Source: a virus. From it: a stretch of 34,330 nt of DNA. Shown here one piece after another: positions 1 to 34,330 of the stretch; within the stretch, counting starts at the first letter, position 1, and every line of letters begins with the position of its first letter. A model generated the notes under the pieces. That model did not search any database, was not told the origin of the DNA, and saw nothing but the letters and a program-made list of their open reading frames with translations. The stretch lies in the IMG/VR virus record IMGVR_UViG_3300033981_000873, positions 1-34,330 of that record, one strand, 5' to 3'. A program made the translations under genes and the position numbers.

Positions 1-99
1 GATGGCGGTTGTGGTCACGCCGGTTAGCCCGGCGAAATTTGCAAGGCTTGTCTCCGTGCCAGTTACCGTGATTACGCCAGCGGAGTATGTGACGGCCAT
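1..99 (-). CDS. Hypothetical protein, N-terminal fragment cut by window edge
   Basis: An ATG at 99-97 opens a frame that runs off the left edge without a stop and encodes about 33 residues beginning MAVTYSAGVITVTGTETSL. A GAGG stretch lies about 10 bases upstream. It follows the portal gene in the same direction. The Thr/Val/Gly-rich start resembles small beta-rich phage structural proteins, but I do not recognise a family. The partial gene at the right edge (33879-34330) could be the rest of the same gene if the phage map is circular, but a direct join of the two edges puts them out of frame, so some bases would have to be missing. Confidence 0.6.
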   Translation of the reverse strand, partial: MAVTYSAGVITVTGTETSLANFAGLTGVTTTAI

Positions 100-102
100 G
101 GG

Positions 103-180
103 CTAGCCCTCACCGTTCAGCAGGCCGGTGACGCTGGGCGAGTCGTGGAAAACGGCGGTAGTGACGGTTTGGTTGGCCAC
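103..180 (-). CDS. Possible 25-residue ORF after the portal
   Basis: A GTG at 180 opens a 25-codon frame (MANQTVTTAVFHDSPSVTG...) ending in TAG at 105-103. It fills the space between the portal stop and the next ATG at 99, as expected in an operon with almost no spacers. No clear ribosome-binding site precedes it and I recognise no family. It could equally be non-coding spacer. Confidence 0.3.
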   Translation of the reverse strand: MANQTVTTAVFHDSPSVTGLLNGEG

Positions 181-183
181 GGG

Positions 184-2028
184 TTAGCCCTGGGGCGTCA
201 TCGTGGCAGACCCATCAGCGTTGGTCACGACTCTGACCGGGCGCTGCGGGACGTTGATGGTATTTTCGACGGTGACTGGCGTCGGGCTGACGTTGACCAC
301 GACGGGCGCGGGGTCGGCGGCTTGGACGGTCACGGACGGGGCGGCCACGTTGACGATCGGCGCGGCCTGGCTGGGGATCTCGGGTGCATCGACATGCACG
401 GCGTTATGGACAACCGGGGCGTCAACGTGGACCGGCGTCGGGTCTTGCTTGGGAACCACAACGGTGTTGGGGAAGCTGAGATTGAATATGGGCTGCATCT
501 GCTGCTGCGGCGTTTGCTGCGCCGGCGCAGTCGTGCGCGGCATGTGCATCTCGATGGTGTCGCGGACCAGCGCGGCCAGGCGAGCCTCGCGCAGTTCCTC
601 CGCGGGCGGCTCGATCTCCTGGGTTTCGTCGGGGCCGGGGGCCGGGGCCGGCGCGGCTGGTTCGACTTCCTCGGCCTCCGGTTCGTCCGGTTCTTCTGGC
701 TCGGGATTCTGCGCGGCCTCCAGCTCCCGGTCCTGCCGGTCCTGCATGATCTCGTCGCGGAAGTCCTCGCCAAAGCGGTTGAGGATGGTGCTGCGCGAGA
801 CGCCCAGCGCGCGCATGCCCTCGGCCCAGGTGATTTCCTTCTGCGGGTCCGGCATGACGCGGGGCGGGCCCTGGTACACGCCGGCCATGTTGGACCACCA
901 GTCCGGCGACAGGCCGAGCCCGTTTCGGGCGTCCAGCTCGCGCAGGATTGATTCATCAACCGGGCGCTGCACGGCGTTTACATGGTCGGACTGCTCGCGC
1001 TCGGCCATCTGGTAGTGCGCCTGCCACAACGATCGGGACGACGCGCCGGACTTGGCGCTATGGTCGCCCATGACCAGCTCCCACGGGATCTGCCAGGCGG
1101 CGCACAGGCTGCGGATTGTGGTGTCGATGAACTCGCGGTAATCCGCACCATCGAATTTCCAGCCGGGGAACTCTACCTTGTGATCGGCTGCGATCAGGAG
1201 GTTTTCGATGCGCGTGCCCCGGTAGGCTTCGCGCGCCTTCTTGACATCCTGCACATGCAGCAGCATCGGGTGGCTGGACTGCACGCGCTTGGTAGCGACG
1301 TAGGCGGTGGTCACGCCCTGGAGCATGCGCGCCGGAAGCATGATCGGAGCGAACTCGGACAGGCCGCGATTGCTGCCGGGGGTGCGCAGGCCGACCTTGT
1401 GAACGACGTTCGGCGTGCCGTCGGGCGCGCGCCACGGGATGCGCTCGGCCTTGGGCGTGACGTAGATGCCGGTTGGGGTGACGCTCGGGCCGTTGACCCA
1501 CAGCGCCACGGGGCGACCATTGCCGTCCACCTCAATGCCACCCTGGTAGCGCGGGTCCGTCGCCTTGTCGGACGGCGCGCACACGCGGGCGGGATGAATG
1601 ATGCGCCAGCGGGTGCTCGTCGGCACGCCGTCAACGTCCTGCCACACGCGCACGGCGAAGGCATCGCCAAGCACGCAGGCGTTCCATGACATCTGCCAGT
1701 CGAACTCGCTGCGGCTGATGACGCCGCCAGCGTCGATGAACATGGAGCCGAGGCTGATGCTGCGCTCGATCTGCCGGCGCGTCTCCACCTCGGCCTGGCT
1801 CGTCTCGGCGCTGTCGTCGGACTGGTAGAGGCTGCGGAACTTGAGGCCGTTCGGGCCGTGGATGCGGAGCAGTTTGGCGCGGATCATCGCCGCGCACTCG
1901 GGCGAGTCCTCGGCCAGCGACTTAGCGCGGCTGGCGACTAGCGTCCAGGCGGCGGACCACTCCTGAGACGGGTCGCGCATCCAGGCATCCCAATCGTCGA
2001 ACAGCGGATCAGATGAGCCGGCGATCAC
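184..2028 (-). CDS. Phage portal protein, lambda family
   Basis: A 614-residue protein that would form the dodecameric ring at the unique head vertex, through which DNA enters and to which the tail attaches. The N-terminal 400 residues look like lambda-type portals: an Arg/Ser-rich start with paired tryptophans (FDDWDAWMRDPSQEWSAAW), a central DWQMSWNACVLGDAF segment and a C-terminal core with SSRSLWQAHYQM. The last 200 residues are a low-complexity tail, first Glu/Pro/Ala-rich (about 430-480), then Val/Pro/Ala-rich with repeated VHVDAP and VVVN patterns. Such tails are common in this family. The ATG at 2028 overlaps the stop of the gpW-position gene. Its place after terminase and gpW matches the lambda head order. 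I am confident of the family; the role of the tail is unknown. Confidence 0.93.
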   Translation of the reverse strand: MIAGSSDPLFDDWDAWMRDPSQEWSAAWTLVASRAKSLAEDSPECAAMIRAKLLRIHGPNGLKFRSLYQSDDSAETSQAEVETRRQIERSISLGSMFIDAGGVISRSEFDWQMSWNACVLGDAFAVRVWQDVDGVPTSTRWRIIHPARVCAPSDKATDPRYQGGIEVDGNGRPVALWVNGPSVTPTGIYVTPKAERIPWRAPDGTPNVVHKVGLRTPGSNRGLSEFAPIMLPARMLQGVTTAYVATKRVQSSHPMLLHVQDVKKAREAYRGTRIENLLIAADHKVEFPGWKFDGADYREFIDTTIRSLCAAWQIPWELVMGDHSAKSGASSRSLWQAHYQMAEREQSDHVNAVQRPVDESILRELDARNGLGLSPDWWSNMAGVYQGPPRVMPDPQKEITWAEGMRALGVSRSTILNRFGEDFRDEIMQDRQDRELEAAQNPEPEEPDEPEAEEVEPAAPAPAPGPDETQEIEPPAEELREARLAALVRDTIEMHMPRTTAPAQQTPQQQMQPIFNLSFPNTVVVPKQDPTPVHVDAPVVHNAVHVDAPEIPSQAAPIVNVAAPSVTVQAADPAPVVVNVSPTPVTVENTINVPQRPVRVVTNADGSATMTPQG

Positions 2029-2312
2029 AGGATGCTCCTACCACGCGGGGCGCGGAAACTGATTTGCTGGCCACAGATGCCGCCTTCATCCTCGGCGGCG
2101 GACTGCGCCTTGGCGAACTTGTGCAGATCCTGCCACCAGCGAATGTCTTTTGTGACCGTTCTGTTGTTGATCGTGTACGACGTTAACCCGCCGTTTACCG
2201 CGCATTCGATCATCTTGCCCTTGGCGTAGGTCGCTAGGTCCTCCCAGGACAGCGACAGTGCGCCGGCAACGGCGCGGACTTCCGACTCTAGCGAGGTGAC
2301 ATCCAAGGCCAT
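2025..2312 (-). CDS. gpW-position head-tail joining protein
   Basis: A 95-residue protein directly upstream of the portal, with an ATGA overlap (2028-2025). In lambda this slot between large terminase and portal holds gpW, a small head-completion protein. The sequence has an N-terminal helix-forming part (MALDVTSLESEVRAVAG) and a middle YTINNRTVTKDI stretch followed by WWQDLHKFAK. These fit a small alpha/beta fold like gpW, but identity is too weak to assert homology. It is somewhat longer than gpW. The ATG at 2312 follows a 39-base spacer after the 48-residue gene. The call rests mainly on position. Confidence 0.55.
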   Translation of the reverse strand: MALDVTSLESEVRAVAGALSLSWEDLATYAKGKMIECAVNGGLTSYTINNRTVTKDIRWWQDLHKFAKAQSAAEDEGGICGQQISFRAPRGRSIL

Positions 2313-2351
2313 GCGCGCACCGTAGCCCGATGGCTAGGCGCGTGGATGGGG

Positions 2352-2498
2352 TTATTGCACGGGCGTGCATGCCTTGCGCGGTCTGCCTCCCAGCTTTCCA
2401 TTTCGCCGGGAGGCTGCGGACTTGGCCCTGCTGCGGGATTTGCCGCCAACCTTTCCGCCGAGTGCGCCTAGTGCGCGTGCCGCTTGTGTCGTGTTCAT
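2352..2498 (-). CDS. Small basic phage protein with GGRP motif (48 aa)
   Basis: ATG at 2498 to TAA at 2354-2352 gives 48 residues beginning MNTTQAARALGALGGKVGG. A second part reads SAASRRNGKLGGRPRK. The pattern (ALGALGGK, then an Ala/Lys/Arg-rich linker, then RRNGKLGGRP) is one I recognise from many very small phage and prophage proteins of unknown function, often ending in GGRP. It is strongly basic and could bind nucleic acid, which is inference. It lies between the repeat cassette and the gpW-position gene, downstream of an AT-rich inverted-repeat element at 2518-2556 that may drive it. It is easily missed because of its length. Confidence 0.72.
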   Translation of the reverse strand: MNTTQAARALGALGGKVGGKSRSRAKSAASRRNGKLGGRPRKACTPVQ

Positions 2499-2517
2499 GC
2501 CGTCAGTCTAACCCATT

Positions 2518-2556
2518 CCGCTTTGGGCAAATGATAAAATATTTACTACAAAGCGG
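2518..2556. promoter_or_regulatory. AT-rich island framed by an 8-bp inverted repeat
   Basis: CCGCTTTG (2518-2525) and its exact reverse complement CAAAGCGG (2549-2556) enclose 23 bases, much of it AT-rich (ATAAAATATTTACTA). This is one of very few AT-rich stretches in the window. It lies 20 bases upstream of the 48-residue gene and directly below repeat array 1. A promoter with an operator is the natural reading, with TATTTT or TAAAAT as a possible -10, but I cannot place a convincing -35. It lacks the T-run of an intrinsic terminator. Confidence 0.5.
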
Positions 2557-2562
2557 ACCTCG

Positions 2563-2759
2563 CCTTCTCCTTGCCGTGCCGTGCCCGGCCCCAGCTTGCC
2601 ATGCCGTGCCTAGCCCTGCCGTGCCGCGCCACGCCTGGCCATCTCCTTGCCTAACCGCACCCAGCCCAGCCCTGGCGCGCCTTGGCTAGCCATCTCCCTG
2701 CCATGCCTGGCCGTGTCCGGCCACGCCATGCCTCGCCGCGCCCGGCCTAGCCTTGCCCT
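2563..2759. repeat. Degenerate NNGCC pentamer repeat, array 1
   Basis: About 195 bases built from five-base units in which GCC is nearly constant and the two preceding bases vary freely (TTGCC, GTGCC, CGGCC, ATGCC, TAGCC and so on). The units are interrupted by CTCC-containing hexamers near 2565, 2641 and 2692, each restarting a run. On the transcribed strand the array reads GGCNN with GGAG at the interruptions. It ends where the stop codon of the 155-residue gene begins. It has no conserved direct-repeat/spacer pattern, so it is not CRISPR. Confidence 0.9.
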
Positions 2760-3227
2760 CTACTTGATCACCGCGACCTCATCGCGCTTGAACTTATTCG
2801 CACCCTTGAGTGCCGCCACCTTGAGCGCCAGCAACTTCACATTCTGCTCATGCTCCATGCGCTGAATGTCGTTCAGGTCATCAGCGCGCACCGTCCGGCA
2901 CAGGTGGCGGAAGTTGCGCTTTATCCCGTCCTCGTGCTTGGCCGCATTGCGAACGTGGTAGGTCGCCGCCTCGGCGTCGGTGTTGATGTGGATTCCGCCC
3001 TTGCGCTGGCACGCCGACAACGGACGGCCGTCGGCCTCGCTCTCGTGCATGATCCAGCCGACCAGCATCATCATGGCGAACGGCCAACGCTTGTCGTCGG
3101 GCCGCACGCCGGTGATCTTGGCGCACTCCGCTTCGGTGAGGTCTTGGCCGCGTTCAAGCGCGGAGACATCCAGCGGGTACGGACTGACATCCGTATCCGG
3201 TTCGGGTTGTGTGGATTCGTCGCTCAT
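2760..3227 (-). CDS. Accessory phage protein of unknown function (155 aa)
   Basis: A 155-residue acidic-to-basic protein starting at ATG 3227 (MSDESTQPEPDTDV). The frame is open further upstream, but that extension is only translated pentamer repeat (Ala/Arg/Gly low complexity), and a GAGGA four bases before ATG 3227 decides the start. The N-terminus is acidic. The middle has MMMLVGWIMHESEADGRP and then CQRKGGIHINTDAEAATY, a pattern (RKGG, then a short beta strand, then TDAEA) I associate with uncharacterised phage proteins. The C-terminus is a helical Lys-rich region. It sits between the two pentamer arrays, after the 208-residue gene, suggesting the two are one accessory unit. No catalytic motif is visible. 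Confidence 0.85.
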   Translation of the reverse strand: MSDESTQPEPDTDVSPYPLDVSALERGQDLTEAECAKITGVRPDDKRWPFAMMMLVGWIMHESEADGRPLSACQRKGGIHINTDAEAATYHVRNAAKHEDGIKRNFRHLCRTVRADDLNDIQRMEHEQNVKLLALKVAALKGANKFKRDEVAVIK

Positions 3228-3250
3228 GTGTTCCTCATGGGTTGATTGTT

Positions 3251-3418
3251 TCCTTCTCCTTGCCTTGCCTCGCCTTGCCATGCCACGCCCTGCCAAGCCA
3301 TGCCGTGCCGCGCCTCCTCCTTGCCAAGCCTCGCCGTGCCGCGCCCGGCCCTGCCCTGCCTGGCCCCCTCCTTGCCTAGCCCCACCAGGCCGTGCCAAAG
3401 CCGGCCCCGGCTAGCCCC
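3251..3418. repeat. Degenerate NNGCC pentamer repeat, array 2
   Basis: About 168 bases of the same GCC-based pentamer found at 2563-2759, in the same orientation. Runs of units restart after CTCC-containing hexamers near 3254, 3315 and 3366. It occupies the whole spacer between the stop of the 208-residue gene and the leader of the 155-residue gene. The two variable bases of each unit differ from unit to unit and the two arrays are not copies of one another, so they share a rule and not a sequence. Confidence 0.9.
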
Positions 3419-4045
3419 TTATGCGAGCACAAACCGCCCGTAGCTGCCGCCCTTCGGCGCACCCGGACGCCAGTCGCCCACACCGACCAGACGGCCAGCG
3501 GCCTCAAGCGACTGCTTCACGGTCGGCAGATCGACGACTTCGGTGTCCATGCAGATCGAGAACGACGCCGACCATTCGTTGAAGATCGGGCGCGTCCGCA
3601 TGACCTTGCTGGTTCCGACCTTGACGGCGCATCGGAAGTGGAACGACTCGTCGCCCGACGCAGCGGCCAGGGACTTGACGCCGGACGCCTTGAACTTGGC
3701 CGGGCCTTCGACGATCACGCCAGCGGAGATGAGCTTTCCGGCTTTGATCTTGCGCGCGCCCTCACGGATGCAGGAGTCCAGCACATGCGCCGGCATGATC
3801 AGCCCGGTGCCATCGGGGACGCTGACGATGCCCTCGGCGTCCACCTTCAGCGGCTTGTCGGTGTAGAGTCCCGCCCACCACTCCAGCAGCGACAGCGTGG
3901 CCAAGTCCTCGTCGGTCTTGTTGCGCTTGGCGCTCTGCGCCTTCATGGCGCGGGCGAACTGGTTGAGCGGGTCGGCGGTCTGTCCGCAGTGCATGAGCAT
4001 CGGGCCGATGCCGTTGATGGTGAAGGTGTGGCTGTTAGTGGCCAT
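3419..4045 (-). CDS. Accessory phage protein of unknown function (208 aa)
   Basis: A 208-residue protein starting at ATG 4045 (MATNSHTFTINGIGPMLMHC). The start is chosen because GGAGG stands eight bases upstream; the longer frame to 4132 lacks such a site. It begins with a short beta strand and a GIGPMLMH turn, followed by a basic helix (AKRNKTDEDLATLSLLEWW), a GLIMPAHVLDSCIREGARK segment and a C-terminus GDWRPGAPKGGSYGRF. I recall similar uncharacterised proteins in other phages sharing the PLLMH-like start and the GDWRP...YGRF end. The glycine-rich C-terminal turn is faintly like RAMP/Cas7-type RNA-binding folds, but that is speculation. The gene has its own promoter-operator candidate (4075-4110) and is followed by repeat array 2. 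Confidence 0.85.
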   Translation of the reverse strand: MATNSHTFTINGIGPMLMHCGQTADPLNQFARAMKAQSAKRNKTDEDLATLSLLEWWAGLYTDKPLKVDAEGIVSVPDGTGLIMPAHVLDSCIREGARKIKAGKLISAGVIVEGPAKFKASGVKSLAAASGDESFHFRCAVKVGTSKVMRTRPIFNEWSASFSICMDTEVVDLPTVKQSLEAAGRLVGVGDWRPGAPKGGSYGRFVLA

Positions 4046-4074
4046 GGTGAATGCCTCCTTGTGGCATGCCTGGC

Positions 4075-4110
4075 CTTGTAGTAGCGGAAACCTAAAGCGC
4101 AATAGGTTTC
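4075..4110 (-). promoter_or_regulatory. Promoter overlapping a 7-bp inverted repeat
   Basis: On the minus strand TTGCGC (4102-4097), 16 bases, then TACAAG (4080-4075) form a sigma70-like promoter. The same -10 hexamer and spacer length occur at the early promoter near 18124-18151. The -35 falls in the loop of an exact inverted repeat, GAAACCT (4087-4093) and AGGTTTC (4104-4110) with a 10-base centre, a good operator geometry. Transcription would begin near 4068 and lead into the GGAGG and ATG of the 208-residue gene. The loop has no T-run downstream, which argues against a terminator on the transcribed strand. Confidence 0.55.
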
Positions 4111-4113
4111 TTA

Positions 4114-4332
4114 TTACGGTGCCGGCACACACGCCACCAGCACCCGCCGCACGCCGTCATCGCAAATATCCACTTGCACATTCCCACACGCCAGGCACCG
4201 CATCCACTTCTTGCGCCCGGTCATGTTTTTGATGCGCATGTCGCCGCCGCATTGCTCGCAGGCAAAGCCGATCAGGAACTTGCGCCGCATGCCGGGAACC
4301 CACACGGGCGGGCGATAGGGGGATATGTGCAT
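4114..4332 (-). CDS. Zinc-ribbon protein (72 aa)
   Basis: A 72-residue protein whose ATG (4332-4330) overlaps the terminase stop as TAATG, so it is probably translated by coupling. It carries two Cys pairs, CEQC and CLAC, about 20 residues apart with a basic stretch (RIKNMTGRKKWMR) between them: a classic four-cysteine zinc ribbon. The N-terminus is Pro/Arg-rich. Its place directly after the large terminase suggests a role in packaging or late transcription, but the sequence alone supports only metal and perhaps nucleic-acid binding. Confidence 0.75.
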   Translation of the reverse strand: MHISPYRPPVWVPGMRRKFLIGFACEQCGGDMRIKNMTGRKKWMRCLACGNVQVDICDDGVRRVLVACVPAP

Positions 4333-6284
4333 TAGAAACGCAAGCCTCCGAGGTGGAGTAGGGGGATGTCGATGGGTTGATCTGCTGCCGGCGGCGGCTT
4401 GGTCAGCAGATGGACGGCAACAGCAGTGGCGTAGGCGCGGCAGTCGAAGTAGTCCGCGCGCCCAGCGCCCGGCAGCTTGCCCCAGGTGCGCCGGCCCGCC
4501 TTGGTCGTGGACCATCCCAAGCCGGTCAGGTGGCGCAGGTAGGCGTTGCCGGCACGCAGCGGACCGGGCAGCAACGCAGCGCCGGGGGCGAGGTGGTCCA
4601 TGCGGTAGGCGTCGGCCACGGCCTGCTGGATCGTGTCGGTGATGACGATGTAGCTGCCCATACCTGACCGCCATCGCTTGTCCCATGCGAGGGCGCTGGA
4701 CAGATGGACCACAGTGCCATCCCCGCGTGGGGCCGGCAGCGAGTCCTCGCCGTAGATCGCTGACCATCCCTTGGGGGCCGCACTCAGCCAGGACGCGATC
4801 TCGCCCTGGGTCACGCCGTCACCTACGTCAACCACGCCAGCGGCCAGCTTGGGTCCGGCGATCTCGGCCAGCCAATCGGCGGTGCGCGCCAAGGTCGCGG
4901 CCAGCTCGCCGCCCGCGAATGGCGCAGGCTCCTGACCGCCAGATCCGGCATGGGCGCGTTCGATGCCCCAGCCGATGTCATAGGTCCGGCGATCCTTGGC
5001 GATGCCGATCAGGGTCCAGTAGAGTCGGTTCCGCTGTACGTCGATGGCAGCGACGGCCAGATCTACGTCGTCCGGCATGGTTGCGGTGTAGCGGCTCCAT
5101 AGCTTGCCATCGTCGGCGTTCTCTACGATCGGTGCCCACGCTGTCACCTCGGACCGCGCGGCCAGCGTGCGGTGGGTGTGCGGGGTTTCGCGGGCGTCGG
5201 CGTCTTGGCTCTCGTCGCCGTGGTACTCTTCGACGCGCTCATCGTGGAAGAATGCGCGCAACGGTTCATGGTCCGGAAGTCCGGCCTTGCCCTCTGACGA
5301 TGCGATGGCGCGGGACTCCTCAGCGGCCAGCCACTCCAGGGTCTTCCACGGGCAGTCGAGCGCGGTCAGACGGATGCCGAATACGTCGTTCATCGGGTCT
5401 GCCATCATCAGCCGCGACGTGGCGAACATGGCGCGGCGGTCCGTCTCGGTCAGGACGGCGCCACATGCCAGGCACGCGAGCTGGCCGGCGCTCCACGTCT
5501 TCCAGTCCAGCGCGGTCCAGCCGCCGCAGTGCGGGCAGCGGTACTCGACCCAGGCGCGGCAGCTCTCGCGGTAGATCTCTTGCGCCAGGTCGGCGTTGTC
5601 GAGCTTGAGCGTGGAGCCGTAAGCCTCCACGGCGATGTCGTTAAATCGGCTGACGCGCTTGCGGATGCGGGTGAATGCGGCCTTGTCCCAGTCGCCCAGC
5701 TCATCCACGATCAGGCGCTTGGCGGTCAGGCCGGCCTGGCCCGCCTGGCCTCGACCGCCGCTGGACATGAACACCAGCGTTCCGCCGCCGCGCTTCTCGT
5801 GCCGTCGGGTGCGGATCGATCGGGGCGCGGCTGATCCACGCGAGCCGGGGCCGCTGGTCGGGAGGTAAACGCCGAGACCCGAGCCTTCCCAGGCGGGGCG
5901 CAGCTTGGTGTTCCACATATCGCCAGCGAGTCCCTTGGTCGGCAAGGCCCATATCACCGGCTGGCCAAGTTCGATCGTGCCGTGCAGTGCGATCTGTTGC
6001 AGCAGCCACGACTTGCCGCCGCCCTGTGCGTCGGTCAGCAGTAGGAAGCGGCGGTATCGGCGCGGGGCCGGCTCGCCGTTGACCGTTCCGTCGATCGCTT
6101 GCAGGAAGTGCCACTGACCGGGATGGCTGCGCGGGTCGTAGGGATCCTGCCGCCCATGTTCGTCCTCGCTGTCGGGGATGGTCAGTGTGCGGGCGAACGC
6201 GGTATGTGACAGCGGGTCAGGCCTGACCTGCCAGTAGTCTCGGCGGTCGGCGTTGAGCCTGTCGATCTCGGCCAGGTCAGGCAT
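4332..6284 (-). CDS. terL: Terminase large subunit, GpA family
   Basis: A 650-residue motor-nuclease that packages DNA into the prohead. The N-terminal ATPase has a P-loop-like TDAQGGGKSW near residue 90 and a Walker B LIVDELGDWD near 190. A zinc-binding insert with CPHC and CLAC pairs (about 250-275) is typical of the GpA family. The C-terminal nuclease half shows acidic residues in conserved-looking strands: AAIDVQRN (about 410), VVDVGDGV (about 490) and DYFDCRAYA near the end. Length fits lambda gpA. It overlaps the small-subunit gene by eight bases (6277-6284) and the zinc-ribbon gene by TAATG. GpA-type terminases usually cut at cos-like sites, which would imply defined genome ends; I could not find a cos site by eye. 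Confidence 0.93.
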   Translation of the reverse strand: MPDLAEIDRLNADRRDYWQVRPDPLSHTAFARTLTIPDSEDEHGRQDPYDPRSHPGQWHFLQAIDGTVNGEPAPRRYRRFLLLTDAQGGGKSWLLQQIALHGTIELGQPVIWALPTKGLAGDMWNTKLRPAWEGSGLGVYLPTSGPGSRGSAAPRSIRTRRHEKRGGGTLVFMSSGGRGQAGQAGLTAKRLIVDELGDWDKAAFTRIRKRVSRFNDIAVEAYGSTLKLDNADLAQEIYRESCRAWVEYRCPHCGGWTALDWKTWSAGQLACLACGAVLTETDRRAMFATSRLMMADPMNDVFGIRLTALDCPWKTLEWLAAEESRAIASSEGKAGLPDHEPLRAFFHDERVEEYHGDESQDADARETPHTHRTLAARSEVTAWAPIVENADDGKLWSRYTATMPDDVDLAVAAIDVQRNRLYWTLIGIAKDRRTYDIGWGIERAHAGSGGQEPAPFAGGELAATLARTADWLAEIAGPKLAAGVVDVGDGVTQGEIASWLSAAPKGWSAIYGEDSLPAPRGDGTVVHLSSALAWDKRWRSGMGSYIVITDTIQQAVADAYRMDHLAPGAALLPGPLRAGNAYLRHLTGLGWSTTKAGRRTWGKLPGAGRADYFDCRAYATAVAVHLLTKPPPAADQPIDIPLLHLGGLRF

Positions 6285-6726
6285 GCACGCTCGCCAAGAT
6301 GCGCTTGGTCTCCAGACGCCAGGCGCGCGCGGTGGTCAGGTACGCCTTGCGCTGGTCGGGCGTGATGCCGTCGATGGTGTCCAGTAGCCGCTCGACCAGA
6401 TCAAGCCGGTCCTCTACCGCACCGTTCCACTTCTCGTCACGGGCGCGCACCTGTGCCGAGGTCCAGAGCTTGCCGCGCTCTTGGTCGAGGCGTAGGCCCT
6501 CGGCCAGCGATGCGAGGCGGCTCTTGCGGGCGTCATAGACGGCGCGGAGGCGGACGGCTTCGGCCATGTCGGCGCTGGCCGGCACCTCGGGGTTCTCGCC
6601 GGGAGCGGCGTGGTCCTCGATGTCGTCAACCGGCGGCGGCGGTGGGGGCGCTGCCGATGGGGTCGCCCTGCGGGCGCGCATGAGTTGGGCGGCGGGAGAT
6701 GGGACGAGGTGGCGGGGTCTTGCCAT
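6277..6726 (-). CDS. Putative terminase small subunit
   Basis: A 149-residue protein directly upstream of the large terminase. The N-terminal third is low complexity with a run of six prolines. The C-terminal two thirds are helical and charged (MAEAVRLRAVYDARKSRLAS, then EDRLDLVERLLDTIDGI). No clear helix-turn-helix is visible, unlike lambda Nu1, but similar Ala/Arg-rich helical proteins occupy this slot in many phages. It would recognise the packaging site and recruit the large subunit. The call depends on position, length and coupling to the terminase. Confidence 0.65.
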   Translation of the reverse strand: MARPRHLVPSPAAQLMRARRATPSAAPPPPPPVDDIEDHAAPGENPEVPASADMAEAVRLRAVYDARKSRLASLAEGLRLDQERGKLWTSAQVRARDEKWNGAVEDRLDLVERLLDTIDGITPDQRKAYLTTARAWRLETKRILASVHA

Positions 6727-6727
6727 A

Positions 6728-6921
6728 TCAGTAACCGTGAGTTTTGTTATGGGTTTGAAAGGAGCCTGTTTTTTCTTCGATAGAGGTAACGGCTTCGCCC
6801 ATTTGAACCCTATTCCAAGGGACCCGTAAAGATTTGCAACACTCAGTGTCTATTTTCACCACATGGCGTTGTGTTATTTGACAACGCGCGCTGTCGTTGT
6901 TTTCGTCCATTCCAGCCCCTC
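6728..6921 (-). promoter_or_regulatory. Intergenic region with perfect 7-bp inverted repeat
   Basis: This 194-base gap between the YdaS-like gene and the terminase genes is clearly more AT-rich than its surroundings. GCGTTGT (6866-6872) and ACAACGC (6881-6887) form an exact inverted repeat around an eight-base AT-rich centre; on the minus strand TTGTCA, a fair -35, overlaps one arm. No equally good -10 is placed 16-18 bases on. TTGCAA near 6840 is another weak -35. This is where late transcription of packaging and head genes would start. A 60-codon frame (MDENNDSARCQ...) runs 6910-6728, but it would contain the repeat, lacks a ribosome-binding site and has unlike codon use, so I do not call it. 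Confidence 0.45.
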
Positions 6922-7170
6922 TCACGCCACACCCCCAGCCACATGCCACTCAGCCAGCAAAGTCCCTAGATCAGGCGCTAATGCCATCTGCCGCTCAACC
7001 CTGCACCGCCAGTGCTCCGGTATGTTCCCCTCACTCGCCCACTTGGGCGCGTCCCTCAGCCCCAGCCCACGGCATGCAGCCGATATGGACCCGTGCCCGA
7101 TCCACGCCAGCCAGCGTCGGCGCAGGTCATCGCTGGCCTGTAGTTCATGCCTCGGCAGTGGTCGGCTCAT
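6922..7170 (-). CDS. YdaS/Cro-like small regulator candidate
   Basis: An 82-residue protein starting at ATG 7170 (MSRPLPRHELQASDDLRRRW), with an ATGA overlap on the upstream gene. The middle reads GSISAACRGLGLRDAPKWASEGNIPEHWRCRVERQ. The order of a helix, a turn ending in KWASEGNIP, and then a RCxxxE helix is the pattern of YdaS/Cro-type helix-turn-helix proteins, which usually show a W-x-x-G-x-IP step. It is the last gene before the AT-rich gap and inverted repeat at 6866-6887, so it may bind there and time late expression. DNA binding is inferred from pattern only. Confidence 0.55.
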   Translation of the reverse strand: MSRPLPRHELQASDDLRRRWLAWIGHGSISAACRGLGLRDAPKWASEGNIPEHWRCRVERQMALAPDLGTLLAEWHVAGGVA

Positions 7171-7373
7171 GACGCCCTCCTCCCCGTATACCCCCAATCC
7201 TTCCCGCCCAGGCACGCCGGCCTCCGATACGCCTTCCGCGTCTCCCTGAGTGCAGCCAGCGTCTCAGGGGTGCTGATCAGCCCACGCCTGGCCAGTTCAT
7301 CCAGCGCAGCCCTATCGCCAGCATCGGCCAGGCGGCGGAGGGCGTTGTCCGTGTGTGCAGCGAGCAAGTTCAC
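7167..7373 (-). CDS. Hypothetical protein (68 aa)
   Basis: Sixty-eight residues from a GTG at 7373 that overlaps the upstream stop (GTGA); its own stop overlaps the next ATG (ATGA), so it is well fixed in the operon. The first half is helical and charged (TDNALRRLADAGDRAALDELARRGL), with a STPETLAALRETRKAYRR second half. Paired ADAGDRAALDELARRG-like helices resemble one short helical repeat. No function can be assigned. Confidence 0.7.
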   Translation of the reverse strand: MNLLAAHTDNALRRLADAGDRAALDELARRGLISTPETLAALRETRKAYRRPACLGGKDWGYTGRRAS

Positions 7374-7678
7374 GGCCCCACCTTCGCCAGCGCGGCGTCA
7401 GCATCGTCCGCCAGCCTGACGCCCAGATGCACGCCTTCGCTGTCGAGGACGCGCCGCAGCAGCGCGGCCAGTTCGTCGCGCTGCTTCACCGCCGCAATCA
7501 ACTCGGGCGCGGCGTTGCGGAGGGCGACGATGCCCTGCGCGTCATTCATGCAGTCACAGACTGCAACCGGATCATCGCAATCGTCATTGTGAACATGCCA
7601 ATCGGCCACCTCGTTGTTCCACGGCCCCGGCGTCATCTTCCCCACCGCCGCTTCCAGTTCGTTGAGGTTAAGGTTCAC
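7370..7678 (-). CDS. Ead/Ea22-like phage protein
   Basis: A 102-residue protein from GTG 7678, overlapped by GTGA at its start. It has the hallmark of the Ead/Ea22 group of early phage proteins: LEAAVGKMTPGPW, then a Cys/Asp-rich beta segment (HNDDCDDPVAVCDCMNDA), then a helix ALRNAAPELIAAVKQRDEL leading into a coiled coil. The family is common in phage early regions. Its function is not established. It lies beside a second, longer protein of similar style. Confidence 0.7.
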   Translation of the reverse strand: MNLNLNELEAAVGKMTPGPWNNEVADWHVHNDDCDDPVAVCDCMNDAQGIVALRNAAPELIAAVKQRDELAALLRRVLDSEGVHLGVRLADDADAALAKVGP

Positions 7679-8847
7679 GGCGTAACCTCCACTCCCGCTG
7701 CGCGGATCGCTTGCTCACAGGTGAATATGGCATCGTTCCATCCAGCCATGCGCGGGATGTAATCTAGTGCAGACTTTGGGACGATCTTGGCAGGCAGCGT
7801 CACCTTCCGCCCCTTCAGCCGCTCGACCTCGGCGGCGAGTCGGTCGCGCTCTTTGATAAGCAGATCGTTCCCGCACATGGCTGTGTCTCGCTCGCGCCGT
7901 ACCGTCTCTGCGTCGTGAGCGTGATTGCTCGCGTTCACAGTTGCTCGCCCGGCCTCGTCCAGCGCACGGTCGCGCTCCCGAGTAGCCTCGGCAAGCTGGG
8001 CGCTCAATGCCGCGATCTGCCCGTGCATTTCCTTGACCTGTAGATGCCGCTTTGCCAGGGCCGCGTCCTTGGCGGCGATGTCATTGCACTGGCGCTGGAG
8101 GTGCTGTTCTAGGTGTGGCATGCAGTGCAGGCCAGGCACCTTCCCGGCGCGAATGGCGGCGAGGATGCCGACCGCAAACTTCTTCATCTGTGGGTCGGTC
8201 AACTGTGTCTGTTCTTCCCATTCGGAAAAGATGATGGCGTCCACCAGATTGCTGACCGCCGCCGCGCCGTCTGCTGGCGGGGTGTCCTTCTTCTGGATTT
8301 CGTTGTCTATCTCCGTGGACGGATCTAGGTCCATAGCAAGTCTCCATAGAGCATCGCAAACGGTTTCGGTGTCGGTGTGCCAGACCGTATCCTTCACGGC
8401 TGGCGATTGGCATATGTCGTTCTTGAGCTTGATTAGCTCGGCGGCGATCTTGCGGCGGTCAACGGCAGGACCGGCATCGACCGGCTTGTGCGCCTGCTCA
8501 AGCTCGCTCTGGTGCGCGGTGCCAAGGAATGGCTCCCTGTGGTTACTCAGCACCGGGTTGCGCGTCGGTAGGTCTGGCGGGACCACGATGCACGGCGGCA
8601 TGAGGACCGCACCGGATAGATCCACGATCTGGCGTGCGAGTTCGGGCGTAACGATGCAGCCGGCCATGTGTAAGCCGCCGTTAGAATCAAGAGGGATGCG
8701 GATGGGGTCGGTCATTTCGTTCTCTTTCGGTTTAGATTGCAGCCACAGTTCCAGCATCTCAGCCACCCGCTGCGGGCTGGCCTGATTCGCGTCTGCGGCG
8801 GGGATGACGACGCGGAACTCGGCCGCGCTCATGTGGTATTCGATCAT
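7675..8847 (-). CDS. Coiled-coil early protein, Ead/Ea22-like C-terminus
   Basis: A 390-residue protein. The start may be ATG 8847 (ATGA overlap with the helicase gene) or ATG 8832 (MSAAEF). The N-terminal part is unassigned. Residues about 240-340 form a long coiled coil (AALSAQLAEATRERDRALDE and the following heptads). The C-terminus has YIPRMAGWNDAIFTCEQAIR, a pattern seen at the ends of other early phage coiled-coil proteins. It sits between the helicase and the Ead-like gene. It may act as a scaffold or host-interaction protein; the sequence gives no catalytic motif. Confidence 0.7.
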   Translation of the reverse strand: MIEYHMSAAEFRVVIPAADANQASPQRVAEMLELWLQSKPKENEMTDPIRIPLDSNGGLHMAGCIVTPELARQIVDLSGAVLMPPCIVVPPDLPTRNPVLSNHREPFLGTAHQSELEQAHKPVDAGPAVDRRKIAAELIKLKNDICQSPAVKDTVWHTDTETVCDALWRLAMDLDPSTEIDNEIQKKDTPPADGAAAVSNLVDAIIFSEWEEQTQLTDPQMKKFAVGILAAIRAGKVPGLHCMPHLEQHLQRQCNDIAAKDAALAKRHLQVKEMHGQIAALSAQLAEATRERDRALDEAGRATVNASNHAHDAETVRRERDTAMCGNDLLIKERDRLAAEVERLKGRKVTLPAKIVPKSALDYIPRMAGWNDAIFTCEQAIRAAGVEVTP

Positions 8848-10046
8848 GCGAAGTGGTCCTCGTCTTGGGATGGCTTAGCCCGGAGCTTTTCGCCCCTGCG
8901 GCTCGGCTTATGCTCTGGCTCAGACTTCTGGACGATCTGCCCTAGCTCGTCAAAGCTCAAGTCGCGGAACTGGTAGGCCAGAGACTTGCCGCAGCCAACC
9001 GAATTGCGCGCCTTGATGACTCGCATGACCTTATGGACTTGATGCTCAGCATAGGCTCCATGCGAGTCAACCACGGGCATCATCACGCCGTCGCCTGCGC
9101 CGGTGAGCCAGAGCGCAGACGCACACGCACGGCCATAGGCGGCCCCACCAGCGAGGTCATCGAGCCCAGCCGGCGCGACGGACTTCCCTCCGCCAGATTG
9201 TTTCCTGGGGTGCGTCACCAGTACCAGACTCGACCCAGACTTATTGATCGCCGTCTTGACCCGCCCCATGAACTTGCGATCGGCGTCCCACGGTTTCTCG
9301 CCGCCGCTGTCGGCCAGCGTGATGGGGTCGATGACGATCACGCGCGCCCCGGCATCACACTGCGACTCGACCCATTCCGCGCACTGTGCCACGGTTTTGT
9401 CCCCATCGCACGTCAGGCGGTCACGGATGCGGTCTATCTCATCATGGTGTCGCTCGTAGGACTGCATCGCTGCGTCCCGATTAAGCCTACACCAATCAGG
9501 GTTGAGGATGTTGGCGTCACCCTGGCACTGAGCCAACGCCCGGTTGAGGTGCCATTTGCGCGTCTCCTCAAGCATCAGCACGGCGGCGTTGATGCCATGC
9601 GCCGTCCACCAGCGCAGGCAGGACAGGACAAACCATGACTTGGCGCTGCCGGGCGTGCCACAGACGATGGTGACGGACCCAGGGAGGAGGCTGCGGCTCA
9701 GGCTGGTCAGCATCGGCCATGGCCACGGCTCGCACCGATACCGTCCGGCGATCTGGTCAGCGAGATGCCGTTGCAGTTCCCCGCCCTCTTCAGTCGCCCG
9801 TGAGGCTCGGACCTTGGCCTGGTCGGATGCCCATGCGGCGGTCGCATCCACGAACTCAGCCTTGGGCTTGGACGGCCAATCGCTGACCAGGATGCCAAGC
9901 AGGACGCGCGCCTCTCCGTGTGTCAGATCAGACCGCAGATCGGCTAGGGCGTCGGCAGCGGTGGTCAGCATGTCAGCTGCCAACTCGACCGTGCCGGGAG
10001 GCGGGCCGACCACATTGGCCATGAACTCGATCTCTGCCGGGATCAT
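8844..10046 (-). CDS. DnaB/RepA-type RecA-fold helicase
   Basis: A 400-residue ATPase of the RecA/DnaB fold, probably the replicative helicase. Walker A is GTPGSAKS near residue 130, preceded by SLLPGSVTIVC. Walker B is RVIVIDPITLAD near 245. A KSGSSLVLVTHPRK strand follows, like the sensor region of RepA/DnaB-type ATPases, and then GLDDLAGGAAYGRACASALWL. The N-terminal 100 residues are helical and could be an oligomerisation domain. It is shorter than full DnaB and resembles RepA-like phage ATPases. It follows the helicase-loader gene and a small zinc protein, as expected for a replication module. Confidence 0.85.
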   Translation of the reverse strand: MIPAEIEFMANVVGPPPGTVELAADMLTTAADALADLRSDLTHGEARVLLGILVSDWPSKPKAEFVDATAAWASDQAKVRASRATEEGGELQRHLADQIAGRYRCEPWPWPMLTSLSRSLLPGSVTIVCGTPGSAKSWFVLSCLRWWTAHGINAAVLMLEETRKWHLNRALAQCQGDANILNPDWCRLNRDAAMQSYERHHDEIDRIRDRLTCDGDKTVAQCAEWVESQCDAGARVIVIDPITLADSGGEKPWDADRKFMGRVKTAINKSGSSLVLVTHPRKQSGGGKSVAPAGLDDLAGGAAYGRACASALWLTGAGDGVMMPVVDSHGAYAEHQVHKVMRVIKARNSVGCGKSLAYQFRDLSFDELGQIVQKSEPEHKPSRRGEKLRAKPSQDEDHFA

Positions 10047-10273
10047 GCGCTGGCCCCTATTTGCGTCCAGTCTCCATCGTACCAGTCGCCGTGAATGAGC
10101 TGAAACCTAGCGTGGCACTTCTCGCATCCTATGATGGCTGGATTTTCATGGCCCAGATCGTGGTATGCGTCAGACGGTGCGTATTCCAGTCCGCATGATG
10201 GGCAGTCGAAATGATTATGAATGATCTCGCCGCAGTCATCACAGCACAACTCGCCGTATACGGTGATCTTCAT
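10043..10273 (-). CDS. Small Cys-rich zinc-binding protein (76 aa)
   Basis: A 76-residue protein from ATG 10273 (MKITVYGELCCDDCGEIIH), whose start overlaps the upstream stop as ATGA. It has three Cys-x-x-Cys pairs (CDDC, CPSC, CEKC) with His residues between, so it should bind one or two zinc ions. The C-terminus is Trp/Asp-rich (HGDWYDGDWTQ). It lies between the loader and helicase genes and may interact with DNA or the replication complex; this is inference from context. Confidence 0.7.
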   Translation of the reverse strand: MKITVYGELCCDDCGEIIHNHFDCPSCGLEYAPSDAYHDLGHENPAIIGCEKCHARFQLIHGDWYDGDWTQIGASA

Positions 10274-11163
10274 GCGCTGACCTTGTTCGGATTCGGGACA
10301 TCGCATCCAGGGATGAACCACGGGTAGTTCATGACCCACCAGTCCATCGATTCATAGCTGCCCGGAGCGTGTGGGCATTCCTTGGCCGCTTGTTCCATCG
10401 TCTGCGCCTTGCCCGGCTCGTGGGCGATCGCCTCGTCCTCCCATGATTTATTCTTGAGATACCGAATGGGGTCTTTCCGGTACTGCTGGTCAGGATTAGC
10501 GGCCACATAGCGCAGGACGCCATCGTAGGCCAGATGCCGGTCCTCGGCGCTCATCCTGTTCCAATACCGCACCACAGCGGCCCGATCGCGCTTCTTGGCG
10601 TAGTCGTTCCAGAACTCATCGAACATGGCCGGCTCGACAGGCTCGTCTGGCTTCGATGGCTTACCGGCAGACTCACCGGGCAAGCACTCGCCCGACTTGT
10701 CGGGCATGTTTAATAGAGTAGGAGTAGGAGTAGGAGTAGGAGTAGGAGGTAGAGGGCAGGCTTGAGCATGGCACTGTGCCGTGCCTAGGGCTGTCATAGT
10801 GCTGGCAGTGTTGCTGTCCAATGGGTTAGGACGCCTCGCCCCCCATTTGCGCTCCGATCCGCTGATGGACTGGTATCGGGTCCAATTCTTGACCACGCCC
10901 CACGCCTTGCCATCCGCTTGTCTGTATGCCAGCAGTATGCCAGCAGTGAGTAGCGCATCTAGCCACTGCTGGACCATGGCGGTGCTGACCTCATCGCGCA
11001 CTCCGAATATGAGCGACCGCAGCACCCTGGCGTCGTACTCAAACACGCCATTGAGGTCACTGTGGCACCAGATGCCAGCAAACAACATGGATGCGCCCAT
11101 AGGCATGTCCGCAAGCTTGGTGTCGGTGAAAAACTCTGGGCGGATGAATCGCGCGCGGGCCAT
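10270..11163 (-). CDS. Replication initiator / helicase loader
   Basis: A 297-residue protein. The N-terminal 115 residues (PEFFTDTKLADMPMGASML, then DLNGVFEYDARVLRSLIF, then VVKNWTRYQSISGSE) match the winged-helix domain of phage replisome organisers. A linker holds five Pro-Thr pairs encoded by a hexamer repeat. The C-terminal part (FWNDYAKKRDRAAVVRYWNR, then KDPIRYLKNKSWEDE) is the small helical domain usual at the end of such proteins. It would bind the origin and load the helicase encoded two genes on. The start at 11163 overlaps the HNH stop as TAATG. The linker DNA may itself be the origin, as in lambda O. Confidence 0.8.
   Translation of the reverse strand: MARARFIRPEFFTDTKLADMPMGASMLFAGIWCHSDLNGVFEYDARVLRSLIFGVRDEVSTAMVQQWLDALLTAGILLAYRQADGKAWGVVKNWTRYQSISGSERKWGARRPNPLDSNTASTMTALGTAQCHAQACPLPPTPTPTPTPTLLNMPDKSGECLPGESAGKPSKPDEPVEPAMFDEFWNDYAKKRDRAAVVRYWNRMSAEDRHLAYDGVLRYVAANPDQQYRKDPIRYLKNKSWEDEAIAHEPGKAQTMEQAAKECPHAPGSYESMDWWVMNYPWFIPGCDVPNPNKVSA
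10690..10747. repeat. Candidate replication origin: palindrome, AT patch and hexamer array
   Basis: Inside the initiator gene lie, in order, the exact palindrome GCCCGAC-TT-GTCGGGC (10690-10705), a short AT-rich patch (GTTTAATAGA, 10708-10717), and five tandem copies of GGAGTA (10716-10744, first copy partial) ending in GGAGG. The array encodes the Pro-Thr linker. Iterons, an AT patch and a palindrome in the linker of an initiator gene recall lambda ori in gene O. Six bases is short for an iteron, so a simple linker microsatellite remains possible. Confidence 0.5.
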
Positions 11164-11639
11164 TACCTCATGGCCTTTCTTTCTAGGTGCCGGATTATGG
11201 CTGGCGAAACGGCGAACACGATTGCGGCGTCATCGATTGGCAGTTTACCACTAGACTCGACGCGTTTAGTTTTCGCGTTATATGACAACTTGACGCAATT
11301 CCTGCGCTCCACCATTTCGCATATAAGCCCGCCAACGGTCCACATGAAAATATCATAATCGACAAGTTTGCGGTGCGCCGACTCATATCCTAGAAATATA
11401 AAAGTATCTTCCGCCCTCATTTTGATCTCAAGCTTGCGCCTGCGCCTATGGCACGGCTCGCAGAGTGTCTCCAGTTTGTCTAGATCGCACTCCCACGGCT
11501 CCCCGACATATTCTAGATGGTTTACATTCAGAGTCTTGTCTGTGGCACCACAGCACATGCACTTGAATCCGTCGCGCTCCATGGCCTTTAGCCTGAGTCG
11601 CTGCCATCTCGGGTCTTTTAGTTTTTGCGCGTAATTCAT
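11163..11639 (-). CDS. HNH endonuclease
   Basis: A 158-residue protein with a complete HNH nuclease core: CMCCGATDKTLNVNHLEYV, then LETLCEPCHRRRRK. The two Cys pairs hold a structural zinc and the NVNH histidine is the probable catalytic base. The remaining 80 residues match nothing I know. The gene is less GC-rich than its neighbours, suggesting recent arrival. GAGGGG lies six bases before ATG 11639. Upstream are a promoter-like site (11800-11827) and two nested hairpins. It could be a free-standing homing endonuclease or a phage packaging/replication nuclease; no RuvC domain is present, so it is not IscB. Confidence 0.85.
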   Translation of the reverse strand: MNYAQKLKDPRWQRLRLKAMERDGFKCMCCGATDKTLNVNHLEYVGEPWECDLDKLETLCEPCHRRRRKLEIKMRAEDTFIFLGYESAHRKLVDYDIFMWTVGGLICEMVERRNCVKLSYNAKTKRVESSGKLPIDDAAIVFAVSPAIIRHLERKAMR

Positions 11640-11793
11640 GCCGCCCCCTCATCCACCGACGAACGGCACAAACGGGTGAAGTGCCACAAGGCGCGACAGC
11701 TCGCCAGTGGATTCCGTTGTGCCGTTCGTCGGCTAGGTGATTGCGTCATGATGCTGTCTTTCCCGTCCATCGGGGCTTCACCCCCTGCGGACT
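11640..11793 (-). ncRNA. Structured leader upstream of the HNH gene
   Basis: On the minus strand this leader holds two nested hairpins. The first (11792-11765) pairs GTCC with GGAC and, inside, GGGG with CCCC. The second pairs 16 bases exactly: CCGACGAACGGCACAA at 11656-11671 with its reverse complement at 11717-11732; inside it CCAC/GTGG and GGCG/CGCC pair again (about 11684-11710). The hairpin ends just before the GAGGGG and ATG of the HNH gene. A 63-codon TTG-started frame also crosses this region and overlaps both neighbours by four bases, so weak coding is an alternative. Stable RNA or translational control of the nuclease seems more likely. Confidence 0.5.
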
Positions 11794-11799
11794 TGTTGC

Positions 11800-11827
11800 T
11801 ATGTATCATCGTCCGTCCCACTGTCAA
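11800..11827 (-). promoter_or_regulatory. Candidate promoter for the HNH gene
   Basis: TTGACA (11827-11822), a 16-base spacer and TACATA (11805-11800) on the minus strand form the best match to a sigma70 promoter in the window by -35. The start would fall near 11793, so the transcript would open with the two hairpins before the HNH gene. It sits at the 3' end of the upstream gene, overlapping its stop codon, which suggests the HNH gene can be expressed independently of the early operon. Confidence 0.5.
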
Positions 11828-12030
11828 CGCGGCTCAACCATCGTCCCAATCATCACTCCCGCCGAGTTCCGGATCATCACGGAATCCCCCGGCTTGGCGT
11901 CGGGCGGGTTGATCCACTTAGCCCGGTACTCGATATCCTTGCACAGATCCTCATCCCAGACCTTGACGCGGTGCCAGGTGGCGAGGTCGGCCATCATGCG
12001 GTCGCAGACCGCGCCGATTGTTTCGCTCAT
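11824..12030 (-). CDS. Hypothetical protein (68 aa)
   Basis: A 68-residue protein from ATG 12030 (MSETIGAVCDRMMADLATWH), overlapping the upstream stop as ATGA. The N-terminal half is helical; the second half (DAKPGDSVMIRNSAGVMIGT) reads as a beta-hairpin or small barrel, similar to SH3-like modules. I do not recognise a family. Its last codons overlap the candidate HNH promoter. Confidence 0.68.
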   Translation of the reverse strand: MSETIGAVCDRMMADLATWHRVKVWDEDLCKDIEYRAKWINPPDAKPGDSVMIRNSAGVMIGTMVEPR

Positions 12031-12347
12031 GGATGGTTCTCCGCACCATGCACCGCCGCCCAAACCGCCGCCTTCACCATCGGCAGTTGCTGCGGCGTGA
12101 AGTGCAGCACGCGCCACCCAGCGATGGCGGCGGCGTTCATTTTCTCCATATCCTTGATCTGCCCCTTGCCGCCGCTGTGCCGGCCACCGATCCACACGCC
12201 GCCGTCGATCTCAACGGCGACTTTGGACGATGGGATGGCCAGGTCAAAGCGCCATCGGCGGACGGGGTGGAAGCGGAATTCGGCTACTGCGTCGGGGTGG
12301 TCGTCGCGGAGGTGAGCGAGGATGGCGGCGGTTTGGATGGGGTTCAT
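12027..12347 (-). CDS. PD-(D/E)XK-like endonuclease
   Basis: A 106-residue protein that resembles small VRR-Nuc/DUF559-type phage nucleases. The order is a Glu on the first strand (AVAEFRFHP), WRFDLAIPSSKVAVEIDGGV with the acidic cluster, GGRHSGGKGQIKDMEKMNAAA, and a final strand GWRVLHFTPQQL. This is the usual E...D...ExD/K arrangement of the PD-(D/E)XK fold, with the D-x-E-K-N helix typical of the group. It may resolve branched DNA or nick during recombination. Its position in the recombination/early operon agrees. Start ATG 12347 overlaps the DUF3310 stop. Confidence 0.75.
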   Translation of the reverse strand: MNPIQTAAILAHLRDDHPDAVAEFRFHPVRRWRFDLAIPSSKVAVEIDGGVWIGGRHSGGKGQIKDMEKMNAAAIAGWRVLHFTPQQLPMVKAAVWAAVHGAENHP

Positions 12348-12574
12348 TTCGCAGCCTTCCCAATCTCATCGGCCGCACGGGTCAGATACCACGCCGCCTT
12401 CCGCAGCTCTTGGGCGCGCGCGTCCTTCTTCCCGGTGCGCCAGGCGTACTTGATCGCGCAACCGCGACAGTGCGCCACGAATCCGTCCAGCCCCAGAGCC
12501 GCGCGGATGGCGTCGATGCACTCTATGCCGTTGTCGCTCTGGTAGTGCGGCGGGTGATTGACGGGGTCGCTCAC
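12344..12574 (-). CDS. DUF3310-family protein
   Basis: A 76-residue protein starting at GTG 12574 (VSDPVNHPPHY), chosen because it makes a GTGA overlap with the upstream stop; ATG 12586 would add only four residues. It carries the family core: NHPPHYQSDNGIECIDAI, then a conserved GFVAHCRGCAIKYAWR and a KKAAWYL-like RKAAWYLTRAADEI helix. DUF3310 proteins are common in phage early regions and have been called nucleotide-kinase-like, without firm evidence of activity. It is short, as in most phages. Confidence 0.85.
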   Translation of the reverse strand: MSDPVNHPPHYQSDNGIECIDAIRAALGLDGFVAHCRGCAIKYAWRTGKKDARAQELRKAAWYLTRAADEIGKAAK

Positions 12575-12756
12575 ATCCCACCCCACACATGCCGCTCCAC
12601 CCGCTCGCGTTCCGACTGCGGCAGCTTGGCCATGATCTCAGCGGGCAGACTTGACCCGCGCTGCCAGCGGTGGCCGTCCCACCATTCAAGCGGCAGGTGC
12701 GGGTCGCGGCGGCAGATGACGGGCGGGCAGGGTTGGCCGGCGATGGTGTTGTTCAT
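12571..12756 (-). CDS. Hypothetical protein (61 aa)
   Basis: A 61-residue Pro/Arg/Trp-rich protein starting at ATG 12756 with an ATGA overlap upstream and a GTGA overlap downstream. The sequence (CRRDPHLPLEWWDGHRWQRG, then helical MAKLPQSERERVERH) shows no domain I know. Its fixed placement between coupled genes is the main evidence that it is expressed. Confidence 0.62.
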   Translation of the reverse strand: MNNTIAGQPCPPVICRRDPHLPLEWWDGHRWQRGSSLPAEIMAKLPQSERERVERHVWGGM

Positions 12757-12974
12757 TTGATCGGAGCCTTCCGCAGATGCCCGTTCCCGTCAAACTCATA
12801 CCCAAGCTGGTGTGTGTAACGCCACACTTCTGCTGGCGTTGGGCTTGGGTTTCTGAATCCGCGATTGACGGCCATAGTCAGTCCTAGGTGCGTTGTCGGC
12901 TTGCGCTCGGCTATAGCGCAAAGAATTGCGGCAAGCACCTCTCGCTCAACGGGGTCTTGTTTTTCTACGCGCAC
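12753..12974 (-). CDS. Hypothetical protein, possible winged helix (73 aa)
   Basis: A 73-residue protein from GTG 12974 (VRVEKQDPVEREVLAAILCA). It overlaps the end of the PAPS-reductase-like gene by ten bases. Helical N-terminus, then NPSPTPAEVWRYTHQLGYEFDGNGHLRK, which looks like a recognition helix followed by a short beta-wing. That would suit a small winged-helix regulator, but the evidence is thin. Confidence 0.6.
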   Translation of the reverse strand: MRVEKQDPVEREVLAAILCAIAERKPTTHLGLTMAVNRGFRNPSPTPAEVWRYTHQLGYEFDGNGHLRKAPIK

Positions 12975-14182
12975 GCAGCCCCCTTTTTAGCCTTCTTTAT
13001 TGTTAGGTACTTGCCATACGCCTCTGACTTCGGCTGGGTTAGGCCGAGGCCCTTGCACCACCAGTCATTGCGAAGCAGGCACTTGCACAGCCTGCGCCAT
13101 GACGGTGCCCACTTTTTGTTTTCCAGGTCGCGCGGGGCCTCGTCTGGGATAGACGCATACCCGCGCCCCTTCCATCGCGCCATCCAGTCAGTGAATATCT
13201 CGCGATAGTGAGCCTGCGTGATGCGCGGCATGGTGCTTAGCAGCAGGTTGCAATATGACTTCCAGGTGTGTCCAGCTGGCTTACTGATTCGATTGTACCC
13301 GTTGATGTTTCCGGTTTCTTGAATGTAGAGCGACCCGCTATTGGCCCCCTGCACGCGGCTTACAACGAGACTCCATGTCTCTGGCTCAATGATATGATAC
13401 AGCCACAGCCCGCGCCGCTGGTCATCACCATACGGCTGGCATAGCCGCATCTGGTGGATGGTCAGCCCGGCCAGGTGCATGCGATCGTAAACCTCGTTGT
13501 GCGGTAGGTCCTGGTGTACGGCGTGAAACTTCCATAGGTCCTGTGTCTTCCAGTCGTACAACGGATACAGGTTGTAAATCCCATCCTCAACCTTGGTCGT
13601 CCAGCGGTTTCCGTTGTGCATTTCCTTGTCGGCGCTGGCGACGGTTCGGAATCGGTTAAGGCTCTCGTCAGCACGAATGCCAACCAGAGCCACCGCGTCC
13701 TTCCCGCCTCCGTACCACTCGCCAAACAACACCATAAACTCCTCGAACTCCATTTTGCTTTGGAAGAATGGGAAGAACGCCGGGTCGGTGATAACGCCGG
13801 GCCTCCTCGGCGGGTTGCGCACCCATATGTCCTTTGCCTCTTGGTCCCAGCAGCACCAACGAGGCTCAAAGCTCGACACGGCGTTGCGCAAAAGCATCGG
13901 CAGGCAAACCCAATAAACATCTATGATGTCGGCGTAGAAGTCGCACATGGTCTCAATGTGCGTGATAGTTAATTTGTATTGCGCCTCCAGGTCGATAATT
14001 AGCACCCCGAAGCGCCGGCCCCTGCGCCTGGCCTCCTGCGCCGTAATATGGAACATCACAGACGAATCCTTGCCGCCGCTGAATGAGACGTAGACGCGCT
14101 CGAAGTTGTCAAATGCGTAATTGACACGGGCGCGCGCCGCTGTCAGCACGTCAACATCGGTGTATCGCTTGAGTGACGACAT
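12965..14182 (-). CDS. PAPS-reductase-like PP-loop protein (IbrA/DUF3440-like)
   Basis: A 405-residue protein from ATG 14182, overlapping the ParB-like stop as TAATG. It has a PP-loop ATP-binding motif, VSFSGGKDSSVMFH (near residue 37), and the long C-terminal part of IbrA/DUF3440-type proteins: VGIRADESLNRFRT, YPLYDWKTQDLWKFH, MRLCQPYGDDQRRGLW. PP-loop enzymes adenylate substrates; PAPS reductases and DndC are relatives that handle sulfur. IbrA and IbrB form a gene pair in E. coli prophages and affect Eib expression. The partner here is the adjacent ParB-like gene. The biochemical substrate is not known for this pair. Base composition is lower in GC than surrounding genes, hinting at transfer. 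Confidence 0.88.
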   Translation of the reverse strand: MSSLKRYTDVDVLTAARARVNYAFDNFERVYVSFSGGKDSSVMFHITAQEARRRGRRFGVLIIDLEAQYKLTITHIETMCDFYADIIDVYWVCLPMLLRNAVSSFEPRWCCWDQEAKDIWVRNPPRRPGVITDPAFFPFFQSKMEFEEFMVLFGEWYGGGKDAVALVGIRADESLNRFRTVASADKEMHNGNRWTTKVEDGIYNLYPLYDWKTQDLWKFHAVHQDLPHNEVYDRMHLAGLTIHQMRLCQPYGDDQRRGLWLYHIIEPETWSLVVSRVQGANSGSLYIQETGNINGYNRISKPAGHTWKSYCNLLLSTMPRITQAHYREIFTDWMARWKGRGYASIPDEAPRDLENKKWAPSWRRLCKCLLRNDWWCKGLGLTQPKSEAYGKYLTIKKAKKGAACA

Positions 14183-15300
14183 TAGTATAACTCCGCCTCG
14201 ACCTTTGACCGCGCATCGCTCATAGCGAGCGGCTTGCGCCCGTTTGCCACAAGCCACGCGTTTAGTGCCTCTAGGGCAATCTCATCGGCGCGGCGCTGCT
14301 GCTCTGGCGTCAGTCGATTATATCCACCACGGAACCCGGCCGGGATCTTGTGTGCCCGAGCCAACGCGGCCTGCCCCAGCCAGGCAATGCGGTTCATCTT
14401 CTCGTTAGTGAGGTAGTGCTCGCACGAGTGCTTCCACTCATTTGTCACAAGCTTGAGCGTTGCGGCAAACGCAACCTCATCGGACAGGAGCGCGCGATAC
14501 GCCTCCTCGGCTTGTTCGGCCGTCATCCCGTCGGGTGGCGTGGATCCATAAAAACCGTAGGCGTGGCATTCCCACTTGTCGAACGTGTGAAGAATGCGGC
14601 CGTCTTCCGGCGCTCCGATTGCCTCAATGTCGTCCTCGTCCAGATCAGCCATGGCTTCGACATCGCCAACCTCCCACGACTTTGAGAACTCGTGCGACTT
14701 AAACACCTCGGCCAGCCCGGTGATCTGACACAAGCGAAGCACCTCGTCTGGGTCCATGCCAAGCTCCCGACCAATCTTGTCGTCTGACCAGTTGCGACGC
14801 TTTAGCTCGATGACGATGTCCGACATCGCTTCGACCTTATGCTTGCCACGTGCGCGGTTGTGCCGGATGGTGGAGGCGATGCGGTCGTTACGATCGGCCC
14901 TGTCCCCGTTGATAACAGCCAGCGGCAAGTGCCCGTGGACCCTGGCCCCGACGGACGGGACCTCCTTGCCTACGCGGTGGCGATGGAACCCATCGACAAC
15001 CGTGTACTTGCCGTCGTTTGACCACGCCACGATGGGCTGCGTGTATCCGTCCTCGCCAATAGAGTGGGCCAACAGTTTCATTTCTGGCGGAGCTACGCTG
15101 TTTGGATTGTAGTCGTTCGCTTCAACCGACTCAGCCGGAACCCACTGCACACAGTCAACAGGCTCTGCCTTAAATGGGCTGTGTATTGACAGTTCCCGCC
15201 GAATGGAGTTGATTACCGGAATGCGTTGATCTACTGGCAGCGCGCCGACCAACGCGAAGAGATCGCGGGCGCTGTGCAAGATGAAGTCGGCGTCGTTCAT
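14182..15300 (-). CDS. ParB-like nuclease/CTPase-fold protein (IbrB-like)
   Basis: A 372-residue protein from ATG 15300, overlapping the SSB stop as ATGA. The N-terminal domain (about 50-165) has the ParB/Srx pattern: NDYNPNSVAPPEMKLLAHSI, then YTVVDGFHRHRVGKE and STIRHNRARGKH. A helix-turn-helix-like part follows (NWSDDKIGRELGMDPDEVLR). The C-terminal 150 residues contain DKWECHAYGFYGS and GFRGGYNRLTPEQQRRADE and look specific to the phage IbrB-type group. It is immediately followed by the PAPS-reductase-like gene. It is not a segregation ParB, as no ParA is present. Binding of DNA is likely; enzymatic activity is not shown. Confidence 0.88.
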   Translation of the reverse strand: MNDADFILHSARDLFALVGALPVDQRIPVINSIRRELSIHSPFKAEPVDCVQWVPAESVEANDYNPNSVAPPEMKLLAHSIGEDGYTQPIVAWSNDGKYTVVDGFHRHRVGKEVPSVGARVHGHLPLAVINGDRADRNDRIASTIRHNRARGKHKVEAMSDIVIELKRRNWSDDKIGRELGMDPDEVLRLCQITGLAEVFKSHEFSKSWEVGDVEAMADLDEDDIEAIGAPEDGRILHTFDKWECHAYGFYGSTPPDGMTAEQAEEAYRALLSDEVAFAATLKLVTNEWKHSCEHYLTNEKMNRIAWLGQAALARAHKIPAGFRGGYNRLTPEQQRRADEIALEALNAWLVANGRKPLAMSDARSKVEAELY

Positions 15301-15716
15301 TCCCATTCCCCTTTGCGCTGTAAGGGTGGGTCCGAGTCGCTTCCTCCACCGGACGCAGCCGGCGCAGCCTCCCGGCTCGGCGCTGGCCGTTCGGACTGGC
15401 GCTCGCCGCCGCCCAGTAGGGTCAGCGACTCCACGCGCACTTCCAGGCTGGTCTTGGCCGAGCCGTCCTTGCCCTTGTAGTCGCGTTGGGTCAGTCCGCC
15501 GATGACAAGCACGGCCTTGCCCTTGGTGAGATACTGCGCGACCTTGGCTGCACGCGCGCCCCAATAAGCGCACTTGAACCAGATCGTGGATTCGGCGTCT
15601 TTGTGTTTACTGGTGAAGGCCATCGACCATTCCACGACGGTCTGATCGCCTACGGTCTTGGTCTCGGCATCGCGGCCCAAGTGGCCTGCGAGTGTCAGGT
15701 GGCAGAGATTAGGCAT
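15297..15716 (-). CDS. ssb: Single-stranded DNA-binding protein
   Basis: A 139-residue OB-fold SSB from ATG 15716 (MPNLCHLTLAGHLGRDAET), the start fixed by a TAATG overlap with the nuclease gene. The core continues with VVEWSMAFTSKHKDAES, TIWFKCAYWGARAAKVAQYL, KGKAVLVIGGL and a final EVRVESLTLLGG strand. The tail is Ser/Pro/Gly-rich and ends QRKGEWE, without the acidic DDIPF-like tip of bacterial SSB. It protects single strands in replication and recombination, and lies next to RecT and the exonuclease as in many phage recombination modules. Confidence 0.93.
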   Translation of the reverse strand: MPNLCHLTLAGHLGRDAETKTVGDQTVVEWSMAFTSKHKDAESTIWFKCAYWGARAAKVAQYLTKGKAVLVIGGLTQRDYKGKDGSAKTSLEVRVESLTLLGGGERQSERPAPSREAAPAASGGGSDSDPPLQRKGEWE

Positions 15717-16549
15717 TAGGAAATCACCTCCATCCGACGCATCATCCACTCGGGAATGTCGAGGGTGTCAATGTCTCCATCGTGGTCATCGCTCCAATCG
15801 TCGTCGGCAAACCGATCGGCAATCTCGTCGATGGTATCCTTCGCCTCGACCCATCCGGCACTCAGCGCAGCCTCGGGCATCTTGAACAGCCGCGCACGCG
15901 CCCCGCGCTGCCACTCGACGGCCAGCAGATAGGCGTCGATCCGGTAGCCTGCCACGGCTGCGAGCCACTGGCACAGCGAAAGCTGGCGATGATACCCGTA
16001 GTCGATGGCCTTGCGCCCGAAGTTGCCGAGGTCATCGGTCTTCTTCAAATCGATGTACCACCCGGTCTTGGTCGCCTCGTCCAGCATCAGGAAGTCAGGG
16101 CGCGATTGGAGCGTTAGCCCGTTCGGCAGGACATGGCGCAGCGTGGTCTGCTTGGTGCAGCGCGGGTCGGACAGCATCTCGGCGGCGGTCGCGTGTGCGC
16201 CGACGGCCTTGGCGCAGTCCTCTGCGATCCGCAGCCACTCGGCGGGAACGATCTCTTTGTCCTCATGCTCAGCCTTCCATGCCTTGCCTTCCTTGGTGGC
16301 AAAGCTCATGCCGTCGGGCTTGACCACATACCGATCCATCTTGCCTGGTTCGGTCAGCATGGTGTCCAGCATGCTGCCCTGGCGCATGGCGTCAGACGCC
16401 TCCGGGGCCGGGATCTCGTTGGCGATGTAGCGCAGATGCCACCAGACGGGGCCGTGCTCGCGGAAGTGGCTGACACGGGTGCCGCCGAGGGACTTGGGGC
16501 CGGCGCTGTGGTAGCGGCGGATGTCTTCGGATTGGATGATGTCGGTCAC
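15716..16549 (-). CDS. RecE-type exonuclease (DUF3799-like PD-(D/E)XK)
   Basis: A 277-residue nuclease that pairs with RecT. The start GTG 16549 (VTDIIQSEDIRRYH) overlaps the RecT stop as GTGA. It shows the RecE/exonuclease VIII core: SAGPKSLGG, HFREHGPVWWHLRY, MRQGSMLDTMLTEP, LQSRPDFLMLDE with the first catalytic Asp and GWYIDLKKTDD with the D-x-K pair, then YGYHRQLSLCQWLA. It would chew 5' ends to give 3' single strands for RecT. Length matches the compact phage versions. Confidence 0.9.
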   Translation of the reverse strand: MTDIIQSEDIRRYHSAGPKSLGGTRVSHFREHGPVWWHLRYIANEIPAPEASDAMRQGSMLDTMLTEPGKMDRYVVKPDGMSFATKEGKAWKAEHEDKEIVPAEWLRIAEDCAKAVGAHATAAEMLSDPRCTKQTTLRHVLPNGLTLQSRPDFLMLDEATKTGWYIDLKKTDDLGNFGRKAIDYGYHRQLSLCQWLAAVAGYRIDAYLLAVEWQRGARARLFKMPEAALSAGWVEAKDTIDEIADRFADDDWSDDHDGDIDTLDIPEWMMRRMEVIS

Positions 16550-17391
16550 TTGGCGGCCTCCGTCACCGTCTCGGCGGTCGTGTCCACGGTCTGCGGCTGC
16601 GCGAATGCGTCGGCGTCGAAACGATCGGGCTTGACCTTGGCGACTTCGGTCAGATCGATCTCCTGATGCGAGTTGTCCTTTTCCACGGCCTCGGTGAACC
16701 GTTCGCTGGACAGCGGCAGCATCTTGGCCAGACGCTTGAACACGGTCTTGCGCGCCATCTCGGCCCAGTCGGTGGTCCACGGGTGATCCTTGCCGTACTT
16801 GACGGCGGACTTATACCCCTGGCTGCGGTCGCGGATGCGGTTGACATCGGCCACGCTCATGATGTCGAACTTGAATGCGCCATCCTTGAGCTTGCAGTAG
16901 GCATAGACACTGACCGGCTCGCCACGGTCGCCATCCATCTTGGGCTGGTGTTCCAGCTTTTCGTTGATGCCGAACGCGAAGTCGAACTTGTCGTTAGCGT
17001 AGACGACTTGGCTCTGGAGCGTGGCCACCATGCCGCTGCGGTAGGCGAGGTCAGCCAAGCCTTTGAACCCGATCTGGAGCTGGCAAAGCACCCGATTGTT
17101 GCGGCGGTCCTCGTATGGGATCAGGTAGGCGCGGCCCAGCGCGTCGGGTTCCAGCCCGAGGCTGGCGCAGTCCATGACGGCCTGCCAGAGCGATTCCTTG
17201 GTGCATTCCAGCAGCTTGGGGTTGCGGTTCATGGCCGTCAGGACGGTGCGGACCATGCGATCGGGGGTGACGTGCTTCGGGAGCGCGGCGGCGATCTGCT
17301 GCCGGTAGGCGTCGGTCGTGACCAACTCGCGGAAGGTCTTTGGCTGGGCCGTTGCGACGGCGGTGGTTGGATTGGTGGGCGTGTCGCTCAT
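16546..17391 (-). CDS. recT: RecT family recombinase
   Basis: A 281-residue single-strand annealing protein. Family blocks are visible: VLTAMNRNPKLLECTKESLWQ, ASLGLEPDALGRAYLIPY, CQLQIGFKGLADLAYRSG, and WAEMARKTVFKRLAKMLPLS. The C-terminal 50 residues are variable and Thr/Ala-rich. It anneals complementary strands produced by the adjacent RecE-type nuclease. ATG 17391 overlaps the end of the methyltransferase remnant as ATGA. Confidence 0.95.
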   Translation of the reverse strand: MSDTPTNPTTAVATAQPKTFRELVTTDAYRQQIAAALPKHVTPDRMVRTVLTAMNRNPKLLECTKESLWQAVMDCASLGLEPDALGRAYLIPYEDRRNNRVLCQLQIGFKGLADLAYRSGMVATLQSQVVYANDKFDFAFGINEKLEHQPKMDGDRGEPVSVYAYCKLKDGAFKFDIMSVADVNRIRDRSQGYKSAVKYGKDHPWTTDWAEMARKTVFKRLAKMLPLSSERFTEAVEKDNSHQEIDLTEVAKVKPDRFDADAFAQPQTVDTTAETVTEAAK

Positions 17392-17649
17392 GTGGCGATG
17401 CTCCGGTTATTGGTGAGCCGTTTCCGGCACCGCAGAACCCAACCTAGGCACCATGCCAGGTCGGGGACCAGCGTGTGGTCGTCGGGCCATCCTTGAAGTC
17501 TTTCGCACTCCCTTGGCGTAAGTCGGCGAACTTGCGCCGGTGGAAGGGGCGGGGGCGAACTCGCAGAACCATGACGCCTTGACGCCAAGGGGCAGGAAGG
17601 CGAGTGCGCATGTGCCAGCGCCGGAACAGACGGAGCCGTAGGTCAGCAC
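17388..17649 (-). pseudogene. Remnant of a C5-cytosine methyltransferase
   Basis: Two fragments of a Dcm-type methyltransferase are joined out of frame. From GTG 17649 the frame gives VLTYGSVCSGAGTCALAF and SWFCEFAP, the start of the family with the SAM-binding motif I. In another frame, from about 17537 to the TGA at 17388, comes QVRRLTPRECERLQGWPDD, the C-terminal block of the same family (RxLTPxECERLQGFPDD). Everything between, including the catalytic Pro-Cys motif, is absent, implying a deletion of several hundred bases. The downstream end still overlaps the RecT start. It cannot encode an active enzyme. Two unrelated small genes are unlikely given both motifs. Confidence 0.75.
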
Positions 17650-17807
17650 AGCGTCATGCTCGCAGCGATCACCATCACCGCCGCCATCAGCAGCACGTCG
17701 GCCCAGGCACGGGCCTCGCGCATCCAGCCGCTTTCGGCGTGGCCGATGATCAGTCCGCGGATCGGGTCGCGTCGGGGCGTCTGGGCGATGAGGTCGAGGT
17801 CACGCAT
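17643..17807 (-). CDS. Small membrane protein (54 aa)
   Basis: A 54-residue protein from ATG 17807 (MRDLDLIAQTPRRDPIRG), overlapping the upstream gene by eight bases. The C-terminal 20 residues (AWADVLLMAAVMVIAASMTL) form one membrane segment. Basic residues lie before it, so the N-terminus should stay in the cytoplasm. Function unknown; small early membrane proteins in phages often act on the host envelope or superinfection, which is inference. Confidence 0.65.
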   Translation of the reverse strand: MRDLDLIAQTPRRDPIRGLIIGHAESGWMREARAWADVLLMAAVMVIAASMTLC

Positions 17808-17952
17808 CGGCCACCTCGGCATCGGACTGCGCCTCCAGACACCTCCAGCACCCGCCACAGCGCCCGTCCTCGCACGCCAGCTCCCGGCGACGGCGTGGCA
17901 TGTCGCGGAGTTCTTCCAGACTGAGCACGTCAGCAGCCTCGGCGCGGGTCAC
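17800..17952 (-). CDS. Small Cys-rich protein (50 aa)
   Basis: A 50-residue protein from GTG 17952 (VTRAEAADVLSLEELRDMP), with a GTGA overlap on the upstream stop; this start is preferred over ATG 17982, which lies deep in the previous gene. The middle is basic (RRRRELACEDGRCGGCWRC), and contains four cysteines likely to bind zinc. The C-terminus is acidic. No family recognised. Confidence 0.65.
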   Translation of the reverse strand: MTRAEAADVLSLEELRDMPRRRRELACEDGRCGGCWRCLEAQSDAEVADA

Positions 17953-18116
17953 GGCTTGGCCTTCGCCAACAGCTTGGCCCACTTGGCAGCCACGATCGGA
18001 TTCTTAGGCTTGGTCCCGGCGCGCAGCCAGGCCAGAGCCGACTGCGGGGACGCGCCGACCTTGGGGGCAAGCCTCTTGGCCAGGGCCGTCAGGTCAGGTG
18101 TTTTACTGATGCGCAT
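17949..18116 (-). CDS. First early gene, small basic regulator candidate (55 aa)
   Basis: A 55-residue protein from ATG 18116 (MRISKTPDLTALAKRLAPKV) to TGA at 17951-17949. The middle, VGASPQSALAWLRAGTKP, followed by a Lys/Ala helix (AAKWAKLLAKAKP), has the look of a minimal helix-turn-helix protein. It is the first gene after the strong promoter at 18124-18151, where a Cro-like regulator would be expected. The ATG is only one or two bases from the predicted transcription start, so the message may be leaderless. Its product may act on the CCGCGCGCGG palindrome within the promoter. Confidence 0.65.
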   Translation of the reverse strand: MRISKTPDLTALAKRLAPKVGASPQSALAWLRAGTKPKNPIVAAKWAKLLAKAKP

Positions 18117-18123
18117 GGGCGGT

Positions 18124-18161
18124 CTTGTAATGAGCCGCGCGCGGTGGTCAATAATTTTTTT
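18124..18161 (-). promoter_or_regulatory. Early promoter with A-tract and central palindrome
   Basis: Minus strand: TTGACC (18151-18146), 16-base spacer, TACAAG (18129-18124). An A-rich tract upstream (from about 18161 and beyond) resembles an UP element. The spacer contains the palindrome CCGCGCGCGG (18135-18144), a possible operator. Transcription would begin about 18117, next to the first early ATG at 18116. The 96-base gap 18117-18212 holds nothing else that I can see. Confidence 0.6.
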
Positions 18162-18212
18162 TTATTTAACGGGAAGGGCGGGGATTGCCGGGACTTTTGC
18201 GCTGTGGTGGGA

Positions 18213-18425
18213 CTAGGTAGGCCAGCGGCCCAACGGACACCGGCTCGACCACACATCCGGCTTAGCCTCCCCAGCGCACCCGCACCCAGCCGCCGAGCAT
18301 CGCCCGTCGCGCATGCTGTCGCACGCAGAGCAGATCGCCCGGCGAGTGTCTGCCAGGTCGGCGGGGGCGACCAGCGGGGCGGGGGTTGGATCGCCCAGGC
18401 GCACGGTGGCTGGATCGGCCTTCAC
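18213..18425 (-). CDS. Cys-rich phage protein after the tail genes (70 aa)
   Basis: A 70-residue protein from GTG 18425, overlapping the previous stop as GTGA. The first half is Pro/Ala-rich. The second half has RRAICSACDSMRDGRCSAAG followed by CGCAGEAKPDVWSSRCPLGRW: several cysteines and the ending RCPLGRW. This arrangement (CxxC, C-x-C, then W..RCPLGKW) recurs in small phage proteins encoded beside tail fibre genes. It may bind zinc. No function is known. Confidence 0.75.
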   Translation of the reverse strand: MKADPATVRLGDPTPAPLVAPADLADTRRAICSACDSMRDGRCSAAGCGCAGEAKPDVWSSRCPLGRWPT

Positions 18426-19372
18426 GATGTCCACTTCGTGCAGAGTTCCTCGACATCGAAGTAGTGCGTGCCGGTCGTCTCGTCCCAAGCGGCCAGTAAA
18501 TAGTTCGCCGGGCGAGCCATGCCAATGGCTGCTTCGGTCGCAGTTTCGTCTGCGATGTTGATCCAGCCAGCGTATGTAGTCCCTGTTCCAGATGTTGTGG
18601 CAGAGCCGCTGCGGTAGAGCGCGCCGAGACAGTCAGACGCGTCCCAGTTCGAAGCGTCTAGCATCACGACCTTGTAGGCAGGATACGCTGCATTAATCGG
18701 CCCGGCGCGGTTGTACCCTGAGAATCCATCGCCGCCGACACTTGCGTCAAAGGAACGGCTTCCTCCAGAGTTATTCGTTATTTTTACATCGATGGTCGCC
18801 AGACCAGAAAGGACAGATCCCAGGTCGCCGACAGAGAGTGTGTATGTCTGCAACGTCGAAACAGATGTGAATGTTCGCGTATCAACCGTCGATCCGTTAA
18901 TGATCGTATCGACCGTAAAAGTTGAAGTCGCGTACGGGAATACCGACACATCGATCGATGCTCCAGAAGAACCATTAAGCGAAAAACCGTAGAAGTTGGC
19001 AGTTGAATTCGCGCCGTTTGCAATGCCCGACAGTGTTATGGCGCCGCCGATTCCATAGCCGATGCCTCGGAATCCAAAACCGCAAGCAAGCCGATCGGTC
19101 CAGGTTTTATAGGCTATGCCAACGGTCGAAGCATCGCCGGTGCCGTAAGTAGAGTCTGCATCAGCGGCGCTGATAGTCGCAGAATTGAAAGTCATTGAAG
19201 CCGAACTGGCGTCGAAGTTAGCCTTGGATGTTGTCGCTATTGCCATGAACGGGCACTGAAAATAGCTGGTCCGCAATCTGCCTGCCGTCGCACCAATCGC
19301 GGAGACGACGGAACTGCGCACCGATTTATATGGGACCTTCCGGCACCCGCGCCACCATCCGATCGCAGCCAT
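18422..19372 (-). CDS. Putative tail-associated protein (316 aa)
   Basis: A 316-residue protein rich in Ser, Thr, Ala and Gly, with the TAATG overlap on the fibre gene. The first 40 residues are basic and then the body is beta-rich (TTSKANFDASSASMTFNSAT, GSSGASIDVSVFPYATSTFT). It ends with WDETTGTHYFDVEELCTKW. Composition and position at the end of the tail operon fit a tail-tip, fibre or decoration protein. No domain is recognised. The DNA is less GC-rich than neighbours, consistent with a host-range gene exchanged between phages. Confidence 0.65.
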   Translation of the reverse strand: MAAIGWWRGCRKVPYKSVRSSVVSAIGATAGRLRTSYFQCPFMAIATTSKANFDASSASMTFNSATISAADADSTYGTGDASTVGIAYKTWTDRLACGFGFRGIGYGIGGAITLSGIANGANSTANFYGFSLNGSSGASIDVSVFPYATSTFTVDTIINGSTVDTRTFTSVSTLQTYTLSVGDLGSVLSGLATIDVKITNNSGGSRSFDASVGGDGFSGYNRAGPINAAYPAYKVVMLDASNWDASDCLGALYRSGSATTSGTGTTYAGWINIADETATEAAIGMARPANYLLAAWDETTGTHYFDVEELCTKWTS

Positions 19373-21276
19373 TAGTACGCCGCGCTTCCAAAGAGGAGCA
19401 TGGTCTTAACCGTACCTGTTCCAGTATCGCAGACTTCGACTTCACGCACTGCGATCTGGCGGCCAGTCGCGTTGAGCGAGGCGTGCCCGAGCGAAATCTT
19501 GATGAGTGGCGTCCCCGTGGATACCGACCTATCATAGATCGCAATGCCGTCCTCCGCATCGCTGATGCGCACCGCGTCTCCGTCCGTGCTGATGGCGATA
19601 TCGAGACTGCCGACCTCGGCGGTGGCGGTGCGTTGGCCCTGGCCGAGTGCGATGTCGCGCAGCCACTTGGGCTTGGCGTTCGCCACCGATAGATCGGTGT
19701 CCACGCCCAGGACATATCCGGTCTTGGCGGCGGCGATGGGCGCGACTTCTCCGACGTTGAAAGTGCCGACCCCCGTGGTGTATGCGACCACGACGCTGCC
19801 CTGGGCTCCGTTCGCGCCGGCTCCGACCTGTGCGCCGAACAAGATGTTGTCGCCCGAGTTCGAGAACATTCCGAGCTGGATGCCGAGAGCACCGCCTGTG
19901 ACCAGTGCAGACGCATCGACCTCGTACCCGGCGATCCACTTCGCATTGAACCTTGGCCGCTTCTCATAAAGCGTCAGCACCGGCTCGGAGTCCGTACCAC
20001 TCTCGACCAGCGCGGCCGCAGCGGTGGTGTCGGTGGTGTCGGTGGTGATCGACAGATTGATCGGGAAGTAGGTCGGCTTGCCGCTGACGCTGGTCCACGC
20101 CGGGGTGCAGGTGACGCTGGCCGCCGCCGTCAGCCGGCCCTGCTGGTCAACGGTGAAGGTGGCAATTTGGGTGGAGCTGCCGTAGGCCGCAGGTGTGACG
20201 GCGGTGTCGGCCAGGGTCAGGGTGCGAGTGGCAGCCAGCGTACCGCCGCCCGTGAGGCCAGTGCCCGGACTGATCGACACGGCGCTGTGGTCGATGTGAC
20301 GATTGGCGGAGTAGTTCAGCAGTCCGTTGTGGTCCACCTGGTCGCCGCCGCCGCTGGCGTGGGAGGCAGCGTGGGCGCTGGGCGCGAAGGTTGACGGGAT
20401 GCCGCTGATCTCAGCCCACGGCACGTTGACCGACTCCAGCCGATAGACGGTGTGGGGATCAGCAGCAGCCACATGCGCGGCCAGTTCGGCATCGCTGCAT
20501 GCGTCAGTGATTCCGTAGCCTGCCAGCGTGGTCGGCGTGCTGGTGATCGACGACCAGGCCGGCGTCACGGTGGTGTTGGATGCTGCCGTGATGCGGCCCT
20601 GCGCATCGACCGTGAACGTGCCGACCTGGGTCGCGCTGCCGTAGCTTCCCGCCGCAACAGTCGTACTCGGCAGCATTGCAGCGGTTATGCCGCCCCAGGT
20701 CAGCGCCCCGGCCGCACGCTGGAGCACCTGGCCGTCGGCGGTTGATGTTATGGAATCCGCTATGCTGGTGACGCCGTCGGAGCGGCCGAGGACAGACAGC
20801 GCATCGCAAGTGTCGTCCTGATACCTGGACGGAGATACAATGGCGCTGGTTGCGGATATCGCATACATGACGAATTGATAGTATCCATTCGTCGGAGATG
20901 CCGCCGTATATGCGCCCGGTGTTGTTGGGTCGGAGTAATACCTTGTCCCAGCACTAAGCCCAGAGAGGGTGCTGATGAGTCCATGCGAGACGAATACGAA
21001 GACATCAGGGGACAGCACTACGGACACGACGCCGATGACAACGTATCCTGGCCCGCCGGTGGCACCCAGCACATACGATCCGCCTGTGTATGAGACGGTA
21101 TTGCCAACGGCGAATCCGTGTGCGGTCTGACTGACCATCTGCGAAGCGGTGCACGACTCCGAGGAAACGGCGCGCGCCGGCATTCCGCGAACGCGGGATT
21201 CCAGGATGGCAAGCCGCCGCTCCATCTCCTCGTAGCGGTTCCCGTCCTTCGGCTTGAGGTGCGGTAGTCTGCTCAT
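19372..21276 (-). CDS. Tail fibre protein
   Basis: A 634-residue protein. It starts with a helical tip containing YEEMERRLAILESRV (short coiled coil) and continues in long beta-rich stretches. Two related repeats are visible: GSYGSATQVGTFTVDAQGRI and AAYGSSTQIATFTVDQQGRL, each followed by a TPAWSSI/TPAWTSV segment; DNA of the copies lies near 20540-20700 and 20080-20220. A HASHASGGGDQVDH element, common in fibre shafts, lies between. This fits a trimeric fibre that contacts the host. Confidence 0.85.
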   Translation of the reverse strand: MSRLPHLKPKDGNRYEEMERRLAILESRVRGMPARAVSSESCTASQMVSQTAHGFAVGNTVSYTGGSYVLGATGGPGYVVIGVVSVVLSPDVFVFVSHGLISTLSGLSAGTRYYSDPTTPGAYTAASPTNGYYQFVMYAISATSAIVSPSRYQDDTCDALSVLGRSDGVTSIADSITSTADGQVLQRAAGALTWGGITAAMLPSTTVAAGSYGSATQVGTFTVDAQGRITAASNTTVTPAWSSITSTPTTLAGYGITDACSDAELAAHVAAADPHTVYRLESVNVPWAEISGIPSTFAPSAHAASHASGGGDQVDHNGLLNYSANRHIDHSAVSISPGTGLTGGGTLAATRTLTLADTAVTPAAYGSSTQIATFTVDQQGRLTAAASVTCTPAWTSVSGKPTYFPINLSITTDTTDTTAAAALVESGTDSEPVLTLYEKRPRFNAKWIAGYEVDASALVTGGALGIQLGMFSNSGDNILFGAQVGAGANGAQGSVVVAYTTGVGTFNVGEVAPIAAAKTGYVLGVDTDLSVANAKPKWLRDIALGQGQRTATAEVGSLDIAISTDGDAVRISDAEDGIAIYDRSVSTGTPLIKISLGHASLNATGRQIAVREVEVCDTGTGTVKTMLLFGSAAY

Positions 21277-23291
21277 CGGATGGCCTCAATGTCGGGTACG
21301 ATGCGTTCCGTGGAGTAGGATGTTCCATAGCCGTCTTCGTCCAGCCGCCAGGTGCGGCGTGTGACGACGGCGTTGATCGTGCGCGAACCGATGCCGAGTG
21401 TGGCGGTGGTGACGAACGCGCCTGGGGCTGGCGCTCCAGACCCGTAGGCGTACTCGATCAAGCCGCGATCCGTCCAGGACAGCGACCGCGCCGGCTCGGC
21501 AAAGTAGGCGCGCATGAAGGCCAGCCAGGACTGCATCAGCGGCACATCGTCGCGGATGGTTGCTATGGCCGACTGCTTGGACAGAGCGCCTGCGGAAACG
21601 CCCTTCACGGCCCCGGCGAGGATGCACCACTGCTCGGCGGTCGGCATCTGCACGGACAGGACGCGCGGGCTGGTGCGCGGCCATGATCCGGACGCGCGGG
21701 TCCACGACACCACAAGCGGGTCCGGCTCGCGGATTCCGACCGTTACCAGGAGCTTCCCGGCCGTGCTGATCTGGCGCATGTTCTTGACCTGATCGCTGCC
21801 AGAGATGATGCGGCTGCGGTCCGCGTTTCCGATGTTGATGGTTGCCGGCTTGTCCTCAATCGCCAGGGTCTTGGCGTATGCGCTCTTATCGGTCTGGCAG
21901 TCGTACCATGTGGACGCTCCACTCGGGTAGAGGAACGCCATGCAATCCTGACGCGGCCCCGCCTTGTCGGTGGTCCAGCCCTCGCCGGCAGGAAGCCGCG
22001 CCTCAAGCTCGATCAGCGATGTGACGGCAGATTGTACCGTGCTGAATGTGCGCCCCCCGGTGTAGTCGCCGCTGGTCACGGCCAGCGACTGCCGCAGTCC
22101 GGACGCCCCCGCATTCTCCGCGACATCCCCGGCCCACTTGAGTCCCAGGCGGAAGGTGCGCCATACTGCGTCGGTGTCCGCGTTCGCCCCGGTGCCGTTG
22201 CTCCAGGTCGTTTCCTGTGTCGTGGTCCAGGCCGGCTGAAGACTGCCCACTTCGGCGGGCGGACCGGACGGATTGTAGGAGATGGAGCACGCAACCAGAG
22301 GCTTGGCCCCGACGATGCGAATGTGATCGTAGGTGGCCGACTGGTCTTCGGTCAGTTCGACATTCGCCGCCCAGACGCCGGACAGGTCCGGCGTGCTGGT
22401 GTCAGTCGCTGCTGGCAGGGTCGTGCTGCCGACCGTAATGGCGGATGCGGAGATAGAACGGACGTTGATGGTCGCTGTCGTGCCGCTGACGGTCAACCGC
22501 CAGGTCAGGCCGCGCCTTGGGCTGACGATGGCATTGATCGCGTCCAGGACGGTCATGCCGTTTACGTCCATTGTCGGCAGCGTCCAATCCAAGAGCGTGC
22601 CGGCTGATATGGCCCAGGTCACGCCTCCGTTATAGGTGGTCGTGCCGGGCGTGCGATACCTGCCATTGGCTGCCAGAATGGTTGCCAACGCCTGCCCGGC
22701 AGTCCATGCCGTAGCCGAGCGCCAGGCAGTGTTGCCGAAGAGGTCGAACACGCCGACCATCGAGCCGTCCACGCTCACGGTGGTCGAACTGGCGCATCCC
22801 TGCCCGTCGCGGTCATTGAACACGGGCGGGCGAAGCGCCGGCGAGGTGGCGACGGTTCCGGTGTAGTCCACGGAAACGCAGTGCAACTCAAGGATGTGTG
22901 CGCGTCCGAGGTGCGCGGCCAGCCCCGTGCATGCCCAGGACTGCTGCCCCACGCCGCCGCCCGTGTCAACGATGCGCTCGGCGTCGATGATGCCATACCA
23001 CAGCGCGGCATAGTTCGTTCCGCTGACGTTGATCGCCCCGCCAGCGTCCGCAATCAGCACGCGGACCCATTGCCCGACCAGGCCGGTCAGCGGCGTCTGG
23101 CTCGCTGGGCTTCCGGTCGCGCCAGGTTCGCGCACCGTGCCAATGTAGCGCACAAGCGACGCCCCGCCGACGATCTGCCCGGCCCCCTCGCTGCACTCAT
23201 TGCACCGGATGCTGGTCTGGGTTGTCCAGGCCGAGAAGTCCGGCGAGGTCTGGACGAGGTGCGCCTTGACGGTGCGGATCGCGGTTGCCAC
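21273..23291 (-). CDS. Tail tip / baseplate-hub-like protein
   Basis: A 672-residue protein beginning at GTG 23291 (VATAIRTVKAHLVQ), directly after the stop of the previous gene. It comes after the tape measure, where siphoviruses encode tail tip proteins. Beta-rich sequence throughout, with VRVLIADAGGAINVSG, ADRSRIISGSDQVKNMRQIS and a C-terminal NAVVTRRTWRLDEDGYGTSY, the last being a pattern I have seen in tail tip proteins. No enzymatic motif is visible. It could be a hub or a tip-lysin carrier; only the tail placement is firm. Confidence 0.7.
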   Translation of the reverse strand: MATAIRTVKAHLVQTSPDFSAWTTQTSIRCNECSEGAGQIVGGASLVRYIGTVREPGATGSPASQTPLTGLVGQWVRVLIADAGGAINVSGTNYAALWYGIIDAERIVDTGGGVGQQSWACTGLAAHLGRAHILELHCVSVDYTGTVATSPALRPPVFNDRDGQGCASSTTVSVDGSMVGVFDLFGNTAWRSATAWTAGQALATILAANGRYRTPGTTTYNGGVTWAISAGTLLDWTLPTMDVNGMTVLDAINAIVSPRRGLTWRLTVSGTTATINVRSISASAITVGSTTLPAATDTSTPDLSGVWAANVELTEDQSATYDHIRIVGAKPLVACSISYNPSGPPAEVGSLQPAWTTTQETTWSNGTGANADTDAVWRTFRLGLKWAGDVAENAGASGLRQSLAVTSGDYTGGRTFSTVQSAVTSLIELEARLPAGEGWTTDKAGPRQDCMAFLYPSGASTWYDCQTDKSAYAKTLAIEDKPATINIGNADRSRIISGSDQVKNMRQISTAGKLLVTVGIREPDPLVVSWTRASGSWPRTSPRVLSVQMPTAEQWCILAGAVKGVSAGALSKQSAIATIRDDVPLMQSWLAFMRAYFAEPARSLSWTDRGLIEYAYGSGAPAPGAFVTTATLGIGSRTINAVVTRRTWRLDEDGYGTSYSTERIVPDIEAIR

Positions 23292-23657
23292 TCAGACCTC
23301 CGACAGCATCTGCCAGGTGGCGGTGATCAGGTGCGTGTGGCTGCCTCCGGTCGGCAGCTTGCATCGGCGGATGATGAAGCTGATGCCCAGGATCGCGGTG
23401 TCAGCCCAAGCCGTACCGTGCGCGTCTGTCACGCTCTGCGATGTGCCGACATAGCCCAGCGCCGTGTCGCGCCAGGTCGTCACTTGGGCATAGGTGCCGT
23501 AGTATTCCGTTTCGACGGTGTACGCCGTCGCCTGTGCCGCGCCGACTACCAAGCCGGTGCCGGCCACGCCCGATCGGGTGACGACATCCACGGGCTTTTG
23601 CTCGCTCTGGACCGTGCCGCGCCAGCAGTCGAGAGATAGTGCGCCGATGACTGCCAT
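23292..23657 (-). CDS. Minor tail protein candidate (121 aa)
   Basis: A 121-residue protein from ATG 23657, between tape measure and tail tip. It has a beta-rich sequence (TVETEYYGTYAQVTTW, then ILGISFIIRRCKLP), with a C-terminal TATWQMLSEV. Many siphoviruses encode a small distal tail or tail-completion protein here. No family match is obvious; its position and tight spacing support a tail role. Confidence 0.65.
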   Translation of the reverse strand: MAVIGALSLDCWRGTVQSEQKPVDVVTRSGVAGTGLVVGAAQATAYTVETEYYGTYAQVTTWRDTALGYVGTSQSVTDAHGTAWADTAILGISFIIRRCKLPTGGSHTHLITATWQMLSEV

Positions 23658-23660
23658 GGT

Positions 23661-24623
23661 TTACTCCGTGGTCGCCGCGATGGCTTTGGAGGCTTGACTG
23701 CCAGCGGACCCGTTGCCCATGCCGATGGCCTCGCCAACCGTCTGGAGCGCGGCGGCAAGTTTCCCCTGGGCCTGTGCGGCAGCGAGTAGGACCGTTACAT
23801 TCCGGTCGATCTCTTCGCGTGCTGCGGCGAGGGATGTTTGCTCGGGGTTCAGCGTGGCGTTCGTCTGCGCGGTGACGGCCTCGGCGGTCGCCCCGGTCGT
23901 CAGTGCGCCGAACTGCTGATTGAATATGGCCGAGTCCGCAGACCTGGCCTTGCCGATGGCGCTGCCGGCGAATGACATGGTGGCGTCAAGCTGCCGATCC
24001 GCGTCGGCGCTTGAAATGTTGCGCTTCATGGCGAGCGCCCCGGTGACGCCGCCGCCCGACTGGATGGCCTCGGCCGCTTCGGTCGTGCTGGAGAACTCGC
24101 CGGTTGCCATCAGCCATGCGATCTGGTCGGCGCTGACCCCGGTGTCCTGGCCGGTCAACAGAGCGTCTGCGGCCACGAATGCGCTGATGCCGCGCCGCTT
24201 GGCGAGTTCGTCGGGCTGGTATTCCATGCCGGCCGTGCCGCGCGTGACGAGCCGCGACACGACCTGTTGACTGGACAGCGCCCCGGCGTTGAGCGACTGC
24301 CTGCCCTTGACGCCTTCACCGCGCGCCGTGTCGATCCGCATGCGGTTCTCTTCGCGCGCTCGCGCAGCCATGACGCGGCGTTCGTCAGCGGCGAGGAAGG
24401 CGTTGAGCGCCAGGCCAGCGCCGGCCACGCCTGCGCCGATGGCACCGCCGCCGATAAACCGGGATGCCATGCCGCCGCCGACTCCGCCCATGCGGCCGGC
24501 GATAGCCCCGGCCTGAGCAGCGCCAAACGCCTTGCCGGTATCCTGCGCCTGCCGCTTGAGTCGCTTGAGTTTCCCCTCGGCCTGCGTCGTATCCGCCCCG
24601 AAGGAGATGGTCGTATCAGACAT
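23661..24623 (-). CDS. Tape measure protein, short
   Basis: A 320-residue protein from ATG 24623 (MSDTTISFGADTTQAEGKLK), a typical tape-measure N-terminus with a KRLKRQAQDTGKAFGAAQAG helix. A Gly/Ala-rich hydrophobic stretch (GGAIGAGVAGAGLALNAFLA) follows. The remainder is helical and Ala/Gln-rich. It follows the frameshifted chaperone, as tape measures do. At the usual 0.15 nm per residue, the tail would be only about 50 nm long. The start chosen overlaps the end of the frameshift product (24616). Confidence 0.8.
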   Translation of the reverse strand: MSDTTISFGADTTQAEGKLKRLKRQAQDTGKAFGAAQAGAIAGRMGGVGGGMASRFIGGGAIGAGVAGAGLALNAFLAADERRVMAARAREENRMRIDTARGEGVKGRQSLNAGALSSQQVVSRLVTRGTAGMEYQPDELAKRRGISAFVAADALLTGQDTGVSADQIAWLMATGEFSSTTEAAEAIQSGGGVTGALAMKRNISSADADRQLDATMSFAGSAIGKARSADSAIFNQQFGALTTGATAEAVTAQTNATLNPEQTSLAAAREEIDRNVTVLLAAAQAQGKLAAALQTVGEAIGMGNGSAGSQASKAIAATTE

Positions 24624-24773
24624 TGCTGGCCTCCGGAATAATCGGCGCACGCCCAGACGCGCCGGCCCACGCCGCCACGGTGGCGATCTCGCCCGGCGTC
24701 ATGCTGCTGGTGTCGATGCCGGCCGCGCGTGCCATTAGCCACCATCTCCGGAGGCGTCCGCTTTTTTTGGGTC
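24616..24773 (-). CDS. Frameshift extension of tail assembly chaperone (T region)
   Basis: After a -1 shift at the A7 run (24768-24762) ribosomes would read into a frame ending at TGA 24618-24616. This adds about 50 residues including SGRLRRWWLMARAAGIDTSS and MTPGEIATVAAWAGASG to the chaperone. A separate ATG at 24735 in the same frame (TAATG overlap with the unshifted stop) could also give a 39-residue product. This mirrors lambda G and G-T. The extended protein would bind the tape measure during assembly. Confidence 0.7.
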
Positions 24774-25316
24774 GTAGCCTGACGCGGCGTCGAAGATTGC
24801 GCCGATGGTATCGGTGGTGATCAGTCCGTAGGCGTGGCACAGTTCGGCGGTCAGGTCGGTCTGCGACATCAGCGCCTGGCGCACGAACGACAGCAGCTCA
24901 GGGTCCAGCATCGGCAGGTCGCCGCCCTTGAGTCGGTCCCACAGACGCGCGCCGAGCATGCCGTACTCGTCAGCCGGACCTTCTGGAACGCCGTCAAGTC
25001 CGACAGCCACCGGGGCATAGGCCGCAAGCTTGACCGGCAGACGGATGCCGGGCAGATCGACCCACGCAATCGGCCCACGGTCGTTGATCTTGATCACGCT
25101 GGCCAATGGCGGCAGCGGGTCCGCGAGTTGATACTTGACCCCGCCCAGCCCGACCTTGATCGGCCCCCAGGCGTCGGCGGTGCCGCGCTGGATGCAGACG
25201 CCAGCGCCATCAACAGCAGTCCACGGCCCACGCCCCTTGAGCCTGGCGAGGGCGGGATGGTCGCAGCGTGCCGCCGTCATCTGCGGCAGGCTGATGTCGA
25301 GCAGGTATCGGATCAT
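24735..25316 (-). CDS. Tail assembly chaperone (gpG-like)
   Basis: A 193-residue protein from ATG 25316 located between the tail tube and tape measure, the standard place of the tail chaperone. It has a globular N-terminal part and a helical C-terminal part (MSQTDLTAELCHAYGLITTD), ending in a charged tail that contains the slippery run GYDPKKADASG. It would coat the tape measure together with the frameshifted form. The family is diverse in sequence, so position and frameshift are the main evidence. Confidence 0.78.
   Translation of the reverse strand: MIRYLLDISLPQMTAARCDHPALARLKGRGPWTAVDGAGVCIQRGTADAWGPIKVGLGGVKYQLADPLPPLASVIKINDRGPIAWVDLPGIRLPVKLAAYAPVAVGLDGVPEGPADEYGMLGARLWDRLKGGDLPMLDPELLSFVRQALMSQTDLTAELCHAYGLITTDTIGAIFDAASGYDPKKADASGDGG
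24761..24773 (-). promoter_or_regulatory. Programmed -1 frameshift site
   Basis: The codons GAC CCA AAA AAA GCG contain the heptamers CCCAAAA and AAAAAAA, both in the X-XXY-YYZ phase needed for a -1 slip. The shifted frame stays open to 24616. This is the usual site of the G/GT shift before the tape measure. Confidence 0.72.
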
Positions 25317-25325
25317 GCCAGCACC

Positions 25326-25739
25326 TTACGCGCTGGTGATCGTCAGGCCGGAGGCCGCGCCGTCCGCGCTGTTGATGCGCGCCGAGACTCGGAGAACCGC
25401 CGCGCCGTTGATGTCGGTGCCGCGTGACACAGACAGAACGGTGCAGCTCGTGGCGCTGAATGTCACGGTGCCCGACAGCGTCTTGCCGCCCGTCATCTTG
25501 TCGGCCACAAGCGAGAGTGCGCCAGAGGTGCCAGCGTCGATGGCAGCGGCGATGTCTTTCGTCTCGACATCCAGTTCGATGTTCGTGGGTATGATCGGGG
25601 TCACGCGGGCGTACAACTCGCCGTCCGATCGCAAATCGACGGGAACGCCGCCCTGCGATAGGCCGAAGGTGGTTGTCCCGCTGAGCGTGACGCCTGCCAC
25701 TTGGGCAGACTTGGCGAGGAATCCGGTTGCGATGGTCAT
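25326..25739 (-). CDS. Major tail tube protein candidate
   Basis: A 137-residue protein from ATG 25739 (MTIATGFLAKSAQVAGVTLS). It is beta-rich (TPIIPTNIELDVETKDIAAA, then TLSGTVTFSATSCTVLSVSR), with a small-residue C-terminus. It lies just before the chaperone gene, where the tail tube subunit is encoded. It is on the small side for such proteins. A head-tail or decoration protein is the alternative. Confidence 0.7.
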   Translation of the reverse strand: MTIATGFLAKSAQVAGVTLSGTTTFGLSQGGVPVDLRSDGELYARVTPIIPTNIELDVETKDIAAAIDAGTSGALSLVADKMTGGKTLSGTVTFSATSCTVLSVSRGTDINGAAVLRVSARINSADGAASGLTITSA

Positions 25740-25748
25740 GTGATATCC

Positions 25749-26384
25749 TTAGGCTGCGGGTTTGAATGTTTTGAGCCGGCGAGCTTCGCGCTTGCTGGCG
25801 GATAGTGCGCGGCGGTCTGCTGCGCGTTGCTTCCCGGCCGCGCGCTTCGCCTTGTTCTCGGCTGCCCGCGCCTGCTTCGCGGCCTTCGCCTGCGCCTTCT
25901 TGGCGGCAACGGTGCGCTGAGTCTGCAACGCCATGATCAGCGCCTTGCGGAACTCGCGCGCCACGGCGGCGTGCTCACGGGCCGGCACGGTCCGGAACGA
26001 TGCCAGACGCTGCGGGTTGGCCGTCAGCCACCCAGCCGGGAACACGACAGCGAACCGGACCTTGCCGCCCTTGGCCGTCGCCTTGGTGCGGGCGCGGGTC
26101 ATAAACCCGTTCTTGAGATCGCCGGTCTTGTAGAACGGTTCCTCGCCACGATCCATGCGCGCCTTTTTGGCCGGTCCAGAACGGTAGCCGAGTTGGCCGA
26201 CCGCATAGCCACGGTTCCAGCGCAGCGGACCATAGTTGCCGATCCACCAGTTGCCGGCAGCGACGGCGGCATTGCGTAGCGCCGTGTTCCATCCGGCGAC
26301 TGTGAAGACGGCGCGGCCCTTCCCGGACAACCGCATCCCGGTGTCATTGGCGGAGGCCAGAGCGGTCATGCCCACACCGGCCAT
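25749..26384 (-). CDS. HK97 gp10-like head-tail/tail completion protein
   Basis: A 211-residue protein from ATG 26384 (MAGVGMTALASANDTGMRLS), with a TAATG overlap on the upstream gene. The first 150 residues have AGWNTALRNAAVAAGNWWIG and later the RWNRGYAVGQLGYRS stretch, as expected for tail completion proteins of the gp10 type. The last 60 residues are a long Lys/Arg/Ala helix (KKAQAKAAKQARAAENKAKR), unusual in the family. It would sit between the connector and the tail tube. Confidence 0.6.
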   Translation of the reverse strand: MAGVGMTALASANDTGMRLSGKGRAVFTVAGWNTALRNAAVAAGNWWIGNYGPLRWNRGYAVGQLGYRSGPAKKARMDRGEEPFYKTGDLKNGFMTRARTKATAKGGKVRFAVVFPAGWLTANPQRLASFRTVPAREHAAVAREFRKALIMALQTQRTVAAKKAQAKAAKQARAAENKAKRAAGKQRAADRRALSASKREARRLKTFKPAA

Positions 26385-26797
26385 TAGATGCTCGCTTCCT
26401 TGCGCATGAACGTCGCCGTCGCCGTCGCCGCGTACCAGTGCGCCAGGTCCGCCGACTCTTCCAGGCGGACGATGTTCCCGCCCGGATCGACCGACATGCA
26501 CCCACGGTCAAGCGTGCCGGTCAGCGCGACGATGATGGCGTCCCAGGCATCCATCGCCGCCAGGAACTCAGCCTCGCCGTCCGCTTCCACGCCGGGCGAG
26601 AACCAGTCCACGGTCACGGTCAACGTGCCGTCGAATGTGTCGGCGTCTGCGCGCTCGAGGCTGGAAGCCTCCACGGACAACACGCAGTGGGCGGTCGTCG
26701 GCGGGGTGACGTTGGAGAACTCTTTGATGACGGTCGCCACGCCGGCCCCGGTGAGGGTGGTATTGACGGCGGTCAGGGCATCGGTCATGGCTCCCAT
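26384..26797 (-). CDS. Tail completion/terminator candidate (137 aa)
   Basis: A 137-residue protein from ATG 26797 (MGAMTDALTAVNTTLTGAGV) with TAATG overlaps at both ends. The start is helical, then strands (TFDGTLTVTVDWFSPGVEAD) and a helix (EAEFLAAMDAWDAIIVALTG), then a final HWYAATATATFMRKE strand. Alpha/beta proteins of this size and place cap the tail tube. The call is by position and fold impression. Confidence 0.6.
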   Translation of the reverse strand: MGAMTDALTAVNTTLTGAGVATVIKEFSNVTPPTTAHCVLSVEASSLERADADTFDGTLTVTVDWFSPGVEADGEAEFLAAMDAWDAIIVALTGTLDRGCMSVDPGGNIVRLEESADLAHWYAATATATFMRKEASI

Positions 26798-27147
26798 TAC
26801 GGCAACCTCCTTCCGCCGCCCATCTTGGTCCGGTCGTCCAGGCGAACGGTCATGTTCCATCCGCCCGCGTCCGGCTGCCCGGCGTCGATGACGGTCCAGG
26901 TGCCGGCATAGACACCAGACGCCACGACGATGGTGTCGCCCTTGGCCGGAGCTGCGACATTGGCCGCGCGGCAAGTGAACGCGGCGGTGCGCCTCCGCTT
27001 CTCGCCGCCCTCGTCGCCAAGGTACGGCTCAAGCGATTCCGCGAAGGTGCCGACGATGGACACGCCTTCATAGGTCACGGTGTCGGCCATGCCGAGCGCG
27101 AGGGCGTCGGCGTGGATGGCGGCCATGTCGTCGTCGAGCATGCCCAT
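26797..27147 (-). CDS. Head-tail connector/stopper candidate (116 aa)
   Basis: A 116-residue protein from ATG 27147 (MGMLDDDMAAIHADALALGM). A short helix is followed by a beta-barrel-like sequence (TVTYEGVSIVGTFAESLEPY, then AAFTCRAANVAAPAKGDTIV and GVYAGTWTVIDAGQPDAGGW). The order helix, then strands with KGDTIV and then WTV is like FII/gp16-type stoppers of siphoviruses. It precedes the completion proteins, as expected. Confidence 0.65.
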   Translation of the reverse strand: MGMLDDDMAAIHADALALGMADTVTYEGVSIVGTFAESLEPYLGDEGGEKRRRTAAFTCRAANVAAPAKGDTIVVASGVYAGTWTVIDAGQPDAGGWNMTVRLDDRTKMGGGRRLP

Positions 27148-27659
27148 TAGCCCACCCGAGCCTTCACCGCACGCTTGGTATCGGCCGACTGCTCCGCCTC
27201 CAGCCCCGCCCGCATCTTTTGCCATTCCTCGTCACTCATGTCCTTCGACCCGCGCTCAATGCCGTCCACGATTTCGTCGCGCTGCCGCTTGATTTGCAGC
27301 GCCTTGAACCCGGCGCCGGCCGCACCCAGCATGCCGACCACGCCGGCAATCGCGCCAAACGGAGTCCCGCCAGCCGCAGCCTGCATGATCGCCCCGGCCT
27401 CGGGAGCGTCGATACGCGTCTGCTCGGTGCTGACTTCCGTCTCTGACCTGACCATCTCGTGCCGGATCGGCGCGGCGACGAACTGCCCGATGGGCGTGTC
27501 GATGATAATCGGCCCGGTGCTGGTCTGAAGTCGTTCCACGGTCTTGGTCTGCGAGTCGCGGCTTGTGCCGCACCCCGTCAGGAACAACGCCCAGACGATC
27601 AAGCACAGGATCGCCAGAACCGTTCCGAGCCAGCCTGCGTGGTCGTCGAGCCACTTCAT
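27147..27659 (-). CDS. Lipobox membrane protein, u-spanin-like candidate
   Basis: A 170-residue protein; the ATG at 27659 overlaps the previous stop as TGATG. The N-terminus has a signal segment (WLGTVLAILCLIVWALFLTG) ending in a lipobox LTGC. A second hydrophobic stretch, GAIAGVVGMLGAAGAGF, lies at about residues 100-120, followed by a charged C-terminal part. A lipoprotein with a later membrane segment is the layout of unimolecular spanins, which fuse inner and outer membranes in Gram-negative lysis. A chaperone or tail-lipoprotein role cannot be excluded. It follows a membrane protein, supporting a lysis cassette. Confidence 0.5.
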   Translation of the reverse strand: MKWLDDHAGWLGTVLAILCLIVWALFLTGCGTSRDSQTKTVERLQTSTGPIIIDTPIGQFVAAPIRHEMVRSETEVSTEQTRIDAPEAGAIMQAAAGGTPFGAIAGVVGMLGAAGAGFKALQIKRQRDEIVDGIERGSKDMSDEEWQKMRAGLEAEQSADTKRAVKARVG

Positions 27660-27976
27660 CACTGGACGCCGCCGATCTGCCCGGACTTGGCAATGGCGTA
27701 GATCAGCGCCACGATCACGGCAGGCACACCCCAGTGGATGGCGGCGTCGATCGCTTTGTCGGCGAAGCCTTGCTTGCCGGCGCGCATCTCCATCAGCAGG
27801 GCTTGGATCTGTGCGAGGTCTTTGCGAATCTCCGCGAACTGCACGCGCCCGTCGCCCAGTGCCGTCTCGGCCTTGGTGATACGGTCGCTGTGGTCATCAG
27901 CGCGGTGTTCCAGCGCCGATAGCCGGTGCGCCTGGTCGCAGACGTGGATGGGTGGGATGTTGTCGCGGGAAGCCAC
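27659..27976 (-). CDS. Coiled-coil protein with C-terminal membrane segment (XhlA/holin-like)
   Basis: A 105-residue protein from GTG 27976 (VASRDNIPPIHVCDQAHRLS). Residues about 18-70 form a coiled coil (ADDHSDRITKAETALGDGRV, then FAEIRKDLAQIQALLMEM), and a single membrane segment follows (WGVPAVIVALIYAIAKSG). This is the shape of XhlA-type haemolysins and some holins, which help release the endolysin. It directly precedes the lipobox protein. Confidence 0.55.
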   Translation of the reverse strand: MASRDNIPPIHVCDQAHRLSALEHRADDHSDRITKAETALGDGRVQFAEIRKDLAQIQALLMEMRAGKQGFADKAIDAAIHWGVPAVIVALIYAIAKSGQIGGVQ

Positions 27977-27978
27977 AG

Positions 27979-28158
27979 TCAGTGTTTCCGGTCAAGGGGT
28001 GGTAGGCGTTCCGGCTCGGCGTGCGCCTGGTAGTGGACTTCGCGGAATAGCTCGCGGATCTGCACGCGCAGGAAGTGCGCAGCGATCTTAGCGCCGTTGC
28101 GGTCAGCATCGGCCAGCGCCTCAGTGCAGGCGTGCGAGAGTGCGCGCAGATCAGCCAT
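27979..28158 (-). CDS. Hypothetical protein (59 aa)
   Basis: A 59-residue helical protein from ATG 28158 (MADLRALSHACTEALADADR), overlapping the previous gene by eight bases and ending three bases before the next GTG. The C-terminal half (VQIRELFREVHYQAHAEPER) is charged. No family recognised; the frame and close spacing support it. Confidence 0.6.
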   Translation of the reverse strand: MADLRALSHACTEALADADRNGAKIAAHFLRVQIRELFREVHYQAHAEPERLPPLDRKH

Positions 28159-28330
28159 GCACGGTGGCCGGTTCGCCGGGTTCGGACGGGGCGGGGGCGG
28201 CTTCCAGTGCCTTGATCGCAGCCTGCGACTCCCGCAGGAACGGACCGCGCACGCTGGGTGGCAGGGTGGCGCTGTAGTCGGTGAGTGCCTGCGCGATGTA
28301 GGCGAGGGCTTGCTTCTGCTGTTCGGTCAT
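28151..28330 (-). CDS. Hypothetical protein (59 aa)
   Basis: A 59-residue protein from ATG 28330 (MTEQQKQALAYIAQALTDYS). Mostly helical with a Pro/Ala-rich C-terminus (APAPSEPGEPATVHG). It lies between two small genes of the fibre-to-lysis region. No function visible. Confidence 0.6.
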   Translation of the reverse strand: MTEQQKQALAYIAQALTDYSATLPPSVRGPFLRESQAAIKALEAAPAPSEPGEPATVHG

Positions 28331-28334
28331 GGTG

Positions 28335-28466
28335 TCACTTTCCAAAGCGTTCGACGAACTCACCCGGCGCGGGTGAGTAGCCGTTGTAGAACAGGATCGC
28401 AGCAGCCACGATGGCGGCGGCGACTCCTGCCAGGATCACATAGACGTAGGTCGGTTGGCGTTTCAT
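28335..28466 (-). CDS. Single-span membrane protein, holin candidate (43 aa)
   Basis: A 43-residue protein from ATG 28466 overlapping the previous stop as ATGA. A membrane segment (VYVILAGVAAAIVAAAILFY) fills residues 8-27, with a basic start (MKRQPTY) and a polar end (SPAPGEFVERFGK). Position and size suit a small holin or a pinholin, but many small phage membrane proteins look the same. Confidence 0.55.
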   Translation of the reverse strand: MKRQPTYVYVILAGVAAAIVAAAILFYNGYSPAPGEFVERFGK

Positions 28467-28711
28467 GGGGTCGGCTCCGGTGCGGGTGCAAGTTCCGCGT
28501 TCTTCTGCGCGACATACGCCAGCCGCGCATGCTCGACCAGACCAGCAGCGAATGTCAACTGCTCGCCGGTCAGGGTGAGGGTCACAGCTTCCATCGGGCC
28601 AGCGACAACGCGCCCAAGGGCGTCGGTGGCATCGACGGAGAAGAATACCGTGACCGCCGTTGGGTCGTCGGTCTGGATGCGGCGGAAGGTGGTTTGATTG
28701 AGGTTGAGCAT
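28463..28711 (-). CDS. Hypothetical protein between fibre and membrane genes (82 aa)
   Basis: An 82-residue protein from ATG 28711 (MLNLNQTTFRRIQTDDPTAV). It is beta-rich at first (VTVFFSVDATDALGRVVAGP), then helical (GLVEHARLAYVAQKNAELAP), with a Pro-rich end. It follows the large fibre gene by ten bases and may be a fibre-associated or chaperone protein; this is inference from position. Confidence 0.6.
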   Translation of the reverse strand: MLNLNQTTFRRIQTDDPTAVTVFFSVDATDALGRVVAGPMEAVTLTLTGEQLTFAAGLVEHARLAYVAQKNAELAPAPEPTP

Positions 28712-28720
28712 ATTGAGTCC

Positions 28721-30769
28721 TTACGGTCCAGCATCGCGCCACGCGCCACCGGAATAAAAGTAGAGTTTATGATTCGTCGTATCGACGCAGAGCGGTACCA
28801 TGCCGGTGTAGGCGGTCGGTGCGCCGGTCGGCGTGCCAGCGCATCCACGGATGTAGGCGAAGCCCTTGGTGGCGTTCGTTGCGAGTGCGGCCTGCTGACC
28901 CAGCAGCCACCCGCCGCCAGCCTCGACAATCCGGCCCTCTTCTGATGCGTTGATACCGAAAACAATTGGCTTATCGACGCTTGCGCAGCCGATGACAAGT
29001 CCGTTGACGCTTGCCCCACCACACTCGTAGGCTGACCAGTTGGCTAGCGAAAAGCCGTATGTCGACTGGGTGTTCGTCGCGTTGTAAACTGAGAAGGTTG
29101 TGACCGCATCGCCAGCGGCGTTGGCTACACGATAGCGAGACCGGGATGTCGTTCCGGTCCCGGTATTCTGGATGAGGTATTCAATCTGCGCGGTTGAGCT
29201 TCCGGTACGGGTGACATCGCCACCAAAGAACGCCGCACCCGCCACGCCCAGCCCACCCGCGACGGTCAACGCGCCGGTTGTGGTGGAGGTGGAGGCGGTG
29301 GCGTTGGAACAGGCGACCGGACGGGCGAGGGTGATAGCGCCACCGGATGCACGAACGATTGACAACGGATTGTCGATCAGCGCCCCGGCATCGGTGCGCG
29401 CCGACAGCACGAATAGCGACCCGGCGTCGGATCCTGACTCGGCAGTGGAATCCGCGCGGAGGTGCCAGCGGTCAACGCCCGCCGACTGCCACGCGAATTG
29501 CCGAGTCTGTCCAGCCGTCCCGTTGATGACGATTGATGCTGTTACAGCGCCACTCCCCAAGCCTACGGTGAATACCTGCCCGCTCGTCAGGCTGGCAACG
29601 CCGGAACCTGCGACCGCGAACCCCAGCGAAGTCGAGGACACCCGATACAGCCCGCTCGCCTCGCTCGTCAACCTGAGTCCAGGCGCGGCGGCGGTTCCGT
29701 TGGGGACGGTGATTGGCTGGAGGAACGACGCGCCGGTTGATGTAAGGCGCGCCACTTCGCTGGCGTTGATGCCGAACACGATAGGCGCGGTGACTGCATC
29801 GGTTCCGATAACAAGCGCGGACAAGGAAGCGCCGGTTCCGATCAGATCGACGCGGTTGGCCGCTGCTACGCCGAACAGGGTTCCACTGTTGGTGCTGCTG
29901 CGGCTAACGATGCTGAGTCCGGTTGATGCGTCATTGGTGACGCGCACGCGCACACTGGCGGAAGTGCCGGAACTGCTCGCCGTGAATCCGTGGACGAGCG
30001 CAGCGTTGCTGCTGTTCGTGGCGGTGACAACGCTGCCCGTTAGCGATAGGCCAGCGGCGAAGGTCTGGAGCGCAGAGAACGTCTGCGCCGTGTCTAGCGC
30101 AGCGATGACGGTGTTTGACCATGCGCCCGAGTGGTAGCTGCGCCAGATCGTCTGACCGGCAGCGTAGGCCACGCCGCCGACGGTGGCGGTGCCGTTGCGG
30201 ACGTGGACCACGAACTCATGACCCTGCGACGGCGTGGGGTCGGTGACGGTTAGGGTCGCGGTGGCAACGTACTGGCCGTGAACGCGGGCGGTGAAGTTGC
30301 CGGTCTTTTCTTCGGTTTCTGATTGGACGCCGATGTCGTCGTCGGGGAACGTGGCGGTGCGGGACGCGGATAGGGCGGCGGTGGTGAGCGTTCCGAGGTA
30401 GGACGAGGTGCCGCCTGCGCGGCCCAGGAGTTGGATGCCGTCTTGGGTCGCGGCTTGGCGGTCGATGATGCCGGATGCGCCGATGGCGGTGAGCGCGTCG
30501 GTGAAGGTCTTTGCGCCGGTGATCGTTTCGGTGCCGGCGAGGTGGACGCACTCGGTGTCGAGTTCGGCAATCGCGGCCTGGACGGTGGTGCTGGCGAGGG
30601 TTCCGGTGGGGGTGAAGTCGAGGGCGGTGGCTGGATGGGCGGATGCAGTGCTGCGGCCGGACAGGGCGTTGTGGCTGACAGCAGACGGAACGCCAACGCT
30701 CACCGGCGACTCTGTGATCGTGACGGTGACGGTGCTGCCCGTGTCGTTGACTTGAACTTGCGCGGTCAT
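28721..30769 (-). CDS. Large tail fibre / receptor-binding protein
   Basis: A 682-residue protein from ATG 30769 with an ATGA overlap on the BppU-like gene. The N-terminal part has short beta strands and then the LAGTETITGAKTFTDALTAI and TTTGALTVAGGLGVAGAAFF motifs typical of fibre shafts. The middle has repeating APIVFGINASEVARL and KPIVFGINASEEGRI elements about 310 residues apart, a pair of related modules. The C-terminus (LCVDTTNHKLYFYSGGAWRD) is a common fibre end. It would bind the host surface. Confidence 0.85.
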   Translation of the reverse strand: MTAQVQVNDTGSTVTVTITESPVSVGVPSAVSHNALSGRSTASAHPATALDFTPTGTLASTTVQAAIAELDTECVHLAGTETITGAKTFTDALTAIGASGIIDRQAATQDGIQLLGRAGGTSSYLGTLTTAALSASRTATFPDDDIGVQSETEEKTGNFTARVHGQYVATATLTVTDPTPSQGHEFVVHVRNGTATVGGVAYAAGQTIWRSYHSGAWSNTVIAALDTAQTFSALQTFAAGLSLTGSVVTATNSSNAALVHGFTASSSGTSASVRVRVTNDASTGLSIVSRSSTNSGTLFGVAAANRVDLIGTGASLSALVIGTDAVTAPIVFGINASEVARLTSTGASFLQPITVPNGTAAAPGLRLTSEASGLYRVSSTSLGFAVAGSGVASLTSGQVFTVGLGSGAVTASIVINGTAGQTRQFAWQSAGVDRWHLRADSTAESGSDAGSLFVLSARTDAGALIDNPLSIVRASGGAITLARPVACSNATASTSTTTGALTVAGGLGVAGAAFFGGDVTRTGSSTAQIEYLIQNTGTGTTSRSRYRVANAAGDAVTTFSVYNATNTQSTYGFSLANWSAYECGGASVNGLVIGCASVDKPIVFGINASEEGRIVEAGGGWLLGQQAALATNATKGFAYIRGCAGTPTGAPTAYTGMVPLCVDTTNHKLYFYSGGAWRDAGP

Positions 30770-31158
30770 CGCGTCACCGTCACGTCGCCGGCGATCACCG
30801 GCATGGATGTGGTGCCGTCATCCAGCCGCAGATGCCAGCGGCCCCTGATCGTGCGCTTGCCCGTGATTGGTCCGTCGCCCGGCCATTCGATGGCGTCTGC
30901 TGCCTCGCGGGTCAGGGTCACGCGCACCCAGCCGTTGGCTGCGTCGGTGACGGTCGCTGTCATCGTGACCAGCAGTGCGTCGTCCAGCGTGCGGATCTCG
31001 GCTGACGGCGTGACGCCGGTCAGATCCTCGGCGGCAGACGGGTCGCCCACCAAGATCTGGAAGTCCCGACGGAACGACTGGCCAGTCCCGCCCAGGAATA
31101 TCTCCAGGGGAAGCTGGCCAGGACGGGCGATGCGCTGGATGGTGTCGGAGAGTGCCAT
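30766..31158 (-). CDS. BppU N-terminal-like baseplate/fibre adaptor (130 aa)
   Basis: A 130-residue protein from ATG 31158 (MALSDTIQRIARPGQLPLEI). The core (RRDFQILVGDPSAAEDLTGV, then PSAEIRTLDDALLVTMTATV, then GRWHLRLDDGTTSMPVIAGD) follows the pattern of the N-terminal domain of BppU-type proteins: a polarised start, D-L-T-G, then A-x-I-R, then a final GxxVxDGxV-like strand. These attach fibres to the baseplate. The fibre gene that follows would be its partner. Confidence 0.7.
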   Translation of the reverse strand: MALSDTIQRIARPGQLPLEIFLGGTGQSFRRDFQILVGDPSAAEDLTGVTPSAEIRTLDDALLVTMTATVTDAANGWVRVTLTREAADAIEWPGDGPITGKRTIRGRWHLRLDDGTTSMPVIAGDVTVTR

Positions 31159-31174
31159 GGGCGTCCATCGCCAG

Positions 31175-31195
31175 GCCGGATCGTGGGCATCCGGC
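31175..31195. terminator. Hairpin between coat and adaptor genes
   Basis: GCCGGAT (31175-31181) and ATCCGGC (31189-31195) pair exactly around a seven-base loop in the gap after the coat gene. No T-run follows, so it is not a typical intrinsic terminator. It could slow RNA decay from the 3' side and keep coat mRNA abundant. The surrounding gap 31159-31217 holds nothing else, besides a short GGGCGTCCA direct repeat. Confidence 0.4.
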
Positions 31196-31217
31196 GAGGC
31201 TAGGGCGTCCAGTGGTC

Positions 31218-32369
31218 TTAGCCCATCAGGGTGGCGATGTGGCCTTCCTCGACCACGATCGCGCCGTAGATGCAGCGGACCGAGTAGTGGACGACCGAGT
31301 CGCCCACGATCTTGCAGACCTGGAACGGGATGCCGCTGACCGAGTCCACGACGATGGTGTGCTCCATGTAGCGCGAGCCTTCGGGCTGGGCGGGCGGACG
31401 GACGACGGCGATGATCGCGTCGCGGCTCAGGGCCACGTTCGGGACGTAGCTGTTGCCCGTGGTGATGGCCTTGGTCGCGGCCGACATGGCGAAGCGCAGA
31501 CCAGGGTCGTTGATCGTGATGGTGCCGCCGCCGCTGACATCTGCGTCGCCGGAGCCGACGACGTAGTTGATGCCGTTGTTTTCCGAGGCGAAGTTGACCA
31601 CGTCGCCCGCCAGGATGGTGCCGGTGCCGGCGCTGGACAGGGTCAGGAGGGTTGCGCCCTTGGCGTAGCCGGCGTTGCTGACGGTCGCGCCCGAGTTGGT
31701 GCCCTTGGTGAAGAGGGTGATCACGGGCGACAGGCGCGGGACCAGGCCGCTGATGGCCGGCAGTTCGCCCTGTTCGAAGGTGGCGTCGGCGCGGGTGCTG
31801 GCGACGTTGGCGAACACGCCCTGGACGTTGGCGTAGCCGGCCGGGTCGAGGACCAGCGAGCGGCCCGAGATGGGCGCGCCGTTGGCGTTGAGGATGCCGG
31901 CAACAGTCGAGGCCGCGCCAAGCGTGGTGGCGAACGGGGTCGTTCCGGCGGTGCCGACGGCGCGCGAGCTGGCCTTGAATGCCAGATCCCACAGGAACGC
32001 TTCGATCTCGTTCGACAGGGCGCGCATGGCCTGCTCGGCCTGACGCTTGAAGTCGTCCATTGCGGTGCTGCCGCCGCCGTCCATGGCGCGCTGCTGCTCG
32101 CCGGTGATGTGCCAATCTACCTTCTTGGCGGTCGAGAGGCTGAGCTGCAAGCCGGTGACGGTGCGGTCGGTCAGGGTCGGCATCAGCGACTCAGACCAAC
32201 TCGCGGTCGAGCTTACCGGAGCCTTGGGGATGTTGAGGGTCTGACCGAGCGCGACCGGCTCGGCGTTGCCGCGCAGATCGACGGCGCGGAGCATGCCGCA
32301 CGCTTCGCGGCTGACCACTTGGGCCGCCTGCGAGAGAACGGGGATGACGTTGGTAAGGGTATTGGCCAC
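31218..32369 (-). CDS. Major capsid protein, P22 coat-like
   Basis: A 383-residue coat protein from GTG 32369 (VANTLTNVIPVLSQAAQVVS), with AAAGGA eight to ten bases upstream. The N-terminus (ANTLTNxIP...VVSRE...), LGQTLNIPKAP and the GEQQRAM part match P22 gp5-like coat proteins. An insertion domain, about residues 230-285 (GATLLTLSSAGTGTILAGDV, then NNGINYVVGSGDAD), resembles the telokin-like I-domain of P22 coat. It assembles the icosahedral shell with the protease/scaffold encoded next. Confidence 0.87.
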   Translation of the reverse strand: MANTLTNVIPVLSQAAQVVSREACGMLRAVDLRGNAEPVALGQTLNIPKAPVSSTASWSESLMPTLTDRTVTGLQLSLSTAKKVDWHITGEQQRAMDGGGSTAMDDFKRQAEQAMRALSNEIEAFLWDLAFKASSRAVGTAGTTPFATTLGAASTVAGILNANGAPISGRSLVLDPAGYANVQGVFANVASTRADATFEQGELPAISGLVPRLSPVITLFTKGTNSGATVSNAGYAKGATLLTLSSAGTGTILAGDVVNFASENNGINYVVGSGDADVSGGGTITINDPGLRFAMSAATKAITTGNSYVPNVALSRDAIIAVVRPPAQPEGSRYMEHTIVVDSVSGIPFQVCKIVGDSVVHYSVRCIYGAIVVEEGHIATLMG

Positions 32370-32398
32370 GGCAGAGGTCCTTTCCGGCTATGCCGGGG

Positions 32399-33640
32399 TT
32401 AGGCGTCAGTGATGGTGAGGCTGCCAGCGGCGAGCGCGGCGGCGTGGGTCTTGGGATCGCGCTCGTACTCGGCGCGGGTAATGGCCTTGGCGGACTTATG
32501 GTCCGGGCCGGGGTCGGCGGCAGCGCCGGTCTTGAGCGCGGCGATCTTGCCGGTCTGCTTCTCGGCATCGGCCAGCTTGGCCTTGAGGTCGGCCACCTCG
32601 GCGGTGAGCGCAGCGGTCTTGTCCTGCTCGGCCTTGAGGTCGGCGGCGGCCTTGTCGGCCAGCGCCTTGGCCTCGCCAACCGACTTCTCGGCAGCGGCCA
32701 GCGCGTCGGCGTGGGCAGCGGCTTCCATCGCGTGGGCGATCTCGGCGTCGGTCTTGCCGGCAGCGGCGAGCGTCAGGATCTCGGCGGCCTTGGTGGGGTG
32801 CTTGGCCGCGAGCGCGGCGAGGGGCGACAGGTCCATGGAATCCTCGGATGGATGGTCCGGGATGGACCCGGAAGCGGTTGAGATGGAGTCGATGAGGCCG
32901 ATGCGCTCGGCGTCGGACGCCAGCCACATCTGACCCGTGGCTCGGCTGGACAGATCGCGGCTGCGGCCAGCGTTCAGCGCGGAGACGAACTGATCGCGGA
33001 TCTGCCCGACGATGCGGGATTCCTCGGCCAGCATGGCGTCGGTCACGCGGCCATCGGCACCGCCGCCCTTGACGCCGCCCGAGCTGATCAGGTGGACCTT
33101 GATGCCCTTGTCGGCCATCGCCTGCGAGGTGTCCACGCGGACGGTGTAGCAGCCGATGCTGCCGATCTCGCTGGATCGGGTCGCGGTGATGCGGTCGGCC
33201 TGGCTCGCTGCCCAGACGCCAGCCGATGCCAGCATGCCGTCAACGCGCACCTCGATGCGCTTGGATGCGCCAGCGATCGCGTCGGCCAGCTCGGGGACGC
33301 CGCTGACCATGCCGCCGGGGGTGTCGGCGTCGATGACGATGGACTTGACGGACGGATCGGCGTCAGCCGCACGGATCGCGCTGGCCAGGCCATTGGTGTC
33401 GGTGTATTCGATGCCCCACTCGGCCAGCCAGCCGGGCGGCTTGAACAACATCGGACCCTTCATGGCCAGGATGCGCACGCCGCCGACATCGGGCGTCGGC
33501 ACGGTCGCGGCGGACTTGGAGGGCTTGGCCCCGGCCATGCGCGCCACAGCAGCCCCGGCCAGCATTTCCACGAATGTGCAGCCGTGGCCAGGCTCGATAG
33601 CCCATGGGCGTTGGCACAATGCGCGGATCTCAGCGTCCAT
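32399..33640 (-). CDS. S49 head maturation protease with scaffold tail
   Basis: A 413-residue protein from ATG 33640, the equivalent of lambda gpC with its scaffold. The first 260 residues have the SppA/ClpP-like fold: IVIDADTPGGMVSG, DGMLASAGVWAASQADRI with the catalytic Ser, and SSGGVKGGGADGRVTDAM with the Lys. The C-terminal 130 residues are Ala/Glu/Lys-rich helices (AAAEKSVGEAKALADKAAAD and EVADLKAKLADAEKQTGKIA), a coiled-coil scaffold likely released by proteolysis. It precedes the coat gene as expected. Confidence 0.92.
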   Translation of the reverse strand: MDAEIRALCQRPWAIEPGHGCTFVEMLAGAAVARMAGAKPSKSAATVPTPDVGGVRILAMKGPMLFKPPGWLAEWGIEYTDTNGLASAIRAADADPSVKSIVIDADTPGGMVSGVPELADAIAGASKRIEVRVDGMLASAGVWAASQADRITATRSSEIGSIGCYTVRVDTSQAMADKGIKVHLISSGGVKGGGADGRVTDAMLAEESRIVGQIRDQFVSALNAGRSRDLSSRATGQMWLASDAERIGLIDSISTASGSIPDHPSEDSMDLSPLAALAAKHPTKAAEILTLAAAGKTDAEIAHAMEAAAHADALAAAEKSVGEAKALADKAAADLKAEQDKTAALTAEVADLKAKLADAEKQTGKIAALKTGAAADPGPDHKSAKAITRAEYERDPKTHAAALAAGSLTITDA

Positions 33641-33651
33641 GCCCCGAGGCT

Positions 33652-33664
33652 ACGGGATTCCCGT
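33652..33664. promoter_or_regulatory. Palindrome upstream of the protease gene
   Basis: ACGGGA-T-TCCCGT is a perfect 13-base palindrome, 12 bases before the protease ATG. A TAAAAT lies just upstream (about 33670-33675) and could be a -10, but no -35 is apparent. It may be an operator or RNA hairpin before the head genes. Nothing else is seen in the gap 33641-33696. Confidence 0.3.
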
Positions 33665-33696
33665 TGACTATTTTACGCGCCGTGCATGGGCGTGCA

Positions 33697-33879
33697 TTAG
33701 CGCATCATGCCGGACCCGACCGCCCACATGGCGACGGTGCGCGGGTCGAGCTTCTTCTTTTTCTTGGGTCGGTCCCAGCCGTAGAGGATGATGCGGCGGA
33801 CAGGCTCAACGAATTCCGAGATTACACCCCAGGCATTGCCCCACGCCGCGCCCCATGATCCGCCCCACGAGGATGCCAT
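33697..33879 (-). CDS. Small Trp/Gly-rich phage protein (60 aa)
   Basis: A 60-residue protein from ATG 33879, overlapping the upstream stop as TAATG. It begins with repeats of WG (SSWGGSWGAAWGNAWGV), then a Lys run (DRPKKKKKLDPRTV). Small proteins with WGxSWG-type starts are often seen among phage structural genes. Function unknown; the location between portal and protease suggests a head role. Confidence 0.72.
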   Translation of the reverse strand: MASSWGGSWGAAWGNAWGVISEFVEPVRRIILYGWDRPKKKKKLDPRTVAMWAVGSGMMR

Positions 33880-34330
33880 TAGGCCGGCCCCCAGGTGTTG
33901 CCATCAACGCCAGCGCCGGTAACGATGTAGTCGTTGACTTGCTTCACATTGACCGCTGGCGGGGTCGCGTTCATCGCTGCCAGGACAGACGCGTCGGTGG
34001 CCCGGGTCGTGATTGCCGCGTCGATGCGCGCCAGTTCGGTCGCCAGTTCAGCGCGAACAGCTCCAGCAATGTCCGTCACATCAGACGGCAGCACGCCAGA
34101 GCCGACTGCCACGACAATGGCCTCCGTATTCGCCTTCCAGATGATGGACGATCCCAGCACCGCGCGGGCGCGGGTGACGCCATCCGACCAGATGAAGGCG
34201 AATGAATCTTCTACCGATAGGGTGCTGGCGGCCTTCGCGTTGTTGACGTAGATCGCCATGACGGTCGTGTCGATGGCTGCCTTGCCGTTTTCCAGCCACC
34301 GCAATGCTGGAACTCCAGCGTTGCTGACCC
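33879..34330 (-). CDS. Structural protein, C-terminal part cut by window edge
   Basis: The frame is open to the right edge and encodes about 150 residues before TAA at 33879. The text includes NAGVPALRWLENGKAAIDTT, beta strands with FAFIWSDGVTRARAVLGSSI, then a helix DIAGAVRAELATELARIDAA and TRATDASVLAAMN. The last motif is one seen in other phage structural proteins. A TTG at 34304 is not a convincing start; the gene probably begins beyond the edge. It could share a gene with the fragment at 1-99. Confidence 0.6.
   Translation of the reverse strand, partial: VSNAGVPALRWLENGKAAIDTTVMAIYVNNAKAASTLSVEDSFAFIWSDGVTRARAVLGSSIIWKANTEAIVVAVGSGVLPSDVTDIAGAVRAELATELARIDAAITTRATDASVLAAMNATPPAVNVKQVNDYIVTGAGVDGNTWGPA

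What the first reader, a model, noticed from the sequence alone, without database searches (positions are those of the whole stretch)
2563..2759. Pentamer array with fixed GCC and free dinucleotide
Array 1 follows one rule, NNGCC, for about 195 bases: the last three bases are kept and the first two vary almost randomly. Simple slippage would make identical units. Fixed phase with unit-by-unit variation suggests the array is selected (for example for protein or RNA binding with a five-base period) while avoiding exact repeats that would recombine in a phage encoding RecT.
Basis: partly seen in the sequence, partly recalled or inferred. Interest (0 to 1): 0.72.

Follow-up and report, generated by a model that had tools for sequence, protein, structure and literature searches.

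The report
Phage VIPR guide-RNA arrays
The odd five-base repeats beside this phage's head-packaging genes are the guide-RNA genes of a VIPR system, a recently reported virus-encoded relative of CRISPR, and one of its guides appears to be aimed at the recombination exonuclease gene of rival phages.

Summary
Read on the coding (minus) strand, 2567-2757 and a sister array at 3256-3416 are six back-to-back blocks of 9-14 GGY-NN pentamers, each ending in GGC-A(A/G)-GGAG. The gene upstream (3419-4045) encodes a Cas7-like RAMP. Its family profile matches the solved Vipr protein of phage SUSP1 (E=1e-45), and the predicted fold matches Csm3 and Csf2. The gene between the arrays (2760-3227) is a distant homologue of SUSP1 Vap1. 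This is therefore a VIPR locus (preprint PMC13142463): the NN pairs are guide letters that read DNA with a one-base skip, and GGY is the Vipr-binding scaffold. Of 115 array-bearing viral loci, 86 encode Vipr, against 4 of 89 other viral loci. A relative (78% identical Vipr, different TerL) keeps GGY, spacing and GGAG but changes the NN letters, except in one guide. That guide matches the QxxxY codons of RecE-type exonucleases in 32 other phage contigs, with the skipped base at the wobble position; this phage's own recE does not match. The kind is known; the member, tail-less array and predicted target are new.

The parts
3419..4045 (-). vipr gene (208 aa), Cas7-like RAMP, phrog_4652
   Evidence: phrog_4652 E=2e-42; family profile hits PDB 36pp_D 'SUSP1 Vipr protein' E=1.1e-45; tblastn 33.7% identity to SUSP1; AlphaFold pLDDT 95.9 and Foldseek hits to Csm3/Csf2 subunits
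3368..3416 (-). vrRNA guide A2-a: TA GG CG TT AC CT GG TA + AA-GGAG
   Evidence: 9 GGY/NN units, starts 2 bases after the vipr stop codon
3317..3365 (-). vrRNA guide A2-b: CA AG AG CG GC AC GA TT + AA-GGAG
   Evidence: 9 units, all GGC
3256..3314 (-). vrRNA guide A2-c: GC AC AT TT AG GT AT AA GA AA + AA-GGAG
   Evidence: 11 units, all GGC
2760..3227 (-). vap gene (155 aa), distant homologue of SUSP1 Vap1 (phrog_5926)
   Evidence: 59% identical copy in the same position in L262; relatives next to arrays in ~30 loci; hhalign to the SUSP1/Trine set probability 93%, E=2.9e-7
2694..2757 (-). vrRNA guide A1-a: AA TA CG GC GA AT GT CG AC CA AT + AG-GGAG
   Evidence: 12 units
2643..2691 (-). vrRNA guide A1-b: TA AA GC AG TG TG GC TA + AA-GGAG; predicted target recE QxxxY codons
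   Evidence: 9 units; 52 exact one-skip hits in viral contigs, 32 in RecE-type genes in wobble register
2567..2640 (-). vrRNA guide A1-c: CA GT GC AC AG TA AC AT AA GG CG AC AC + AA-GGAG
   Evidence: 14 units, one GCT
15716..16444 (-). the phage's own RecE-type exonuclease; carries YHRQLSLC where targets have YAHQLAFY, so escapes guide A1-b (context, not part of the locus)
   Evidence: phrog_412 E=2e-31, PF12684 E=5e-9; guide match at the homologous site only 10/16

Best explanation
The arrays are guide-RNA genes (vrRNAs) of a VIPR system with the order vipr - three guides - vap - three guides, probably transcribed in the direction of the minus-strand genes. Vipr, a small Cas7-like RAMP, coats the RNA one subunit per five bases. 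GGY is the protein-bound scaffold, and the free dinucleotides of each block pair with double-stranded DNA, skipping one target base between dinucleotides, so that binding silences the matched gene of a rival phage. Each block ends in a fixed GGC-A(A/G)-GGAG, which I infer marks the 3' end or processing point in this tail-less clade. Shown here: the sequence anatomy, the identity of the protein, its co-occurrence with arrays, and the turnover of guide letters. Taken from the preprint on SUSP1 and P. fulva: RNA binding, the skip rule and silencing. Inferred: one subunit per five bases, that this phage's RNAs work the same way, and that guide A1-b silences recE of competing phages.
For: Window Vipr belongs to phrog_4652, the family to which SUSP1 Vipr itself belongs (E=1.4e-96). 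The profile of 68 relatives hits PDB 36pp 'SUSP1 Vipr protein' at 1.1e-45. The model (pLDDT 95.9) matches type III and IV Cas7-like subunits. Of 115 array-bearing viral loci, 86 encode Vipr nearby, and in 84 of these the RNA sense is GGCNN relative to vipr; among 89 viral loci chosen for other reasons it is 4 (Fisher p=1e-26). Six guides of 9-14 units fit the published 9-16 GGY/NN units (PMC13142463). L262 (Vipr 78%, Vap 59%, TerL only 27% identical) keeps the GGY period and the GGAG ends with new NN letters. Guide A1-b matches 16/16 the codons YAHQLAFY of RecE-type genes in 32 contigs, skip at wobble. The homologous L262 guide matches the same site at up to 19/22, including 6/6 bases outside the search pattern. 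The own genome has no match better than 12/16 to A1-b.
Against: No transcript or binding data exist for this phage. The vrRNA 3' tail described for the SUSP1 clade is absent. Extended targets were not found for guides A1-a, A1-c and A2-c, and A2-a and A2-b were not searched. 29 of the 115 array loci show no Vipr in the DNA held (short contigs or divergent homologues are possible). The Vap homology is distant, and its fold search gave nothing significant. Guide A1-c had a chance-like cluster of its own: about ten of its 16 hits lie in one short gene but do not extend, so a family cluster alone is not proof of targeting.
Confidence: 0.95

Rival explanations
1. A protein-binding RNA or DNA array with no guide content, for example a TRAP-like ring or RecT reading a 5-base period, in which the dinucleotides are mere spacers.
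For: Five-base period with two free bases; the phage encodes RecT.
Against: The array-linked protein is a Cas7-like RAMP whose relative is a demonstrated guide-RNA protein (PMC13142463). One guide keeps 6/8 dinucleotides between two phages while its triplets drift, and its letters match a gene motif in codon register. The triplet is GGY, not the GAG/UAG of TRAP sites (TRAP rule from general knowledge).
Confidence: 0.03
2. Neutral simple-sequence repeat made by slippage or clonal expansion.
For: Pentamer period; a few other contigs carry pure pentamer repeats (L090, L098).
Against: 14 distinct dinucleotides among 58 internal units, fixed block ends and 5k+1 spacing; strong linkage to one gene family; all arrays of a locus lie on one strand.
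Confidence: 0.01
3. The array is coding sequence, an Ala/Gly/Arg-rich N-terminal extension of the Vap protein.
For: An ORF with a TTG start reads through array 2 into vap (2760-3398).
Against: Several frames are open in array 2 because GGCNN rarely gives stops; L262 has different letters there; array 1 has no gene following in frame.
Confidence: 0.01

Closest known systems
VIPR (Viral Interference Programmable Repeat), SUSP1 type II locus, PMC13142463
   Same: Vipr family (phrog_4652), GGY/NN pentamer guides of 9-16 units in gaps flanking vipr, distant Vap1 homologue, phage-encoded.
   Different: Guides are contiguous, separated only by GGAG, with no structured 3' tail; GGC rather than GGT scaffold; vap lies between two arrays; predicted target is recE of other phages, not mentioned in the preprint's main text.
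VIPR loci of Gordonia phage Trine and Cheoctovirus (cluster F1) mycobacteriophages Saal, Brocalys and Donkeykong
   Same: Same Vipr family; in Saal, Brocalys and Donkeykong GGCNN arrays directly upstream of vipr, in Trine directly downstream; Trine has a Vap of phrog_5926.
   Different: About 36% (Trine) or lower identity; other guide letters and boundary motifs.
Class 1 CRISPR-Cas (Cas7 of types III and IV)
   Same: RAMP fold of the backbone protein.
   Different: No CRISPR repeats and no other cas genes seen at the locus; five-base instead of six-base register (period from the preprint's comparison).

Membership tests
VIPR | Vipr protein: single-RRM RAMP of the Vipr clade | tested here: met
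   PDB 36pp Vipr E=1.1e-45; same PHROG as SUSP1 Vipr; RAMP fold. Its place in a Vipr/RAMP tree was not tested.
VIPR | vrRNA of 9-16 tandem GGY/NN units with hypervariable NN | tested here: met
   Six blocks of 9, 9, 11, 12, 9 and 14 units; 58/64 triplets fit GGY
VIPR | vrRNAs in long intergenic gaps flanking vipr | tested here: met
   Array 2 starts 2 bases after the vipr stop; array 1 follows vap
VIPR | vipr-accessory protein (vap) | tested here: met
   Distant homology to SUSP1 Vap1, hhalign probability 93%, E=2.9e-7; DNA-binding function not shown
VIPR | Invariant structured 3' tail on the vrRNA (described for the characterised clades) | tested here: not met
   Consecutive guides are separated only by GGAG. 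The preprint reports variable array architectures across types, so this bears on type, not on being a VIPR.
VIPR | Target recognition by NN with a 1-nt skip | tested here: inconclusive
   Guide A1-b and its L262 homologue fit recE codons; three other guides gave no convincing target
VIPR | Expression of vrRNA and RNP formation with Vipr | not testable with these tools
   Needs RNA sequencing and pull-down
CRISPR array | Identical direct repeats of tens of bases separated by unique spacers | tested here: not met
   Only pentamer-register repeats found at the locus; no Rfam match in the window

The most novel reading that the evidence does not exclude
A tail-less VIPR subtype in which contiguous guides are delimited only by GGAG, and in which phages aim guides at the conserved QxxxY codons of rivals' RecE-type exonuclease while their own recE has diverged at that site. 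The guide is retuned with the rival's allele, and the vipr-guides-vap-guides cassette moves between unrelated phages.
Probability: 0.6. Interest if true: 0.72.

Novelty: new member of a known kind. Interest (0 to 1): 0.6.

Why it matters
It identifies a puzzling class of phage intergenic repeats, present in about a hundred viral contigs sampled here and in cultured Gordonia and Mycobacterium phages, as VIPR guide RNAs. It also gives a sequence-only way to recognise such loci. The predicted recE target would be a new aim for the system: disabling the recombination machinery of competing phages at strongly conserved codons, where the skipped base falls on the wobble position so that third-base synonymous changes give no escape. 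Pairs of related loci with the same guide retuned (window and L262) make guide-target coevolution directly testable.

Tried and rejected
Literature searches for pentanucleotide arrays by pattern words found nothing; only the PDB hit led to the preprint. A pooled search of 335 guides against 2 Mb of held DNA under skips 0-3 gave no excess for any rule, because the target set was too small. Ten-dinucleotide exact target scans for A1-a and A1-c gave nothing. Eight-dinucleotide scans for A1-c, A2-c and A1-a gave 16, 17 and 4 hits whose extensions were near chance. About ten of the A1-c hits lie in one short gene (FIVYLVAT) and were rejected because the neighbouring guide letters do not match. No other guide in the set targets the RecE genes. 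Searches of 369 genomes of the class of L169 found neither TerL nor a real L262 target. The consensus scan found no promoter, and no more terminator-like sites than shuffles, near the arrays. The strong RNA fold energy (z -3.3) was not pursued, since self-complementary GGC/GCC letters could produce it.

Full report
1. Observation. In the window the trinucleotide GCC recurs every five bases through 2562-2757 and again through 3262-3416. Six GCC at exact spacing five occur 17 times in the window and never in 100 shuffles. The window is an IMG/VR virus record and the flanking genes run on the minus strand, so the transcript would read GGCNN. In that sense the two arrays are six blocks, each ending in GGC-A(A/G)-GGAG. 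The distance between successive block ends within an array is 51, 61 or 76, that is 5k+1. Of 64 units, 55 are GGC, 3 GGT and 6 degenerate. The internal dinucleotides use 14 of 16 letters, while the last unit is always AA or AG.

2. How widespread. In 115 loci (the window included) the arrays are degenerate, and all arrays of a locus lie on one strand. The base next to GGC is biased to purine in the RNA, while the outer base is even. BLAST of the region found similar arrays in cultured mycobacteriophages of Cheoctovirus, directly upstream of a gene of phrog_4652. The gene beside the arrays in the window is also phrog_4652.

3. The linked protein. An iterated profile search found a phrog_4652 homologue in 86 of the 115 array loci, in 84 of them on the strand that makes the RNA GGCNN, mostly within 15-800 bases of an array. 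Among 89 viral loci fetched for unrelated reasons only 4 have it, Fisher p=1e-26. Conversely, of the 14 relatives found by protein alone (other than the window's own twin), nine have sense GGYNN runs nearby and none has antisense ones. The family profile (68 sequences) matches one PDB sequence: 36pp, SUSP1 Vipr protein, E=1.1e-45. The AlphaFold model (pLDDT 95.9) matches Csm3, Csf2 and similar subunits.

4. What it is. The preprint PMC13142463 (read) describes VIPR: a RAMP called Vipr and vrRNAs of 9-16 alternating GGY/NN units. The NN letters pair with double-stranded DNA with one skipped base, silencing genes of competing phages. The window locus meets the sequence features: Vipr, six guides of 9-14 units, and a small gene between the arrays. 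That gene is 59% identical in L262, has relatives in about 30 array loci, and is distantly homologous to SUSP1 Vap1 (SUSP1 Vap1 and Trine Vap are phrog_5926). Its predicted fold had no significant match; the best, non-significant hits were winged-helix DNA-binding proteins. The structured 3' tail of SUSP1 guides is absent here; GGAG takes its place. That is a difference of type.

5. L262 has a Vipr 78% and a Vap 59% identical, but a TerL only 27% identical and no hit to the other window proteins tested, so the cassette has probably moved. It has seven guides with the same period and GGAG ends. The NN letters differ, with one exception: window A1-b (TA AA GC AG TG TG GC TA) and an L262 guide (TA AA GC AT TG TG AG TA CC AA GA) share 6 of 8 dinucleotides in register (0 of 300 shuffles), although their triplets have drifted. 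This is what guide content under selection, or common descent with scaffold drift, would look like.

6. A likely target. With the published one-skip rule, A1-b has 52 exact hits in viral contigs, against 16, 17 and 4 for eight-dinucleotide cores of three other guides. Of the 52, 32 read, on the opposite strand and with the skipped base at the wobble position, exactly Y-A-H-Q-L-A-F-Y. The gene is a RecE-type PD-(D/E)XK exonuclease (PF12684, phrog_412), and the codons are those of its QxxxY motif (motif name from general knowledge). The three further dinucleotides of the L262 guide were not in the search pattern. They match the same genes at 3-6 of 6 bases, and four genes reach 19 of 22 overall. 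The L262 guide decodes to S-F-G-Y-L-(H/Q)-(H/Q)-(M/I)-A-F-Y, a plausible allele of the same site; such an allele was not found in named phages. The window phage's own RecE has YHRQLSLC there, matching only 10 of 16. Four of the target contigs carry their own Vipr. I put about 0.75 on recE being the true target of A1-b. A family cluster alone can arise by chance, as the A1-c control shows, but that cluster does not extend and this one does.

7. Limits.

Noticed in passing
L262:605-2290 compared with window 2560-4045: The vipr-guides-vap-guides cassette is shared by two otherwise unrelated phages, beside different packaging genes, which suggests it moves as a unit.
   Followed up: partly
L340, L337, L332, L327: Four of the contigs whose recE matches guide A1-b carry their own Vipr homologue, so rival VIPR phages may target each other.
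   Followed up: partly
L258:3363-3749 (phage Donkeykong gp48): An annotated hypothetical protein overlaps the guide array almost entirely and is probably not a real gene.
   Followed up: no
L258, L259, L260 arrays: Three cluster F1 mycobacteriophages share the outer guides but differ by inserted or replaced inner guide blocks, so guides seem to turn over as whole units.
   Followed up: partly
L133, L136, L259, window: Each phage clade has its own fixed block boundary (RNA GGAG, GGA(A/T)C, CATCGCA, GGCA), a possible clade-specific processing signal.
   Followed up: no
window 2567-2575, 2643-2651, 3256-3264: The block end AAGGAG is also a Shine-Dalgarno sequence; in L262 the same GGCAAGGAG stands directly before the vipr start codon.
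   Followed up: no
L279, L280, L282-L284, L288, L292-L294: Guide A1-c core matches a conserved FIVYLVAT motif in a short protein of ~110 aa in several contigs; the extension does not match, so probably chance.
   Followed up: yes
window 10716-10748: Perfect GAGTAG hexamer repeat, 5.5 copies, inside a reading frame (encodes repeated Pro-Thr on the minus strand).
   Followed up: no
L090:6674-6748, L098:9715-9774: Nearly pure TTGCC and GTGCC pentamer runs, unlike the variable guide arrays.
   Followed up: no
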